DNA from: Planctomycetota bacterium
GTDB lineage: Bacteria > Planctomycetota > Phycisphaerae > SM23-33
Assembly (NCBI GenBank): GCA_012729725.1
Contig: JAAYCO010000111.1
Span: forward strand, 1-55,318
Length of the DNA: 55,318 bases
Direction: 5' to 3'
The position numbers and the translations under genes were made by a program. Each line of letters starts with the position of its first letter. The stretch's first letter is position 1. The notes beneath the pieces were generated by a model. That model worked only from the letters and a program-made list of their open reading frames with translations. It searched no databases and was not told the origin of the DNA. This document shows, one piece after another, positions 1-55,318 of the stretch.

Positions 1-472
1 CCGTCTGCGCCGCCGGGGACCATCTATTTATCGCCTGGACAAACTGCTCGATAACAGGTGAAGGCTGAACGCAGTTGATTGCCGGCGCCTCCGGAGCTGC
101 CGCCTGATGCACTGGCGCCGCCTGGGCGGAATGCTCCGCCTGCACTTGGGCCGCCGCCGTCAGCAGCATTTCCAGCACAACGGCAGTGAAACTCCTGCCT
201 GATTCCGGCTTGTCCTGCTCGATTCCGCCCGATGCCGCAGCCATCGCCGAAACCTCCTGTTTCAGCGACTCGACCGATATGCCTTCCTGCGTCAGCTTCT
301 CGGTCAGCAGAGCGATAAGTTGGGAAAGATCGCCGTCGAAGGCGGATATCTGTTCAAGTCCCGCCGCCTCAAGCGCCCTTGCGTCCCCCTGGCCTGTGAA
401 GTTTTGCCCAAGCAAAAGCAATATGTCAGCCAGAGTGCCGCCCACTGTCGACGTCTGATTGATAGAGCTCAT
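1..472 (-). CDS. fliK: Flagellar hook-length control (FliK)-like protein, N-terminal part
   Basis: An open frame of 157 codons starts at ATG 472 and runs off the left edge of the window without a stop. The product begins MSSINQTSTVGGTLADILLL, is rich in Ala, Gln and Glu, and looks like the helical, low-complexity N-terminus of FliK hook-length regulators. No conserved C-terminal FliK domain can be seen because the gene is cut. The name therefore rests mainly on context: it is divergent from a flagellar sigma-54 activator and has an exact sigma-54 promoter immediately upstream. That promoter predicts transcription starting near 474, almost at the ATG, so the message would be nearly leaderless. 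An alternative in-frame ATG at 244 follows a strong AGGAGGT, but frame and codon use upstream of it look coding. It could be another flagellar filament or hook accessory protein. Confidence 0.5.
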   Translation of the reverse strand, partial: MSSINQTSTVGGTLADILLLLGQNFTGQGDARALEAAGLEQISAFDGDLSQLIALLTEKLTQEGISVESLKQEVSAMAAASGGIEQDKPESGRSFTAVVLEMLLTAAAQVQAEHSAQAAPVHQAAAPEAPAINCVQPSPVIEQFVQAINRWSPAAQT

Positions 473-863
473 GGCAGGTTGTTATGCAAGATGTGTGCCA
501 AACCTATCCTGCCGAATCTGTGGTTGTGCAACATGCTGTCAGAACACGACTTATGCCGCTTGCGAAAACTTCTTAACTGAAAAAATGCGGTGCAAGACGT
601 AGGAAGATGCCTCTGGCGGTAGGATGAAATCTCCGGCTTGAGCCCTAATCCAATGATTTAGCTTGCAGGATTATGCGCTGTGTTTTATTCTCCGATTCAA
701 GGTTGTCCGGATACAAGATGTAGAGGCTAATTAGGCATGAGGCCTAGCAGTTGTGTCCTGGTGGATTCCGGAGCTGCCTGCCGGTATCCCACGTGCTATC
801 GGAACATGGTCTGCATGGAGGCGCGCTAAGGGGCCTTCGTGTTCAGGCACTTCTTAGTAATAG
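473..863. other. Divergent intergenic region between fliK-like and activator genes
   Basis: About 390 bases separate the leftward fliK-like gene from the rightward activator gene. Apart from the sigma-54 promoter at 485-500, no coding frame with a ribosome site, no RNA gene and no obvious hairpin with a U-tract was seen. I could not assign a promoter to the rightward activator gene. Confidence 0.5.
485..500 (-). promoter_or_regulatory. Sigma-54 (-24/-12) promoter of the fliK-like gene
   Basis: On the minus strand the sequence is TGGCAC-ACATC-TTGCA, an exact match to the sigma-54 consensus with the correct 5-bp spacer. With C of the -12 element at 486, transcription is expected near 474, two bases before the ATG at 472. 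Two sigma-54 activator genes lie nearby. Confidence 0.8.
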
Positions 864-2285
864 GTGACCATGATGCACCAGGGGTCGGTAAAAGGTTTGA
901 GTTCCACGATGTTTGTGGGGCCGCAACAGTGGTCGCGCGAGCTGGTGGCCATGTTGGACGGTCGTGCAGCAGCCGTGGAAGATTTTTCCGCCGCCTTGGG
1001 CGTCGTCCTGTCACTTCAACCAAAACTCGCCGTTATATGGGGAGGACTTGATGAATCGCAGGCCCTTGCCTTCATCGGTCGTTGCCGGCAGGACAGTGCA
1101 GACACCGCCATAGTCGTCGTTGCGGATGTCCCCGACACGGCCAGTGCAATTCGCTATGTTCGCGCTGGCGCCTACGACTATCTGCCCGGTCCTCTGAATG
1201 CATCGCGGCTTAGCGAGCTGGCGACCAGCATGAATCAGCAGCAGCAATCATCCAACCAGGCTCGCTACTTCTGCCCCAACTGCCCGCCGGGCGTGAAGAT
1301 CGTCGGTAGGAGTTCCGCGGTTGTCCGCATGCTGGAGATGATAAGGATAGTCGCAGAGAGTCGCTGCAACCCGGTGCTGCTGCTTGGCGAAACCGGAACC
1401 GGCAAAGAACTCGCCGCGCGTGCAGTTCATGCCTGGCGCCACGCCAGCAGCGGGCAATTCGTGGCGGTAAATTGTGCCACCCTCACGGCGAATCTGCTTG
1501 AAAGCGAGCTTTTCGGGCACGCTAAGGGCGCATTCACCGGCGCTGACCGCGAGAAGACCGGCCTTCTGGAGCTCGCAAACGGTGGAAGCATCTTCCTGGA
1601 CGAAATCAGCGAGATGCCCATGGAGTTGCAGGCCAAGTTGTTGCGGTTCCTTCAGGAGCGGACTTTCCGAAAAGTGGGCGGAACCAAAGACATTTCATGC
1701 ACAGCCACAGTCATCGCGTCCAGCAATCTCAAGCTCTTCGACCAGGCGATGGCCGGCAAGTTCCGCAAGGACTTGTACTACAGGTTGGCGGTCGTTCCCA
1801 TCAAGATCTCCCCGCTTCGCTCCGCGGACCGACGGGACGATATACCGCTGCTGGCTGATTACTTCATCCGCTCGGATGAAAGCGTTGCGCCCGGCAAGCT
1901 TGAAGGCCTTTCTCAGGAAGCCAGGGCGGAACTGATGAGGCACGATTGGCCGGGTAACGTTCGAGAGCTGAAGAATGTAATTGAGCGCGCTTCGATATTT
2001 GAGATGGGGCGCCACATAACTGCGGCAAGCCTGATGATCGAGCGCACCGGCGAAGGCCCAAGTGGGCCGGCATCGCCGACCATGGATTTCTCTCTTGAAG
2101 CTGCAGAAAGAGAATTCATCTGCCGGGCTTTGCAGGAAACTAACTGGCAGCGCACTCGGGCGGCGTCACTGCTTGGCATAACCAGAGCGACCCTGCACGC
2201 CAAAATCAAGCGATACGACATCAAGCTGCCCGCCCAATCGGCTGCGGAAGACAAAAGCGAAAACGTATCAACAGTCCCCTCCTAG
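864..2285 (+). CDS. Sigma-54 interaction-domain transcriptional activator (FlrC/FlbD type)
   Basis: A 473-residue NtrC-family activator. Residues ~1-125 look like a receiver domain, but the position of the phosphoacceptor Asp is occupied by Trp59 (context KLAVIW), so classical phosphorylation is unlikely. Residues ~146-370 form the AAA+ domain, with Walker A GETGTGKE (~175-182), the sigma-54 contact loop GAFTGA (~222-227), Walker B FLDE and the arginine-finger stretch RKDLYYRL. The C-terminus (~415-455) is a Fis-type helix-turn-helix ending in TRATLHAKIKRY. The maximal frame starts at GTG 864; ATG 870 and ATG 873 follow a better-spaced AGGTGA. Sitting between the fliK-like gene and the flagellar operon, it probably activates the sigma-54 promoters at 485-500 and 2507-2522. 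The partner of a second activator at 5551. Confidence 0.9.
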   Translation: MTMMHQGSVKGLSSTMFVGPQQWSRELVAMLDGRAAAVEDFSAALGVVLSLQPKLAVIWGGLDESQALAFIGRCRQDSADTAIVVVADVPDTASAIRYVRAGAYDYLPGPLNASRLSELATSMNQQQQSSNQARYFCPNCPPGVKIVGRSSAVVRMLEMIRIVAESRCNPVLLLGETGTGKELAARAVHAWRHASSGQFVAVNCATLTANLLESELFGHAKGAFTGADREKTGLLELANGGSIFLDEISEMPMELQAKLLRFLQERTFRKVGGTKDISCTATVIASSNLKLFDQAMAGKFRKDLYYRLAVVPIKISPLRSADRRDDIPLLADYFIRSDESVAPGKLEGLSQEARAELMRHDWPGNVRELKNVIERASIFEMGRHITAASLMIERTGEGPSGPASPTMDFSLEAAEREFICRALQETNWQRTRAASLLGITRATLHAKIKRYDIKLPAQSAAEDKSENVSTVPS

Positions 2286-2599
2286 ACCTGTCACCCGTTT
2301 CACCCGACAATAGCCCTGCCGGCCCCCAGAGATGCACCCATGTTCCAAGGCGCAAATACCTTACGCGCGGCAAAAACTCCTACACATCCGCATCCTGAAG
2401 CACTGGACAACCAAAGCAGAACCCGCACAGCGTATCCAATGTAAGGTTTTATGAGGCCAGAACTTACGTCATATCATCGACTTGCCGCACCATACTTTCG
2501 CTCAAGTGGCATGTCCGTTGCATGGCAGATGGACGGTGAACTGTGTTCATTTCGCCCGTTGCGTCAAGTTTTTGTGCAACGTGATTGGGATTGCCAAGG
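2286..2599. other. Leader region of the main flagellar operon
   Basis: A gap of just over 300 bases between the first activator gene and the large operon. It holds the sigma-54 promoter at 2507-2522. No terminator with a U-tract was found after the activator gene, so some read-through into the operon is possible. Confidence 0.5.
2507..2522 (+). promoter_or_regulatory. Sigma-54 promoter of the main flagellar operon
   Basis: The sequence TGGCAT-GTCCG-TTGCA matches the -24/-12 consensus at every position except the last base of the -24 element, with the correct 5-bp spacer. Predicted start is near 2533, giving a leader of about 67 bases to the ATG at 2600. It would drive the tightly packed genes from 2600 to 17,838. 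Confidence 0.75.
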
Positions 2600-4876
2600 A
2601 TGGCGACAGACCAGAAGAATGCTCCGGCGGCTGCAACACCCGCACAAAGTGCAGAGGCCCCTGCCGCGCGTGTGGCGGCCCCAAAGAAGCCAGGCATGGT
2701 GCAGGCGCTGCTGGTTCTGAACACGTTGCTGATGGCCTTTGGCATAGGGTTGGTCATAGCGATTCAGCCTCGCGGCGTGCCCGAACAAGCCCCCGCCGCC
2801 AGCCCACCGGTTGTCGTTCAGCAACTAACGACCCAGCCGGCACAATCGGCTCCAGCGGAGAGCGACTCTCCAACAGTCTCCTGGGCGGAGGCCAAGAACC
2901 TGTATGTTTCGGGCGACTACCAATCGGCTCTCGGGGCGATGACCGCCCTGCTTCTCAAGAGCACTCAGGAGCAGGTCGAGCGGCCGATCATCGAGCTTAT
3001 CACCCTTCGCCAGGTGCAATGCCTTCACAAGCTGGGGCGGTTTGAAGAGGCCCGACAACCTCTTCTTGAACTGACGCATGCCTCGAGCGGCATCATCAGG
3101 GCAGTCGCTTGCCAGATCCAGGCTCAGGTGGACATAAAAGAAGGAAGGCGTGGAACCGCTCGCTGCCGGGCCTACGCCAGCATCGCCGCTGCCGGGGCGG
3201 GACAGGCGGAACTTGAGGCGCAGAACGACCTGCTTATTGCCGACGCTCTGGCCAAAGACACGCTTGCCATGTGGAACTCCCCGCACGAGCCGCCCGTCAT
3301 TCAAATGCAGGATGTGGATCCATTTGCCGACCTTGATGACGAGGCTCTTTATCAGCTCATCTCCGGCGGCAAGGGCCGCAACATCATGAGCCTGACCCCT
3401 CGCGTAAAGCGAGTCGCGGTCGGCGGGGGCATGAGACGTTACAGCGCCTCCGCATGGCAGGTTCCGGTTGAAGATTTGCTTCTGCGGGTGACCGCCGAGT
3501 CCGCGATGCAGGTTCAGTGGAGCAACGTAAGCGCGGAAGCCCGGCGTCGGTCGGTCAGCGTGCAGTTTGACGATGTGGCCCAACAGAGGCTGGTTGAGAT
3601 TGTCTGCGGCGCCGCGGGCCTTGTGGCAAGGTTCACCGGCGACGCGGTTATCATCAGCGACCCGACCACAATAGAGTCGCTCAGCGACAAACGCGACCTG
3701 GTGCATGCCGAGGCGGTTTCTGTTCTGCGTCGCGTATTCCTGCGCTGGCCGCAGGATGCAAGGCTGGCCGAAGGCAGGCTGACACTGGCGATGATTTATG
3801 AAGCCGCCGGAGATTTCCCCTCCGCGCTTGCCGAATACAGTCTGACGTCAACCCGGCATCCCACAAGTGAATCGTCGGCAAGATCGCTGCTGCTATCGGG
3901 GAGGCTGCGAACCCGGCTGAACGATTACGCCGGGGCAAACCGCGACCTTTACACACTGCTTGACGGTCACCCCACCTGGCCGGAGATAGACGACGCATAT
4001 CTCCAACTTGGCCTCGTCGCCGTCGGAGCGGGCAATCTTGACGACGCCATCACCGCCTTCCGCAAGCTGCACAATCTCAATCTGTCCGAGGCAGGCACCA
4101 GCTTGTCCGCGTTTCATCTGGGCCGGTGTTACTTTCTGAAGGGAGACTTTGCCGAAGCAGGCAAATGGATCAAGGCGTTTCTCGACACGCCCAAGGGCGG
4201 CAATGAAGAACTTCGCGACGCTTTAATCATGCTCGCCCGATGCGAAGCCTCAGCCGGTGATCACGCCTCAGCCGTCATGCGACTAAGGCAGGCTCTTAGC
4301 GCGGATGAAGGCGGCGAGAAGAGCATCGAATTGTCGATGGACCTCGGGCAGTATCTGTTGGAGATCAACGATTGCGTGGGGGCTCTTGGTTCGCTGCGAG
4401 CATTGGAAAACCACAAACTGACGGATTCGCAACTGGCGGATGCCATCATCCTGGAGGCAAAGATCCACACGAAGATGGGCCTCGGGCGCCGTGCCGCCAG
4501 CCTGGTGCATAACAACATCAAGCTGATCGAAGACATGCAGGTGCGCATCAGGCTCGAGATTGAGCTCGCTCGCATCCAAATGGCCAACGAGGAATTCGCA
4601 GCCGCCAGAACCACGCTCACATCTGTTCTTTCGCGGATGGGCGGCGGGGCCGACGCCACAGCCGTCAAGCTGGACCTTGCTGAAGTCTGCCTGAACATGC
4701 AAGACCCCCGGCCAGTCGCCCAACTGACGGGCGAAGTGCTTCAAGCTGGTTGCGATCCGGCGTCCGCAACAAGAGCAAGAACGCTACTGGGATGGGCGCA
4801 CGTCATGCAAAAGGATTATGTGCAGGCTGCAGCAATCTATGCCGCCGCCAACAGCGCTGAAGGATCGCAGGAATGA
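2600..4876 (+). CDS. Membrane-anchored STN-like/TPR protein of the flagellar operon
   Basis: A 758-residue protein heading the main flagellar operon. The ATG at 2600 is preferred over an upstream TTG at 2585; GGGA lies upstream of it. Residues ~33-55 form one transmembrane segment, after an Ala/Pro-rich cytoplasmic tail. Residues ~95-240 and ~370-755 contain degenerate tetratricopeptide repeats. Between them (~289-354) is a stretch resembling the STN/secretin N0 fold: helix with DLLLRVTAES, strand RSVSVQFDDV, helix LVEIVCGAAG, strand AVIISDP. The bulk is predicted to be periplasmic, because the segment acts as a signal anchor. The gene overlaps the next by ATGA, which also encodes a periplasmic TPR protein. 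No named flagellar family was recognised; an assembly scaffold or a motor/outer-membrane link is an inference. Confidence 0.7.
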   Translation: MATDQKNAPAAATPAQSAEAPAARVAAPKKPGMVQALLVLNTLLMAFGIGLVIAIQPRGVPEQAPAASPPVVVQQLTTQPAQSAPAESDSPTVSWAEAKNLYVSGDYQSALGAMTALLLKSTQEQVERPIIELITLRQVQCLHKLGRFEEARQPLLELTHASSGIIRAVACQIQAQVDIKEGRRGTARCRAYASIAAAGAGQAELEAQNDLLIADALAKDTLAMWNSPHEPPVIQMQDVDPFADLDDEALYQLISGGKGRNIMSLTPRVKRVAVGGGMRRYSASAWQVPVEDLLLRVTAESAMQVQWSNVSAEARRRSVSVQFDDVAQQRLVEIVCGAAGLVARFTGDAVIISDPTTIESLSDKRDLVHAEAVSVLRRVFLRWPQDARLAEGRLTLAMIYEAAGDFPSALAEYSLTSTRHPTSESSARSLLLSGRLRTRLNDYAGANRDLYTLLDGHPTWPEIDDAYLQLGLVAVGAGNLDDAITAFRKLHNLNLSEAGTSLSAFHLGRCYFLKGDFAEAGKWIKAFLDTPKGGNEELRDALIMLARCEASAGDHASAVMRLRQALSADEGGEKSIELSMDLGQYLLEINDCVGALGSLRALENHKLTDSQLADAIILEAKIHTKMGLGRRAASLVHNNIKLIEDMQVRIRLEIELARIQMANEEFAAARTTLTSVLSRMGGGADATAVKLDLAEVCLNMQDPRPVAQLTGEVLQAGCDPASATRARTLLGWAHVMQKDYVQAAAIYAAANSAEGSQE

Positions 4877-5550
4877 CACAGATCACAGCCATGACAAAAT
4901 GGACGTCTGCGATCGTGCTGTTGTTGTGCGCAACGCTGTGCGGCCAGGAAAACACCATAGATCCCCAGCAGGTGCGCGAGAATCGCAACACACTCAGGCT
5001 GACGGCCATCAGCGGCCTGCCCTCTGATTCTCCAGCCGGCAAAGCAGACCTTCAAGAAACCATTCACAGACTGGACTCGCTTCGACCCAGCGACGGCAAG
5101 CCCGTAGCGCCTCCGCCGGAGCCAGTTGTCCAGAACGAGGTTGTGCCTGAAACTCAGCCGGTTGCGTCGCAGCCTGTCGTTGACGAGGCCGCAATCGCCG
5201 CTATGAAGGCAGGTTCTATCGCGGGGCTTGCCAAGCCTGTGCTGCTGGCCGACCGTCTGTACAGCGACGGCATGCCTAACGCCGCGCTACCGCTCTATGA
5301 GGTTGCGTTCAACCAATCACAAGAACCGCAGGAACGTGCATGGGCCTTGTTCCAAATGGGCAACTGCCTTCAGGAAGTGGACCCCGCCAAGGCTCGTGAG
5401 CATTACCAGCTTCTTGCAAAGGAACACCCTGATTGCCCGTGGTCGCAGGTGGCGTTGCAGATGGATCGCCTGCTGGAGTGGAAACTCGCGGATCAACCAT
5501 CCACCATGGTTCGCGCCGCCCTTGCCAAACTCAAACGCCAGGAACAGTGA
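4873..5550 (+). CDS. Secreted TPR-containing protein of the flagellar operon
   Basis: A 225-residue product beginning in the ATGA overlap with the previous gene. Residues ~8-24 (TKWTSAIVLLLCATLCG) form a signal peptide; the Cys in LLLCATLCG could suggest a lipoprotein, but the lipobox is poor. The middle is Pro/Gln-rich. Residues ~115-215 show two or three TPR-like helical hairpins (LPLYEVAFNQ, ERAWALFQMGNCL, AREHYQLLAKEHP) like those of CpoB/YbgF or BamD. It is immediately followed, without a gap, by the second sigma-54 activator gene. The pairing of two periplasmic TPR proteins in front of the basal-body genes suggests a role in the envelope part of flagellar assembly, but no specific family is recognised. 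Confidence 0.65.
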   Translation: MTQITAMTKWTSAIVLLLCATLCGQENTIDPQQVRENRNTLRLTAISGLPSDSPAGKADLQETIHRLDSLRPSDGKPVAPPPEPVVQNEVVPETQPVASQPVVDEAAIAAMKAGSIAGLAKPVLLADRLYSDGMPNAALPLYEVAFNQSQEPQERAWALFQMGNCLQEVDPAKAREHYQLLAKEHPDCPWSQVALQMDRLLEWKLADQPSTMVRAALAKLKRQEQ

Positions 5551-6951
5551 ATGCTTGAGAAACTCTGCCAAAATGTGCTGATCGCAAGTCACAATACCGC
5601 AAACGCAAGGTGTGTTCTTGAAGCCCTTGCGGCAAGAGCGGTCCGAGGCACTATGGCAACCTCGTCAGCGGCGGCAATTGCGAAGGTGGAGGAATCCGCA
5701 TGGGATATGGTGATTGCTGAAATCAGTGAGCAATCTCACTGGGACATGCTGAGGAAGATCAGGCATATCGCCCCCGAATTGCCGGTGGTGGCGGTGATTC
5801 CGGCTGCCTGCGTGGCTTTGGCGGTGAGAGCCATGCATGAAGGATGCCCCGACGTATTGGTGTCTCCACTGACGTCGGCGGCTGTTAACGCCATGCTCGA
5901 AACGATTCTTCCAACGCATGAAGCCCAGGTGGCGGCAGGCGAGGAAGACAATCATCACCTCTTTCGCATCGTCGGCAGGAGCGAGCAATTCCTTCGCACG
6001 GTCCGCCTTGTCGAGAAGGTCGCGCCGACGACCGTGCCAGTGTTGATAACGGGCGAAAGCGGCACAGGCAAGGAACTGTTGTCCTATCTGCTGCATCGCA
6101 GGTCTAACCGTCGGAAGAATCCGTACGTGCGTGTTAACTGCGCGGCCCTGAGCGAAAACCTGCTCGAAAGCGAACTCTTCGGACACGAGAGGGGCGCGTT
6201 CACCGGCGCGATTGCACGGCACAAGGGCAGGTTCGAGCGGGCTCACGGAGGCACGCTGCTGCTGGATGAAATATCCGAAACAACGCCGCGTCTGCAGGCT
6301 GAGCTGCTTCGAGTGCTGGAACAGCAGGATTTTGAGCGGGTTGGCGGCAGCGAACTTGTTCGTGTCAGCGTGAGAGTTGTCAGCACGTCAAACAGGGATC
6401 TCGCCGCGGAAGTCAAGGCAGGCCGGTTCCGCCAGGATTTGTACTACCGTCTCAGCGGCGTGCACATGCACGTGCCGTCGCTTCGCACCCGGCCAAACGA
6501 CATCGAGCCGCTTGTCTGGCACTTCGTGAACATGCACGCCGGCGAAGTGCGCCGGCGAATCAGGAGCCTCGATCCGGAAATGCTTACTGTCTTCTCGCAG
6601 TGCTCGTGGCCCGGCAACGTGCGGCAACTGCGAAGCGCCGTGCGGGCTGCACTGATACTTGGCGAAGGCCCAGTGCTTTCGCTTGATGGCGCGGAAGACC
6701 TTCGACAAGAGCTGGTCGATTGCATGATGACTGCCGGGGAGTCTGCGTCGTCAACTGCGATTGACGCATCAAGCACCCTGAGGCTTCAAGAGCTTGAACG
6801 CCACGCTGTTCTGGAGGCGCTTCGCAGGACCCGCCGAAATCAGGTCAAGGCTGCCGGCCTGTTGGGCATAACGGATCGGACGCTCAGAGAAAAGCTTCGT
6901 CGCTACCGCCAGGACGGACTTCTGGCCGCAACACAGGAGGCTTCATGGTGA
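5551..6951 (+). CDS. Second flagellar sigma-54 activator with Glu in place of the receiver Asp
   Basis: A 466-residue NtrC-family activator. The N-terminus (~8-120) follows a receiver pattern, but the phosphoacceptor position in WDMVIAEIS is Glu57, a substitution that often mimics the phosphorylated state. The AAA+ domain (~138-365) has Walker A GESGTGKE (~168-175), GAFTGA (~215-220), Walker B LLLDE and RQDLYYRL. The C-terminal Fis helix-turn-helix ends in TDRTLREKLRRYR. The gene abuts the upstream TPR gene and its end overlaps flgB, so it is made from the operon it may itself regulate. With the divergent activator at 864 it suggests a two-step or heteromeric sigma-54 switch for flagellar classes. 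Confidence 0.88.
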   Translation: MLEKLCQNVLIASHNTANARCVLEALAARAVRGTMATSSAAAIAKVEESAWDMVIAEISEQSHWDMLRKIRHIAPELPVVAVIPAACVALAVRAMHEGCPDVLVSPLTSAAVNAMLETILPTHEAQVAAGEEDNHHLFRIVGRSEQFLRTVRLVEKVAPTTVPVLITGESGTGKELLSYLLHRRSNRRKNPYVRVNCAALSENLLESELFGHERGAFTGAIARHKGRFERAHGGTLLLDEISETTPRLQAELLRVLEQQDFERVGGSELVRVSVRVVSTSNRDLAAEVKAGRFRQDLYYRLSGVHMHVPSLRTRPNDIEPLVWHFVNMHAGEVRRRIRSLDPEMLTVFSQCSWPGNVRQLRSAVRAALILGEGPVLSLDGAEDLRQELVDCMMTAGESASSTAIDASSTLRLQELERHAVLEALRRTRRNQVKAAGLLGITDRTLREKLRRYRQDGLLAATQEASW

Positions 6952-7292
6952 AACCGGAGATGATCAACCATCTGCATGCTGGTTTGAAGGTGACGACCGC
7001 CAGGCAGGGTCTTATCGCCAACAACATCGCCAACATCAGCACGCCAGGGTACAAGCGGCTTGATGCACAGTTCGAGCGCGTGCTTGCCGAGGCGCTCGCC
7101 TCCGGCAAGAACCTCGCGGACGTGGAGGCGCCAATCGCTCCAACCCTTATCGGCACACCAAACGAAATAGGCAACGACGTCGATCTGGACCAGGAGATCG
7201 GCGAAATGGTGCAGAACGCGTCCATGTACAAGACCTACTTCCGTCTGCTGGGCAAGATGTTGCGGCAGATGGAAATGGCCATTGGTGAGTAA
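6945..7292 (+). CDS. flgB: Flagellar basal-body rod protein FlgB
   Basis: A 115-residue proximal rod subunit. The N-terminal helix carries the rod/hook family signature QGLIANNIANISTPGYK, and the C-terminal helix (EIGEMVQNASMYKTYFRLLG) is the partner strand of the coiled coil. It is somewhat shorter than typical FlgB. The ATG lies inside the end of the activator gene and is preceded by AGGAGG, so translation is probably coupled. FlgB is exported through the flagellar type III apparatus and builds the rod with FlgC and FliE, whose genes follow directly. Confidence 0.93.
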   Translation: MVKPEMINHLHAGLKVTTARQGLIANNIANISTPGYKRLDAQFERVLAEALASGKNLADVEAPIAPTLIGTPNEIGNDVDLDQEIGEMVQNASMYKTYFRLLGKMLRQMEMAIGE

Positions 7293-7301
7293 GGAGAACC
7301 T

Positions 7302-7706
7302 ATGAGCGTTCAAAAAGTGGTTTCACCGATTGATGTAGCCGTCAGCGGCATGCGGGCGCAGTCGTTGCGGATGAACGTCACCGCCAACAACATCGCCAAC
7401 TCGAATACGTCTCGTGCGGCCGGCGGCCAGCCTTACAGGAGGCAGCGCGTTCTCACAACCGCCGGCGCCGGAATCAGCGGCGTGCAGATAGTCGGCGTGC
7501 GGGGCGATTATGCAACCGACTTCAAGAAGGTGCTGGACGCGGGCAACCCCGACGCCGATGAAAACGGCTTCGTCAACATGCCCAACGTCGATCTGCCAAT
7601 CGAAATGATGCAAATGGTTATTGCCGGCAGAGGCTACCAGGCTAACGCGGCGGTGCTCAAGAAGTACCAGGACATGGTTGACGTGGCCCTCGAGGTCATC
7701 CGCTAG
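7302..7706 (+). CDS. flgC: Flagellar basal-body rod protein FlgC
   Basis: A 134-residue rod protein, nine bases after flgB, with AAGGAGA before the ATG. The family N-terminus is present (DVAVSGMRAQSLRMNVTANN followed by IANSNT), as is the conserved C-terminus (VDLPIEMMQMVIAGRGYQAN and AVLKKYQDMVD). The VNMPNVDLPIEM segment is diagnostic for FlgC. It assembles in the proximal rod with FlgB, exported by the type III apparatus. Confidence 0.95.
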   Translation: MSVQKVVSPIDVAVSGMRAQSLRMNVTANNIANSNTSRAAGGQPYRRQRVLTTAGAGISGVQIVGVRGDYATDFKKVLDAGNPDADENGFVNMPNVDLPIEMMQMVIAGRGYQANAAVLKKYQDMVDVALEVIR

Positions 7707-7717
7707 GAGCATACACT

Positions 7718-8023
7718 ATGGCTATAAATCCAATTAACGGCATATCAGTTCCGTCAACACCGACGCCAACTCCGGCCGTCAAGCCGACACAGGGCGAGCA
7801 GAAGGTCAATTTCAACGAGGCCCTGGACTCGGCTATCAACAAGGTCAACAACGACCAGCAATCGCTGGGCGTGGCGATAGAGGATCTGCTTGCCGGCAGA
7901 ACGCAGGACGTCGTGCCGGCGGTGGCTGCAATGGCGGAAGCGGATATCAGCTTCAAGCTGCTTATGGGCGTGCGGAACAAAGTGATCGAGGCCTATAAGC
8001 AGACAATGAACATGCAGATATGA
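7718..8023 (+). CDS. fliE: Flagellar hook-basal body complex protein FliE
   Basis: A 101-residue protein with the family pattern: variable N-terminus rich in Pro/Thr, then VNFNEALDSAINKVNNDQQS, a GRTQDV loop and the conserved C-terminal helix ADISFKLLMGVRNKVIEAYK. FliE connects the MS ring to the rod. The ribosome site is AGGAG ahead of ATG 7718. Gene order flgB-flgC-fliE-fliF is the common bacterial arrangement. Confidence 0.94.
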   Translation: MAINPINGISVPSTPTPTPAVKPTQGEQKVNFNEALDSAINKVNNDQQSLGVAIEDLLAGRTQDVVPAVAAMAEADISFKLLMGVRNKVIEAYKQTMNMQI

Positions 8024-8064
8024 CCCCCACATCGGGGCAAGCCCGCTATTAAGAGGACGAAAAG

Positions 8065-9570
8065 TTGGCATCCATTGTTCAGAATTTCGGCGAGGTGTGG
8101 CAGCACCTGAGCGTTACCCGCAAGGTAATGCTTCTGGGGTTGCTGCTGGCATGCGTGGGTGCTGCAGTCATGGTGGCAAACTGGGCTCGCAAGCCAAAGA
8201 TGGGCCTTCTATACAGCCAGTTGGATCCATCCGAGGCCGCCAAGATAGTCGAGAAGATCTCCGAAAGCGGCACTCCATATGAACTCGCCGACGGCGGCAC
8301 GACGATTCGCGTGCCGCAGGGTTCTCAGGCAAAACTCAGGCTGACGCTGGCGTCGCAGGGACTGCCTTCCGATTCCCAGGGGGGCTACAAAATCCTTGAC
8401 GAGGAGAAGATCGGCGCAAGCCCGTTCGCCCAGCAGATCAACTACACCAGGGCCATCGAGGGCGAACTGGCGAAAAGCATTCAGCTTATTCAAGGCGTCT
8501 CACGGGCCCGCCTGCACATAGTAAGGCCCGAGAAGACGGTCTTTGCAAGAAACGAACAACAGGCTTCGGCAACCGTAATGCTTCAACTGAAGGGCGGCTG
8601 GCGGTTTTCACCCTCAAGCGTTGCAGCGGTCACGCACATGGTGGCCGGCGCGGTTCCGGGACTTACCAGCGACAAGGTGGTCGTGATCGATTCGGGCGGC
8701 AATCTGCTTGCGGGCGACGACGCCAACGGCGAATTCGCCCGAGGCGCGACAACCTTCCTGGATTACAAGAGCCGCGTCGAGCAATACCTTAGCAACAAGG
8801 CCGAGCAAATGCTGACAGCGGTGCTCGGACCCAATCGTGCTTCAGTGCAGGTTTCAGTAGTGCTTGAGACTTCGAGCACAAACCAGACCCGCGAGACCTA
8901 CAGTCCAGACGGCAGAGTGGCCAGCAAAGAAAAGGAAACGACTTCGACAATGACTCCACCCGCGGCGGGCGAAGGCCAGGCTGCTGGTGGCGGCAGCAAG
9001 CAAACCACCGCCGAGAACTCCTACCTGGTCAGCAAGACGGTTGAGCAGCGAGTCGATCTGGCGGGAACCATCAAAAGCATTAGCGTCGCGGCCTTCGTGG
9101 ATCTTGGCTCCGGCGAGGAAGGCAAGACCACCATCACGCAGAAGGACGCCGAGGAAATCATCCGCAACGCCGTCGGCATGAGCGCTAACGACGCCCCGCC
9201 CAAGGTGGTGCAGACGACATTCCATCAGCCAGAGGCGCAGGAACTTGTACAGGCTGACCAAGGCATGTTCAACAAGGACTTCATACTTGAGATAGCGAAG
9301 CGTTCTTCGCTTGGCATTCTGGTGCTGGGCGTGCTTGTCATGCTCAAGCTGTTTGGTTCATCCAAGAGCAAGACGCAGACGCCAGCGCTGACTGGGGCGG
9401 CTCAAGGTGCCTTGGGCGGCCAGACCACCGGCGGCGACCACCTGTTGCCGGGCGCAGAGGCGGATGCTGACGTTGTTCGAGCGAGGATAACCCGCGCTCT
9501 TCAGGATAATCCCGAGGAAGTAAAGCGGTTGTTCCTTAATTGGGTTCAGTCGGAGAAGGGAGAGGTTTAA
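8065..9570 (+). CDS. fliF: Flagellar MS-ring protein FliF
   Basis: A 501-residue inner-membrane protein starting at TTG 8065, which is well placed after AGAGGAC; no ATG fits as well. There are two transmembrane segments, ~23-43 (VMLLGLLLACVGAAVMVANW) and ~413-430 (SLGILVLGVLVMLKLF). Between them lie the YscJ/FliF ring-building domains, with the motif GLPSDSQGGYKILDEEKIGA. The cytoplasmic tail ends DNPEEVKRLFLNWVQSEKGE, the FliG-binding motif. The protein is slightly short because the C-terminal linker is reduced. The stop codon abuts the GTG of fliG. Confidence 0.95.
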   Translation: MASIVQNFGEVWQHLSVTRKVMLLGLLLACVGAAVMVANWARKPKMGLLYSQLDPSEAAKIVEKISESGTPYELADGGTTIRVPQGSQAKLRLTLASQGLPSDSQGGYKILDEEKIGASPFAQQINYTRAIEGELAKSIQLIQGVSRARLHIVRPEKTVFARNEQQASATVMLQLKGGWRFSPSSVAAVTHMVAGAVPGLTSDKVVVIDSGGNLLAGDDANGEFARGATTFLDYKSRVEQYLSNKAEQMLTAVLGPNRASVQVSVVLETSSTNQTRETYSPDGRVASKEKETTSTMTPPAAGEGQAAGGGSKQTTAENSYLVSKTVEQRVDLAGTIKSISVAAFVDLGSGEEGKTTITQKDAEEIIRNAVGMSANDAPPKVVQTTFHQPEAQELVQADQGMFNKDFILEIAKRSSLGILVLGVLVMLKLFGSSKSKTQTPALTGAAQGALGGQTTGGDHLLPGAEADADVVRARITRALQDNPEEVKRLFLNWVQSEKGEV

Positions 9571-10554
9571 GTGTCTTCGCCGGCGATAAACAAGGCCGCA
9601 ATGCTGCTGATAAGCCTCGACCCTTCCAGCGCAGCCGAGCTGCTCAAGGGCGCCACCCCGGAGTTCATCACTGACGTCGTGGCGGAAATGGCGTATCTGA
9701 AAGCTTCCAGCGACAGCACTCAGCAGAGCCTCGCGCCGGCAATGGAGTTCTTCAAACTTCTGCGGGAACGAAACAAGAACCAGGGCCAGGGTTTCTGGCA
9801 GCAGCTTCTCGAAGGGGCGATGGGCAAAGAAAAGGCCCGAGAGGCGCTCGACAAGCTTCAGGACATGGTCGAGATGAAGGATCCGTTCATCGCCATCCGC
9901 TCCGCTGACGTGCCGTCGCTGATATCGGCGATGGAGGGCGAAGGTTCCCAGGTGGTGGCCATGGTGCTTGCGGAACTGCCTGCCAAAAAGAGTGCTGAAC
10001 TCCTGTCGAAACTGCCCGACGCCGTGAGAATCGAAGCCGTTCAAGGCATGGCTCAGGGCGCTGAAACGTCTATCGAAGTGAGGCGGCGCGTTGCGAATCT
10101 GGTGCTTGGGCGTCTGAAGTCGCCACAGTTGCAGGCGAAGGGAAAGAAGGACGCTCATATACGAAAAGTGGCCGTTCTGCTCCGCACGCTCGGAAACGAT
10201 ATGCGCAACAGCCTGCTCAAAGCCATAGGCGAGGCCGACAAGAATTCGGCAGACCAGATATCCCGCATGATGGTTACGTGGGAGGATATCACGATGATCT
10301 CCGACCGGTCGCTTCAGGAGGGCTTGCGCGGCATCGACTCCAAACGCCTGGCGCTGGCGCTTATCGGCGCGGAACCTCAGATCGCCGACAAGGTGCGCAA
10401 GAACCTTTCCGAACGAGCAAGCGCGATGCTGGATGAAGAAGCGCAGCTTTTGTCTAGCCCCAAACCCGCGGAGATAGAAGAGGCCCGAGATGCATTCCTC
10501 AACGACCTGCGGGAACTGAACGCCAACAACCTGCTGACTTTCTCCGAGGACTAG
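9571..10554 (+). CDS. fliG: Flagellar motor switch protein FliG
   Basis: A 327-residue switch protein starting at GTG directly after the fliF stop. The three armadillo-like domains can be followed: N-terminal KAAMLLISLDPSSAAELLKG (FliF-binding), a middle segment with VAMVLAELPAKKSAELLSKL, and a C-terminal torque helix region (ISRMMVTWEDITMISDRSLQ) containing charged residues facing MotA. Its middle motif is close to the family EHPQ region but altered. It builds the rotor side of the torque interface with FliM and FliN, encoded at the operon end. Confidence 0.94.
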   Translation: MSSPAINKAAMLLISLDPSSAAELLKGATPEFITDVVAEMAYLKASSDSTQQSLAPAMEFFKLLRERNKNQGQGFWQQLLEGAMGKEKAREALDKLQDMVEMKDPFIAIRSADVPSLISAMEGEGSQVVAMVLAELPAKKSAELLSKLPDAVRIEAVQGMAQGAETSIEVRRRVANLVLGRLKSPQLQAKGKKDAHIRKVAVLLRTLGNDMRNSLLKAIGEADKNSADQISRMMVTWEDITMISDRSLQEGLRGIDSKRLALALIGAEPQIADKVRKNLSERASAMLDEEAQLLSSPKPAEIEEARDAFLNDLRELNANNLLTFSED

Positions 10555-11115
10555 ATGACAGCCCTGATGATCAAGATGCCGGGCAGGGTGGTTTCGGTCA
10601 ACTTGGTGGATCCAAGTCAGGCGAAAGCCGAGTCGGCGCCGGCGATGGACGAAGCAGAAATCAAGCGCCGCGTCGAGCAGATGCTCGCCGAGCCTCGTAA
10701 GGAGCTCGAATCGGCCATTGCTTCAATGCGCGAAGCGGCCACCCAATTGAGGGAGCTGACTTCACAACTGTCGGGACAGATCGAAAGCCAGGTGCTCGAT
10801 CTGGCCATCGGCATCGCTCAGAAAGTGCTGATGCACAACATAGACAAGGGACAATATCAGATCGACACGATCATCCGGCAAGCTCTGGACCGCCTGAACA
10901 CTCGCCAGTGCGTCACCGTAAGGCTTAACCCGCGCGACATCGGGAACTGCAAGCTCGCTTCCGACCAGCCCGAGGGCGCGGGTTCGCTGAGTTTTGTTGC
11001 AGACGCAAATATGCAGCCGGGCGGCTGTTTTGTCGAGTGCCCGGAAGGTTTCATAGATTTTCAGGTTCAGTCGCAACTTGAGGCTGTGGCGGCCTCGCTG
11101 AGGGAATCAACATGA
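10555..11115 (+). CDS. fliH: Flagellar export regulator FliH
   Basis: A 186-residue protein immediately after fliG, overlapping fliI by four bases. The N-terminal half is a Glu/Ala-rich coiled coil; the C-terminal half (~85-180) has the FliH/YscL pattern VLDLAIGIAQKVLMHNI and VTVRLNPRDIGNCKL, then LSFVADANMQPGGCFVE. FliH forms the stator stalk of the flagellar ATPase and tethers FliI to the export gate, similar to the peripheral stalk of V/F ATPases. Confidence 0.9.
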   Translation: MTALMIKMPGRVVSVNLVDPSQAKAESAPAMDEAEIKRRVEQMLAEPRKELESAIASMREAATQLRELTSQLSGQIESQVLDLAIGIAQKVLMHNIDKGQYQIDTIIRQALDRLNTRQCVTVRLNPRDIGNCKLASDQPEGAGSLSFVADANMQPGGCFVECPEGFIDFQVQSQLEAVAASLREST

Positions 11116-12491
11116 CCCTGCTGAACCTGAACCGGTTTCACCGCAAGCTGGAGCAGACGGATGTTCTGCGCTGCCGCGGCGTTGTTGTGCGCGTCGCCGG
11201 CATGACCGTCGAGTCGAAAGGCCCGCCTGTCGGCATCGGCGGGCTGGTCGACATTCATCTTGGCGACGGCAAGAAGGTTCCGGCGGAGGTTGTCGGCTTT
11301 CATGGCGAAAACCGGATACTGCTGCCGTTGGAAAACCTCGATGGCGTGGCGCCAAACGACATCGTGACGGCGAATTCATCAGACCGGACGCTAATGCTGG
11401 ACAACCGCATTCTTGGTCGCGTGATAGACGGGCTGGGCAGGCCGCTCGATGGTCTCGGACCCGTTGAAGGCTCGCAGGCGGTGCCGCTTGACAACATTGC
11501 TCCGCCTCCGCTGAGCCGGCCCAGCATTAGCGAGCCGCTGGCCTTTGGGATTCGAGCGTTTGACGGTCTGCTGACCTGCGGAAAGGGACAAAGAGTTGGC
11601 ATCTTCGCCGGCAGCGGCGTAGGCAAGAGCACCTTGCTGGGCGAGATCGCGCGCGTCAGCGACGCCGATGTCAATGTGCTGGCCCTTGTGGGCGAGCGAG
11701 GTAGGGAAGTAAGGGCTTTCATTGAAGAGTCCCTGGGCCCGCAAGGTCTTGCCAAAAGCGTCGTCGCAGTCGCCACAAGCGACACCAGTCCCATTCAGCG
11801 AGTGAAGGTCGCATTCACGGCTACGGCTATTGCCGAATTCTTCCGAGACCAGGGCAAGAATGTGCTGTTCATGATGGACAGCCTGACGAGATTCGCCCAG
11901 GCGCAACGCGAGATCGGCCTGGCCGCCGGCGAACCGCCGACAACCAAAGGCTATTGCCCCAGCGTCTTTTCGCTTCTGCCTAAGCTGACCGAACGCCTTG
12001 GCAGAAATGAGAAAGGCTCTATCACCGGCATATACACCATACTTGTTGAAGGCGACGACATGAATGATCCGGTCGCCGACAGCGTTCGTTCGCTGCTTGA
12101 CGGCCACATTGTCCTTTCCCGCAAACTGGCCGAAATGGGTCATTACCCGGCGGTGGATATCCTCGCCAGTGTCAGCAGGCTGATGACTTCAATAGCGGAT
12201 AAGGAACACATTCAGGCGGCCCAAAGGTTCAGGGCGATCTACGCCACGTACCGTGCAGCCGAAGACCTCATCAACATCGGCGCCCTGGCGGCCGGCAGCA
12301 ACAAACGAATAGACAAGGCAATCTCGCTCATCGACAAGGTGAACGATTTCCTCATACAACCCACGGGTGAGGGAACAACGTTCGAAAAGACGGTCCAGAG
12401 ATTGTCCGAGATCACGCGCGATTGGGACTTCCAGGCCGGCAGCGATGAGACGCCTGGCGACAACAAGCGTCCAGCGGCAAAGAAGAAGTAG
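11112..12491 (+). CDS. fliI: Flagellum-specific export ATPase FliI
   Basis: A 459-residue F1-beta-like ATPase of the type III secretion family. Walker A is AGSGVGKST (~166-174), Walker B is LFMMDSLTRFAQAQREIGLA, and the family motif GEPPTTKGYCPSVFSLLPKL is intact, as is the C-terminal segment PAVDILASVSRLM. The start overlaps the fliH stop, indicating translational coupling. It energises substrate unloading at the flagellar export gate with FliH and FliJ on either side in the operon. Confidence 0.96.
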   Translation: MTLLNLNRFHRKLEQTDVLRCRGVVVRVAGMTVESKGPPVGIGGLVDIHLGDGKKVPAEVVGFHGENRILLPLENLDGVAPNDIVTANSSDRTLMLDNRILGRVIDGLGRPLDGLGPVEGSQAVPLDNIAPPPLSRPSISEPLAFGIRAFDGLLTCGKGQRVGIFAGSGVGKSTLLGEIARVSDADVNVLALVGERGREVRAFIEESLGPQGLAKSVVAVATSDTSPIQRVKVAFTATAIAEFFRDQGKNVLFMMDSLTRFAQAQREIGLAAGEPPTTKGYCPSVFSLLPKLTERLGRNEKGSITGIYTILVEGDDMNDPVADSVRSLLDGHIVLSRKLAEMGHYPAVDILASVSRLMTSIADKEHIQAAQRFRAIYATYRAAEDLINIGALAAGSNKRIDKAISLIDKVNDFLIQPTGEGTTFEKTVQRLSEITRDWDFQAGSDETPGDNKRPAAKKK

Positions 12492-12498
12492 ATGAAGA

Positions 12499-12951
12499 AT
12501 GAAGCGTTTCAGATGGTCATTGCAGCGGCTGATGGACGTCACCGAGCAACGAGAAAAGGTGCTTCGGATGCAGGTTCTCGCCGCATGGCGGAAATCGAGC
12601 CTTATACGCCGCAGGATCATGATGCACAGGCAATCTATCAGCAGAACTCTCAGCGAGCTTGCGAGCCTGGACTTGGCCACAAGGCTGCTGCGTCAGCAGG
12701 TGTTCATGAACGCGGCTCCCGCACACCAACAGGTTATTGAGGCGCTTGAGAAGCAGCTCGAGGAAGCGCAGGCGCAGCGCCAGGAGCTTACTGAAAAGTT
12801 GATGCAGGTGCGTTCACGCATCAAGACGCTTGAGCGTCTGCGAGAAGAGGCTAGAAGCGAACACCTTCGCCAGGAACTCGCGGTTGAGCAGAAGCAGTTT
12901 GACGAAAACGCGCACATAACCTTTGTGCGATTATCCGCGTCCAGATCATGA
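12499..12951 (+). CDS. fliJ: Flagellar export chaperone FliJ
   Basis: A 150-residue, almost wholly helical, Arg/Gln/Glu-rich coiled coil starting MKRFRWSLQRLMDVTEQREK, the typical FliJ opening. The position directly after fliI is the usual one. FliJ is the central stalk of the FliI ring and escorts export chaperones. The identification relies on the N-terminal motif, length, coiled-coil nature and context, because the family is poorly conserved. Confidence 0.85.
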   Translation: MKRFRWSLQRLMDVTEQREKVLRMQVLAAWRKSSLIRRRIMMHRQSISRTLSELASLDLATRLLRQQVFMNAAPAHQQVIEALEKQLEEAQAQRQELTEKLMQVRSRIKTLERLREEARSEHLRQELAVEQKQFDENAHITFVRLSASRS

Positions 12952-12967
12952 CGGGCAGGAGAAGAAT

Positions 12968-13612
12968 ATGAATAAGAAGGTTTTGTTAATAGTCGGAATA
13001 TTGGCGGTGGTGAGCTTCGCCGTCTCTTTGATCCTCGGCATGATGCTGACCGAACCGCCGCCGCCTCCGGAGGTGGTTCAGGAAGAAGCCCCACAGGCGC
13101 CGCTGGGAGTATCGGCAGGACTGGCCGGCACAACAGCGAAACTGACGCCGCGTGAAAAGCAGCTTGAAGAGCTGATCCGCGACCTTCAGAACCGCATCAC
13201 GGACTACACGCTCAAGTCCAGCGGTCTCGATCAGGAACGCAAACGCCTTGAGATGGCCCAACAGCAGCTTAACAAGCAGGCCCAGGATCTTGAGAGCCTC
13301 CGCATCGAGATACTTACTCCCCTGGCTGCACTCAGGGACGAACAGGCCAGGCTAGACCAGAGCCGCCTGAAGATTCAGCAGGAGGAGCGGGTCAACATCC
13401 GTCGGGCGGCGGCTATTTATGAAAAAATGGATGCCGAATCAGGCAGCAGGATCCTGGCCGGCATGGCGGCAGGAACGCAACTGGATGATGCCGTGAAGAT
13501 ACTCTACTACATGAGCGAGAAGAGCGCCGCCCGCATCTTCACCGAGATGACGGATAAGGAACTTGCCGGACGATTGACGTTGCGGCTCAAACAAATACGC
13601 GAGGAGGGCTGA
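12968..13612 (+). CDS. MotE-like flagellar protein (MgtE N-domain fold)
   Basis: A 214-residue membrane-anchored protein with AGGAG well placed before ATG 12968. Residues ~4-25 form one transmembrane segment, followed by Pro/Glu-rich linker, a coiled coil (~60-145), and a C-terminal segment (~150-210: AAIYEKMDAESGSRILAGMA ... ILYYMSEKSAARIFTEMTD). The last part is the magnesium-transporter MgtE N-domain-like helical repeat found in MotE and in the YlxF-type protein next to FliJ in Bacillus. In those systems it is linked to stator assembly. Position between fliJ and motA agrees with that role here. Confidence 0.75.
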   Translation: MNKKVLLIVGILAVVSFAVSLILGMMLTEPPPPPEVVQEEAPQAPLGVSAGLAGTTAKLTPREKQLEELIRDLQNRITDYTLKSSGLDQERKRLEMAQQQLNKQAQDLESLRIEILTPLAALRDEQARLDQSRLKIQQEERVNIRRAAAIYEKMDAESGSRILAGMAAGTQLDDAVKILYYMSEKSAARIFTEMTDKELAGRLTLRLKQIREEG

Positions 13613-13618
13613 GGTTCC

Positions 13619-14389
13619 GTGGATATTGCGACTATCGTCGGCCTGCTGTTCGGCTTGTTCTGCATCATATGGTCCATCATGCAGAGCGAGGGCGGTCAGG
13701 TCTTTATCAACATCCCGTCGATGTTCATTACCGTCGGCGGGATGATCGCCTCGACGTTCATCCACTTCAGCATGAAGCAGGTGCTCAGTCTCCTGAGCAT
13801 CATGAAGAAGACGCTTATTTACAAGGCCTCAACAGAACTGGAAACGATCCAGAAGATGGTCAATTACACGGCCATCAACCGTAGAGACGGAGCCCTGGCG
13901 CTGGAAAAGCAGCTCCAGTCGGCCGGGGATTCATTTCTTGTAATGGCCCTGAGGATGGTTATTGACGGTCAGAAGCCTGATGCAATGGAAGACCAGTTAA
14001 GTTTGGAAATCCAATCGCTTCAGGAACGCCATGGAAACGGCAAGAAGATGCTCGAATTCATGGGCAACGCCGCCCCGGCGTGGGGCATGATCGGCACGCT
14101 GATCGGCCTTATTCAGATGCTTCAGTCGCTGGACGATCCATCCCAGATCGGCGGCGGCATGGCCACTGCCCTTATTACGACTTTCTACGGATCCTTCCTG
14201 GCGAACCTGATATTTCTGCCCTTGGCGGGCAAACTGGGAATCAGGTCCAAGAAGGAAACCGTCTTGCGGCAGATGATCGCCGAAGGCGCACTGGCTCTTG
14301 CCAGAGGCGACAGTCCGACGGCGGTAAGGGAGAGAATGCAGACATTCGTGTCGGCGTCGCATAGAGAGGAACTAAAACCCAAGATCTGA
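13619..14389 (+). CDS. motA: Flagellar stator protein MotA
   Basis: A 256-residue inner-membrane protein starting at GTG 13619. It has four transmembrane segments: IVGLLFGLFCIIWSIM, MFITVGGMIASTFIHF, AWGMIGTLIGLIQMLQSL and TTFYGSFLANLIFLPLAGKL. The MotA signature around the third segment, AAPAWGMIGTLIGLIQML, is clear, and a large cytoplasmic loop with charged residues lies between segments two and three. It forms the ion channel with a MotB subunit; two candidate MotB genes follow. Confidence 0.95.
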   Translation: MDIATIVGLLFGLFCIIWSIMQSEGGQVFINIPSMFITVGGMIASTFIHFSMKQVLSLLSIMKKTLIYKASTELETIQKMVNYTAINRRDGALALEKQLQSAGDSFLVMALRMVIDGQKPDAMEDQLSLEIQSLQERHGNGKKMLEFMGNAAPAWGMIGTLIGLIQMLQSLDDPSQIGGGMATALITTFYGSFLANLIFLPLAGKLGIRSKKETVLRQMIAEGALALARGDSPTAVRERMQTFVSASHREELKPKI

Positions 14390-14390
14390 T

Positions 14391-15071
14391 ATGGCACGCG
14401 CGTCGCAACAACCTCCGGCTGAAGAAAGCTCCGGCGGCCCGGGCTTATGGGTTGTCAGCTTCAACGACTGCATGACGAACATGCTGTGCTTTTTTGTGCT
14501 GCTGGTCAGCTTTTCGTCATTTGATCCCGATAGCCGCAGCCAACTCACCGGCTCGCTAAGGGCAATCACTCTTGATTCGGTGCTGCCTGACAAGCCCAGC
14601 GAGCCGTCGTTCGTTGCGCCGCCGCCTCAGAACAATGATGTGACCGAGTTTGGCGCAAACGTGAGAACCCAAACTGAAAACACTGTGACCCATCGGCCCC
14701 GGCCCAGACCATTCATATCTGACACGTCGGTTTACAGAGATCGACAGGAGATCATGATCGATTCGCACCAACTGTTTTTGGCGAGGGGAACTGCCTTGAC
14801 TGAACAGGGTAGAGATGGACTCGCGTCGCTGGCAGGTCTGCTCAAGTTCAAGCCGGCGCATGTGATTGTTTCCGAAGCCGGACTTACAGACGCGGTTGGC
14901 AGACCTGACCCGCTGCGGTCTCTTGAGCGAGCATCCGCCATAGTGGAGTTTTTGGTTGCAGGCGGCAGTGCTTCCAGGGATTACTTTGCAGTGGCGCAGG
15001 CGTCCCCCCAGGACATGCCGCCACTGCCGATGGTGCGCATCACAATCCTCAACCGGGAGATGTCCAGATGA
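14391..15071 (+). CDS. motB: MotB-like stator protein 1
   Basis: A 226-residue protein with the MotB N-terminal segment GLWVVSFNDCMTNMLCFFVL, including the ion-binding Asp of the family motif (normally FADLMT). The periplasmic part includes IMIDSHQLFLARGTALTEQG and further OmpA-like elements (RSLERASAIVEFLVAGG), but the peptidoglycan-binding motif is degenerate and the domain short. The start lies one base after the motA stop; the end overlaps the next motB-like gene. It is the more complete of the two MotB candidates. Confidence 0.88.
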   Translation: MARASQQPPAEESSGGPGLWVVSFNDCMTNMLCFFVLLVSFSSFDPDSRSQLTGSLRAITLDSVLPDKPSEPSFVAPPPQNNDVTEFGANVRTQTENTVTHRPRPRPFISDTSVYRDRQEIMIDSHQLFLARGTALTEQGRDGLASLAGLLKFKPAHVIVSEAGLTDAVGRPDPLRSLERASAIVEFLVAGGSASRDYFAVAQASPQDMPPLPMVRITILNREMSR

Positions 15072-15802
15072 ACATCCCTCCACAGGCTGAGGAAGTTCAG
15101 GAAGTGCCGATATGGGTGGTGTCTTTCGGCGACATGATCACCAACCTGCTGGCGTGTTTCGTGCTTATGCAGTCTTTGGCCTCGACGCAGGACAAAACGC
15201 TGTTCAACGCGGGCATGGGTTCATTTCGCCGCGCAGTTGCCACCTATGGCATGCCAACATGGAAAACCACCCATGGCAGAATGGAGCCGAGGCGCAATTA
15301 CAGAAAGATCAAATATCCCACGGAAGAGTCGCCCGAGCCCCTCATGCAGCCGGTCATTAACCCGCGCGACGACCAACTGCGTCAGCTTTATGATGACATG
15401 CGAAAATTGCTGAACGTTAGCGCTTCAGACAGTCGCAGACGGGTGATTGCCGTCAGGCCCATGTCAGCCAAATTCGCGCCTTCATCGGCTTCCATTGGTG
15501 GCGATCTGCAAGGGCAGCTGGCTTCTCTGGCTGCGGATCTTACACAAACGCTAGGTCCTCGGTCGATCATCTTTATAATGTCCGCCGCCCCGGAAGTGGA
15601 AAACGGGCCAAAGCAGTGGGTAGTCTCTGCAATGCGCGCAGCCGCCGCAAAAGAGACTCTCGCCGGCCTGCTTTCCAGCGAGATCAGGGCCGGATGGGAG
15701 CTTGGAGCGGCCGGCGTGGGCGCGGGTGGACGATGGTACGCTAATCTGGGCTTGGCGGACAGCAAGCCACACGTGCTTGTTGTTGTGCTTGAAGATCAGT
15801 AG
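15068..15802 (+). CDS. MotB-like stator protein 2
   Basis: A 244-residue paralogue starting inside the end of motB. The N-terminus IWVVSFGDMITNLLACFVLM keeps the membrane helix and the ion-binding Asp. The periplasmic region (~55-240) has a basic linker (RRNYRKIKYP) and an OmpA-like C-terminal part (RSIIFIMSAAPEVENGPKQW, then VVSAMRAAAAKETLAGLLSS) with weak conservation. Two MotB-like genes with one motA suggest a mixed MotB dimer, or a regulatory MotB lacking strong cell-wall binding. This is not a simple duplication, since the two proteins are strongly diverged outside the membrane helix. Confidence 0.8.
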   Translation: MNIPPQAEEVQEVPIWVVSFGDMITNLLACFVLMQSLASTQDKTLFNAGMGSFRRAVATYGMPTWKTTHGRMEPRRNYRKIKYPTEESPEPLMQPVINPRDDQLRQLYDDMRKLLNVSASDSRRRVIAVRPMSAKFAPSSASIGGDLQGQLASLAADLTQTLGPRSIIFIMSAAPEVENGPKQWVVSAMRAAAAKETLAGLLSSEIRAGWELGAAGVGAGGRWYANLGLADSKPHVLVVVLEDQ

Positions 15803-15835
15803 AACTCAGCCGGTCACACGGCATGGAGCATGAAT

Positions 15836-16372
15836 ATGGCCGAATCTGAAGAACAACTAGCTAATGAAATTGTCTCCGGCGATGGAGGCTCAACCCCCAA
15901 GGCCAAGCTTCTGGTAACGGGACTCTTGGTGCTTGGCGTCGTAGGCATTTGTGCAGCGGGAGGCTTCTTTGTAGGCAGCACCCTCAAGCAAACCGCCGCG
16001 ACATCCGCCGCCGAGCAGCCTGAAGAGACTGACAAACCACAGACAGGTCAAGCGTTTGTCTACATAGACCTGGATCCTGTCATCGCCACCTTGAACACTC
16101 CAAACCGAGAACGAACTGCGATGGCGGTCTTCACGCTTCTCGTTGAGCCTGGCGACGCAGAGACGCTGAAGGCGGCAATGGCCCAGAAGAAGCCCGAGAT
16201 AAACAGCCGCGTGCTGAGGTACCTCAGCGCGCGTACGCTCGAAGAAGTGAGCGGCGAGCTGAATATGAATCGCGTGGCTCGAGAATTGCAGGATTTGCTC
16301 AATGACATAATGTGGCCGGCACAAAGAGGATTGGTGCAGCGCGTCGAGTACAAAAACTTCAACATCCAATAG
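15836..16372 (+). CDS. fliL: Flagellar basal-body-associated protein FliL
   Basis: A 178-residue product. The ATG at 15836 is seven bases after GGAG; the ATG at 15830 is too close to it. One transmembrane segment (~23-43, LLVTGLLVLGVVGICAAGGFF) follows a short cytoplasmic tail. The periplasmic domain shows the FliL layout: FVYIDLDPVIATLNTPNRER, then VFTLLVEP, and the C-terminal helix and strand ELQDLLNDIMWPAQRGLVQR with VEYKNFNIQ. FliL supports stator function around MotAB, whose genes lie just upstream. Confidence 0.85.
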   Translation: MAESEEQLANEIVSGDGGSTPKAKLLVTGLLVLGVVGICAAGGFFVGSTLKQTAATSAAEQPEETDKPQTGQAFVYIDLDPVIATLNTPNRERTAMAVFTLLVEPGDAETLKAAMAQKKPEINSRVLRYLSARTLEEVSGELNMNRVARELQDLLNDIMWPAQRGLVQRVEYKNFNIQ

Positions 16373-16388
16373 GCTGGCGAATAGACAA

Positions 16389-17393
16389 ATGACGCAGGAA
16401 AACGTCCAACGCCTTCTTCAAGCCTTGCGCAAGACCAATAAGGTTAAGCAGTCGCAGACACCGGTTGCGGAATATGACTGGGCGAGGCCCCACAGATATG
16501 AACCCGCCGAACAGGTGCGATTCGAGCAGTCAGCCCAATCTCTGGCGGAAAAGCTTTCGACGGATCTTGGCGAGTTTCTTCATGCTGATGTGAAACTTGA
16601 AGCCCAGCCAAGCGATTCGGCTTTCACGGCGTCGCTGGGATCCGTCGTTGGTCCGGATTTTTACATAAGCTCGCTCGTCGGAGATGGCGATAGGGAATAT
16701 GGATACGTTGCACTAAGCAAGACAGTCGCCGCTGAGTGGATTTCGAAGCTGCTTGGTTCTTCAGCAGGGGCAAAGGCGACTCGAGTCTTCACGCCGCTGG
16801 AGATGTCTTTGTTGATGGACATAATGGGGGCAATAACCGCAATTATTTCCGCAACGGCAGTCAAGCTGTCAATGAGGCCGCTCAAGGCGCCGCGCAGCGT
16901 GGAGAATGCTGAGATTCTTTCCTCTCTCCAGGGCGTTAAGGAATACATGGTCGTGCCGTTGCGGCTGCCGGCAGCCCCCGCCGAAGCGCCCAAGGAAGAA
17001 CCCAAAGAGAAAAATGCCCCAAGCGCAGAGACTCAGACAGAGCCAAAAACAGAACCCCAACCGGCGCAGGCGGAATCACAGGACGATGTGCTTCTGATTC
17101 TGACCGACGACCTCGCCGACAAGCTCGCAGGCGCAACCACGGCCGCCGCGATGCCGGCTGCGGAAGTCAAAAAACTGATTGTCTCTCACCTGCAAAAGGC
17201 GCCTGTGACAGTCGACGTGCTTCTGGGCCACGCCGGCTTGGCCATGAAGGACATCATGAATCTCCAAACCGACGATGTTCTGGTTCTTTCCGACTGGCGC
17301 GTTGCATTGCGTTCGCAAGGAGCGCATGTCGCATATGGCAGCCTGGTCAACTGCGAAGGGCACTATGGATTTCTGCTCGAGCGAAGAGTCTAG
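16389..17393 (+). CDS. fliM: Flagellar motor switch protein FliM
   Basis: A 334-residue protein. The N-terminal TQENVQRLLQAL resembles a degenerate CheY-binding helix (family EIDALL). It is followed by the FliM linker motif YDWARPHRYEPAEQVRFEQS and a CheC-like middle domain (~60-200: LSTDLGEFLHADVKLEAQPS ... MSLLMDIMGAITAIISA). A Pro/Glu/Lys-rich linker (~195-235) then precedes a C-terminal SpoA domain (VTVDVLLGHAGLAMKDIMNL). The charged linker is longer than in enteric FliM. It forms the C ring with FliG and FliN. Confidence 0.87.
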   Translation: MTQENVQRLLQALRKTNKVKQSQTPVAEYDWARPHRYEPAEQVRFEQSAQSLAEKLSTDLGEFLHADVKLEAQPSDSAFTASLGSVVGPDFYISSLVGDGDREYGYVALSKTVAAEWISKLLGSSAGAKATRVFTPLEMSLLMDIMGAITAIISATAVKLSMRPLKAPRSVENAEILSSLQGVKEYMVVPLRLPAAPAEAPKEEPKEKNAPSAETQTEPKTEPQPAQAESQDDVLLILTDDLADKLAGATTAAAMPAAEVKKLIVSHLQKAPVTVDVLLGHAGLAMKDIMNLQTDDVLVLSDWRVALRSQGAHVAYGSLVNCEGHYGFLLERRV

Positions 17394-17430
17394 CTGATCG
17401 AAATAGCCGCAGGATGCAAAGGATAAACAC

Positions 17431-17838
17431 ATGAGCGACGCAACAACACAGGAACAAGCACCGGTCGAGCCCGCTGAGCAGACGCCAGCCGCCCAACCGC
17501 CCGCGGAAGAAACTGCCCAGGAGTCGCAGGATAAGAGCGTTGAGGTAAGCGACGTTGAATTGCCGGAGGCTGCGGAAAGCTCCGCGCGCCAGGGTGGCGG
17601 GCAAATAGACATACTGCTTGACACTACCATGAACGTTTCGGTTGTGCTGGGAGAGACGACCATGCCCGTAAGCGATCTGCTTGGGCTTGGCAGTGGTTCG
17701 GTGATCAAGCTGGACAAGCAGGTCGGGCAACCGGTCGATCTTTATCTTCGAGGCATCCGCTTCGCAACAGGCCAGATTGTCGTCGTCGGCGACAACATCG
17801 GCGTGCGAGTTAAGGAGATCCTCAGCGGCTCGGCCTGA
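17431..17838 (+). CDS. fliN: Flagellar motor switch protein FliN
   Basis: A 135-residue protein with an acidic, Pro/Gln/Glu-rich N-terminus (~1-60) and a C-terminal SpoA domain: IDILLDTTMNVSVVLGETTM, PVSDLLGLGSGSVIKLDKQ, GQIVVVGDNIGVRVKEIL. This is the standard FliN layout. It ends the flagellar operon; the stop lies two bases from the stop of convergent galK, and I see no dedicated terminator there. Confidence 0.93.
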   Translation: MSDATTQEQAPVEPAEQTPAAQPPAEETAQESQDKSVEVSDVELPEAAESSARQGGGQIDILLDTTMNVSVVLGETTMPVSDLLGLGSGSVIKLDKQVGQPVDLYLRGIRFATGQIVVVGDNIGVRVKEILSGSA

Positions 17839-17840
17839 GG

Positions 17841-19004
17841 TTACTCAAGCACTCCCGCCCCCGCGGTTGCGTGCGTCGCAAAAACGGGGCATCGCCTGCC
17901 GAACTTGCCAAAGAAGCCTTCGGCGAGCGCCTGAGCGATGGAATCAGCAAGTTCCGCATCGACAAGGGCAATCGCGCAGCCCCCAAATCCCCCGCCGGTC
18001 ATTCGCGCGCCGTATACGCCTTTGGTGACTGATGCAATTCGAACCAGCTCGTCAAGTTCCTCGCAACTAACCTGGTAATCGTCTCTCAGCGAGTAATGCG
18101 ACGCGTACATCAATCTGCCAAACTGCCTGTAGTCCCCCGATTGGAGCGCTGCGCATGCCTCAAGAGTGCGATGGACTTCTCCCACGACGTGGCGGGCGCG
18201 CATGAACTCGACGTCATCGATCAGGCCGTTGCCGTGTGACAACTCTATGCTCGCTTCATCGGCGTCGCGAAGAGAAGACACGTTCATTTTCCTTGCAGCC
18301 GAGAAACACTGCTCTCGCCTGGCGGCATAGCCTCCGTCGGCAATACCATGCTTCACTTGTGTATCTGCGACCAGCACAACAAGATCAGGCTTGTTGAAGG
18401 GAATCTGCTTCAAGCTGCCGTCACGGCAGTCCATCAGCATGGCGTGACCGGCCTTCCCCATGGCGGAGATTGCCTGATCCATAATGCCGCAAGGCGCGCC
18501 GGCATACTCGTTCTCGGCCTTCTGGCATATTCGTGCAAGCGTCGGCCCAGGGACGGATCCCGACATACCCGACGCCGACAGCATCGCCATGCCCGTGGCG
18601 ACTTCGAGCGCCGCCGAACTGCTCAGGCCCCCGCCAAGCGGCACATTGCCTTCGAAATAAACATCGGCGCCGCCAAGCGCAACGCCTTCTTCAATCAGGC
18701 CGGCTATTACTCCCTTGCAGTAGTTGGCCCACTTGGGCAGGCCCGGCGATATCGTCAAATCCAGATCGACCTTGGCGCGTTCATTCGGCGATTGCCCGGA
18801 CACCATATTCACCGTGCGGTCGTCGCGCGCTCGAAAAAGCGCACGGACTTCACGCTCTATTGCAATGGGAAGAACGAACCCACCGTTGTAGTCAGTGTGC
18901 TCGCCTATCAGGTTCACCCTGCCTGGCGCTCGCACGGCGCCTGTCGGGCTGGCCCCAAACACAGTTTCGAAACGGCTTCTCAAAGACTTCATGTCCCAGT
19001 TCAT
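17841..19004 (-). CDS. galK: Galactokinase
   Basis: A 387-residue GHMP-family kinase that phosphorylates D-galactose to galactose-1-phosphate in the Leloir pathway. The galactokinase signature GRVNLIGEHTDYNGGFVLP is near the N-terminus, the ATP-binding loop is PLGGGLSSSAALEVA, and a C-terminal motif is RMTGGGFGGCAIAL. The ATG at 19004 is chosen because AGGT lies about nine bases upstream; the frame extends to TTG 19010. It is convergent with fliN, with a two-base gap. No other Leloir gene is adjacent. Confidence 0.93.
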   Translation of the reverse strand: MNWDMKSLRSRFETVFGASPTGAVRAPGRVNLIGEHTDYNGGFVLPIAIEREVRALFRARDDRTVNMVSGQSPNERAKVDLDLTISPGLPKWANYCKGVIAGLIEEGVALGGADVYFEGNVPLGGGLSSSAALEVATGMAMLSASGMSGSVPGPTLARICQKAENEYAGAPCGIMDQAISAMGKAGHAMLMDCRDGSLKQIPFNKPDLVVLVADTQVKHGIADGGYAARREQCFSAARKMNVSSLRDADEASIELSHGNGLIDDVEFMRARHVVGEVHRTLEACAALQSGDYRQFGRLMYASHYSLRDDYQVSCEELDELVRIASVTKGVYGARMTGGGFGGCAIALVDAELADSIAQALAEGFFGKFGRRCPVFATHATAGAGVLE

Positions 19005-19103
19005 CTGCAATTACCTGGCGAAGGCCGGCATGCCCGGAACAGCACGGACCGGATCTGGTCTGGTCGTCTGTAGCCTGGCCGGCTTAACATGGTATGCTGA
19101 GCC

Positions 19104-19137
19104 TAAAAAAGAACCGGGGCTCGATCGCGAGCCCCGG
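19104..19137 (-). terminator. Rho-independent terminator
   Basis: A perfect 10-bp stem (CCGGGGCTCG/CGAGCCCCGG) with a four-base loop is followed on the minus strand by TTC and a run of six T. It lies just beyond the stop of the leftward gene ending at 19158 and would end that transcript before galK. Confidence 0.85.
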
Positions 19138-19157
19138 CGCTGCATACTCAAAACATC

Positions 19158-20561
19158 TTACTTGCTGCCGACTGAAGCCGGCTCGAAGCCCGTCAACACC
19201 AGGAAGCGATTGGCGTTGAGGACGGGGATCTGAAGCTTGGCGGCCTCTTCCACAGAGGCATTAAAGGCTTCGACGTCGCGCATCATTTGCTCGCGGGCTG
19301 CGGTGACGGCTGGGGGTTCGTCGTCCCGCGCCGGCGCCGGCGTCGGGGGCGCCTCGCCCATAACCAGATAATCCACGCTATGGTCGAGCCGTTCAACAAG
19401 CTGGCCGCCATTGCGGGCGATAAGGGCCTTCACCTCGGCGGCGCCCTGAACAGTCGGCCTGCCCGTCCCATGCAGATCAAATATGCCCTGAACGACGAAT
19501 TTGAGCGCCTGCTGGTGCGAGAAGGTTGGGTTGACAATCACATCCGAAGCCTGAACGGGCGTCTGATTCTTGTCTGTGCTCAGGATGCGGCAGGCGCTGA
19601 AGTTGTCGGAGACGTTGTCCACGACGATGTTCGCCTTTGCCTTTTCGGCATTAAACGCCGCGTCTGAAGCAAAAACGCTGAACGTCAGACCCGGGCGAAC
19701 GCGGTTCTGCTTGCCAATGTTGATGTAGCAGATGTTGTCCCGGGCGACGACCTTGGTTATCTGGCCCGCGGCATGAATATAGGCAGGCACGTCGCTTGCC
19801 TTGTCGTCACCGGTGGGCTGCTTGCTCTTGAGATCGGCGACTTCGATCTCCTTGTCACGCAGTGTGCGTTCGAGTTCCTGAATCTTGCGGGCCTGATCGG
19901 CGATGTTCTTGTTGAGCATCGCAATATCCTGGTCCTTCTGGGCCTTGAGATCCGCAATGTTCTTCGTCAGCCCGGCCTCGGCCTTGGCTCGGTCTTCCCG
20001 TGCCTTGTTGACAGCTTCGGTGTGCTGGGCCAGTTGCTTGGCCAATTGATCCTTGGCGTCCTTTAGTTCCTTTTCCTTGGCTTGTATCGCCAGCTTAAGG
20101 GCCGACTCATCTTCATCACGTTTTGCCAGCCGGGCATTGGCCGCGCCGATTTCCTCGTTGGCGCGAACCAGCATTCCTATAAGGCCCGCCTGGATATTGC
20201 CGCTCGCGGCCTGAAGATTGGACAGGCCGGCGATCCTCTCCTGTGCAGCCTTGATCTGGTCGGCATCAGCCTGCTTATCGCCGACGATCAGCGTATTGCG
20301 AGCTTCAACCTGCTTTTTCAGGTAGCCGATAACCGTGCTGTCTTCACTTCCGGTGTAGTTGTTGATAACGCGGCTGAACTCGTTCATCTGCGAGTTATTC
20401 GCGATCTTTCTGCGGGCCTCCTGCTCCTGCCGCAGTTCCTTCGCCACGTTGTCGGCTCGCACAAACTGGAAGACCGCCAGCACCGAAGTGATGAGGAACA
20501 GAAAAACGAACAGGATCAGCAGGTAGGGAGGGTTAGATCGTTGTTGAACAACGCGTGCCAT
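19158..20561 (-). CDS. Membrane-anchored coiled-coil protein with BRCT-like C-terminal domain
   Basis: A 467-residue protein; ATG 20561 is chosen because AGAGGAG lies just upstream. One transmembrane segment is at ~14-36 (PYLLILFVFLFLITSVLAVF). Residues ~37-265 form a long coiled coil rich in Lys/Glu/Ala/Asp. Residues ~270-360 (ITKVVARDNICYINIGKQNR, VRPGLTFSVF) look like a small beta domain. Residues ~365-465 (FVVQGIFDLHGTGRPTVQGA, VKALIARNGGQLVERLDHSV, YLVMG, IPVLNANRFL) resemble a BRCT fold. It is monocistronic with its own terminator. No function is known to me; an envelope scaffold is possible. The BRCT assignment is from pattern only. Confidence 0.7.
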   Translation of the reverse strand: MARVVQQRSNPPYLLILFVFLFLITSVLAVFQFVRADNVAKELRQEQEARRKIANNSQMNEFSRVINNYTGSEDSTVIGYLKKQVEARNTLIVGDKQADADQIKAAQERIAGLSNLQAASGNIQAGLIGMLVRANEEIGAANARLAKRDEDESALKLAIQAKEKELKDAKDQLAKQLAQHTEAVNKAREDRAKAEAGLTKNIADLKAQKDQDIAMLNKNIADQARKIQELERTLRDKEIEVADLKSKQPTGDDKASDVPAYIHAAGQITKVVARDNICYINIGKQNRVRPGLTFSVFASDAAFNAEKAKANIVVDNVSDNFSACRILSTDKNQTPVQASDVIVNPTFSHQQALKFVVQGIFDLHGTGRPTVQGAAEVKALIARNGGQLVERLDHSVDYLVMGEAPPTPAPARDDEPPAVTAAREQMMRDVEAFNASVEEAAKLQIPVLNANRFLVLTGFEPASVGSK

Positions 20562-20619
20562 ACAAGTACTCCTCTTCAATAAGGGCGTCAGCGGCCGTGG
20601 GAACTTCCTGTGGGCGAGA

Positions 20620-20625
20620 ATTATA
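20620..20625 (-). promoter_or_regulatory. Possible -10 element for the coiled-coil protein gene
   Basis: On the minus strand a perfect TATAAT lies about 60 bases upstream of the ATG at 20561. The -35 region is poor (AAAGGG at 17-bp spacing), so activation or another sigma factor is possible. Nothing else was recognised between 20,562 and 20,799. Confidence 0.35.
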
Positions 20626-20799
20626 CAATGATGGCGTTCGCACCCTTTACAGCTATAGCGCCCGGCGATGGCCTTATCGTGACGTTAGTATCTTCCAACT
20701 GACGGCGTAAAATCAAATGTTTTTTGGTCTTAGGGCGCATGCGCCAGGCGGTTCCTCTAACCAATCCAGCCTCTGCCCTTACGAAATCTCTCGCCGCCG

Positions 20800-22281
20800 C
20801 TATTTTGCGGACAGTTTGGATTCCAGCAACTCCTTGACCGCCGAAGGCGGCGCCTTGCCGCCGGAAATCCGCATCACCTGACCAACAAGAAAACCAAACG
20901 CCTGTTTGGCCTTCTTGTCGCCGCTGCGAACTTGTTGCGCTGGGTCAGGATTGGCGGCAATTGCCTGGTCCACCCACTGCTCAACGGCAGCGGTATTGCT
21001 TTCGGCAAGAAGATTCAGCTTTCCGGCAATCTCCAATGGCGAGCCGCCGTTGGCAATCATATGGTCGATAATCTTATCGCCGGCGGTTGCATTAAGCTTT
21101 CCTTCTTCCAACATGATGGCCAGTTGGGACAGTTGAGCGGCCGAGACTCCAAGTTGGCCCAGAGCGCAGCCTTTTTCGTTTGCCGCAGCCGACATCCTTC
21201 CGAGCATAAGATTGACCACCCGCCTGGGAGGCGCGCCCATGGCTGTCGCATCGTCCAGAAGATTGCCCGTATCGGCGTCCTGTATCATCGCCTCGGCTTC
21301 TTTGGAGCCAAGCTGGTGCTGCTTGATGAATCTTTCTCGTCTCGCCAGAGGCAGCTCTCCTATAGACGCCCTGATGGATTCTCTCCATGCGTCGTCAACC
21401 ACAACTGCCGGCAAGTCGGGTTCGGGGAAGTAGCGGTAATCGTGCGCCTCTTCCTTCTCACGCTGGAAGACCGTTATATTTCGCTGATCGTCCCAGCCGC
21501 GGTTTTGCTTGCCCTTGCGATCGAGCGAGAAACCTTCAGGATCTTCCAGCCATTGCGCATACTGGCGCTTGAGCTCGTGAGTCACGGCCCCTTCAAGAGC
21601 CTTGAAGCTGTTAAGGTTTTTCACCTCGACAATTGGCGTCTTGTAGACAGTGCCGCCGCGTGTAATGTGCAGGTTGATATTAGGTTCAAACCGCATGTGG
21701 CCCATCTGCATGTTGGCTTCGCTGACGCCCAGCCACCTAACCAGCCGCTGCATTTCGCGGGCGAAGGAAAGCGCCTCCTGCGGGGTGTTCATGTCCGGCT
21801 GCGAGACTATCTCCAGTAGCGGCACCCCGGCACGGTTGAGGTCTACCCCCGTGTGCGCCGGATTGTCGTGAATGTTCTTGCCGGCATCTTCCTCCAGATG
21901 GGCTCGCAATACTCGAATGCGCTTTGAGGATCCGTCCGGCAACGGAACATCCAGGTAGCCGTCCTTGCACAATGGCAGATCGTATTGGCTGATCTGGTAG
22001 TTTTTGGGAAGGTCGGGATAGTAGTAGCTCTTGCGGTCCCATTTGGAATAGGAAGGCAGTTCACAATTCAGGGCCTGCCCAACCTTAAGCGAATATTCAA
22101 CAGCCTTCGAGTTCATCACCGGCAATACGCCGGGCATACCGATGCACACCGGGCAGACGTTGGTGTTGGGCGGATCGCCAAAGCGATTCCGGCAGCGACA
22201 AAACATCTTGGTTTCGGTGGCCAGTTCGACGTGTATTTCAAGGCCCACGATCGCGAGAACCTCGGTTGCCTGCTCGCTCAT
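20800..22281 (-). CDS. gatB: Asp/Glu-tRNA amidotransferase subunit B
   Basis: A 493-residue GatB. The N-terminal signature VGLEIHVELATETKMFCRCR, the zinc/cysteine region CPVCIGMPGVLPVMN, and HLEEDAGKNIHD are all present, followed by the helical and YqeY-like tail ending in SAVKELLESKLSAK. GatB binds the mischarged tRNA and activates the acyl group. The ATG overlaps the gatA stop (ATGA), indicating coupling in a gatC-gatA-gatB operon. A separate AsnRS is encoded at 25172, so the complex may serve mainly Gln-tRNA formation; this is inference. Confidence 0.96.
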   Translation of the reverse strand: MSEQATEVLAIVGLEIHVELATETKMFCRCRNRFGDPPNTNVCPVCIGMPGVLPVMNSKAVEYSLKVGQALNCELPSYSKWDRKSYYYPDLPKNYQISQYDLPLCKDGYLDVPLPDGSSKRIRVLRAHLEEDAGKNIHDNPAHTGVDLNRAGVPLLEIVSQPDMNTPQEALSFAREMQRLVRWLGVSEANMQMGHMRFEPNINLHITRGGTVYKTPIVEVKNLNSFKALEGAVTHELKRQYAQWLEDPEGFSLDRKGKQNRGWDDQRNITVFQREKEEAHDYRYFPEPDLPAVVVDDAWRESIRASIGELPLARRERFIKQHQLGSKEAEAMIQDADTGNLLDDATAMGAPPRRVVNLMLGRMSAAANEKGCALGQLGVSAAQLSQLAIMLEEGKLNATAGDKIIDHMIANGGSPLEIAGKLNLLAESNTAAVEQWVDQAIAANPDPAQQVRSGDKKAKQAFGFLVGQVMRISGGKAPPSAVKELLESKLSAK

Positions 22282-23795
22282 TCTGCGTCCCTCCCCAATG
22301 GGGGTGGCGTGAGTCGGCAGATTCCAGAGGCCTTCTCAAACATCCGGGCAGCCCTGAGAACCACGTCCTCCCTAAAAACGCCACCGATCAACTGCATGCC
22401 TATCGGCAGATTCCGCGACGACAGACCGACGGGTATTGATATTGCCGGAACCCCGGCAAGATTCACAGAAATGGTGTAGATGTCGGCAAGGTACATCTCA
22501 AGCGGGTCCGCCGTCTTTTCGTTCATCTTGAAGGCAGGGCTGGGAGTTGTGGGACAAAGCAGGATATCGCAAGTCTCGAACGCCTCGTCGAAATCGTTCT
22601 TTATCAGCCTGCGGACCTTCAACGCCTTGAGGTAGTAAGCATCATAATAGCCGCTGGATAGCACGTACGTGCCCAGCATGATGCGTCGCTTGACCTCGTC
22701 GCCGAACCCTTCAGCCCGGCTGCGACTGTAGAGATCTATGATGTCTGCCGCGTCCCGTTCCGTTCTGTGCCCGTAATGCACACCGTCATATCGCGCGAGA
22801 TTGCTCGATGCCTCCGCCGTTGCCACTATGTAGTAGCACGCCACCGCAAAGGAGCTTAATTCGCCGCCGGCACCGGAGTCGATCCGGCTGTGGGGCAGCG
22901 ACACCTCTTTCACTTCCGCTCCCAGCGACCTGTATACTTCCACAGCATTTTCGATTGCCCTGTGTATTTCAGGGTCGAGGGCGTCTGAGAGAAACTCCCG
23001 TGGCAGGCCGATGCGAAGGCCCTTGATAGGCTCATCCAGATTCGCCAGATAGTCCGGGACCGGCCGGTCCAACGAGGTGGCGTCAGCGGGATCATGACCG
23101 GCAATGACGTTCATAACGGCTGCACAGTCTGCAACATCCCTGGTCATTGGCCCGATCTGATCAAGACTGGATCCGTATGCAACCAAACCATATCGGCTTA
23201 CCCTGCCGTAGGTGGGCTTGAGGCCAACGATCCCGCACAAGGCAGCCGGCTGGCGGATTGAGCCGCCGGTGTCGCTGCCCAGTGCGGCTGAGCACAACGA
23301 ACCCGCAACAGCGCTTGCCGATCCGCCGGATGAACCGCCGGGAACACGCGAAAGATCCCATGGATTAACAGAAGCGCCGTGGGCACTATTTTCGGTTGAG
23401 CTACCCATGGCGAATTCGTCCATGTTGGTCTTGCCCAGAACCACAGCGCCGGCCTGCCGAATTCTGGCCACCGCTGTAGCGGTATAAGGTGCGCGAAAAT
23501 TCGCCAGCATCTTCGACGAGCACGTGGTGCGCCCCCACGTGGTGCAGAGATTGTTCTTTATGGCGATCGGAATGCCCGCAAGCAAGCCTGGCGATTCGCC
23601 GATTTTTCGCATATCGTCTATTCGGCGAGCCTGATCTCGGGCTTCATCGACAAGAACCTCGTTGTAGGCCCGCAGAGCGCCGTCTTGAACGCTGATCTCG
23701 TGCAGATACGCTTCCAGCGCCTCGGTTGCGGTTGTATCTCCGCGAGAAATCGCATTCTTCAATTCCAGGGCAGAAAGTTTGAGCAAGTTGTTCAA
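22278..23795 (-). CDS. gatA: Asp/Glu-tRNA amidotransferase subunit A
   Basis: A 505-residue amidase-signature enzyme that releases ammonia from glutamine for the GatB site. The Ser-cisSer-Lys catalytic set is visible: Lys in GIPIAIKNN, Ser in PGGSSGGSASA and Ser in GSDTGGSIRQPAALCG. The start is placed at TTG 23795, just after the gatC stop and about ten bases from a GGGGGA. The open frame continues upstream, but that part lies inside gatC in another frame and lacks family similarity. The Ser-rich loop is fully conserved, so the enzyme should be active. Confidence 0.94.
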   Translation of the reverse strand: MNNLLKLSALELKNAISRGDTTATEALEAYLHEISVQDGALRAYNEVLVDEARDQARRIDDMRKIGESPGLLAGIPIAIKNNLCTTWGRTTCSSKMLANFRAPYTATAVARIRQAGAVVLGKTNMDEFAMGSSTENSAHGASVNPWDLSRVPGGSSGGSASAVAGSLCSAALGSDTGGSIRQPAALCGIVGLKPTYGRVSRYGLVAYGSSLDQIGPMTRDVADCAAVMNVIAGHDPADATSLDRPVPDYLANLDEPIKGLRIGLPREFLSDALDPEIHRAIENAVEVYRSLGAEVKEVSLPHSRIDSGAGGELSSFAVACYYIVATAEASSNLARYDGVHYGHRTERDAADIIDLYSRSRAEGFGDEVKRRIMLGTYVLSSGYYDAYYLKALKVRRLIKNDFDEAFETCDILLCPTTPSPAFKMNEKTADPLEMYLADIYTISVNLAGVPAISIPVGLSSRNLPIGMQLIGGVFREDVVLRAARMFEKASGICRLTPPPLGRDAE

Positions 23796-23796
23796 G

Positions 23797-24096
23797 TTAA
23801 CTGTCCCCCAGCACTTTGGGCACCATGAAGAAGTCATTGTCGCGCGCCGGCGCGTTTGCAAGCGCCTCGTCGGCGGTCAGCGACTGGCCCGGCGCATCAT
23901 CGGCAAGCACATTGTGAATCTCGACGGCATGCGCCATCGGAGCTACGCCATCGGTGTTCAATGCCTGTAACTTGTCCACGTACCTCAGAATGTCGCCCAA
24001 TTGTCGGCCCAACATCTCGACCTGCTGGTCGTCAAGCTCGATTCTGGCCAGCTTGCCGATGTGCCGGACAACTTCGGGAGTGATCTTATTGCTCAT
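23797..24096 (-). CDS. gatC: Asp/Glu-tRNA amidotransferase subunit C
   Basis: A 99-residue GatC, starting at ATG 24096 after AGGAGA. The pattern MSNKITPEVVRHIGKLARIE, ILRYVDKLQALNTDGVAPM and the C-terminal DNDFFMVPKVLG is typical. It clamps GatA to GatB. An in-frame extension upstream (to 24393) is rejected since it covers the promoter region and the divergent infA start. First gene of the gatCAB operon. Confidence 0.94.
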   Translation of the reverse strand: MSNKITPEVVRHIGKLARIELDDQQVEMLGRQLGDILRYVDKLQALNTDGVAPMAHAVEIHNVLADDAPGQSLTADEALANAPARDNDFFMVPKVLGDS

Positions 24097-24112
24097 CCAA
24101 TCTCCTGACGCT

Positions 24113-24143
24113 TCTATAATGGCGATATTCGTTCGTGTGTCAA
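24113..24143 (-). promoter_or_regulatory. Probable sigma-70 promoter of gatCAB
   Basis: A perfect -35 TTGACA on the minus strand (24138-24143) is followed at 18-19 bp by a weak -10 (TTATAG/TATAGA within 24113-24119). It faces the gatC start at 24096 but leaves a short leader of about ten bases. The -35 is convincing, the -10 less so. Confidence 0.45.
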
Positions 24144-24207
24144 CGCAAGTGCTGCCGGCGGGGATATAAAGGTTGAGCCCCAGTGGCGAATTCATGATTC
24201 TGCGGCG

Positions 24208-24236
24208 TTGACGACCTGTGAGAACGCGGTTATATT
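24208..24236 (+). promoter_or_regulatory. Sigma-70 promoter of infA
   Basis: TTGACG, a 17-bp spacer and TATATT form a near-consensus promoter ending 43 bases before the infA ATG. It is back to back with the gatCAB promoter. Confidence 0.75.
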
Positions 24237-24279
24237 CATCCGTTGCTATTGCCCGCCGGTTCGCCGGCGAAGGAGTTAT

Positions 24280-24507
24280 ATGCCCAAGGACGATGCCATT
24301 GAGGTGGAAGCGATTGTAAAGGCGGCCCTGCCAAACGCCATGTTCCGCCTGGAGATTGAAACCGGGTCTAAGAAACACGAGATTATTGGGCACATCTCCG
24401 GCAGAATGCGGCGCAACTACATCCGCATAACGCCAGGGGACAAGGTCATGGTGCAGATGAGCCCCTACGATCTGACCAAAGGCCGGATCGTTTTTCGACA
24501 GCGCTGA
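24280..24507 (+). CDS. infA: Translation initiation factor IF-1
   Basis: A 75-residue S1/OB-fold protein. The sequence starts [20 protein letters not shown] and continues with [20 protein letters not shown] and [18 protein letters not shown], matching IF-1 throughout with a three-residue insertion (TGSKKHE). It binds the 30S A site during initiation. ATG 24280 is preceded by AAGGAG, and an upstream in-frame extension lies over the promoter, so it is rejected. Monocistronic; ends next to convergent PHP gene. Confidence 0.96.
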
Positions 24508-24523
24508 CCTGCTGGACTTATTC

Positions 24524-25144
24524 TCAGATCATTTCCTCCTGCGGCCCCACGCAGTTGCTGTAACCGCCCGACCGAATGATGTCGCGGATATCATCCGCTT
24601 CCGTCAGCGGCCGGTCCGTTTCTATCCAGAATCTGTTTACGAACGTCTTGCCATGCACGTCACCGGTATTCACACCGGCAATTCCAAGGCGCTTGGCTGT
24701 CTGGAAAGCCGCCTTTGCGGCAGCCGGTGAGTGGTTGCTGGTTTGAAGCTCCACTGCGTCAGGGAGCTCGGGAAGCGATAGAACCTCGGCAGCAGCCGTC
24801 CACCTGTATGGATGAGCCAGAATCGTTGCATGACCCTGCGAACGGGCGAGACGGATCACCTCCCGGGCATCCCCCAGACGGTGGTAGATCTTGTCGCAGG
24901 TTCCTAGCACAAGCAGGTGGCAAGAAAGGTTCTCGCCCATGGCCACTTCAATACCCGGGAAGATGCGGATTTCCGGGAATCCTGCGGCAAGATCGGCCAG
25001 TTCCCATTCGCCCCAGCATGCATCATGCTCGGTAATGTACACGGCCTCGTATCCGTTGGTGATCAGGTGGCGGATTATCTCTTCGGGCCCCGCAACGGCA
25101 CACGCGCTGTAACGGCTGGTATGAAGATGAAGCTCAACTTTCAT
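24524..25144 (-). CDS. PHP-domain metal-dependent phosphoesterase
   Basis: A 206-residue polymerase-and-histidinol-phosphatase (PHP) domain protein. The metal-site motifs occur in order: ELHLHTSRYSAC (~4-15), ITEHDACWG (~38-46), FPGIEVAMGE (~62-71), TILAHPYRW (~107-115) and NTGDVHGK (~157-164). This is the TrpH/YciV-like minimal form, which acts on small phosphoesters or nucleotides. It follows asnS by 27 bases on the same strand, so co-transcription is likely. The substrate cannot be deduced. Confidence 0.85.
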   Translation of the reverse strand: MKVELHLHTSRYSACAVAGPEEIIRHLITNGYEAVYITEHDACWGEWELADLAAGFPEIRIFPGIEVAMGENLSCHLLVLGTCDKIYHRLGDAREVIRLARSQGHATILAHPYRWTAAAEVLSLPELPDAVELQTSNHSPAAAKAAFQTAKRLGIAGVNTGDVHGKTFVNRFWIETDRPLTEADDIRDIIRSGGYSNCVGPQEEMI

Positions 25145-25171
25145 GGGCGGCTGGTTCCTTGCGGCGACTTG

Positions 25172-26566
25172 TCAGAATTCCGCGCTTCTTGGAGTGCGAG
25201 GATATGGAATCACGTCCCTGATGTTCGCCATGCCCGTGATGAACTGCACGACCCGCTCAAGACCCAGCCCGAAACCCGCGTGCGGCACAGAGCCATAGCG
25301 GCGAAGGTCGCAGTACCACCAATAGCTGTCAGGCTCCAGATTCATGGCTCTCATTCGCTCATTGAGGACATCCAGCCGGTCTTCGCGCTGGGAACCGCCG
25401 ATTATCTCGCCGATCCTGGGCACAAGAACATCCATCGCAGCCACGGTCTTCTGGTCGTCGTTCATCCTCATGTAGAAGGCTTTGATGGATGCCGGATAGT
25501 CGCTGATAATAACAGGCTTGCCGAATACTTCTTCTGTGATGTACCTCTCATGCTCGGTTTGCAGATCCAGGCCCCACTGGATCGGGTAATTCCAGGTCTT
25601 GCCGGATTTCACCAGACGATCCACTGCCTCAGTGTAGCTCAGACGGACGAAATCGTTTCCAAGGACATGCTCCATGGTTGCCAGAACAGTCTTATCCACT
25701 CGCTCATTGAAGAACTGCATGTCATCCGGGCAGCGGGTGAGCACGGCAGAGAAGACATACTTCAGAAATTCCTCAGCCACCCGGGCATCTCCCTGAAGAT
25801 CGCAGAAGGCCATTTCCGGCTCGACCATCCAGAATTCCGCAAGGTGGCGCGGGGTGTTGGAATTCTCGGCCCTGAAAGTAGGGCCAAAGGTGTAGACGTT
25901 GCCCAAAGCGCACGCGTACGTCTCTGCCTCTAACTGGCCTGATACGGTCAGGTACGCTTTGCGGGCGAAGAAGTCCTGCGACCAATCTATCGCCCCCGCC
26001 TGATCCTTTGGCTCTTGACCCGCCGGCAGCGTGGACACGCGGAAGAGCTGCCCGGCGCCTTCACAGTCGCTGGCGGTTATGATAGGCGTGTGCAAATAGA
26101 TGAACCCGCGTGACTGGAAGAACTCATGAATTGCCGCCGAGACCGCATTCCTGACTCTTGCGACCGCGCCGAAGGTGTTCGTGCGGGCGCGCAGATGCGC
26201 CTGCGTGCGCAGGAACTCCATTGTGTGATGCTTGGGCTGGATCGGATAGTCGGCTGGATCGGCCCAGCCAAGAACGCGCAGTTCTCCGGCCTTAAGTTCC
26301 ACTCGCTGCCCCTTGCCCTGCGATTCGACGACCTCGCCGGTCACAAGAACTGAGCAGCCGGCACTAAGCTTCACTATCTCGCCTTCATAGTTGGCAAGGG
26401 TGGCATCGGCGACGATTTGCAGTGCTGCGAGGCACGAACCGTCGTTTATGGTAATGAATGCAAAACCACCTTTGGAAACCCGGCATGTGCGGACCCAGCC
26501 GCCGACTGTTGCCGTAGATCCGGGATTCAGATTCTCAAGCACGGTTTTAACAAGAATTCGATTCAT
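25172..26566 (-). CDS. asnS: Asparaginyl-tRNA synthetase
   Basis: A 464-residue class IIb synthetase. ATG 26566 follows GGAGA and gives the family-typical start [20 protein letters not shown]. Residues ~18-110 form the OB-fold anticodon-binding domain. The catalytic core has motif 2 ([20 protein letters not shown]) and motif 3 ([20 protein letters not shown]). The residue pattern [16 protein letters not shown] at the end favours AsnRS over AspRS. The gene overlaps nothing; the next rightward gene starts about 100 bases away on the opposite strand. Confidence 0.95.
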
Positions 26567-26666
26567 GATGTCTCCAACATATCGCGCAATCGCCCCCATT
26601 GGAAGATACGTGCGCCGGTCGAATCGGGCTCATATTTCAAGACAGGCTATGATTGACCGGTGGAAT

Positions 26667-27326
26667 ATGAAGCACAACGCGGTAGTCCATGAGGAAGAGG
26701 CAATTATACCCGTCGGAAAGGGTGGCATAGTAGGCAACCTCGGCACGCCAAGCGACGCCAAGGCAATGATCATCTTTGCACACGGCAGCGGCAGCGGCCG
26801 GTTCAGCCCCCGTAACCGCGCCGTTGCCCACACGCTTCAGGAATCCCATCTGGCGACACTGCTTGTCGATCTGCTAACTGAGGATGAGCAGCGAGTGGAC
26901 GAAATGACGGCTGAGTTTCGGTTCGACATCGCCCTGCTTTCCACTCGGCTGATTGCAGCAATGGATTGGGCGGCCGTGCAAGACCAGACAGCATCGCTAC
27001 GGATAGGCATATTCGGCGCAAGCACTGGCGCCTCCGCAGCTTTAATGGCAGCCGCCGCTCGTCCTGAAGGGGTTTACGCTATAGTCTCTCGTGGCGGCAG
27101 AACTGATCTTGCCGCCGACAGGATATCGCAGGTTCAGGCACCGGTGCTTATGATCGTCGGCGGCGAGGATCGCATAATACTCGATATCAATCAGATAACA
27201 GCAGCTGCACTGCAAGTTGAGCACAAGATCGAGGTTGTTCCAGGAGCCACCCATCTATTTGAAGAACCGGGCGCACTAGAAAGAGCAGCTGAGCTTACGG
27301 TGGGCTGGTTTGTTTCACATCTTTAG
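26667..27326 (+). CDS. Dienelactone hydrolase-like alpha/beta hydrolase
   Basis: A 219-residue protein. ATG 26667 (MKHNAVVHEE) is chosen since GGTGGA lies at good distance; the frame stays open upstream to 26391 but only over asnS. The alpha/beta-hydrolase layout is clear: AMIIFAHGSGSGRFSPRN (oxyanion loop), nucleophile elbow GIFGASTGASAAL (Ser), acid region VLMIVGGEDRIIL (Asp) and C-terminal VVPGATHLFEEPGALE (His). Such proteins often appear fused or linked with phosphoribosyltransferases; here it stands alone. The substrate is unknown. Confidence 0.85.
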   Translation: MKHNAVVHEEEAIIPVGKGGIVGNLGTPSDAKAMIIFAHGSGSGRFSPRNRAVAHTLQESHLATLLVDLLTEDEQRVDEMTAEFRFDIALLSTRLIAAMDWAAVQDQTASLRIGIFGASTGASAALMAAAARPEGVYAIVSRGGRTDLAADRISQVQAPVLMIVGGEDRIILDINQITAAALQVEHKIEVVPGATHLFEEPGALERAAELTVGWFVSHL

Positions 27327-27338
27327 CGGCCGCATATT

Positions 27339-28148
27339 TTAGTTGATGTGGCTCTTGGGCACAGATGTGATGATCTTCAGCCCGTCATAGGCCAGTTCAA
27401 CCCTCGGCGGTAGCTTGCTTGATATCTCCTTGTGACCAAGCTCATGGGCGATGTGCGTGAAGTAGGTGCGCCCTGCCTTCAGCATGGCGGCGGCATCGAG
27501 GGCCTGGCTGAGGTTGAAGTGTCCGGGATGAGGCCGCAAGCGCAGTGCGTCCAGAACCAGCACGTCAAGATCCCTCAGCATATCCATACTTGTCGGAGGA
27601 ATCTCAGAGCAGTCGGTGCAGTACGCGAAGTCGCCAATTCTGAAACCAAATATCTCGTCCTTGTCGTGCAGTAATGGAACCGGGGTTATGTCGATATCCA
27701 GCACGCGTGTCGGGCCATCGATCACATTGATGGTTATGCTGGGCCTGTCGCCCCCTGAAAACGGGCGTTGGGCATAGCCGAAGCATCTTCTGATGCTTTC
27801 GGCAGTGGATTGGCTGCAATAGCATGGTATGGTGTCGCCGACGATGGCGTTGTATCTGCGGATGTCGTCCAGGCCCATAATGTGGTCTGCATGACCATGA
27901 GTAAACAGAACTGCATCGACCCGCTCCAGATTCTGCTCGATGGCGGCAAGGCGGAATTCCGGTCCGGTGTCTATCACAATCACACTTGGAGGCGCATCCT
28001 CATCGCGCAGCAGACGAATCGCCACGCTGGTTCTAAAACGCCGGTCGCGGGGATCCTCTGATCGGCAGACTGGACAACTGCAACCAATCATCGGAATGCC
28101 GTGAGACGTTCCACTGCCAAGAAACACTACTTCCAGAAAATCAGGCAT
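27339..28148 (-). CDS. PhnP-like metallo-beta-lactamase-fold hydrolase
   Basis: A 269-residue protein; ATG 28148 (MPDFLEVVFLGSGTSHGIPM) marks where family similarity begins, although no strong ribosome site is adjacent. The N-terminal CSCPVC is the structural zinc site of the PhnP group, and the catalytic motif is FTHGHADHIMGLDD, followed by CTDCSEIPP, DALRLRPHPGHFNLSQAL and THIAHELGH. PhnP cleaves cyclic ribose phosphates; relatives process other cyclic or lipoyl substrates. No phn genes are nearby, so the substrate is open. Convergent with the hydrolase gene upstream. Confidence 0.85.
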   Translation of the reverse strand: MPDFLEVVFLGSGTSHGIPMIGCSCPVCRSEDPRDRRFRTSVAIRLLRDEDAPPSVIVIDTGPEFRLAAIEQNLERVDAVLFTHGHADHIMGLDDIRRYNAIVGDTIPCYCSQSTAESIRRCFGYAQRPFSGGDRPSITINVIDGPTRVLDIDITPVPLLHDKDEIFGFRIGDFAYCTDCSEIPPTSMDMLRDLDVLVLDALRLRPHPGHFNLSQALDAAAMLKAGRTYFTHIAHELGHKEISSKLPPRVELAYDGLKIITSVPKSHIN

Positions 28149-28201
28149 TTCACAAGAATACGCTCCGTCATCTGAAAGAACCAGAAAAAGAGAGACGTGA
28201 G

Positions 28202-28242
28202 AAAAAAACAGCCCGGACGTCCAACACCCCGAACGCCCGGGC
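28202..28242 (-). terminator. Rho-independent terminator downstream of the EIIA gene
   Basis: On the minus strand a 9-bp stem (GCCCGGGCG/CGTCCGGGC, one G-T pair) with a 14-base loop is followed by TG and seven T. It lies about 195 bases after the stop of the PTS EIIA gene and would isolate it from the PhnP-like gene. The rest of 28,149-28,437 shows nothing else. Confidence 0.75.
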
Positions 28243-28437
28243 CAACCCGACCCGAAGGTCATTGCATCAGAAATCCACAACTAACTAATGGATCAATGGA
28301 TTCAGCAGAGGGCAACCAGATTATCCCTGAAGCGAGTGCTTCAAGGACACACCTCAGCTTTCAACATACGCATTATCGGCAAAGCCTTGTCAAAACTCCT
28401 CCAAAAAAGACTCCGTTTTACAAAAACGCTGGCAGAA

Positions 28438-28908
28438 TCACGCGCCTGCTTCGGCCTGCTCGGCGTCTTGAATGGCTTTCAGTATCTCTTGTGCGCCCGG
28501 CGCCCGCTCTATTGCCCGTCGGACCCCATCAATGCTCATCAGGCGCGACACCCGCGCCAAGGCCTGAATATGCGGCCCCGTCATGTCCATCGGGCTGAGC
28601 AACAAAATGATCAGCCTGACCGGCTTCTCGTCAACGCTTTCAAAATCAATCTCTTGAGAAGGGCGGCCGATCGCCATCACCAGCTTTCCCACGGCAGTGC
28701 TTTTTCCATGCGGAATCGCCAAACCATTGCCAATGCCGGTGGTGCGAGTTTTCTCTCTTTCAAGAACCGCGCCCAAAGCAGAATTCTTGTCAGAAACATC
28801 GCCCGTCGAGACCAGCAAATCAACAAGCTCTTCAATAGCCTGCTGTTTTGTGCCGGCGCCAAGAGGAATCTTGATCTTGTCTATGGAAATAATATCTGTA
28901 AGTCGCAT
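28438..28908 (-). CDS. PTS EIIA domain protein (PtsN/fructose type)
   Basis: A 156-residue EIIA of the fructose/nitrogen-PTS family, starting at ATG 28908 after CAGGAAAAGG. The phosphorylation site is in TTGIGNGLAIPHGKS (His), followed by LVMAIGRPSQEIDFESVDEK and LIILLLSPMDMTGPHIQALA. Stand-alone EIIA-Ntr proteins are regulators, passing phosphate from EI and NPr rather than moving sugar. No EIIB/EIIC or HPr gene is adjacent. A PTS enzyme I is encoded at 46502 in the island, which could be its donor; this is inference. Confidence 0.88.
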   Translation of the reverse strand: MRLTDIISIDKIKIPLGAGTKQQAIEELVDLLVSTGDVSDKNSALGAVLEREKTRTTGIGNGLAIPHGKSTAVGKLVMAIGRPSQEIDFESVDEKPVRLIILLLSPMDMTGPHIQALARVSRLMSIDGVRRAIERAPGAQEILKAIQDAEQAEAGA

Positions 28909-29062
28909 CAACCTTTTCCTGAAGCCTGCCTTTTGGGACGGATAATGCGGAAAACCTCGCCGGGCGCGCAATATAACGATATGCAAACTGCATGGCAACG
29001 GGAATTGCACGCACCTTGAAAATCCATCTGACCTCGGCTGCAAGACCAGACTTGTCGCCAAC

Positions 29063-29107
29063 AAAAACCGCCTCCTTGTCGGGATGCAATACCCAACAAG
29101 AAGGCGG
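29063..29107 (-). terminator. Rho-independent terminator of the xylose-isomerase-like gene
   Basis: A 16-bp stem with two G-T pairs (CCGCCTTCTTGTTGGG pairing with CCCGACAAGGAGGCGG), an eight-base loop and then five T on the minus strand. It starts about 25 bases beyond the stop at 29132. Confidence 0.9.
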
Positions 29108-29131
29108 CCTGTAGATGAATCTCAAGACGAT

Positions 29132-30163
29132 CTAGTCGCCAAGAAGGTGGTTTATCACGTACATCTCCAGGGCTTCGTAATTGCGCTGTGCAATCAGATC
29201 CGCTTCGAGCTTTGTGTCGAACGAACGAGCTTTCTCAAGCAGCCGCAGGAATATCGCCCTGCTATTGGACAGGTGGCGCATTGCATCGTCGGCCTTCTGG
29301 GTTCGCATGGCCTTGACATCCAGTCCAACCATATGCCCGTCATCAGCGTAACCATGCTTTTCGAGAATCCGAACCTGGTTGAAAGCCCTTCGCAGATCGA
29401 CGGCGCCGAACGTCTTGTCTTGATCGAACTTCAGGCCGTTCTGGTCATTAAGATGCACCGTCCAGAGCTTCTTATGAGCCAGCGCGTAGCCCATTTCGTC
29501 AGATGGATCCAAACCGGCAAGAATTGCATGTGCGCTTTCGATCACGCACCCCACCCGCGAGGCGTCCTTGGTTAACATTCCCAGGCCTATCGCGTGGCCG
29601 ATGGTGGGAATGAAGGTATGATCCATCGGCTCGTTGGGCTTGGCTTCAATGGCGATTCGGATTTTGCCGTCGTAGTCAAACATGGCGTTAATGGCGTCGG
29701 CAATTCTCCTGACTGCAACCACTGAATCCTTGGATTCGCGGATGTAGGTTCCCTCCCTTGCCAGCCAGAACACAATCAGATCAGTACCCAGAGCCTTGGC
29801 GATGTCTATGCAGCGCAGACTTCTTTCCACGGCGTATTTGCGGCAATTCGGATCGTTAGAGGTGTATCCACCATCGATAGTTCGAGGATCTTCCCAAAGA
29901 CGCGGAGCCACAAATTCAGCCTTCAGGCCGTGCTGGTCGAGCTTCTTTTTGACAGCCGAGGCTTCTGCAATGATCTGCTCCTTCGACATGTCGTTCATTT
30001 TCGGCACGGCATCGTCGTCGTGAAATTGCACACCGTCAAACCCCAACTTCTTGTACTGCTCGAGCTTTCTGTCAAATTCGATCGAATCCCTGACAGTCGG
30101 CCCAAAGGGGTCTGCCCCCTCATGGATGTTCCACGGCCCGAATGAGAAAACGTAATTGCTCAT
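29132..30163 (-). CDS. Xylose-isomerase-like sugar isomerase
   Basis: A 343-residue TIM-barrel protein matching group I xylose isomerases along most of its length: FGPWNIHEGADPFGPTVRD, GVQFHDDDAVP (catalytic His48), GGYTSNDPNCRKYA, AIEAKPNEP (Glu173, Lys175), IESAHAIL (Glu209, His212), LKFDQD (Asp247, Asp249) and GLDVKA (Asp282). Aligned to Streptomyces XylA, the metal ligand Asp245 (HIDLN) is replaced by His237 (TVHLN). The enzyme should bind metals, but the substrate may differ from xylose. AGGAGA precedes the ATG. An AraC regulator gene lies directly upstream on the same strand, suggesting sugar-controlled expression. It has its own strong terminator. Confidence 0.85.
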   Translation of the reverse strand: MSNYVFSFGPWNIHEGADPFGPTVRDSIEFDRKLEQYKKLGFDGVQFHDDDAVPKMNDMSKEQIIAEASAVKKKLDQHGLKAEFVAPRLWEDPRTIDGGYTSNDPNCRKYAVERSLRCIDIAKALGTDLIVFWLAREGTYIRESKDSVVAVRRIADAINAMFDYDGKIRIAIEAKPNEPMDHTFIPTIGHAIGLGMLTKDASRVGCVIESAHAILAGLDPSDEMGYALAHKKLWTVHLNDQNGLKFDQDKTFGAVDLRRAFNQVRILEKHGYADDGHMVGLDVKAMRTQKADDAMRHLSNSRAIFLRLLEKARSFDTKLEADLIAQRNYEALEMYVINHLLGD

Positions 30164-30266
30164 AATAGGTCTCCTTTTGTCTTAGTGATAAGCACGCTTG
30201 GTTTTAAAAGCAATTGTGAATCACGCCAAATCGGGCGGTTGAGATGTCATATTCGGTGTCTGTGCG

Positions 30267-31184
30267 TCACGGCATGGGCTCTGTCGTTCTGCGACGGCAG
30301 GCTGCCGGCGTTTGACCGGTGGTCTGGCGAAACACTCGATGGAAGTACCCGGTCTGCGCAAATCCACACCGCGAGGCGATCTCTTTTATCGGCAGTTGAG
30401 ACGTCCTGAGCAGCAATGACGCCTGTTCAACCCTGCGGGACCGCACGTATTCTACTGGACTTGCCAGACCGGCGGATGCGAACATCCTGCGCAGATAGAC
30501 CTCACTGACAAACGCAGCCTCGGCAAGCTCGGTTACGCTCAAGAGAGGGTCGTGCAGACGCTTCTCGACAAGATCCAGCACCGGCTCAAGACGCGTCAGG
30601 AGACGCAGATCCGCGGCAGTGCGCCACGACATGTCGCTACCTAAGTTACGGATAATGCACAAGAGAACCTCGACTATCGCCGCAGTGCACGCGCTGAACC
30701 AACCCGGAGGACGCAGAGCAAACTCTCTGGCCATTGTCATGAAATTACGGCCAAAAGTGTGGTCGGCGGTTTCCCGGTGAACGCCTTCGAGCCCCAGTAG
30801 CCGAGGCACATCTAATGCGCCATATGCGTTGGCCAGAAAATGCACTGTGACCAGCTTCAGTTCTTCACCATCCGCGGGCCAGACACTGTTCTCCACACCG
30901 GACGGCAGCATTATCACGCAGCCTTGGTCGAATTGCAGGAGGTTTTGGGGGTTGCCGATCCAGCACGCCCCTTTGCCACTTTCGATCCAGTACCACATCG
31001 AGTCTTCCAGCTTGCGGGGCAACTGAAGCCAGTGAGCAGCGCAGATCCATCGCCTTGCCGAGATGGGAGTAATGCGAGTTGCGTCCAGAATGCGGTTAAC
31101 GCCCTGGTTCAGGGCGCGGCTTAAAGGCTTAAAGCCCTCAAATGCCTCCGCTCCAAGCGGCCTTGCGCTTGCGATCTGTGACAT
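30267..31184 (-). CDS. AraC-family transcriptional regulator
   Basis: A 305-residue regulator. The N-terminal part (~35-135) resembles a cupin-type sugar-binding domain (WYWIESGKGACWI, GCVIMLPSGVENSVWP). The C-terminal ~100 residues carry the two AraC helix-turn-helix units: LSVTELAEAAFVSEVYLRRM and the signature IKEIASRCGFAQTGYFHRVF followed by TTGQTPAACR. It lies upstream of the xylose-isomerase-like gene, its likely target, and divergent from the URO-D-like gene, which could be a second target. The visible promoter places the transcription start at about the ATG, so a leaderless message is possible. Confidence 0.92.
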   Translation of the reverse strand: MSQIASARPLGAEAFEGFKPLSRALNQGVNRILDATRITPISARRWICAAHWLQLPRKLEDSMWYWIESGKGACWIGNPQNLLQFDQGCVIMLPSGVENSVWPADGEELKLVTVHFLANAYGALDVPRLLGLEGVHRETADHTFGRNFMTMAREFALRPPGWFSACTAAIVEVLLCIIRNLGSDMSWRTAADLRLLTRLEPVLDLVEKRLHDPLLSVTELAEAAFVSEVYLRRMFASAGLASPVEYVRSRRVEQASLLLRTSQLPIKEIASRCGFAQTGYFHRVFRQTTGQTPAACRRRTTEPMP

Positions 31185-31191
31185 GTTTCGA

Positions 31192-31220
31192 ATTGTACCA
31201 TAGTTAGCCCAGTCCGTCCA
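31192..31220 (-). promoter_or_regulatory. Probable sigma-70 promoter of the araC-type gene
   Basis: Minus strand: TGGACG, 17 bp, TACAAT. The expected start is near 31185, adjacent to the ATG at 31184. Confidence 0.5.
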
Positions 31221-31249
31221 TTGCCCGAAATTAAACGCCCAAAGATAAT
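31221..31249 (+). promoter_or_regulatory. Probable sigma-70 promoter of the URO-D-like gene
   Basis: TTGCCC, 17 bp, GATAAT on the plus strand, immediately back to back with the araC-type promoter. It ends 27 bases before ATG 31277. Confidence 0.5.
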
Positions 31250-31276
31250 GGAATCAGAATTCAGGAGATACAGACG

Positions 31277-32485
31277 ATGAATCTGACCCGGCAGGAACAG
31301 GTAGTTCGAGACCTGGCTCAGAAGGTGGTGGCGGCTGCTCATAGCGAGAAGAACCGCCTGATTGTCAAGAGGTGGTTGGACGTCAACGCGCTGCGCAAGC
31401 CGGACAGAGCGCCCGTCTGGTGTCGTCCTGTCGCCTGCTGGCAGGAACTCCTGCCAGATGAGTCGCTTGTCTGTGATGACCCTGTTCTGCGGGATGCCGA
31501 GAAGAACTTCCGCATGATTCTGATCAAGTGGGACATCGATGATGACACCCCTCTTGAAACGTTCTATCCCTTGTCGGCAATCCTGAAGGTCAGTCCGCCG
31601 GACATCTGGGGCGGAAGGCACAGGCAGCTTCCCAACGAATCGCTCGGCGCCTGGAAGTTTGCCCCGGTGCTCTGTGATCCCTCAGACTATGACAAGCTGG
31701 CGATGCCAACGCTGACGTATGACAAGGCTTCCACGGAGCTGGCGGCCCAGAAGTTGAGCGACGTGTTTGGCGACATCCTGCCCGTCCACATCAAGTTCTA
31801 TCCGCCCTATCGGCTGACGCTTGGCACTGCCGCGGCCGACCTGCGCGGAATGGAACAGATGATGATGGACATGATAATCGAGCCACAACTGATGCATAGG
31901 CTAATGGCTCACCTGCGAGATGTTGATATCAGCATCATGGACCAGGCGCAGAAGAACGGATGGATCAGCAGGAACAACACCGGAGGCATGTACACCAGCG
32001 AGAACATCGGGCCGGAGAACAAAAGTGCAACCTTGGAAAACTGCTGGGCAGCTGCAAACTCGCAGGAATACGATCAGGTCTCACCCTCCATGTTCGAGGA
32101 GTTCTGCCTTAACTACCAGATGCCCCTGTTTAAGCGGTTCGGGCTCGTGTCGTATGGTTGCTGCGAGAACCTCACGCACAAGGTTGACGCTGTGCTCAGG
32201 ATTCCCAATCTGCGTATCTTCACTTGCAGCGCGTGGACCAATCTGGACACTGTTCTTGAGAGAATCTCGACGAATTACTGCATCATGTGGCGTCAGAAGG
32301 CCAGCGCCGTTGTCTTTGCCAAGGATGAGAACGAGCTTCGGCGGCAACTTGAGGAGGGAACCAGCAAGTTGCGTGGCCGGCGTTATCAAATCGTCCTGCG
32401 CGAACTGCAAACTCTTGCCGGCAACATGGATCGGCTGCACGTGTGGACAAGGCTTGCCAAGGAAGCCGCGGAGAAATACTGCTGA
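31277..32485 (+). CDS. Uroporphyrinogen decarboxylase-like (URO-D fold) protein
   Basis: A 402-residue protein of the URO-D/methylcobamide-methyltransferase superfamily, with AGGAGA before ATG 31277. Typical stretches are KPDRAPVWCRPVACWQELLP, LPVHIKFYPPYRLTLGTAAA, the helical core EQMMMDMIIEPQLMHRLMAH, and SYGCCENLTHKVDAVLRIPN, where Cys/His residues could bind metal. It lacks the signature of the haem enzyme HemE. In the family such proteins act as methyltransferases or are uncharacterised and are often found next to carbohydrate genes. Divergent from an AraC regulator and a sugar isomerase. Substrate unknown. Confidence 0.75.
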   Translation: MNLTRQEQVVRDLAQKVVAAAHSEKNRLIVKRWLDVNALRKPDRAPVWCRPVACWQELLPDESLVCDDPVLRDAEKNFRMILIKWDIDDDTPLETFYPLSAILKVSPPDIWGGRHRQLPNESLGAWKFAPVLCDPSDYDKLAMPTLTYDKASTELAAQKLSDVFGDILPVHIKFYPPYRLTLGTAAADLRGMEQMMMDMIIEPQLMHRLMAHLRDVDISIMDQAQKNGWISRNNTGGMYTSENIGPENKSATLENCWAAANSQEYDQVSPSMFEEFCLNYQMPLFKRFGLVSYGCCENLTHKVDAVLRIPNLRIFTCSAWTNLDTVLERISTNYCIMWRQKASAVVFAKDENELRRQLEEGTSKLRGRRYQIVLRELQTLAGNMDRLHVWTRLAKEAAEKYC

Positions 32486-32490
32486 TTGGC

Positions 32491-33303
32491 CTATCTGGCG
32501 GCTTTGAACAATCGAACGCATCGATCCAGAAGGGCCGGCATCTGGCCAAGCGGGATCTGGCATGCGGCATCGCTTTTAGCCTGCGCGGGGTCTGGGTGCG
32601 TCTCGATGAACAGAGCATCGGCCCCTGCCGCCACGGCAGCGCCGGCAAGCACAGGCGCGTACTGTCTCTGGCCGCCGCTGCATGAGCCAAGCCCGCCAGG
32701 TTCCTGCACGGAGTGCGTTGCATCAAATACCACCGGAGCGAATTCCTGCATCTGGGGTATGCCCCTGAAATCCGTCACCAGCCGGTTGTATCCGAAAGAT
32801 GTTCCTCGTTCAGTCAGAAGCACATTCTGATTGCCGACTGAACGCACTTTGGCGGCGGCTTCCTTCATGTCCCAAGGGGCCATGAACTGGCCCTTTTTCA
32901 CATTCACGCACTTGCCCGTCCGGGCTGCGGCAACAAGCAGGTCTGTCTGCCTGCAAAGGAATGCCGGTATCTGCAAGGCGTCAAGGGCCTCGCCGACAGG
33001 CGCGGCTTGCGAGACCTCATGCACGTCGGTGATAACCGGCACGCCAACTTGCGATCGCACTTTCTTGAGCCACTCGAGCCCCTGCTGCAATCCAGGTCCA
33101 CGATATCCGGCGACGCTGGATCGGTTCGCCTTGTCGAAGCTGGCTTTGAACACCAGGCCCACGCGTATCTCGTCGCAGATGCGCTTTAGCTCATTGGCTA
33201 CCAGAAGGCACATGTCCAGGCTCTCGGCCATGCAAGGGCCGGCGATCAGAGCAAGCCTGCCTGACCCGAACTCAACATCTCCGATTCGACATTCAAATGT
33301 CAC
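32491..33303 (-). CDS. kdsA: 2-dehydro-3-deoxyphosphooctonate aldolase (KDO-8-phosphate synthase)
   Basis: A 270-residue enzyme joining arabinose-5-phosphate and phosphoenolpyruvate to KDO-8-P for LPS. Visible motifs are LIAGPCMAES, FKASFDKANRSS (family signature), GVPVITDVHE, QIPAFLCRQTDLLVAAARTG, NVKKGQFMAPWDM, TERGTSFGYNRLVTDFRG and DATHSVQEPGG. The start is GTG 33303, eight bases after AAGGAGAA; it overlaps the lipid kinase gene by 11 bases. The frame upstream of the GTG lies inside that gene and is not used. Presence of kdsA implies a Gram-negative envelope with LPS. Confidence 0.95.
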   Translation of the reverse strand: MTFECRIGDVEFGSGRLALIAGPCMAESLDMCLLVANELKRICDEIRVGLVFKASFDKANRSSVAGYRGPGLQQGLEWLKKVRSQVGVPVITDVHEVSQAAPVGEALDALQIPAFLCRQTDLLVAAARTGKCVNVKKGQFMAPWDMKEAAAKVRSVGNQNVLLTERGTSFGYNRLVTDFRGIPQMQEFAPVVFDATHSVQEPGGLGSCSGGQRQYAPVLAGAAVAAGADALFIETHPDPAQAKSDAACQIPLGQMPALLDRCVRLFKAAR

Positions 33304-34234
33304 GGGCGTGCTTCTCCTTCCACGGCCAAACGCCCCTGCGCTGCTGCCGGGGCACCAGCAGTTTGATCTGGGTGGGCAGGACGGATATCTGCAGCGGCGT
33401 CTGAGGGCCTTCGTCGCCGTCAACCTGTGTAGGCACCGGCCGGTCCGTCTCTATTGTGAGGTTCTTGAACTTGCGATATACGATTCCGCCGTCCAGCGGA
33501 TGGAGGCGCAGCAGGGTGAACGCGGCGTGCATCAGCAGGTGAGCCTGTTCTCGGCAGTCAAACACGACCAGGTCCAGCAGGCCGTCATCAAAAAGAGCAT
33601 CGCGGCAGATTCTCAATCCCACTGCATAGCGTGAGATGTTGCCGACGAACGCCAGGCCGAAGTCATTGAACACTTCCTGTCCGTCAGCGACTATCTTCAT
33701 CTTCGGGAAGTCATGCTCCCAGAATGTTCGCCAGATCGGCCAGAAGTAACTCAGATGCGAAATGTGCCCGGTGCGCGTCGACGAGACTCGCCGGACCACC
33801 TCGCCGTCAAAGCCAATGCCCAGGATAAGCAGGAAGTTCTTGCCATTGATTTGGCCGACGTCGCAGTTGACCATTTGCCCGTCGGTGAATATCTGAGCAA
33901 TTCTGGCAGGGTCGCTTGGAATTCGCAGTTCCTTGGCCAGCAGGTTCTCGGTGCCTGCAGGACACGGCAGGATAGGCACATCGGTTCCTGACAGCCCGTT
34001 TGCTATCTCGTTCACAGTGCCGTCGCCGCCCCAGACGGCAACGGCTGCATTGTTGCGGTCGATCGTGCGGACGTATTCCATGCCGTCGCCGGCCCATCGA
34101 GTGGTGTATTCGACCACCTCAAACCCCGCATCCGAAAGAGAGGCTCTCAGGTCGGCAAGCATCAGGTGCTGGCCTCCGTAGCCGCTGTGGGGATTCACCA
34201 CAAGGTGCACAGTTTTTATCGTGCTGCTGGCCAT
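33293..34234 (-). CDS. Diacylglycerol kinase-like lipid kinase (YegS/DagK type)
   Basis: A 313-residue protein of the DAG-kinase catalytic family. Motifs are HLVVNPHSGYGGQ near the N-terminus, VWGGDGTVNEIANGLSGTDV (nucleotide-binding GGDGT) and LPCPAGTENLLAKEL, then GIGFDGEVVRRVS and the C-terminal DGLLDLVVFDC with VDGDEGPQTPLQISVLP. It should phosphorylate a lipid hydroxyl group (diacylglycerol, sphingoid base or similar) at the inner membrane. ATG 34234 lies 12 bases from GGAGGAG. The end overlaps kdsA, so both are one transcription unit, suggesting an envelope-lipid role. Confidence 0.88.
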   Translation of the reverse strand: MASSTIKTVHLVVNPHSGYGGQHLMLADLRASLSDAGFEVVEYTTRWAGDGMEYVRTIDRNNAAVAVWGGDGTVNEIANGLSGTDVPILPCPAGTENLLAKELRIPSDPARIAQIFTDGQMVNCDVGQINGKNFLLILGIGFDGEVVRRVSSTRTGHISHLSYFWPIWRTFWEHDFPKMKIVADGQEVFNDFGLAFVGNISRYAVGLRICRDALFDDGLLDLVVFDCREQAHLLMHAAFTLLRLHPLDGGIVYRKFKNLTIETDRPVPTQVDGDEGPQTPLQISVLPTQIKLLVPRQQRRGVWPWKEKHARDI

Positions 34235-34254
34235 GCTGTAATGATTCTCCTCCA

Positions 34255-34286
34255 GGCGGCAACGGGGCCCAAACGCCCCTGCCGCC
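34255..34286. repeat. Imperfect hairpin upstream of the lipid kinase gene
   Basis: A 12-bp interrupted stem (GGCGGCA + GGGGC pairing with GCCCC + TGCCGCC) with a two-base bulge and a six-base loop. It sits in the predicted leader of the leftward lipid kinase mRNA, just ahead of its ribosome site; no U-tract follows. Confidence 0.5.
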
Positions 34287-34294
34287 AAATCGCC

Positions 34295-34322
34295 TTGCAG
34301 AGCTCGATCTTGTGGCTATAAT
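34295..34322 (+). promoter_or_regulatory. Sigma-70 promoter of the TPR/alpha-CTD gene
   Basis: TTGCAG, 16 bp, perfect TATAAT (34317-34322), leaving about 60 bases to ATG 34391. Its -10 overlaps that of the divergent kinase promoter. Confidence 0.6.
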
Positions 34323-34345
34323 ACCCGATTTGCTAAGCAAGGCAA
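34318..34345 (-). promoter_or_regulatory. Sigma-70 promoter of the lipid kinase-kdsA unit
   Basis: On the minus strand TTGCCT, 16 bp, TATTAT (34318-34323). The -10 element shares five bases with the -10 of the rightward promoter, so the two should exclude each other. Confidence 0.5.
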
Positions 34346-34390
34346 TGTTGCTGCGCCTTCGGAAATTGTAGTTGGCTTTAGGGAGAGAAC

Positions 34391-35716
34391 ATGGAATCAG
34401 CTTCGCAGGACACGTTAGTCGCAATCGCAAACAAAGACGCGTGGACCGCTGAAGACCATCGTGAGTTGCTAAGGCAACTCGTTTCTACGAGCGATGCGGC
34501 CAGGAAGTTCCAATCGTTGCTTGGGCAGCTGGAGTCCGCCGAGAGTCAGCCCAAAGGGACTGCTGCCCTGAAACTTGGCATTGCCCGCTACATGGCGTGC
34601 CGGTTCCAGGAAGCCCTCGACGTGCTTGCCCAGGCTACCGATAACAAGGACCGCCGCTACTTCCAGGCAATGAGCTGGAAGAATCTTCGTCGCTACGACA
34701 AGGCGGTCGAGGAACTGGAAAAGGCTAAATCAGCCGGATGGGACGCCAACGAGATAGATGTGGAAATAGCCGAAGCGCTTGCGCTTGGCGGCAAAGGCGA
34801 AGCGGCCCAACAGTTGTTGTCAAAGCTGGAGTCCAGAATAGGGCAGTCAGCGGATGTCGCCTATCTCAAAGGCCTGCTGCTCGATCTTCAGGGTCTGCAC
34901 GAAAAAGCCGCGGATGCGTACGAGCAGGCGCGAGTGGCGGATCCCCACCACACACCCGCCACCTTCCGTCTTGCATACTTCAATGATCTGCATGGAGATG
35001 AGGACCAGGCCATTGCCCTCTACAAGCAGTGCGTCAGCCGCCCGCCGATCAACGCTAACGCGCTGCTGAACCTGGCCGTCCTTTACGAGGATGCCGGTCG
35101 ATACGACCAGGCGATGATATGCCTGCGACGCGTGTTGGCCAGCAATCCGGCCAACGCGAGAGCCCGGATGTTCCTGAAGGACATAGAAGACTCCAAAACC
35201 ATGTACTTCGACGAGGACCGCGCCAAGAGGATCGCTCGCCGAAATGCGGTGATGGATATTCCGGTCACCGACTTTGAGCTGTCCGTCAGAGCCCGTAACT
35301 GTCTCAAGAAGATGAACATTCGAACCCTTGGCGACCTTGTTCGCACAAGCGAGGCCGAGCTGCTTGCATACAAAAACTTCGGCGAAACTTCGCTGAAGGA
35401 AATCAAGGACATGCTCACCGCCAAGGGCCTGCGCCTTGGCCAGCCGCTGGATGAAGAAACGCCGCCCGCCAAACCGGATGCCGAACCGGATGCCCCGTCG
35501 GCAAACGAAGGGCTTCTGGCGACGCCGATAAGTCAGATCGACTTGTCGATCCGCGCCAGAAAAGCTATTGAAGCATTGGACATCGACACGCTGGGCGATC
35601 TGGCGTCGAAGACTGAGCCCGAACTGCTTGCCTGTCGCAACTTCGGGCAGACCAGCCTGAACGAAATACGTCAACGCCTGGCTGAGTACGGCCTGAAGCT
35701 GCGAGAGCCTTCGTAG
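34391..35716 (+). CDS. TPR protein with two RNA-polymerase-alpha C-terminal-like domains
   Basis: A 441-residue cytoplasmic protein with GGGAGAGAAC before ATG 34391. Residues ~20-270 are a series of TPR hairpins (ALKLGIARYMACRFQEALDV, AYLKGLLLDLQGLHEKAADA, ALLNLAVLYEDAGRYDQAMI). Residues ~295-355 (VTDFELSVRARNCLKKMNIR, LGDLVRTSEAELLAYKNFGE) and ~378-440 (ISQIDLSIRARKAIEALDID, LGDLASKTEPELLACRNFGQ) are two copies of the helix-hairpin domain of the RNA polymerase alpha C-terminus. They could bind DNA or polymerase. To my knowledge this arrangement is characteristic of planctomycetes; its function is not established. Confidence 0.82.
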   Translation: MESASQDTLVAIANKDAWTAEDHRELLRQLVSTSDAARKFQSLLGQLESAESQPKGTAALKLGIARYMACRFQEALDVLAQATDNKDRRYFQAMSWKNLRRYDKAVEELEKAKSAGWDANEIDVEIAEALALGGKGEAAQQLLSKLESRIGQSADVAYLKGLLLDLQGLHEKAADAYEQARVADPHHTPATFRLAYFNDLHGDEDQAIALYKQCVSRPPINANALLNLAVLYEDAGRYDQAMICLRRVLASNPANARARMFLKDIEDSKTMYFDEDRAKRIARRNAVMDIPVTDFELSVRARNCLKKMNIRTLGDLVRTSEAELLAYKNFGETSLKEIKDMLTAKGLRLGQPLDEETPPAKPDAEPDAPSANEGLLATPISQIDLSIRARKAIEALDIDTLGDLASKTEPELLACRNFGQTSLNEIRQRLAEYGLKLREPS

Positions 35717-35766
35717 TCCGTGCCTGATGTCCTTCATTCCGCTCCGGCGGCAAGGGAGCCTTGGAC

Positions 35767-37050
35767 ATGGAGGTCGATCGTCAACCTGCTTCGCCGACAA
35801 AGCTAACCACATGGGCAATGGCGCTGGTTCCATTCGCCTGTCTGGTTGCTTTTTTGGCGGGGCTTCTTTCCAGCTGCGATCACCCGCAGACTATTGCGCC
35901 GGCTGAACCTCCCGCGCGACTTCCGCAGCCTCGCATCGTGCGCGTCTTGCTGACGGATCGCCCCGTTCAATCCGCTGCTTTTGGCTTCCACGGCGTTCCA
36001 TCAATCGACGGTCGGCCAGTAAAAGGTTTTAGTCGTGAGTCGCTATTTGAAGTGCGCCGCGCCAACGGCAAGTGGAATGTTGATGGCGCCGAGCTGGTTG
36101 GCGGCAGGATCGTGTTTGATTCGGGCCCAGACGGCTCGGCTGCTTACGGCAGAATGACATACAGGGGCTCGCTTCACCTGGTGGAGGCGGGTCCGGATTC
36201 GTTCAACGTCATCAACCACGTCGACATGGAGATGTACCTGGCGGGCGTGCTGCCTCGAGAGCTGTACAAGAACTGGTCGCTTGAAACATATCGAGCAGTC
36301 GCAATAGCAGCCAGGACCTTTGCGCTTTATCACAAGCTTCATTCTCCGGCAAACCGGCAGCATGATGTGGGCGACAACCAGGCTTCGCAGGTGTATGGCG
36401 GCATGAAGGCTGAGACATCCAAGAGCCGCCAGGCCGTCAGCGACACGACAGGGCAGGTGCTGGCTTACGGCCAGCAGGGCAGCGAACGCATCTTCATGGC
36501 CCAGTACTCGGCGACGAATGGGGGCGTAGTGAACGGGGCGTACGTAATTCGTGAACTCGCCCCTGACGACCGAATACCTCCGCTTCTTGGCGGCCAGAAA
36601 GATGATGACGGCAGATCCTGCCCGCGATTTTCGTGGCCAACTGTGCGAATCACCAAAGACCAGATGCACCAGGCAGTCAAGGCCAGCAAATATGCGGCGG
36701 CCAGCAGACTATGCGACATCAAGGAAATGCGCATAGCATCGCGGACTGATTACGAAAGGATAGTCTGGCTGGACCTTGTTGATTCCAAGGGCAACTGGAT
36801 GCGCCTAAGGGCGGAAGACCTTCGCCTGCTGCTTCTGTCGAATGGACCAGCGGAGGCCAAGGGCCTTAACTCCATGAACTGCTCGATTCGAGATCTTGGC
36901 GACGCTTTTGAATTCCACGATGGCAGCGGCTTCGGCCACGGCGTGGGGCTTTCGCAATGGGGCGCGGAGGACAAGGCCAAGCGCGGCTGGTCCGCTCTGC
37001 GGATACTCGACTTCTACTATCCCGGCGCGACCATCATCCGAGCCTGGTAG
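35767..37050 (+). CDS. SpoIID/LytB-family lipoprotein
   Basis: A 427-residue protein; ATG 35767 follows GGGAG at eight bases, better placed than TTG 35761. Residues ~18-38 form a signal peptide ending at LLSSC, a probable lipoprotein site. The SpoIID core shows YLAGVLPRELYKNWSLETYR with the catalytic-type Glu, AVAIAARTFALYH, the FMAQYSATNGGVVNG segment and the C-terminal signature GHGVGLSQWGAEDKAKRGWS with ILDFYYPGA. SpoIID is a lytic transglycosylase of denuded peptidoglycan; non-sporulating relatives act in cell-wall turnover or division. Confidence 0.88.
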   Translation: MEVDRQPASPTKLTTWAMALVPFACLVAFLAGLLSSCDHPQTIAPAEPPARLPQPRIVRVLLTDRPVQSAAFGFHGVPSIDGRPVKGFSRESLFEVRRANGKWNVDGAELVGGRIVFDSGPDGSAAYGRMTYRGSLHLVEAGPDSFNVINHVDMEMYLAGVLPRELYKNWSLETYRAVAIAARTFALYHKLHSPANRQHDVGDNQASQVYGGMKAETSKSRQAVSDTTGQVLAYGQQGSERIFMAQYSATNGGVVNGAYVIRELAPDDRIPPLLGGQKDDDGRSCPRFSWPTVRITKDQMHQAVKASKYAAASRLCDIKEMRIASRTDYERIVWLDLVDSKGNWMRLRAEDLRLLLLSNGPAEAKGLNSMNCSIRDLGDAFEFHDGSGFGHGVGLSQWGAEDKAKRGWSALRILDFYYPGATIIRAW

Positions 37051-37059
37051 CAGACGCCC

Positions 37060-39150
37060 TTACTTGCGGGCCATCTGTTCCTTCTTGCGGGCGGCGATAA
37101 TCACCTCGGCGATTTTTGCCGGCACAGGCTTATAGGAGGCTAGCTCCATCGTGAAGCTGGCCATGCCCTGGCTGAGGCTTCGAACGATAGTGGCGTAGCC
37201 AAACATATTCGCCAGGGGAACCTGGGCGCGTATGACTGCGAACGATTCCCTGTTTTCGGCGCCCATCACCATGCCGCGTCGGCTGTTCAGATCGCCTACT
37301 ATCGAACCCTGGAACTGCGTCGGCGTTTCGATTTCGACGTTCATGATCGGCTCGAGCAGAACGGGCTTCGACGCCAGGAATGCCTGCTTGAATGCCTCAA
37401 CGGCCGCGATCCTGAATGCCATTTCACTTGAATCGACATCGTGGTAGCTGCCGTCATCTAGCGCCATCTTGCAGTTAACAATCTCATATCCAGCAACCGG
37501 CCCTTTCTTCAGAGCCATCTGGAAGCCTTTATCAACCGCCGGAATGTACTCGCCCGGGATTCGCCCACCGCTGATGTTGTCTTCGAATTCGTATTGCGTC
37601 AGGGCGTCTTCGCCCAGCGGAATCAGCCTGCCAACAACATGTGCGAACTGGCCCGAGCCGCCTGTCTGCTTTTTGTGGCGGTAGTCGTACTTTGACTCCA
37701 CCGTCGGAGCCTCGCGATAGCTGACTTTCGGCGCGCCCACCGTGACGTTTGCCTTGTACTCGCGCCGCATGCGCTCCACATAAACATCCAGGTGCAGTTC
37801 GCCCATGCCCGCGATAACAGTCTCGCCGGTTTCAGGGTCGGTGGTCACGCGGAAGGTCGGATCTTCCTTCATAAACCGGTTGAGGGCTTTGCCCATCCGG
37901 TCCTCATCGGCGCTGCTGGCGGGTGTGATCGAAAGTCGAATCACCGGATCGGCCACATAAATGCTCTCTAGCGAGTAGTTGAGCTTTTCATCACAGAAGG
38001 TGTCGCCGCTGGCGCACTCAACGCCAACCATGGCCACGATATCGCCAGGCCCGGCAATGTCGATGTCCTGTCGGTTGTTGGCGTGCATTCGCACGATCCT
38101 GCCGACTCGGACCATCTTATTCGTTCGGGCGTTGCGGTAGGTCTTGCCCTTGGACAAGCTGCCCTGGTAGATGCGCGTATAAGACAACTGACCGAAGGTC
38201 TCATCAACGATTTTGAACGCCATCGCAACCAGGGGCGCATCCGGGTCGCACGACAGAATAACCTCTGCGCCGCCGTTGTCGTGATTGCGTGCGAAGCTGT
38301 TTCTGTCCAGCGGGCTGGGCAGGTAGCTGCACACGGCGTCCAGCAGCGGCTGAATGCCCTTGTTCTTGTAGGCAGTGCCCATCATGACGGGCACAATCTG
38401 CCGCAGCAATGTTGCTGAACGAACAGCCTTGCGAATAGCTGCGGGAGTTATGTCACGCTCTTCAAGCAGGTCTTCAAGCAGTTCGTCATCGTGCAGGCTC
38501 AGTGTTTCAAGCATCTCGTGTCGAGCTTCCTGAGCCGCATCCAGCAGCCTCTGGGGAATGGCCTCCGTGCGGATGTCTTCTCCCTGTGGGCCGTCGAAGT
38601 ACAACGCCTGCATCTCAACCAGGTCGATGACGCCTTCGAAATCGGCGCCAACGCCAATGGGAAGCTGCAGGGACACCGGAGTCAGGCCCAGCTTTTCGCG
38701 AAGCTCGCGAACAACCTTGGCCGGATCGCTCCCGGTGCGGTCCATCTTGTTGATGAACGCTATTCTGGGAACGCGATAGCGATTCATCTGCCTGTCAACG
38801 GTGACCGACTGGCTCTGAACGCCGCCGACAGCGCATAGGACCATGATGGCGCCGTCCAGCACGCGCAGAGAACGCTCGACCTCTACCGTGAAATCCACGT
38901 GGCCGGGGGTGTCGATCAGATTGATCGTGAACTCGTCCCATTTCACCTGCGTCGCCGCCGAGGTAATGGTGATGCCGCGCTCGCGCTCAAGATCCATGAA
39001 GTCCATGGTCGCGCCGCCGTCTCCGCCCTTGACCTCGAGCATGCGGTGAATTCTTCCGGCGTAATACAAGATACGCTCGCTCAGGGTCGTCTTGCCCGAG
39101 TCGATGTGCGCTGAGATACCGATATTCCTGATAATATTAAGATTGTCCAT
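37060..39150 (-). CDS. fusA: Translation elongation factor G
   Basis: A 696-residue translational GTPase. G1 is AHIDSGKTTLSERILYYAG (Ser where Ala is usual), the switch I region is RERGITITSAAT, G3 is DTPGHVDFT and G4 is NKMDRTGSD. Domains II to V are complete, with GMGELHLDVYVERMRREYKA and the C-terminal GYATIVRSLSQGMASFTMEL. It drives ribosomal translocation. GGAG precedes the ATG 39150. The gene is not in a str operon here: no rpsL, rpsG or tuf is adjacent, which is compatible with a second EF-G type; which type cannot be decided. It is the last clear core gene before the stress island. Confidence 0.95.
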   Translation of the reverse strand: MDNLNIIRNIGISAHIDSGKTTLSERILYYAGRIHRMLEVKGGDGGATMDFMDLERERGITITSAATQVKWDEFTINLIDTPGHVDFTVEVERSLRVLDGAIMVLCAVGGVQSQSVTVDRQMNRYRVPRIAFINKMDRTGSDPAKVVRELREKLGLTPVSLQLPIGVGADFEGVIDLVEMQALYFDGPQGEDIRTEAIPQRLLDAAQEARHEMLETLSLHDDELLEDLLEERDITPAAIRKAVRSATLLRQIVPVMMGTAYKNKGIQPLLDAVCSYLPSPLDRNSFARNHDNGGAEVILSCDPDAPLVAMAFKIVDETFGQLSYTRIYQGSLSKGKTYRNARTNKMVRVGRIVRMHANNRQDIDIAGPGDIVAMVGVECASGDTFCDEKLNYSLESIYVADPVIRLSITPASSADEDRMGKALNRFMKEDPTFRVTTDPETGETVIAGMGELHLDVYVERMRREYKANVTVGAPKVSYREAPTVESKYDYRHKKQTGGSGQFAHVVGRLIPLGEDALTQYEFEDNISGGRIPGEYIPAVDKGFQMALKKGPVAGYEIVNCKMALDDGSYHDVDSSEMAFRIAAVEAFKQAFLASKPVLLEPIMNVEIETPTQFQGSIVGDLNSRRGMVMGAENRESFAVIRAQVPLANMFGYATIVRSLSQGMASFTMELASYKPVPAKIAEVIIAARKKEQMARK

Positions 39151-39907
39151 CCTGCGACTCCGAAAAAACTGCTTTCTTCTATTACTGAGCAGAGTTAAAG
39201 AGGTCTATTCTACCGCGCAGCCCGCAAAAAAGATTGACTAAAAACGTCACTTTTGCGATTTTTTCGTGGCTTAGCAAACGCTTAGTAGTCTGGACCACTT
39301 ACAAAGAGATCGGCAAACTACTGCTGGGACCCCGCGAAAAATGCGTTTGCTTTTCATGACACTTTGGTGCGCCCGGCACAACTTGCCCACATTCCCCTCG
39401 GTGCAACTGGCCGCGTCACTGCATTGGTCCGAGTTCGGCGCCCCGCCCAAAGCAGTCCGCTGGCGTGAAGATAGAGAGCGTTTCGATCTCGCTGGATTAT
39501 GGGGGTCGTATCACTGGAAATGGAACGGTCTGTTCTTCGAGACGTTCTCCACGCTCGGCCGTATGACAGTAGAGCAGTAGAACGCCCTTCGGCTCGCTGC
39601 GCTCGCTCGGGGCTCAGGAGACCGCAGGACAGCTGTCATGTCTATCTGAGAGCTGAAGCTTCGGTTTGTTGACGTTGACCGGGCAACTGCTGTTTGCTGT
39701 CAACTGCTTTCCCGCTCTGTCCGCCGCGGGCTGATTGGAGATTGTGCTCCTCGAATCGAAACGGTCTATCCATGTGCCCCGAATGTCAGGTGTACCTCTG
39801 GCCGCTGGAGGAGTTCAGATGCGCCCGTGCCGTTGGCGTGAATGGGGCGCGCCGGCACCCGGAGCGGCGCGCCCTTGCCCAGCATGTACCAGTCCCTCGC
39901 CGGGTGC
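39151..39907. other. Gene-poor junction between core genome and stress island
   Basis: About 750 bases without a gene I can support. The first ~150 bases, leader of fusA, are rich in A/T runs. From about 39,300 the sequence becomes GC-rich, with short open frames on the plus strand (39341-39580 and 39694-39927) that lack ribosome sites and recognisable domains. They may be remnants of a lost gene or mobile element. A perfect 10-bp hairpin is at 39845-39874. No tRNA, integrase or direct-repeat attachment site was seen. Confidence 0.5.
39845..39874. repeat. Perfect hairpin downstream of htrA
   Basis: GGGCGCGCCG and CGGCGCGCCC form a 10-bp perfect stem with a ten-base loop, about 35 bases past the htrA stop. 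There is no T-run on either strand, so it may be an mRNA 3'-end structure or a factor-dependent stop rather than a standard terminator. Confidence 0.5.
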
Positions 39908-41458
39908 TTACGCCGATGTCGGTGTAACGAACACGAACCGCGTTCCGCCTTGGCGATCGCGGATGCGAAGACGCACGCCGTCTTTGGCCTCGTCGCCGGC
40001 CAAAGCGTCGGTCAACTTATCGGCTGAATCGACCACCTTGCCGTTGACGTGTGTGATCACATCGCCGGGCTGGATGCCCTTGTCAGCTGCGTCGGAACCG
40101 GGGGTGACCTCGAGGACCACCGCGCCGTCGAGGTCCGCGTCGATGCCGAACTTCTCGGCGTACTGCTCGCCCATGGTGGCGACCTTGAGGCCGAACCGAC
40201 CCGCCGCCTCGCTGCCGTGCAGGCTCGGTGCGCCTTCACTGAACGCCGAGGCGAAGTCCGCCGGCTGCTGGCCAATCTTCACGTCCAGGGTTCGTTTTTC
40301 GCCGTCACGGTAGATTTCCAGTTCGACTGTCTTGTCGGGCCGGATGGCCGCCACGCGGTTGCGCAGCTCATTGACGTTCGCGATGCTCTTGCCGTCTACA
40401 GCCGTGATGAAGTCGCCTTCCTTCAGACCCGCCTTCTCGGCCGGGGAGTCCTCCATCACGCTGGAGACCAGCGCCCCGTCGGTGCCCGGCAGGTCGAAGC
40501 TGCGGGCCAATCCCTCGTCGACGTTCTGGATCGTCACCCCCAGGTAGCCGCGGACCACCTCGCCCGTATCGATCAACTGGTTCATGATGTTGCGAACCAT
40601 GTTCGAGGGGATCGACAGACCAATGCCCTCATTCACGCCCGTTCGCGAGACGATGGCCGTGTTGATGCCGACCACCTCGCCGCGCATGTTCACCAGCGGG
40701 CCACCGGAGTTGCCGTGGTTAATGGCCGCGTCGGTCTGAAGGAAGTTCTCGTATCCGTCCCGCCCGGTCGTGCGCCCTTTGGCAGAGATGATCCCAGCCG
40801 TCACGGTCTGCGGCAGGCCCTCGGGGGCACCGATGGCCAGCACCCAATCGCCGACCTCAAGTTCGTCGCTGTCGCCCAGGCGGGCCTCGGTCAGACGGTC
40901 AGGCTTGATCTTCAGCACGGCCAGATCGGTCTGCTTGTCCGTGCGGACCCACTCGGCCTCGAACTTCCGGCTGTCGTGCAGGACGACTTCCACCTCATCC
41001 GCGTCGCGCACCACGTGCCAGTTGGTCAGGACGTATCCCTTTTCGGCATCCACGATCACACCGCTGCCGAGCCCGCGCTGATAGAACTCACGCTTAGGCT
41101 GCTGGCGCTGGGGCGTTTCCCAACGGAAGCGAAACGGGCCCTGGAAGCCCGGCAGGTCGTCGCCGAAGAACCGCTTGAAAAAGTCGTCCATTTCCGGGAA
41201 TGGAATCGGCTCGTAGGCGACCTTCTGCCTGACGTGCACGACCACCACGGCCGGTTTGACCGCGTTTGAAACGGCTCGGAACAGGGCCGACATCTTGTCG
41301 TGCTTGCTCAGTTCTTCCAGGGCAGTGATGGTCGCCTCCTGCCGGCCTGCTTCGACGGCGAAGGCGATCTGCCGGGCTACGGGTGGGCCGAGGAAAGCCG
41401 TACTGGCGATCAGCAGCCCGATCAGGCCAAACGGGAGCATTCTTCTTGCCAATCGCAT
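39908..41458 (-). CDS. HtrA/DegP-family periplasmic serine protease
   Basis: A 516-residue protease with AAAGGAG before ATG 41458. Residues ~8-33 form a signal peptide/anchor (MLPFGLIGLLIASTAFLG). The trypsin-like domain has His148 (TNWHVV), Asp178 (QTDLAVL) and Ser251 (NHGNSGGPLV). Two PDZ domains follow: ~310-395 (GYLGVTIQNVDEGLARSF) and ~415-515 (GAVVLEVTPGSDAADKGIQP). Such proteases degrade or refold damaged envelope proteins. It is the last gene of the leftward unit dksA-like, small ORF, radical SAM, htrA. DegP is also a member of the transmissible stress-tolerance loci of proteobacteria. Confidence 0.94.
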   Translation of the reverse strand: MRLARRMLPFGLIGLLIASTAFLGPPVARQIAFAVEAGRQEATITALEELSKHDKMSALFRAVSNAVKPAVVVVHVRQKVAYEPIPFPEMDDFFKRFFGDDLPGFQGPFRFRWETPQRQQPKREFYQRGLGSGVIVDAEKGYVLTNWHVVRDADEVEVVLHDSRKFEAEWVRTDKQTDLAVLKIKPDRLTEARLGDSDELEVGDWVLAIGAPEGLPQTVTAGIISAKGRTTGRDGYENFLQTDAAINHGNSGGPLVNMRGEVVGINTAIVSRTGVNEGIGLSIPSNMVRNIMNQLIDTGEVVRGYLGVTIQNVDEGLARSFDLPGTDGALVSSVMEDSPAEKAGLKEGDFITAVDGKSIANVNELRNRVAAIRPDKTVELEIYRDGEKRTLDVKIGQQPADFASAFSEGAPSLHGSEAAGRFGLKVATMGEQYAEKFGIDADLDGAVVLEVTPGSDAADKGIQPGDVITHVNGKVVDSADKLTDALAGDEAKDGVRLRIRDRQGGTRFVFVTPTSA

Positions 41459-41481
41459 AGTTCACGCTCCTTTCAATACTT

Positions 41482-42963
41482 TCATGAAGTTGGTTGCATT
41501 TCGTTCATTTCCTCTTCAACAGCGGGGGAAGTCTCGGTCGCAAATGGTGGCAGCTTCGCCGATCGCCCAGCCCACTCTTCGGCGGCCACGTCAATGGCGG
41601 CGGCAATCTTGCCATTGAGGTAACCGGGCGGCATGGTGCTGTCTGGCCGACATGTCGGCTGACCAGCGATGTTGCGGAACGCCTGGGGATGATCAATCAG
41701 CAGGCACGGGCGATTGCGGTCGGTGATCTCCGCCTGATGCCGGCGATAGGCGCGGAACACGGGATTGTCGCGGATAAAGTCGGCCAGACTCGCGTGATCA
41801 CTCCGGCCCTCGAGGATGTCGAAGACATTTCCACAGGTCACCGGCGAGAACACGCAGGGCCGGATGTCGCCATTGGCGCGAATGTGGAAGTAGTAGCGCC
41901 CGCCCGCAATGCAGCCGCCGACCAACGGGCCGTCGTTCCAGAAGTCTCCGAGGAAGATCGGCCGTTGCTCAGCGCGCCAGCGGTTGATTGTCTCGCGGAG
42001 CATGGCACGCTGGTCGGCCGTCGGCATGAGGTCCACCCTTGGCGATCGGCCGATCGGCTGAAGCAGAAAGAACCAGCCGAACATGTCGTGCTCATCGATG
42101 CGCTGCTCGATGAAAGCGTCCTGGCAGATCGCTTCGGCATTCTCGCGTGTGACGGTCGCCGAAAAACCGCACATGACACCCCGTTCAGCCAGCAGGGCGC
42201 GGGCCTTTCGCGTGGCCTGGTAAACACCATGGCCTCGGCGTGCGTTGGTCTGGTGCTCGAAGCCTTCCACACTGATCGCCGGGAAGACGTTGCCGACTGC
42301 AGCCAATCGGTCGGCGGTCTGGGCGTCGATCAGCGTTCCGTTCGTGTACACCAGGAAGCCTCGCTCCGGAAACTCCGCGGCGAGGCGGCTGATCACTCGG
42401 TCTCGCTTCTCTCGAAGGAAGGGCTCGCCGCCGGAGATCGTCACCAGCGTGACGCCCATGTCGATGACCTGCTCGATGATCGCCCGGAGTTGGTCGTACG
42501 ACAGGTCGTGCCCGTCGGTACTGCTGTTGGCGTAGCAGCCGGGGCAGTTCAGATTGCATCGGTCGGTAAGTTCAATGACCACGGTGCAGGGCATGGGCTG
42601 GCCGTTGCGGACGCCCTCCGTCCGGCGCTGCATGTCGCATATCCAGGTGCCGAGGAACCGCAAAATAGCCTCGGCGGCAGCCGGGCGTTCCCGGACCAGT
42701 CGGTCCAGGAATGGCCTCAGGTGACCGCCGAACCAGCGCAGATTGGTCAGGAGCTCGGAATCGTCCTCGACGTGCTCGTAAGACCTGTCCAGACGGCGCA
42801 GTACACTCCCGATCAGCGCATCGCGCAGGTACGGAACACGCATCGCCAACCCCGCGCCTCGCGCAATGGCCGACGCGCCCATTCGGCTGATGCTCTGTCT
42901 GATCGTGTCTGGACTCGGCATTGCGATCATTGCTGTATGTCCGTCCGTGCCCTTTGGGGCCAC
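41482..42963 (-). CDS. Radical SAM protein with SPASM-like C-terminus
   Basis: A 493-residue protein. The [4Fe-4S] motif is CNLNCPGC (Cys136, 140, 143), followed by SAM-binding ISGGEPFLREK and the usual strand VYTNGTLID. The C-terminal part (~345-440) has GGCIAGGRYYFHIRANGDIR, PCVFSPVTCGNVFD and NRPCLLIDHP, with Cys residues suggesting an auxiliary cluster. The N-terminal ~125 residues are helical and unassigned. The start is uncertain: GTG 42963 lies 11 bases after the small upstream ORF, with ATG 42930 and 42921 as alternatives without clear ribosome sites. It may modify a peptide or cofactor; the partner is unknown. Next to htrA and a small ORF in one operon. Confidence 0.85.
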   Translation of the reverse strand: MAPKGTDGHTAMIAMPSPDTIRQSISRMGASAIARGAGLAMRVPYLRDALIGSVLRRLDRSYEHVEDDSELLTNLRWFGGHLRPFLDRLVRERPAAAEAILRFLGTWICDMQRRTEGVRNGQPMPCTVVIELTDRCNLNCPGCYANSSTDGHDLSYDQLRAIIEQVIDMGVTLVTISGGEPFLREKRDRVISRLAAEFPERGFLVYTNGTLIDAQTADRLAAVGNVFPAISVEGFEHQTNARRGHGVYQATRKARALLAERGVMCGFSATVTRENAEAICQDAFIEQRIDEHDMFGWFFLLQPIGRSPRVDLMPTADQRAMLRETINRWRAEQRPIFLGDFWNDGPLVGGCIAGGRYYFHIRANGDIRPCVFSPVTCGNVFDILEGRSDHASLADFIRDNPVFRAYRRHQAEITDRNRPCLLIDHPQAFRNIAGQPTCRPDSTMPPGYLNGKIAAAIDVAAEEWAGRSAKLPPFATETSPAVEEEMNEMQPTS

Positions 42964-42974
42964 TGCTAAAAGGC

Positions 42975-43193
42975 CTACGTTACGCTTATGCTTGGGCCTT
43001 CAACGGTGGTTTCACTGCGTATCAAGTGATCCCACAGTCTCGCCTGTCCTGTATCCGGATACGGCGGCGGCATAGGAATGCCTGCGGTCATAACGCTTGG
43101 TTTCACCGCACGGCAGTCCCGCCAGTTCCGTGAAACCCGGCGGCCTCGGCCGGAGGACTCCGGACCGCTCCGTTTGTTCGATTCGTCTGACAC
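42975..43193 (-). CDS. Small hypothetical protein between dksA-like and radical SAM genes
   Basis: A 72-residue frame starting at GTG 43193, eight bases after a strong AGGAGG that lies right behind the dksA-like stop. The product (SDESNKRSGPESSGRGRRVS ... MTAGIPMPPPYPDTGQARLW) is basic, Pro-rich and disordered-looking, with no recognised domain. Spacing to both neighbours suits an operon. A small protein directly before a radical SAM gene could be its peptide substrate, but no repeated Cys/Ser core is present. It may also be non-coding spacer with a chance ribosome site. Confidence 0.4.
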   Translation of the reverse strand: MSDESNKRSGPESSGRGRRVSRNWRDCRAVKPSVMTAGIPMPPPYPDTGQARLWDHLIRSETTVEGPSISVT

Positions 43194-43211
43194 CGCAACC
43201 ACCTCCTGAAG

Positions 43212-43757
43212 TCAGCGTTCATCCGTCTCTCCCTCTGTTCCGGCCGTAACTTGTGGCAGCGAGCGTCGCGCAACGTCAGCAACTGCCGCGCCCGGCCGAC
43301 TGCCCGCTGTCTTCGGACTTTCCGCATCACGGGCGTGTTCCGCGCAGTACCTGGCCCACGGAAGGGCTTGCAGTCGCTTTTTGCTGATCGGCCTTCCCGT
43401 AGCCAGACAAAGCCCGTAATTTCCCTGGTCGATTCGCTCGATGGCTTCGTCAATCTCCGTCAACAGGCGGACCTCACGGTCCAGCAGGTGGGCCTCGGTT
43501 TCCACGTTCACCAGACTGCCGCCAATGTCGGCTAGGTCACCTGGGGTGGCTGACTCAGGCCCACTGGCTTGGGTTTCCTCGTGAATCAACCTGACGTCGC
43601 CGAGGATGGTCCGCCTCTTCTCCAACAGGCGTCGCCTGAACGTCTCCAATTCGGCGTGGCTGAGATGGCGGCGCGAGTTCCGGCATCGACCACCACGTCG
43701 AGACGGTCGGCACAACTGTCGGCGCACTGACTCCGAGTTGTTTCGTCGTATACTCAT
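43212..43757 (-). CDS. DksA/TraR-family protein with incomplete zinc finger
   Basis: A 181-residue protein; ATG 43757 follows GAGGTGG. The N-terminal ~35 residues are Arg-rich. Residues ~40-110 form the coiled coil (FRRRLLEKRRTILGDVRLIH, ending in TPGDLADIG, the tip region with Asp residues), then LLDREVRLLTEIDEAIERID and the C-terminal globule GNYGLCLATGRPISKKRLQA, PWARYCAEHA. Only two of the four zinc-ligand Cys are kept. DksA-like proteins enter the RNA polymerase secondary channel, so this may tune transcription during stress. It opens the leftward unit ending in htrA. Confidence 0.85.
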   Translation of the reverse strand: MSIRRNNSESVRRQLCRPSRRGGRCRNSRRHLSHAELETFRRRLLEKRRTILGDVRLIHEETQASGPESATPGDLADIGGSLVNVETEAHLLDREVRLLTEIDEAIERIDQGNYGLCLATGRPISKKRLQALPWARYCAEHARDAESPKTAGSRPGAAVADVARRSLPQVTAGTEGETDER

Positions 43758-43824
43758 CGCACCACCTCGCGAACCTGCCTCACGCACCAGTTCGTACTCT
43801 CAAAACACTCTGCACGGGCGGGGC

Positions 43825-43877
43825 GGAACGCCGGCCGGCGTTCCTTGAGCAAGCGGGGGGAGACTCGCTCGCTCCCC
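43825..43877. repeat. Two hairpins between yfdX and the dksA-like gene
   Basis: A perfect palindrome at 43825-43844 (arms GGAACGCC/GGCGTTCC around GGCC) and a second stem at 43857-43877 (GGGGAG/CTCCCC). No clear T-run follows on the minus strand. They may attenuate or process the transcript between yfdX and the dksA-like gene. Confidence 0.5.
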
Positions 43878-43953
43878 ACCCGTTTGTACCGGCCCTCTGG
43901 TGAAGCACGGCGTTCCCAGCGGATCAGGTCAATCCTTGGCGTCGTCATCCTGC

Positions 43954-44984
43954 TCACCGGTTTGTCGCCGCCGCTTCCCCGGGCTCTCGAACGAACCAAC
44001 TTGCCACACGGTCCCAGAACCCGCGGATATCACCCGCGGCTCCTTCCTTCTTAATCTCGCCCTGGAGCTTCGTAATGTCCTGCTCCAGCTGACGGACCTT
44101 GTCGCTCTCACTCTCGGCGATCAGGCCGCGATACAGCACCAAGTGGTTCTTGGCGATCTGAAGGTTCGCCTTGGCGGCCTCGAACCGCTCCTGCTTCACC
44201 ATCCTCTCCGCCAACTGGAGCGCATGCTGAGCGGAGACCAGCGGATCGTCTTCCTTGTTCACGGCAAACCGGATGCCCTGAGTCTGGGCCAAGACAAGTT
44301 GCGCCAGGGCATCTTCGGGTTTGTCACTGAGCAGCTTCATGCCCCGATTGATCTTGCGCTCCACATAGCCCAGATCAACGAGGACCGAGGTGTGAAGCAG
44401 TTCCGCGTCCGCCAGCCTAAGGCCGCGGATTTCTGCGGTTTCCTCCTTGGCCTCAGCGATCGGCTCGACCACTTCAACGGCGACCATGCCCTCGAACAGC
44501 GGAATGCGGTCATCCTGCACGTGGTCGACGTAGCGGTAGACTTCCTCACCCTGCGCGTCCGTCACGGTCGTTGTCACGGTGGTGGTGGGAAGAAGCTCCC
44601 GCACGACCTTGACCAGCCCGTTGCCCGCTCCAGTTCGGCCTTGGCATCGTCCGATTGCTCATCGGCAAGATTGCGAGCGGCAAGGTTAAGGTGACTGACG
44701 ACGCGTGAGGTCAGCAGAGACGCCTGGCGGAAGTCCTCCGGATTCAGTTCTCCCTCAGTCTCCCTATGGACAGTCGTCTTGTACTGCTGCCCACTGCCGG
44801 TTGTGATCGTCGTTTGCTTGGGGGCTTCGGCCGCATTGTCCGAGGCATCCTCAGCCAGCGAACACGATGCACTTGCCAAGAAGCCAATCAGGAGGAATGC
44901 GGCCAACCATCCCGTAGTCGGCCATCCGCCGCTCGTGCGGCGACGAAGCCGGCCGGCAGCTCTATTCTTGTTTCTCAAGGTCAT
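43954..44984 (-). pseudogene. YfdX-family periplasmic stress protein, interrupted by one frameshift
   Basis: Two overlapping frames make up one protein. The first (ATG 44984, strong GGGAGGTGAG) encodes a signal peptide (WLAAFLLIGFLASASC) and the YfdX beginning LTSRVVSHLNLAARNLADEQ up to ELERA near 44622. The second continues in another frame with GLVKVVRELLPTTTVTTTVT, the long helical repeat region (LVLAQTQGIRFAVNKEDDPL, ALQLAERMVKQERFEAAKAN) and stops at 43954. Adding one A near 44621 (GCAAC to GCAAAC) restores a 343-residue protein reading ERANGLVKVV. It may be a sequencing error or a recent inactivation. YfdX proteins occur in stress-tolerance loci and are linked to acid/heat tolerance. 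A weak sigma-54-like site lies about 70 bases upstream. Confidence 0.75.
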
Positions 44985-45080
44985 CGTTTCTCACCTCCCA
45001 TTACGTTCCCAACAGGGAATCAAACATCCATTGTTATCCCTTTCTCGTTCATTCGGCGTGCCATCGCTTGCGCGGGCGAG

Positions 45081-45536
45081 TCAGGGCGGCGACCGGGAGG
45101 TGATCGTCAAGTGGACAGCGCACTGCGCCCCGGCCGCTCCGCGCCATGCGTGTCGACGGGCGCGAATCGTCCCGGCCGGGCATCGAGGTTCAGTTGGGCT
45201 CCGCTTGCGATGCGGCAGCGGACGCCCCCGTTGCCCGGTTTGGGTTAAATCACGGTGGCGATCAGGGATGAACCACGCCGGCTGGCGGTCCGGCCAGTCC
45301 GGCAAGCGATCCGGGCTCTGTGATCCAATGGGCGGTTGCGCCCAAGGATATTCCGTTGCCGGGGCCGCCTGAAGGGCCGGGCCTTCATCAGCCGAAGCGG
45401 GGGCGGGGGCTGCTTTGGGCTGCATGAGCCGCAGCGCCACGGACGATGCGGGCGCTCCCGCCCACGCGGCTTTGCCCGTCAGCACCATTCCCCACAAAGC
45501 CACCGATGCAATCAGCATGACCAGTTTGCTTCTCAT
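45081..45536 (-). CDS. Small secreted protein of unknown function
   Basis: A 151-residue frame starting at ATG 45536, preceded by AAGGTGGG. Residues 1-26 (MRSKLVMLIASVALWGMVLT, GKAAWA) form a good signal peptide with an AWA cleavage site. The mature part is rich in Ala, Pro, Arg and Trp with no recognised domain. The last 60 residues have an Arg-rich composition typical of a wrong frame, so the true end may differ. Its main support is the exact sigma-54 promoter at 45633-45648, which gives an 86-base leader, and the signal peptide. Confidence 0.5.
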   Translation of the reverse strand: MRSKLVMLIASVALWGMVLTGKAAWAGAPASSVALRLMQPKAAPAPASADEGPALQAAPATEYPWAQPPIGSQSPDRLPDWPDRQPAWFIPDRHRDLTQTGQRGRPLPHRKRSPTEPRCPAGTIRARRHAWRGAAGAQCAVHLTITSRSPP

Positions 45537-45632
45537 GTCCCACCTTCTTTCCGGAGCTTCACATCTCGGAAGCAGGAATCAGAAACGCTTTCTCATGCAG
45601 ATGCTGTAACTCACCTGCTCATTCCGGCTCCC

Positions 45633-45648
45633 TGCAAAGTGTGTGCCA
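45633..45648 (-). promoter_or_regulatory. Sigma-54 promoter of the leftward yfdX/htrA-side unit
   Basis: Minus strand: TGGCAC-ACACT-TTGCA, exact -24/-12 consensus. Predicted start near 45622. It drives the small secreted protein and possibly the genes beyond it (yfdX to htrA), which lie on the same strand. Confidence 0.82.
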
Positions 45649-45725
45649 GTTCCGGGGAGGCCTGCACATCTTTCACTCCCGTTGACACTTACGATGCGGG
45701 GAGATGTCCAGGCACCGGGCCGAGG

Positions 45726-45744
45726 CGCTGCACTTCTGGCAGTT
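45726..45744. promoter_or_regulatory. Upstream activator site for the leftward promoter
   Basis: On the minus strand AACTGCCAGAAGTGCAGCG shares the core CTGCCA...GCAG with the other island sites. Its centre is 113 bp upstream of the predicted start at 45622, the same distance as for the neighbouring promoters. Confidence 0.55.
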
Positions 45745-45754
45745 CCATCCGCCG

Positions 45755-45779
45755 ATTCTGCAACGGCACACAGCAGAAT
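45755..45779. repeat. Inverted repeat ATTCTGC-N11-GCAGAAT
   Basis: A perfect 7-bp inverted repeat between the two upstream activator sites of the divergent promoters. The half-sites are those of the island palindrome but spaced 4 bp wider. Its centre lies about 156 bp from the rightward start, close to the distance of the hsp20 site from its promoter. Confidence 0.55.
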
Positions 45780-45802
45780 TGGGCGACAGGAATTCACCGC
45801 GA

Positions 45803-45821
45803 TTCTGCCAATCTTGCAGAG
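45803..45821. promoter_or_regulatory. Upstream activator site for the zinc-ribbon/ptsI promoter
   Basis: TTCTGCCAATCTTGCAGAG, matching 16 of the 18 specified bases of the ideal palindrome TTCTGCCAANTTGGCAGAA, the best full-length copy together with the site at 52233. Its centre is 111 bp upstream of the predicted start at 45923. Confidence 0.65.
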
Positions 45822-45896
45822 GCCAATTCCCGAACAGACAACGGGCTTGGTGCGTAAGTCTTGACGAGCAGCCAGATGGGCGTAGGGGCCTTGACT

Positions 45897-45912
45897 TGGC
45901 ACGCTGGTTGCA
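45897..45912 (+). promoter_or_regulatory. Sigma-54 promoter of the zinc-ribbon/HicB-like/ptsI unit
   Basis: TGGCAC-GCTGG-TTGCA, exact consensus. Predicted start near 45923, giving a leader of about 50 bases to ATG 45975. The spacer GCTGG is the same as in the dnaJ promoter at 52328. Confidence 0.83.
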
Positions 45913-45974
45913 ACGTAGCGCGCGGAACCAATTGCTCTGGTATTTGACAGCTTGGTCTTGTGAAGGAGCGAATG

Positions 45975-46184
45975 ATGCCTTTGGATGTATACAAACTGAG
46001 CTGCCCGCATTGCGGGTCCGTGGAAGGCTACGCGGAGACCGAGATTGCGGAGACGGACTTCATCATAGAAGCCGACTCGGTGATCGAGGAACATGATTTC
46101 TCCTCCCCGGCCGGGCCGGTTTCGAAGTGCCGCTGTCCGCGATGCGGCACGTGGGTGGATGCGAGCGAGGTCGAACCGATGTAG
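45975..46184 (+). CDS. Small double zinc-ribbon-like protein
   Basis: A 69-residue protein starting MPLDVYKLSCPHCGSVEGYA; AAGGAG lies six bases before ATG 45975 (ATG 45972 is too close). Two CxxC pairs, CPHC near residue 10 and CPRC near residue 56, suggest one zinc site formed across the chain. The middle is acidic (EIAETDFIIEADSVIEEHDF). It is the first gene of a sigma-54-driven unit with a HicB-like protein and PTS enzyme I. Function unknown; a regulatory or RNA/protein-binding role is possible. Confidence 0.65.
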   Translation: MPLDVYKLSCPHCGSVEGYAETEIAETDFIIEADSVIEEHDFSSPAGPVSKCRCPRCGTWVDASEVEPM

Positions 46185-46246
46185 AGCCGCCCGCTCTGTC
46201 GCCCAAGCTCGAACGAGGCCGACGGCCAGGGCGAAAGGAGCCGACC

Positions 46247-46501
46247 ATGGAGCTTGCCGTGACCATCACAACCAGGTCGGATGGGAGCTACGTGGCGCGG
46301 TGCCCGGCTTTGCCCGGCTGCCAGGTGGCCAGCAAGCATCTGGACGGCTTGCCAGACGAGATGGAGCGTCTCGTGAGGGGGTATCTGGCGAGTCTGCACC
46401 GTCCGCTGTCCAAACGACCGGTGCGCCTGACCGATGCGCACCGAGCGGCAGAGCAGGTGCAGGCCGGTAACCGACCTCAGATGGATCGACCAGGAGAGTA
46501 A
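46247..46501 (+). CDS. Small HicB-like fold protein
   Basis: An 84-residue protein starting MELAVTITTRSDGSYVARCP, with AAAGGAG at six bases from ATG 46247. The pattern of two strands, YVARCPALPGCQVASKHLDG, then a helix DEMERLVRGYLASLHR matches the partial RNase-H-like fold of HicB antitoxins. There is no DNA-binding domain and no HicA gene nearby, so it is probably not a toxin-antitoxin pair. Its stop directly precedes the ptsI start (TAAATG), so expression is coupled. Confidence 0.65.
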   Translation: MELAVTITTRSDGSYVARCPALPGCQVASKHLDGLPDEMERLVRGYLASLHRPLSKRPVRLTDAHRAAEQVQAGNRPQMDRPGE

Positions 46502-48214
46502 ATGAAGACGCTAAAAGGCCAACCGACCTCGCCCGGCTACGCCGAGGGGACGGCCTTCGTCTACAACCGGGGGCCGGCGGGCGGCGTGCCGCGCTATCAG
46601 ATCGATCGCGACCAGGTCGATGCGGAGCACGACCGCTTTCTCCAGGCGATGGAGCGCTCCGCCGAGGAACTCCAGTCGTTGCGGTCGAAGATCAAGTCCG
46701 AGCTTGGCCAGGCCGAGGCGGACATCTTCGCGGCGCACCTTTCGCTTCTGCATGACGAATCCTTCCGGCGACGGACGCGCGAGCGGATCGATCGCGACCT
46801 GGTGAACGTTGAGCAGGCGGTGGATGCGGAAATTTCAGACCTGGCCAAGGCCCTGGAGGAGGTTGAGAACGAATACATTCGGGAACGGGCCAAGGACGTT
46901 CACGATGTCAAGCGCCGCGTGCTGAAGCACCTGGGACACGGCCCGGAAGAGGATCTCAAGAACCTGCCTCCCGGCTCGATACTGGTCGCCGCCGAGCTTT
47001 TTCCCTCGGACACGTTGGGGCTCGACCGTGAGCATGTCTCCGCCATCGTCATGGAACACGGCGGCGAGACGGGCCACGCGGCGATCCTGGCCCGTGCGAT
47101 GGGCATCCCGGCCGTGACGGGCGCTGCCCACGCGACCGAAGTCATCAAGCCGGGAGACCATGTCCACGTGGACGGCCAGAGCGGCGAGGTGACCGTCACC
47201 CCGAGCGAAGAAGCCGAGAATGCCTTTGTCTCATTCAAGGCGCGGCGGGATGACGAAGCCGCCCGCGCGGCTGACGAGTACGCCGGCCCGTGCACAACGA
47301 GAGACGGCACAACCATCCAGCTCTTGGCCAACATCAGCCGGCCGGAGGAAGCGAGTCTGCCGGAGATGGCGTCGCTTGAGGGCATTGGTCTTTTCCGCAC
47401 AGAATATCTCTTTCTCGGCCGAGCGGTGCCGCCGACGGAACGGCAGCAAGAGGAGGTCTACTCGGCCATCGCGGCGGCGGTCGCCCCTCGCCCGACGGTG
47501 ATCCGCACGCTTGACCTCGGCGGCGACAAGAAGCCGGCTTTCCTGGTCGACACGTTCGAAGCCAACCCGAACTTGGGCATGCGCGGCCTGCGGTTCTCGT
47601 TGGCCGAGAGGGAACTGTTCCAGACACAGTTGCGGGCGATCGCGCGAACAGCCCTGACCGGCAACGTGAGAGTTCTATTCCCGATGGTTCTCGGCACGGA
47701 TGACTTCTGCGCAGCGGCCGACCTGTTCCGCCAGGCCTGCCATGAGATCGAACTGGACGATGTACCGCAGATTGGTGCGATGATCGAGACCCCATCGGCC
47801 GTGTTCGAACTGGACCGCATCGCCGCCGAAGCCGACTTCCTGAGCGTCGGTACGAACGACCTGGTGCAGTACGTCCTGGCGGCTGACCGGAACACCGAAG
47901 GGCTTACCGGGCGGCTCGGGCTGCACCCGGCCATGGTCCGGGTGCTGCGGCACATTGCCGAGGGTTCTTCGACAGCCGAGAGGGAGGTCAGCGTCTGCGG
48001 CGAGCTCGCCGGCGTGTCCGATCTCGCCCGTCTGCTGGTGGGGCTGGGGTTTCGCTCGCTGAGCATGGCTCCCCGGCGCTCGCCGGCGGTGCGAAGGACG
48101 CTGTGCGAATCCGATCTGGCGGAACTGGAGGGCATCGCTCGCCGGGCCGTCCATTGCCGCAATGAGAATGAAGTGTCCAAGCTGCTTGGGACATTGGGGT
48201 CCGGCCTGTCCTGA
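46502..48214 (+). CDS. ptsI: Phosphoenolpyruvate-protein phosphotransferase (PTS enzyme I)
   Basis: A 570-residue EI. The N-terminal domain includes SPGYAEGTAFVY; the active His192 lies in MEHGGETGHAAILARAMGIP (usual GGRTSH with Arg-Thr-Ser changed to Glu-Thr-Gly). The PEP-binding barrel has GLFRTEYLFLGR, TLDLGGDKKPAF, MIETPSAVFELD, SVGTNDLVQYVLAADRN and the catalytic Cys in VCGELAGV. No GAF domain, so it is not the PtsP type. No HPr gene is adjacent; the target may be an HPr/NPr encoded elsewhere, and then the EIIA at 28438. In a stress island under sigma-54 it may act in signalling rather than sugar uptake. Confidence 0.92.
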   Translation: MKTLKGQPTSPGYAEGTAFVYNRGPAGGVPRYQIDRDQVDAEHDRFLQAMERSAEELQSLRSKIKSELGQAEADIFAAHLSLLHDESFRRRTRERIDRDLVNVEQAVDAEISDLAKALEEVENEYIRERAKDVHDVKRRVLKHLGHGPEEDLKNLPPGSILVAAELFPSDTLGLDREHVSAIVMEHGGETGHAAILARAMGIPAVTGAAHATEVIKPGDHVHVDGQSGEVTVTPSEEAENAFVSFKARRDDEAARAADEYAGPCTTRDGTTIQLLANISRPEEASLPEMASLEGIGLFRTEYLFLGRAVPPTERQQEEVYSAIAAAVAPRPTVIRTLDLGGDKKPAFLVDTFEANPNLGMRGLRFSLAERELFQTQLRAIARTALTGNVRVLFPMVLGTDDFCAAADLFRQACHEIELDDVPQIGAMIETPSAVFELDRIAAEADFLSVGTNDLVQYVLAADRNTEGLTGRLGLHPAMVRVLRHIAEGSSTAEREVSVCGELAGVSDLARLLVGLGFRSLSMAPRRSPAVRRTLCESDLAELEGIARRAVHCRNENEVSKLLGTLGSGLS

Positions 48215-48259
48215 AGCAGAATGGCAAGACTCTTCGACCCACGCAGAAACGCGAGCAAC

Positions 48260-49489
48260 CTATCGACGTTCTTCCTGCTCCTTCGAGACATGCTCATGGC
48301 TCGCGAAACTGTTCATTGAATGGCTATCGCCTGGACCTGCAAGACGCAGGGCGTCCTCCATGCTCATGGTCCCAGCCTGAACCTTCTTCAAGGCATCGAC
48401 AACGATGGGCTCGGCACCCGCCTGTCGCAAGGTTCGCAGTATCTCGGTTCGTCCAGCGCCGCGGGAAATAGCGTCACTCGCTTCTTCGCAGACGGGCGCA
48501 ACCTCGAAGACCCCGGTTCGTCCGAGATACCCGTCGCCGCCGCAGTGGTCACAGCCTCCCGCATGCGGCACCTGTTTGGGAAGCTCAAGGCCGTGTGTTT
48601 CAAACACTTCTTGATCAAGGCCGCCGGGAACTTCCATGCGAACGCATCGAGGGCATAGTCGACGCACCAGATTCTGCGCCACGATCAACCGGAGGCCGGA
48701 GCCGAGAACGTAGTAAGGCACCGAAAGGTAATGCATCGCCTGAATCGCCGACACGACGTCCCGGGCGTGAATCGTCGCCAGCACCAGTCTGCCGGCCAAG
48801 GCGGCTCGCCCGGCGATCTCCGCTGACGCCCTGTCCCGAACTTCCCCGACCAGAACAATATCCGGGTCCATCCGGAGGATGCTCCGGAGCCCTTCCTCCA
48901 TGGTCAGTCCTCGTCTCTCGTCCACCTCCACCTGCCGCACATTCGGCAGATCAAACTCGGCAGGGTCTTCGATGGAGGCCGCCACCAGGCGGTCGCAATC
49001 GAGCATGGCAAGCATCGAGTAGGCGGTCGTCGTCTTACCGGAGCCCGAGGGGCCTGCGATGAGCACGAGGCCGTGCAATCCCTCGAGGCTCTTCCGTATT
49101 GTCTCCGATTGTTCGTCATCCAGGCCAAGACGGCGCAGATCACGGTGCCATTGCGGGGGCGTCAGGATGCGAAGGTGTGCGGCCTCTCTGCGATCCGCCT
49201 TGAGCACCACGGTAGCACGTACATCGATCTCCCGGCTCTCCAGACAGCAATGAAACTGCCCTTCCCTGGGAAGAATGGACATTCCGGGTTCCATTCCTGC
49301 GGCGACCTTGAGCTGATTGACGATCTTCTGCGCTTGTTCAACCGGTATGGTCCGGCAGCGGGATATCTCGCCTTCGACGCGCATTCGCAGGATCGCGCAG
49401 TCCTCCATGTCATCCAGGTGAATGTCCGTCGCGCCCTGTCGAAGAGCCTCCTGCAGAATTTCCCTCAATGGGGCAGGCAACTCAGTCAT
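48260..49489 (-). CDS. Orphan GspE/PilB-type secretion ATPase
   Basis: A 409-residue type II/IV secretion ATPase with GGGGAGG before ATG 49489. Residues ~1-120 form the N2-like domain; Walker A is AGPSGSGKTTTAY (~145-157), the Asp box EDPAEFDLPNVRQVEVDERRG, Walker B ILRMDPDIVLVGEVRD, and the His box ATIHARDVVSAI. Residues ~275-320 hold the tetracysteine zinc motif (CPRC ... CDHCGGDGYLGRTGVFE). The N1 domain that docks to the membrane platform is absent and no other secretion or pilus gene is present. It overlaps the glycosyltransferase stop by four bases (ATGA), so it is translated with it. Confidence 0.9.
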   Translation of the reverse strand: MTELPAPLREILQEALRQGATDIHLDDMEDCAILRMRVEGEISRCRTIPVEQAQKIVNQLKVAAGMEPGMSILPREGQFHCCLESREIDVRATVVLKADRREAAHLRILTPPQWHRDLRRLGLDDEQSETIRKSLEGLHGLVLIAGPSGSGKTTTAYSMLAMLDCDRLVAASIEDPAEFDLPNVRQVEVDERRGLTMEEGLRSILRMDPDIVLVGEVRDRASAEIAGRAALAGRLVLATIHARDVVSAIQAMHYLSVPYYVLGSGLRLIVAQNLVRRLCPRCVRMEVPGGLDQEVFETHGLELPKQVPHAGGCDHCGGDGYLGRTGVFEVAPVCEEASDAISRGAGRTEILRTLRQAGAEPIVVDALKKVQAGTMSMEDALRLAGPGDSHSMNSFASHEHVSKEQEERR

Positions 49490-51873
49490 GGCCGACCTCC
49501 CCTCTCCATCCGAGCTTCCGTGTCTGCATGCCCACCCGGAGAAGGCGGCGTCAGCTTCACGTCGCCAGTGTTTTCAGCCGTTGCGGCCACCAGCGAATCG
49601 CGAGGCATGGACAAGTCTGCCTCACGCTCCAGACTCCGCACAGTCACCAAGGCGATCAGCCAGGCCAGGGTGGACTCGGCCCCCTCATTGAGATTGGGAC
49701 CGTCTGCGTGCAGGCCGTCGCGGCATCCACCGGTGTGGTAGTCATAAAGAACCGATTTCGTGTCGTTGCTGCCGAGGAACCACCCGAGGCATTGCCGGGC
49801 CCGGCTCGTCCAGCATTCCTGCCCCGTCACGCGATAGGCTTCCGCGCAGGCCTCGACCAGGGACATCACTTCTATCGGCTGTTGGTCGAATCGGGCACGC
49901 TGCCCCGATCGTGCCAGCCATCCCCGGTTGCCGATCAGGCTGACAGTGCCATCCCGTGAAACCTGGAGGTTCAATAGCCATTCCAGCGACCGCAGGCCCT
50001 GTTGTAGCATTTCTTCATTCGAAAGCGACCGTCCACAAAGAATCAGCGCATGAGGCAGTTTGGCGTTGGCGTAAGTCACGAGATCCTCACACCATGGCCA
50101 CTCGGCTGTGGCGTTCTCCTGAAAAAGCGCATACAAGCGGCCGGCCAGAACCTCCCGAATTCGTCGGGCACTCGTGTCGCCCTGGAAACGACGCAAGTAG
50201 GCGTGAATGCCCACCAGGCTGAACGCCCATGCCCGGGGCGCATCAAAGGACGTGGCCGTTTCAAGGCCCTCGTTGAACAGCCGCGTGGAGAATGACAACA
50301 AGGCGTCGTTGGGAGCCAATGCGGTCGCCAGCCCCAGAGCCCAGAGGGCCCGGCCGTGCACGTCTTCACTACCCACCTCATCCAACCAGCGCCGGTCGAA
50401 GCTCATGAAGTTCCGAAAACGCCGTGATTCATGGTTGAATGCGTAATGGAGGAACGCCAGATATGAATCCGCCAGAGGCAGGACAGAGTCATCCCCGTGC
50501 AGGTCGTAGTGCATCAGGGCAGCCGCCAGTGCCCGGGAATTGTCATCCGTACAGTACCCATGACGCCAATCCGGTACCGCGTAGATGGCGTGCTGATAGA
50601 TGCCGGTCGGGTCGGTCATACGACGAATATGCGCCAGGCTGGGCTCGGGCAGCGACGCATTCGGCTCGGTTCGAGCGCGGAAATAGAACACCGGCCGGGG
50701 GTGCTCCGCCCGCCGCCTCAGGACATCGCCGGCAAGATGGAGGTAGCTCCGGGCTACCTCCTGCCATACCATGGGCCGACACGCGAGGTATGCCTTCTTC
50801 CGTATTGCATTGCGGCTGGTGTCATCCTCAAGAAGGTGGTTTACGGTCCGTGCCAGTTCTTCCGAATCGCCAAAGGGGAACAGCCTCCCCTTGTCGTCGC
50901 TGAGCATCTCCTCGGCGTACCAGTATGGTGTGGAGATCGTCGCCTTCCCGGCTCCAAGGGCGTAGGCGAGCGTACCGGAGACGATCTGGGCCTTGCTAAG
51001 GTACGGCGTGATGTAGATGTCCGCCGCGCCGATGTAGCCGCACAACTCCTCCAGCGTCACGAACCGATTGTGAAACGCCACGTGGTCGCGAACACCCAAC
51101 TGGTCCACCAGGCGTTCGAGGGAGTCACGATACTCGCTACCATGTCTCTTCAGGATGTGCGGGTGCGTCGCGCCGAGCACAACATATACCACGTCCCGGT
51201 GGCGTTTGATGATCTGCGGCATGGCACGAATGGCCGTCTCGATTCCCTTGTTGGGCGAGAGCAGGCCGAACGTCAGCATGACCGTGCGGCCCTCTAAGCC
51301 GAACTGATCCTTGTGGAAGTTGGGGTCCACAAAAGGCACATCCGGAATGCCGTGCGGCACATGCGCGATCTTACAGGTTTCAACGCCGTAGACGTCCCTG
51401 AGAATGCTTTCGCCGTAGCGGCTCATGACAACCAGCCGGTCACTGCCAGACGCCAACTCTCGCATGACGGCAGCCTGCCCGGGCGTCGGTTGCGTCAGAA
51501 GCGTGTGCATCGTGGTAATCACTGGCATGCGCAGGCGACGAATGAACTCCAGCACATGTCGACCGTCCGGCCCCCCGTAGATGCCGAACTCATGCTGGAT
51601 GATGGCGACGTCCACCTGGTTGATGTTCAGCATGTCGGCCGCCGCCCGATAGTCCTGTGGCTGGCTGGCCTGAATCTCGAAGCGAACGTCGCCGGGATAC
51701 CGATATCCCTGGGGCCTGTCATCCAGAGCGAGAACCAGGGTTTCGCGCTCGCCCAGTTCTGCGGCGATGCCGTCCCGCAGGTCCTTCGTGAACGTCGCAA
51801 TCCCGCACTGACGGGGAACGTAGGTTCCCACCAACGCGGCCGTTTGCACTTGGCCGAATTCCGTTTGTTTCAT
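49486..51873 (-). CDS. Two-domain protein: GT4 glycosyltransferase plus alpha-barrel domain
   Basis: A 795-residue protein; ATG 51873 follows GGGAGAAG. Residues ~10-385 are a GT-B glycosyltransferase of family 4 (YVPRQCGIATFTKDLRDGIA, QHEFGIYGGPDGRHVLEFIR, TFGLLSPNKGIETAIRAMPQ, YLSKAQIVSGTLAYALGAGK). Residues ~410-765 are helical repeats like an alpha/alpha-barrel glycosidase (HAIYAVPDWRHGYCTDDNSR, FRNFMSFDRRWLDEVGSEDV, GRALWALGLATAL, HADGPNLNEGAESTLAWL). In related bacteria this fusion is found with mannan-type glycoside phosphorylases; none is present here. It could make a protective glycan. It heads the leftward sigma-54 unit that ends with the GspE-like ATPase. Confidence 0.85.
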   Translation of the reverse strand: MKQTEFGQVQTAALVGTYVPRQCGIATFTKDLRDGIAAELGERETLVLALDDRPQGYRYPGDVRFEIQASQPQDYRAAADMLNINQVDVAIIQHEFGIYGGPDGRHVLEFIRRLRMPVITTMHTLLTQPTPGQAAVMRELASGSDRLVVMSRYGESILRDVYGVETCKIAHVPHGIPDVPFVDPNFHKDQFGLEGRTVMLTFGLLSPNKGIETAIRAMPQIIKRHRDVVYVVLGATHPHILKRHGSEYRDSLERLVDQLGVRDHVAFHNRFVTLEELCGYIGAADIYITPYLSKAQIVSGTLAYALGAGKATISTPYWYAEEMLSDDKGRLFPFGDSEELARTVNHLLEDDTSRNAIRKKAYLACRPMVWQEVARSYLHLAGDVLRRRAEHPRPVFYFRARTEPNASLPEPSLAHIRRMTDPTGIYQHAIYAVPDWRHGYCTDDNSRALAAALMHYDLHGDDSVLPLADSYLAFLHYAFNHESRRFRNFMSFDRRWLDEVGSEDVHGRALWALGLATALAPNDALLSFSTRLFNEGLETATSFDAPRAWAFSLVGIHAYLRRFQGDTSARRIREVLAGRLYALFQENATAEWPWCEDLVTYANAKLPHALILCGRSLSNEEMLQQGLRSLEWLLNLQVSRDGTVSLIGNRGWLARSGQRARFDQQPIEVMSLVEACAEAYRVTGQECWTSRARQCLGWFLGSNDTKSVLYDYHTGGCRDGLHADGPNLNEGAESTLAWLIALVTVRSLEREADLSMPRDSLVAATAENTGDVKLTPPSPGGHADTEARMERGGRP

Positions 51874-51987
51874 GCTGTCTTCTCCCGGCGTTTACATCCG
51901 TTGGTCCAGCCCATAGAGAAGCGGGAGCGGCGCTCAGGCGGGGGAGACCTTCGCACCGCTCCCATTGCCTGCGGCCATCTACTGGGC

Positions 51988-51997
51988 GGGGGGGGGG
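51988..51997. repeat. Run of ten G in the glycosyltransferase leader
   Basis: Ten consecutive G on the plus strand (C on the leader mRNA). Tracts of this length are prone to slippage; here it lies outside the coding region, between promoter and start. Confidence 0.8.
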
Positions 51998-52141
51998 ACC
52001 CAGTGCTCAAGGGCCGCAGGTCTTTCGGCCTGCGGTTCAATTGTGGGTTCAGCTCAAAGCTCCGCCCGTAGCCCGCAACATCCCTTCTGCGCGGACCTCG
52101 TATCGACCCTGGATCATCAGCTATGTCTTCTCCCGGCGTCC

Positions 52142-52157
52142 TGCAAGCTTTGTGCCA
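52142..52157 (-). promoter_or_regulatory. Sigma-54 promoter of the glycosyltransferase/GspE-like unit
   Basis: Minus strand: TGGCAC-AAAGC-TTGCA, exact consensus. Predicted start near 52131; leader about 258 bases to ATG 51873, longer than for the other units. Confidence 0.82.
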
Positions 52158-52232
52158 GCGAAGACGGCTTGGCATTAGGATTCGGTCTGGCCGCAACTTA
52201 CGGTGGTCTGGCGTGAGCCTGGCAGGCGGAGG

Positions 52233-52251
52233 TTCTGTCAAATTGGCAGCA
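52233..52251. promoter_or_regulatory. Shared activator site of two divergent sigma-54 promoters
   Basis: TTCTGTCAAATTGGCAGCA, matching 16 of the 18 specified bases of the ideal palindrome. The centre is 111 bp from the predicted start of the leftward promoter (52131) and 112 bp from that of the rightward promoter (52354), so one bound activator could serve either side. Confidence 0.68.
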
Positions 52252-52327
52252 GAACTCCATGAAGTTGCCCTTCTGCGATTGCAGTAACCGCTTGTTCGAG
52301 CAGAGGCTGTGCGCATCGCCTCGGCGC

Positions 52328-52343
52328 TGGCACGCTGGATGCA
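52328..52343 (+). promoter_or_regulatory. Sigma-54 promoter of the dnaJ-like gene
   Basis: TGGCAC-GCTGG-ATGCA, one mismatch (first base of the -12 element). The -24 element and spacer are identical to the promoter at 45897. Predicted start near 52354, 89 bases before the ATG. Confidence 0.75.
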
Positions 52344-52442
52344 GGGCGCATCAAGAACAGAGGCTGCGCGCTGCAAGCGCACTTCTGGCTGCCGGACGCC
52401 GAGGCGCTGGTCTTTGTGGTTGCAGATGAAGGGGGCTGAGCA

Positions 52443-53135
52443 ATGGCGAAAAACTACTATATCATTCTGGGAGTTAGCGAGGCCGCTACGCAGGCTGAAA
52501 TCAAGCACGCATACCGGGCCAAGGCACGCAGACTGCATCCGGACGCCTCAGGGCAGGAGGCGGGGCCTTTCCTGGAGGTGCAGGAAGCCTATGAAGTTCT
52601 TGGCGACCCGGGCCGGCGAAGCGAGTATGACAGGTCGCGAGAGGTCGGCAGAACAGCGCGCGTCACCGGCGGCCGGGCACCCGGTTCGCGTCGGCCTCCG
52701 GTCGAGCCGCTGGAACAGGGAGCGGCCGCACGAGACCCAGAGGTTTCGCTGACGCGCTCGTTCCAGACCTTTCACCCGTCGTTCGACGACATTTTCGAGC
52801 GCCTGTGGGCCAACTTCACGTGCCGCTCCCGGCCCAAGGGCGAACGAGCGGAGGGGCTGACCGTCGACGTTCCGATCGACCGCGAGGATGCGAGAGCTGG
52901 CGGACAGGTTCGAGTGCTCGTTCCCGCCGCGCGCCGGTGTCCGACGTGTGGCGGCCGGGGAGGCGTCGGCTTCTTCGAGTGCTTCCGTTGCGGGGGCACC
53001 GGCCAGGTCAGAGGCGAGTTACCTGTACTGGTTCCCTTTCCGCCCGCTACCCCGGATGGCCATACGGTCAGCATCTCCCTGGGAAATCTGGGCATCCGGA
53101 ACCTGTACTTGACGGTCAGGTTTTACGTCGTGTGA
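52443..53135 (+). CDS. Short DnaJ-like co-chaperone
   Basis: A 230-residue protein. Residues ~4-65 are a J domain (YYIILGVSEAATQAEIKHAY, AKARRLHPDASG with the HPD motif). After a Pro/Arg-rich linker (~70-135), the C-terminal part has VDVPIDREDARAGGQVRVLV and only two of the four CxxCxGxG zinc repeats (CPTCGGRG, CFRCGGTG), then a single substrate-domain remnant (VSISLGNLGIRNLYLTVRFY). It is much shorter than DnaJ (~375) and probably stimulates a DnaK encoded elsewhere. It is monocistronic under a sigma-54 promoter and convergent with three hsp20 genes. Confidence 0.88.
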   Translation: MAKNYYIILGVSEAATQAEIKHAYRAKARRLHPDASGQEAGPFLEVQEAYEVLGDPGRRSEYDRSREVGRTARVTGGRAPGSRRPPVEPLEQGAAARDPEVSLTRSFQTFHPSFDDIFERLWANFTCRSRPKGERAEGLTVDVPIDREDARAGGQVRVLVPAARRCPTCGGRGGVGFFECFRCGGTGQVRGELPVLVPFPPATPDGHTVSISLGNLGIRNLYLTVRFYVV

Positions 53136-53158
53136 ACGAGCAGCGCGGCCATGAGATT

Positions 53159-53255
53159 GGGTGCCGATAGCATCCGCGCACGAAACGGCACCCACCGAGG
53201 GGTGCCGATTTCCTGCCGGCCGCGCTCATGGCGGCCCAACGCCGCTTTGCGGCGT
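53159..53255. repeat. Cluster of hairpins between dnaJ-like and hsp20 genes
   Basis: GGGTGCCG (53159-53166), CGGCACCC (53186-53193) and GGGTGCCG (53200-53207) allow two mutually exclusive 8-bp stems. A further stem ACGCCGC-TTT-GCGGCGT is at 53239-53255. They lie between convergent stops and may act as a two-way transcript end, though T-runs are short. Confidence 0.6.
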
Positions 53256-53282
53256 GTTCGCCGGTCGGTCGCAGCGCGCGGG

Positions 53283-53831
53283 TCACTTGACCTCGATTTG
53301 CTTTACGGCCTTGCGCCCGGCCTCGCTCTTGGGGATGGTGACCGTCAGCTGGCCGTTCCTGCAGTGGGCCTCCACGCCGTCGGCGTTGACCTCTACCGGC
53401 AGCGGGATGGTCCGGTGGAACGAGCCGCTGTAGGTCTCCATCAGGTGATAGTCTTTCTTCTTTTCCTCTCGCTCGGTTGTCTTTGAGCCCCGGATCGTGA
53501 GGCTGTTGTCGCCCACGGTGACTTCCATGTCCTCGGCTTCCATTCCGGGCACCTCGGCGGTGATCTTGAACGCGTCGTCCGTCTCCTCCAGGTCAACACG
53601 AGGCCAATCCGTGCCGAGCAGGTCTGTCGTGCCGGCCAGCGGAGCAAGCCAGCGGTCACCGAATCGCCTGCCGAAGAAGTCCTCAAACATGTCTTCGAAC
53701 AGGGAGCGGACATCCTCGCGCCGAGCCGGCAACTTCGACTCGCGCCGCTGATCGTGGACACGCACGGGGCGCTTGCCCCAGTTCCAAGGCATCAGTTCCT
53801 TCGCTCTTTGTGTCAAGTCTTTGACAGTCAT
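53283..53831 (-). CDS. Small heat-shock protein Hsp20, copy 1
   Basis: A 182-residue sHsp with AAGGAGGTG before ATG 53831. The N-terminal ~75 residues are basic with FEDMFEDFFGRRFGDRW. The alpha-crystallin domain (~78-170) includes PRVDLEETDDAFKITAEVPG, MEAEDMEVTVGDNSLTIRGS, FHRTIPLPVEVNADGVEAHC and NGQLTVTIPKSEAGRK; the C-terminal KQIEVK provides an I-x-V type tail motif. Third gene of the operon. ATP-independent holdase for unfolding proteins. Confidence 0.94.
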   Translation of the reverse strand: MTVKDLTQRAKELMPWNWGKRPVRVHDQRRESKLPARREDVRSLFEDMFEDFFGRRFGDRWLAPLAGTTDLLGTDWPRVDLEETDDAFKITAEVPGMEAEDMEVTVGDNSLTIRGSKTTEREEKKKDYHLMETYSGSFHRTIPLPVEVNADGVEAHCRNGQLTVTIPKSEAGRKAVKQIEVK

Positions 53832-53849
53832 CGGACACCTCCTTCCACA

Positions 53850-54251
53850 CTACCCGGCCTTGACTTCAATGCGCTTCTGGCTGGGCCTGGTCTTGGGAAG
53901 CGTCAGTGTCAGCACACCGTTGTTCATGCGGGCGTCGATCTTGTCCCTGTCGATCTCATCCGACAGGGCGAACGACCGCTGATAGTTGCCGACCTCGTAT
54001 TCCGCATAGGCGGCCCCCGGATCGCTGCGATGCTCTTCGGCGACGGTCCCGCGAACCGTCAGGACATCGTTCTCCAGCGTGACATTGACGCAGTCGACCT
54101 TCACGCCGGGCATGTCGGCCGTCAGCACGATGCTTTCGTTGGTCTCGCGGATGTCCGTCGGCGGAAGGAACACCCGGCCCTGCTGCGTCGGTTCGACGCC
54201 CCGCTGCATCTGGGTTTCCCGCTTCTTCTGGATATCCTTTGTCTCAGCCAT
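53850..54251 (-). CDS. Small heat-shock protein Hsp20, copy 2
   Basis: A 133-residue sHsp with AGGAGGTG before ATG 54251. The N-terminal arm is short (~30 residues, Gln/Arg-rich). The alpha-crystallin domain shows PPTDIRETNESIVLTADMPG, VKVDCVNVTLENDVLTVRGT, YQRSFALSDEIDRDKIDARM and NNGVLTLTLPKTRPSQKRIE. A tail of only a few residues follows (RIEVKAG, again with an I-x-V motif). Second gene in the operon; clearly diverged from its neighbours, so this is an old rather than recent duplication. Confidence 0.94.
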   Translation of the reverse strand: MAETKDIQKKRETQMQRGVEPTQQGRVFLPPTDIRETNESIVLTADMPGVKVDCVNVTLENDVLTVRGTVAEEHRSDPGAAYAEYEVGNYQRSFALSDEIDRDKIDARMNNGVLTLTLPKTRPSQKRIEVKAG

Positions 54252-54293
54252 GGTTGCACCTCCTCTCGGAAATCATGCCTCTTGAGGCGACGC

Positions 54294-54725
54294 TCAGCTC
54301 TGTACCGTAATCTGCTTGGGCTTGTCGGCTTCGCTGCGCTGGAGCTGCACCTTCAGCACCCCGTCGCGACAGCTCGCCTCCACCTTGTCCGCGTCCACGG
54401 CAAAGGGCAGGTCGACACTGCGCGTGAACTGGCCGAACGCCCGCTCGCGACGCAGCCACCGCTCATCGTCGGCTCCCTCGGGGGCCTTTCGCTCCCCTCG
54501 AAGCACCAGCGTGCGGTCTCGAACGGAGATGTCCAGGTCCTTCGGCTCCACACCCGGAAGCTCAGCCGTCACGGTCGCGCCCTCATTGTCCGTGTAGACG
54601 TTCACGGGCGGAAAGGTCGCGCCGACCGGGCTGGCGACATCGCCGAACAGCCTGCTCATCTCGCGTTCCATCTCCCGCAGCCTCTGCCACGGATTCCACC
54701 AGCCTTGCCATCCGAAACCGTTCAT
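54294..54725 (-). CDS. Small heat-shock protein Hsp20, copy 3
   Basis: A 143-residue sHsp, first of three in the leftward operon, with AGGAGGTG before ATG 54725. N-terminal arm: WQGWWNPWQRLREMEREMSR. Alpha-crystallin domain (~38-135): FPPVNVYTDNEGATVTAELP, GVEPKDLDISVRDRTLVLRG, FGQFTRSVDLPFAVDADKVE and RDGVLKVQLQRSEADKPKQI, with tail ITVQS. The aromatic N-terminal arm differs from copies 1 and 2, suggesting different clients or mixed oligomers. The operon is controlled by the sigma-54 promoter at 54812-54827. Confidence 0.94.
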   Translation of the reverse strand: MNGFGWQGWWNPWQRLREMEREMSRLFGDVASPVGATFPPVNVYTDNEGATVTAELPGVEPKDLDISVRDRTLVLRGERKAPEGADDERWLRRERAFGQFTRSVDLPFAVDADKVEASCRDGVLKVQLQRSEADKPKQITVQS

Positions 54726-54811
54726 AGCGCACCTCCTCTCTGGTTCACTGAATCCATCTTATCTGACCGGTAATTCTGCACGCTTGAGCCTCAAGCCCTC
54801 GCCGTTCCATT

Positions 54812-54827
54812 TGCAACAGACGTGCCA
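54812..54827 (-). promoter_or_regulatory. Sigma-54 promoter of the triple hsp20 operon
   Basis: Minus strand: TGGCAC-GTCTG-TTGCA, exact consensus. Predicted start near 54801, giving a leader of about 75 bases. No CIRCE inverted repeat or obvious sigma-32-like promoter was seen, so this is probably the main control. Confidence 0.83.
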
Positions 54828-54946
54828 GAACCTTGAGAGAAGGCCTCGCTTGCACTGGCGCGTCCGTAAGGTTTTGATCAAATGGCATTTGCGGAGGCTT
54901 GAGCAGACTCTCGGAAATCGAGATACTGGTGCAAGGATCTCGAGCA

Positions 54947-54965
54947 AACTGCCAAGTTGACCGCC
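54947..54965. promoter_or_regulatory. Probable activator site of the hsp20 operon
   Basis: AACTGCCAAGTTGACCGCC holds an unbroken match to one half and the centre of the island palindrome (CTGCCAANTTG), with a weak other half. The centre is 155 bp from the predicted start at 54801, about 43 bp (four helical turns) further than in the other units, thus on the same face of the helix. Confidence 0.45.
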
Positions 54966-55032
54966 TCGCGGCCCGGCGCTGAAACCACAAGCTGTTCCAA
55001 TGCGCGGAGGCACGGTCGGAGGGAGGCCCACT

Positions 55033-55318
55033 ATGAATCCGCTACTCGCCGGCGGATTGATTCTCGTCCTTCGGGTTATGAACATGTCCGTGGACAGCGT
55101 TCGCGTGATATCCATGGTGAAGGGGTATCGCCTGCGCTCGGCACTGCTGGGAACCGTCGAAGCAGGCATCTTCATCTTCGCGATCAGCCAGGTCCTGAGT
55201 TCGCCCATGCAATGGCAGCAAATGGTCGGCTATGCGCTCGGATTCGGGGTCGGCACCTTCACGGGCAGCACCATCGCCGGTCGGCTTGCGTCGAATTTCA
55301 CGCTGCTTCGGTGCCTGA
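55033..55318 (+). CDS. UPF0316/DUF2179-type membrane protein, N-terminal part
   Basis: An open frame of 95 codons starts at ATG 55033 after GGAGGGAGG and runs off the right edge. The sequence (MNPLLAGGLILVLRVMNMSV, DSVRVISMVKGYRLRSALLG, EAGIFIFAISQVLSS, VGYALGFGVGTFTGSTIAGR) has three transmembrane segments and the pattern of the UPF0316 family: short helix, VDTLR-like motif, then a helix with an early Glu. The cytoplasmic C-terminal domain of the family is beyond the window. No sigma-54 promoter was found directly upstream. Confidence 0.7.
   Translation, partial: MNPLLAGGLILVLRVMNMSVDSVRVISMVKGYRLRSALLGTVEAGIFIFAISQVLSSPMQWQQMVGYALGFGVGTFTGSTIAGRLASNFTLLRCL

Follow-up and report, generated by a model that had tools for sequence, protein, structure and literature searches.

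The window, by which we mean the whole stretch of DNA analyzed here (55,318 nucleotides), carries a flagellar gene cluster on its plus strand. The cluster includes genes for rod-type proteins, fliF, fliG, fliH, a FliI-type ATPase gene (a label that comes from reading the sequence rather than from a profile scan), fliJ and a coiled-coil gene, and continues with motA, motB1, motB2, fliL and two FliM/N-type genes. The features of the stator region are as follows.

13619..14389, plus strand: motA, the sole flagellar motA of the genome (Pfam MotA_ExbB, 102.8 bits; own-genome scan)
14391..15071, plus strand: motB1, 226 aa (MotB_plug, 48.4 bits; MotB1 clade support 97)
14466..14468, plus strand: codon of the ion-binding Asp, D26, of MotB1 (FNDCMT; from the sequence)
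14742..15056, plus strand: predicted OmpA-like periplasmic domain of MotB1, approximately residues 118–222 (AlphaFold model; Foldseek)
15068..15071, plus strand: ATGA overlap of the motB1 stop and the motB2 start (from the sequence)
15068..15802, plus strand: motB2, 244 aa (MotB_plug, 36.6 bits; MotB2 clade)
15131..15133, plus strand: codon of the ion-binding Asp, D22, of MotB2 (FGDMIT; from the sequence)
15437..15796, plus strand: predicted OmpA-like periplasmic domain of MotB2, approximately residues 124–243 (AlphaFold model; Foldseek)
15830..16372, plus strand: fliL, next in the flagellar operon (Pfam FliL, 45.7 bits)

The three stator genes are adjacent on one strand, as in Aquifex, and both motB genes are encoded with motA in the flagellar locus. 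The motB1 ATG at 14391 lies 1 nt past the motA stop, and the motB2 ATG at 15068 lies inside the motB1 stop. NCBIfam models of the PomA/MotA type match motA over its full length, below their cut-offs, and MotB2 also has a sub-threshold match to NCBIfam MotD (5.5e-8 over residues 6–195). When the window's own genome (3.2 Mb, 96.6% complete) was scanned, MotB_plug was found at two places only, motB1 and motB2. MotA_ExbB was likewise found at two, motA and a gene on another contig, C29. Because this latter gene is TolQ/ExbB-like, we rejected it as a second flagellar motA, which leaves one in the genome. The initial annotation had read the locus as two overlapping motB genes served by a single motA, with the membrane helix and ion-binding Asp kept in both; given the 4-nt overlap, the absence of any further MotB in the scan, the MotB_plug scores above the Pfam cut-off and the residues D26 and D22, this description is sound.

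Three other loci in this genome deserve mention. On contig C29, two dissimilar ExbD-like genes, with the motifs TPMIDCVFQ and TPMIDVVFQ, lie in tandem downstream of the TolQ/ExbB-like gene (1213–1860, followed by 1889–2380 and 2382–2894, all on the plus strand); the ExbD label was assigned by reading rather than by a scan. This cluster shares its layout, one A-type gene and two B-type genes, with the flagellar trio. Between fliL and fliN in the window, the only match of the gene at 16389–17393 is to the FliM/N C-terminal domain. As the FliM, SctQ and FliY models fall far below cut-off, this switch protein looks unusual. Upstream of motA, the gene at 12923–13612 encodes a coiled-coil membrane protein; its MgtE_N and FlbB-like matches are weak.

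The periplasmic parts of the two MotBs were originally described as completely different. This proved too strong. Family profiles built from 55 MotB1s and 53 MotB2s align with each other over 217 columns (hhalign probability 99.8), and each matches solved MotB proteins in profile searches. In AlphaFold models (mean pLDDT 78.9 for MotB1 and 82.6 for MotB2), each protein has a TM helix, then a short helix, and an OmpA-like domain, with pLDDT values >88 across residues 121–220 of the MotB1 periplasmic domain. The short helix is a predicted plug, located after the TM helix at residues 46–59 of MotB1 and 43–59 of MotB2. For both proteins, the best Foldseek matches are the periplasmic domains of OmpA and MotB. 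Profile alignment, models and Foldseek together reject complete difference, and the models indicate that both MotBs carry diverged copies of one OmpA-like domain.

The accompanying remark that peptidoglycan-binding signatures are weak was right. Pfam OmpA taken alone remains below cut-off (E 0.074 for MotB1, no match for MotB2), yet ≥90% of MotB1 rows and all MotB2 rows keep the RA-motif Arg (Arg180 in MotB1). In the single MotBs of sister families, this motif reads GH...LSxARA. Its counterpart is SE...GLxRA in MotB1, GH having become SE in the relatives, and GLAxD...LSAxRA in most MotB2s, with E in place of D in the window's MotB2. Thus, the GH/D part of the peptidoglycan-binding motif is replaced in MotB1 and variable in MotB2. 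An Asp and an Arg in the OmpA-like domain are the presumed peptidoglycan-binding residues.

To follow the pair through relatives, we scanned the class for MotB_plug and found it in 218 of 298 genomes. By hand count from the resulting table, all 68 motB-bearing genomes of nine families (f1, f12, f13, f14, f17, f21, f23, f25 and f26) have at least two matches. Of the remaining 150 motB-bearing genomes, 146 have one match and 4 have two. Loci were fetched from many, but not all, genomes of the pair families (none from f13), yielding 56 pairs after exclusion of one locus whose contig ends within MotB1 (L094) and one lone MotB without a MotA (L089). MotA is encoded directly upstream in 55 of these pairs, the exception beginning at a contig end, and the exact 4-nt overlap of motB1 and motB2 is seen in 44/56. 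Outside the class, the pair is present at 37 of 40 loci (39 genomes) chosen by their match to the MotB2 profile, and the 4-nt overlap is rare (2/37 pairs). When 392 genomes of the phylum were scanned without bias, 221 proved to carry MotB_plug; single and double matches were both common, and the members of a double match were not always neighbours. The pair is therefore widespread in the phylum but not universal. Among 80 named loci, the pair occurs in 26, of which 25 are titled planctomycetes and one 'uncultured bacterium'. The remaining 54 loci, most of them from Gammaproteobacteria and a few from Thermodesulfobacteriota, contain a single PomB-like gene, apart from one locus with two separate motA-motB pairs (L195) and one with two overlapping frames, perhaps a frameshift (L207).

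Co-conservation of the two genes had been proposed as a check, and the counts from the nine families fit it. Relatives that have just one of the two yet move normally had been named as the observation that would refute the mixed dimer. No single-MotB genome was seen inside the pair families (68/68 have at least two matches); single-MotB relatives do exist, and they belong to another lineage. In a tree of class MotBs, from which rows <150 aa were omitted, MotB1 (56 rows, support 97) stands apart from MotB2 and the single MotBs, and MotB2 forms a clade with support 100 that comprises 54 rows and one MotB2 split over two contigs. L089, the long-branch lone MotB, is an exception. The MotA tree of the class likewise separates trio MotAs from single-MotB MotAs (support 100). 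In a quick tree of the phylum, built without bootstrap, the 68 MotB2s sampled all group in a single clade (support 99), whereas no more than two changes are needed for MotB1, beside which the PomB-like outgroup is placed. Because these trees separate MotB1, MotB2 and the trio MotAs, the motB pair is old, and the single-MotB relatives belong to another stator lineage, not to trios that have shed one gene.

The three genes also travel together, as judged from two observations. A second type of trio, found in seven genomes of several families, forms a clade in MotA, MotB1 and MotB2 alike, and two genomes carry two whole trios each (L084 and L144 in G177, L249 and L250 in G609). The two trios of G177 are of different types.

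Similarity between the two MotBs was then compared within and between genomes. Mean TM identity of MotB1 and MotB2 is 0.607 in the same genome versus 0.526 between genomes (56 pairs), a value that none of 5000 shuffles reached, also when shuffling was confined to families. In the seven type-2 trios, this excess is absent (0.725 versus 0.727). Periplasmic distances of MotB1 and MotB2 have a partial correlation of 0.43 when MotA is allowed for (53 pairs; 0/2000 permutations as high). One caveat here is that the TM similarity and distance-matrix signals also follow from a common MotA and common ancestry. The mean same-genome identity falls well short of the near-identical TM regions that characterize both MotBs of an Aquifex-type pair.

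The most informative variation concerns the ion-binding Asp of MotB2. This residue is present in 56/56 class pairs, in 32/37 pairs from other classes and in 0/30 pairs from one other order. The five exceptions outside the class have Ala or Ser at the site, and the 30 MotB2s of the Asp-less order have Ser (23), Ala (5) or Gly (2). This order, taken up because one of the five exceptions belongs to it, was represented by 62 genomes, 60 of them with some match, of which the 30 best loci were read; six more matches outside these 30 are near full-length and lower-scoring. The Asp of MotB1, by contrast, is kept in 56/56, 37/37 and 29/29 readable proteins from the class, the other classes and the Asp-less order, respectively (the MotB1 of L277, cut by a contig end, was left out). 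Three of the five exceptions recur among the 30, such that Asp-less MotB2s were found in 32 genomes altogether. Two of these, G336 and G405, represent another order as sampled, and both retain the MotB1 Asp. Our guess is that the Asp-less order corresponds to Brocadiales. PF18582, a hydrazine-synthase family tried as an anammox marker, was discarded, since it matched 12/12 genomes, two of them from another order.

Scans for a third MotB found none in five genomes with an Asp-less MotB2, nor in the 12 motB-bearing genomes among 15 further members of the Asp-less order (Asp state read in 10). FliG was detected in 8/8 genomes in which it was sought. Of 75 pairs compared, the 20 closest give dN/dS values of 0.07–0.36 for Asp-less MotB2s, similar to those of the neighbouring MotB1s; these proteins are under purifying selection. 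All 30 MotB2s of the Asp-less order have a TM pattern ending in AFF, and all 30 have an extra Asp located N-terminal of the lost site, by 6 residues at 15 loci and 8 residues at the other 15. This upstream Asp may be a relocated ion site or merely mark the helix end. It is absent from the MotB2s of G336 and G405. Separately, in one single-contig genome of this order (G381:C1:358245-358391), the MotB1 open frame is only 122 aa long, so the stator gene there may be disrupted or frameshifted.

Loss of the Asp from one MotB in some relatives suggests that the two MotBs cooperate as an unequal pair. A homodimer of Asp-less MotB2 should be unable to conduct ions, and the only partner available to it in the scanned genomes is MotB1; hence, a heterodimer is the best reading. 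We propose, with a probability of roughly 0.65, that the trio encodes a single flagellar stator, its MotA ring enclosing a MotB1 and a MotB2 where other stators have two copies of the same MotB. The simplest reading extends this arrangement to every carrier of the trio. The ring would consist of five MotA copies, as in the MotAB complexes of known structure. MotB1 and MotB2 would assemble 1:1 in one pore, and anchoring to peptidoglycan would occur through two unequal OmpA-like domains. In the window's species, ions would flow past both Asps, giving two ion sites, whereas in carriers of an Asp-less MotB2 they would pass the MotB1 Asp only, perhaps with half the ions per turn. Such a mixed dimer is consistent with the translational overlap, the joint inheritance of the genes and the better TM match within genomes. 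The mixed dimer raised in the initial annotation is favoured by the Asp-less MotB2s found elsewhere in the phylum. A stronger version, to which we would give slightly less than an even chance on these sequence comparisons, is that trio-bearing planctomycetes use an obligate MotA5-MotB1-MotB2 complex and that at least one order runs a half-site motor, in which the MotB1 Asp is the single ion site and each turn would take about five ions instead of ten.

Retention of both Asps in the window's family is also accounted for by two homodimeric stators, MotA5-MotB1(2) and MotA5-MotB2(2), which would have MotA in common and exchange according to load, ion or cell-wall state. That family also keeps the RA-motif Arg in both proteins. 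Moreover, the TM regions of Aquifex MotB1 and MotB2 each function with MotA by themselves, as chimeras in E. coli (PMC4525482), and hence MotB homodimers are possible in an organism with one motA and two motBs. However, in the 15 scanned genomes whose Asp state was read, the sole second MotB is an Asp-less one, whose homodimer should not conduct, and such proteins are under purifying selection. There is also no single-MotB genome in the pair-bearing families, and the 4-nt overlap in most class pairs suggests matched synthesis over switching. We therefore regard two homodimers as unlikely.

Another way to explain why the Asp was lost from MotB2 only would be for a MotB1 homodimer to form the channel, with MotB2 as a membrane-anchored accessory beside the stator, a peptidoglycan-binding or assembly factor in which the Asp is dispensable. 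The lower scores of the Asp-less MotB2s (12–28 bits against a custom MotB_plug-type profile, in the Asp-less order) point the same way. Yet the Asp is kept in 88/93 pairs of the class and other-class sets, and the invariant AFF ending in the Asp-less order would be needless outside the pore, which makes an accessory role quite improbable. Divergence of motB2 and its loss of the Asp in some lineages might also be expected of a decaying duplicate. This idea is contradicted by the dN/dS values of the closest pairs and by the phylum tree, in which MotB2 is a single ancient, phylum-wide clade, and the frames are intact; we consider it very improbable. The mixed MotB1-MotB2 dimer remains our preferred reading.

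Searches of the open-access literature returned no description of the planctomycete motA-motB1-motB2 trio, nor any account of a MotB partner that naturally lacks the Asp or of a heterodimeric MotB. The main text of a paper on a cultured deep-sea planctomycete (PMC10945688) contains no mention of motA or motB. The novelty originally claimed for the mixed dimer is reduced in one respect, in that one motA with two motBs has been published for Aquifex aeolicus (motA, motB1 and motB2 in one operon; PMC4525482, in the text available). Only the heterodimer part would be new. Mixed dimers are not discussed in that text, and words beginning with 'hetero' are absent from the main text.

The Aquifex operon resembles the planctomycete trio in having one motA and two motBs with differing periplasmic parts. 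The N-terminal/TM parts of the Aquifex MotBs are 97% identical and the periplasmic parts 23% identical (PMC4525482). In planctomycetes, by contrast, the TM regions differ (same-genome mean 0.61), and other lineages have an Asp-less MotB2. The AglRQS gliding motor of Myxococcus also combines one A-type with two B-type partners, namely one MotA/TolQ homologue and two MotB/TolR homologues encoded in one cluster (PMC3169522, PMC9389320). A 2022 review leaves open whether pairs of the AglQ/AglS type form hetero- or homodimers (PMC9389320). Those proteins are gliding components of the ExbD/TolR type with a conserved Asp in both, according to the same review, whereas the proteins described here are flagellar MotBs with OmpA-like domains. 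With canonical MotA5B2 and PomAB stators, the trio shares the MotA ring protein, the single Asp-bearing TM helix, the plug helix and the OmpA-like domain. It departs from them in having two different B subunits, the canonical stator containing a homodimer. In descriptions of ion-driven 5:2 motors, the axle is a dimer whose subunits are alike. Here a second MotB is widespread and, in some lineages, no longer has its ion site, which offers a natural test of the number of ion-binding sites that a stator requires and of whether the two halves of the axle have separate jobs.

Follow-up and report, generated by a model that had tools for sequence, protein, structure and literature searches.

What is a GspE-type ATPase gene doing directly behind a glycosyltransferase (GT) gene, in a window (the whole stretch of planctomycete DNA analyzed, 55,318 nucleotides) where no gene for type II secretion, a platform, a pilin, or a secretin was seen? 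A sequence-only reading had described this arrangement, including the lack of such neighbors, and the description holds: the two open reading frames overlap by an ATGA on the minus strand. It had also placed both genes after one sigma-54 promoter, in agreement with the perfect site TGGCACAAAGCTTGCA found ~270 nt ahead of the GT gene. Two roles were offered for the ATPase, namely, powering the export or assembly of a glycan product and recruitment for another purpose. The relevant features are as follows.

48260..49489, minus strand: GspE/PilB-core ATPase gene, 409 aa, N1-less, tetracysteine module retained (PF00437, AlphaFold2/Foldseek, clade placement)
49486..51873, minus strand: GT4 glycosyltransferase fused to an (alpha/alpha) barrel, 795 aa, upstream of the ATPase gene and translationally coupled to it (PF00534/PF13439, Foldseek)
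49486..49489, minus strand: overlap of GT stop and ATPase start, ATGA, 4 nt (sequence)
52142..52157, minus strand: perfect sigma-54 site of the GT-ATPase unit
52328..52343, plus strand: divergent sigma-54-like site TGGCACGCTGGATGCA, one mismatch, ahead of the J-domain gene
52443..53135, plus strand: J-domain protein (DnaJ), divergent neighbor of the GT-ATPase unit (PF00226)
53283-53831, 53850-54251, and 54294-54725, minus strand: three Hsp20 genes (PF00011 for the first and third; purpose-built profile for all three)
54812..54827, minus strand: perfect sigma-54 site ahead of the Hsp20 genes
46502..48214, plus strand: PTS enzyme I-type PEP-utilizing protein (PF05524, PF00391, PF02896)
45897..45912, plus strand: perfect sigma-54 site ~590 nt ahead of the enzyme I gene
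45633..45648, minus strand: perfect sigma-54 site ahead of a minus-strand small secreted-type ORF and further genes
485-500, minus strand: perfect sigma-54 site at the left edge of the window
864-2285 and 5551-6951, plus strand: two sigma-54 activators near flagellar genes (FliF, FliI-type ATPase, and others)

The sigma-54 stress island

The ATPase gene sits in a sigma-54 stress island together with the three Hsp20 genes, DnaJ, and PTS enzyme I. Five perfect sigma-54 sites were observed in the window against 0.11 expected; these 55 kb hold five of the eight perfect sites of the 3.2-Mb draft genome, and one of the three outside the window precedes ClpB. At the sequence level, the constituents of a sigma-54 regulon are all present, i.e., −24/−12 sites together with rpoN and activators in the same genome, and no sigma-70-type site was found in the region from 48100 to 52500. 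The GT and ATPase genes are likely one transcription unit from the sigma-54 promoter. The site of this unit and the divergent site ahead of the J-domain gene together form an imperfect inverted repeat, and the site at 45633 to 45648 is followed on the minus strand by the small secreted-type ORF, two unassigned ORFs, and DksA-like, radical SAM, and DegP-like genes. Mis-binning of the contig is not favored, because in tetranucleotide composition it resembles the other larger contigs of the genome (r of 0.90 to 0.96 against own-genome contigs of ≥9 kb, compared to 0.61 to 0.84 against other genomes).

Hsp20 and DegP-like genes also share one region in the transmissible locus of stress tolerance of Proteobacteria (PMC8290217). 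Unlike that locus, the window has no identified ClpG/ClpK and no YfdX by Pfam, and its sigma-54 sites, GT, and GspE-type ATPase set it further apart. Two overlapping minus-strand ORFs of 136 and 216 aa (43954-44984), which look like one frameshift-broken secreted protein, resemble YfdX by eye, with no Pfam match.

The glycosyltransferase and conservation of the pair

The barrel half of the GT is of the cellobiose-2-epimerase/YPO2471 type. In Foldseek searches with the GT model (moderate confidence), the first half matched MshA/PimB and the second half matched YPO2471 and cellobiose 2-epimerase. The usual GT4 EX7E motif (residues about 296 to 304, from alignment to PimA) is not conserved; Gln296 and Tyr304 are invariant in this GT family, and sugar transfer is putative. 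The GT leader contains a 16-nt direct repeat (51876-51891 and 52124-52139, 248 nt apart) with a GC-rich hairpin and a run of G between the copies, and the 248 nt flanked by the repeat are possibly an insertion.

N1-less proteins of the bare type to which the ATPase belongs were found in 22 of 397 genomes of the class, which is probably Phycisphaerae, and in one genome of another class of the phylum (G533). A search for the pair in other genomes, the check proposed by the sequence-only reading, never found the two together, which is one of the outcomes named there as refuting. GT genes were absent from all 23 orthologue loci (22 class loci plus that of G533, some of them short contigs), and no ATPase of the window kind lay near the five GT homologues examined (57 to 63% identity). 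In four of these five, a GH130 phosphorylase gene adjoins the GT; the window genome has GH130 genes as well, at places other than the GT locus. A conserved GT-ATPase pair is accordingly rejected: the arrangement itself is real, and it is confined to the window genome. Since the pair is not conserved and the GT homologues keep company with GH130, the GT is a candidate stress-regulated glycan enzyme in its own right, and the ATPase gene may simply happen to fill the slot downstream of a separate stress enzyme.

The same results weaken the proposal that the ATPase is a dedicated motor by which whatever the GT makes is exported or assembled. Translational coupling and the common sigma-54 promoter speak for such a motor, but with no co-occurrence elsewhere this part of the earlier interpretation is left unsupported, and we regard it as very improbable. 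We know of no GspE-type ATPase that exports glycans.

A planctomycete clade apart from canonical PilB/GspE

PF00437 spans residues 8 to 382 of the ATPase (E 9e-84). The motifs of a GspE, which had been recognized beforehand, are all there: Walker A (GPSGSGKTTT), Walker B (ILRMDPDIVLVGEVRD), the Asp box (SIEDPAE), the His box (TIHARD), and a cysteine quartet (C279/C282/C313/C316) that is invariant across orthologues. Zinc coordination by the tetracysteine module is essential in EpsE of Vibrio cholerae (PMC5061722). The N1 domain for GspL docking had been reported missing from the window protein, and it is truly absent, since the open frame 5′ of the start has room for ≤28 extra residues; AGGGGAGGT is found upstream of the start codon. 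No Usp domain was detected in the protein by Pfam. The AlphaFold2 model (pLDDT 87) gave its best Foldseek matches with the cores of Thermus PilF and Geobacter PilB (TM of ~0.84, ~31% identity), which are the closest solved folds.

Comparison with known ATPases separates the protein from each of them. With GspE it shares the N2 and C-terminal ATPase domains, the Walker A/B motifs, the Asp and His boxes, and the tetracysteine module, but it has no N1 and no Gsp neighbors, carries clade-specific residue changes, and scores 291.5 bits against the GspE equivalog TIGR02533 (cutoff, 630.25). In contrast to PilB/PilF, it has no MshEN/N1 region, scores 292.4 bits against the PilB equivalog TIGR02538 (cutoff, 675.65), and lies apart from the PilB/GspE side in the trees. 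ComGA, a short competence ATPase, is N1-less too; the window protein is similarly short but remains below the ComGA profile cutoff (NF041000; 198.9 bits, cutoff of 300).

Trees were built with PilB/GspE proteins of the window genome, best matches of kin genomes, and sequences of other phyla. The 23 bare orthologues and 15 proteins of a Usp-fused branch were split from 56 other PilB/GspE sequences with an SH-aLRT of 100, and the same split had 100/100 support in a reduced, careful tree. The window protein grouped with the bare orthologues (SH-aLRT of 99; 100/99 in the careful tree). Grouping with PilB/GspE of its own genome, in the form of the PilB of a complete pilus locus the other refuting outcome named by the sequence-only reading, was rejected for both L001 (AU P of 1.6e-9) and L004 (AU P of 7e-52). 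Seven sites that are invariant in 55 canonical sequences carry shared replacements in the bare and Usp branches (R to Q59, R to F72, D to E76, S to T93, H to R/K234, N to R/Q243, and R to A251), while catalytic residues and cysteines are retained across the clade. The window protein has Q59, E76, T93, R234, R243, and A251, with Ile instead of Phe at position 72. A long-branch artifact joining the two branches was checked against by means of these shared residues and the reduced tree. The window ATPase is a member of a monophyletic Planctomycetota clade apart from canonical PilB/GspE and not a stray copy of either.

These data also bear on another functional explanation, an ordinary extension ATPase of type IV pili or type II secretion that works in trans with standard parts, its N1 loss and sigma-54 setting being incidental. 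The core is canonical, and at scattered places outside the window the genome encodes five or more full-length PilB/GspE proteins and several platform proteins (PF00482). However, five full-length ATPases are already present, the window protein groups with none of those tested, and its separate clade, shared replacements, and scores far below both the PilB and GspE cutoffs make an ordinary motor improbable. The other role proposed earlier, recruitment to a different purpose, is likely.

The 21 other class genomes with orthologues (42 to 48% identity, mostly short frames; 397 genomes searched) did not include any of the 34 same-family genomes searched, and no relatives were found among viral contigs. 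Among the bare orthologues, a sigma-54 site or chaperone neighbors occur at the window copy only, and sigma-54 control as a general trait of the group is rejected. The link of the bare branch to stress is consequently drawn from one genome and from the sister branch.

Usp-fused relatives and proposed roles of the ATPase

A contig scan with the orthologue alignment returned, among the matches listed, mostly canonical PilB/GspE together with a fusion protein from a Schlesneria MAG (L118), the nearest outgroup of the bare branch, in which a Usp domain (PF00582, residues 3 to 131) precedes the GspE core. Close relatives of L118 are present in 17 of 170 genomes of the Schlesneria-type family, and Pfam confirmed the Usp plus T2SSE architecture in eight examples, L118 included; the 5′ end is cut off in three contigs, and in G885 the Usp is a separate upstream gene. 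The Usp domain takes the position of N1 in the fusions, most of which show the nucleotide motif G-2X-G-9X-G(S/T). These fusions and the window ATPase have in common the replacements at the seven sites and a sigma-54-linked stress setting, but the latter lacks the Usp domain, and its gene follows that of a GT. In the phylum-wide sample no Usp fusion was found at an E value of 1e-88, with few candidates scored per genome and absence therefore not proven. Nothing relevant to a Usp-GspE or Usp-PilB protein appeared in the open-access literature searched, which is weak evidence of novelty, and the branch is apparently undescribed.

The genes of the Usp-GspE branch are embedded in sigma-54-linked stress clusters. 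Their neighbors are mostly further Usp, sigma-54-activator, kinase, Hsp20, or DegP genes. Relative to 15 control loci (the surroundings of canonical GspE genes in kin genomes), the 16 Usp-branch loci contain 38 Usp domains, fused ones counted (controls, 0), and differ in the presence of sigma-54 activators (7/16 versus 1/15) and histidine kinases (8/16 versus 0/15). Sigma-54-like sites lie ahead of Usp genes in several loci; in G901, the Usp-GspE gene is preceded by a double Usp gene and, before that, by a small gene, all of them downstream of a perfect site; Hsp20 and activator genes lie farther upstream. Weak sites as a whole are not much denser than in the controls, and for this reason only placed sites count. 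No platform gene was found in the Usp-branch loci.

The main rival to the reading preferred below, a stress-induced motor, is a stress-signaling or energy-sensing ATPase that drives no filament. Its hexamer would read the ATP state, in the sister branch through Usp, and control other processes, by analogy with the Myxococcus pilus ATPase PilB, which controls exopolysaccharide independently of pilus assembly (PMC5544727). Apart from this precedent, a signaling role is suggested by the location of Usp at the N1 position, by the nucleotide motif, by the lack of platform genes in the Usp-branch loci, and by the loss, throughout the clade, of residues that never vary in canonical motors; these changes might affect contacts within the hexamer or with the platform and would in that case speak against the driving of a platform. 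Nevertheless, no catalytic motif of a working motor is missing, and prepilin and PilZ genes adjoin some bare orthologues, so that we consider a non-motor role unlikely, if well worth weighing. In four orthologues from one genus-level group, a gene for an N-methylated prepilin lies within ~150 nt downstream and a PilZ gene lies on the opposite side, and the orthologue of G160 has a prepilin gene <1 kb away; these amount to two independent cases, against ~0.7 expected from the density in the same loci.

We tentatively prefer, at close to an even chance, an extension-motor variant that is induced by stress and works in trans on a pilus or secretion platform. Under stress, sigma-54 and an activator would switch on the GT-ATPase unit, and the ATPase would assemble as a hexamer, hydrolyze ATP, and engage a PilC/GspF-type platform encoded elsewhere in the genome. 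It might thereby replace the regular PilB/GspE or modulate it, bypassing the c-di-GMP or GspL input that usually arrives via N1. GspE receives its GspL input through N1. In MshE-type ATPases, c-di-GMP input is likewise through N1 (PMC5013675). A platform in trans is supported by the several PF00482 genes of the genome, by the prepilin and PilZ neighbors of some orthologues, and by a GspF/PilC-type platform gene on contig C195 (L225:2104-3078, minus strand) that has no adjoining secretion ATPase and is a possible partner of the window ATPase.

More broadly, it is conceivable, though we would wager somewhat against it, that the clade represents a class of ATPases for stress responses that has not been described before. 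Its members would be GspE/PilB-type hexamers with N1 replaced by Usp or lost, expressed from sigma-54 stress regulons and acting outside regular secretion systems as stress- or energy-gated motors or signaling ATPases. If so, Usp in place of N1 within stress clusters would tie the energy or stress state of the cell to the motor of a surface machine, and the poorly understood Usp family would gain a definable effector.

The genome encodes a second N1-less GspE-type ATPase of ~380 to 400 aa on contig C75 (L006; L117:7279-8418), which adjoins platform genes, is 28% identical to the window ATPase, and falls outside the bare/Usp clade. Elsewhere in the window, the 441-aa product of a plus-strand gene (34391-35716) combines TPR repeats with two C-terminal domains of the RNA polymerase alpha type, and another gene (35761-37050, plus strand) encodes a SpoIID-domain protein, unexpected outside endospore formers.
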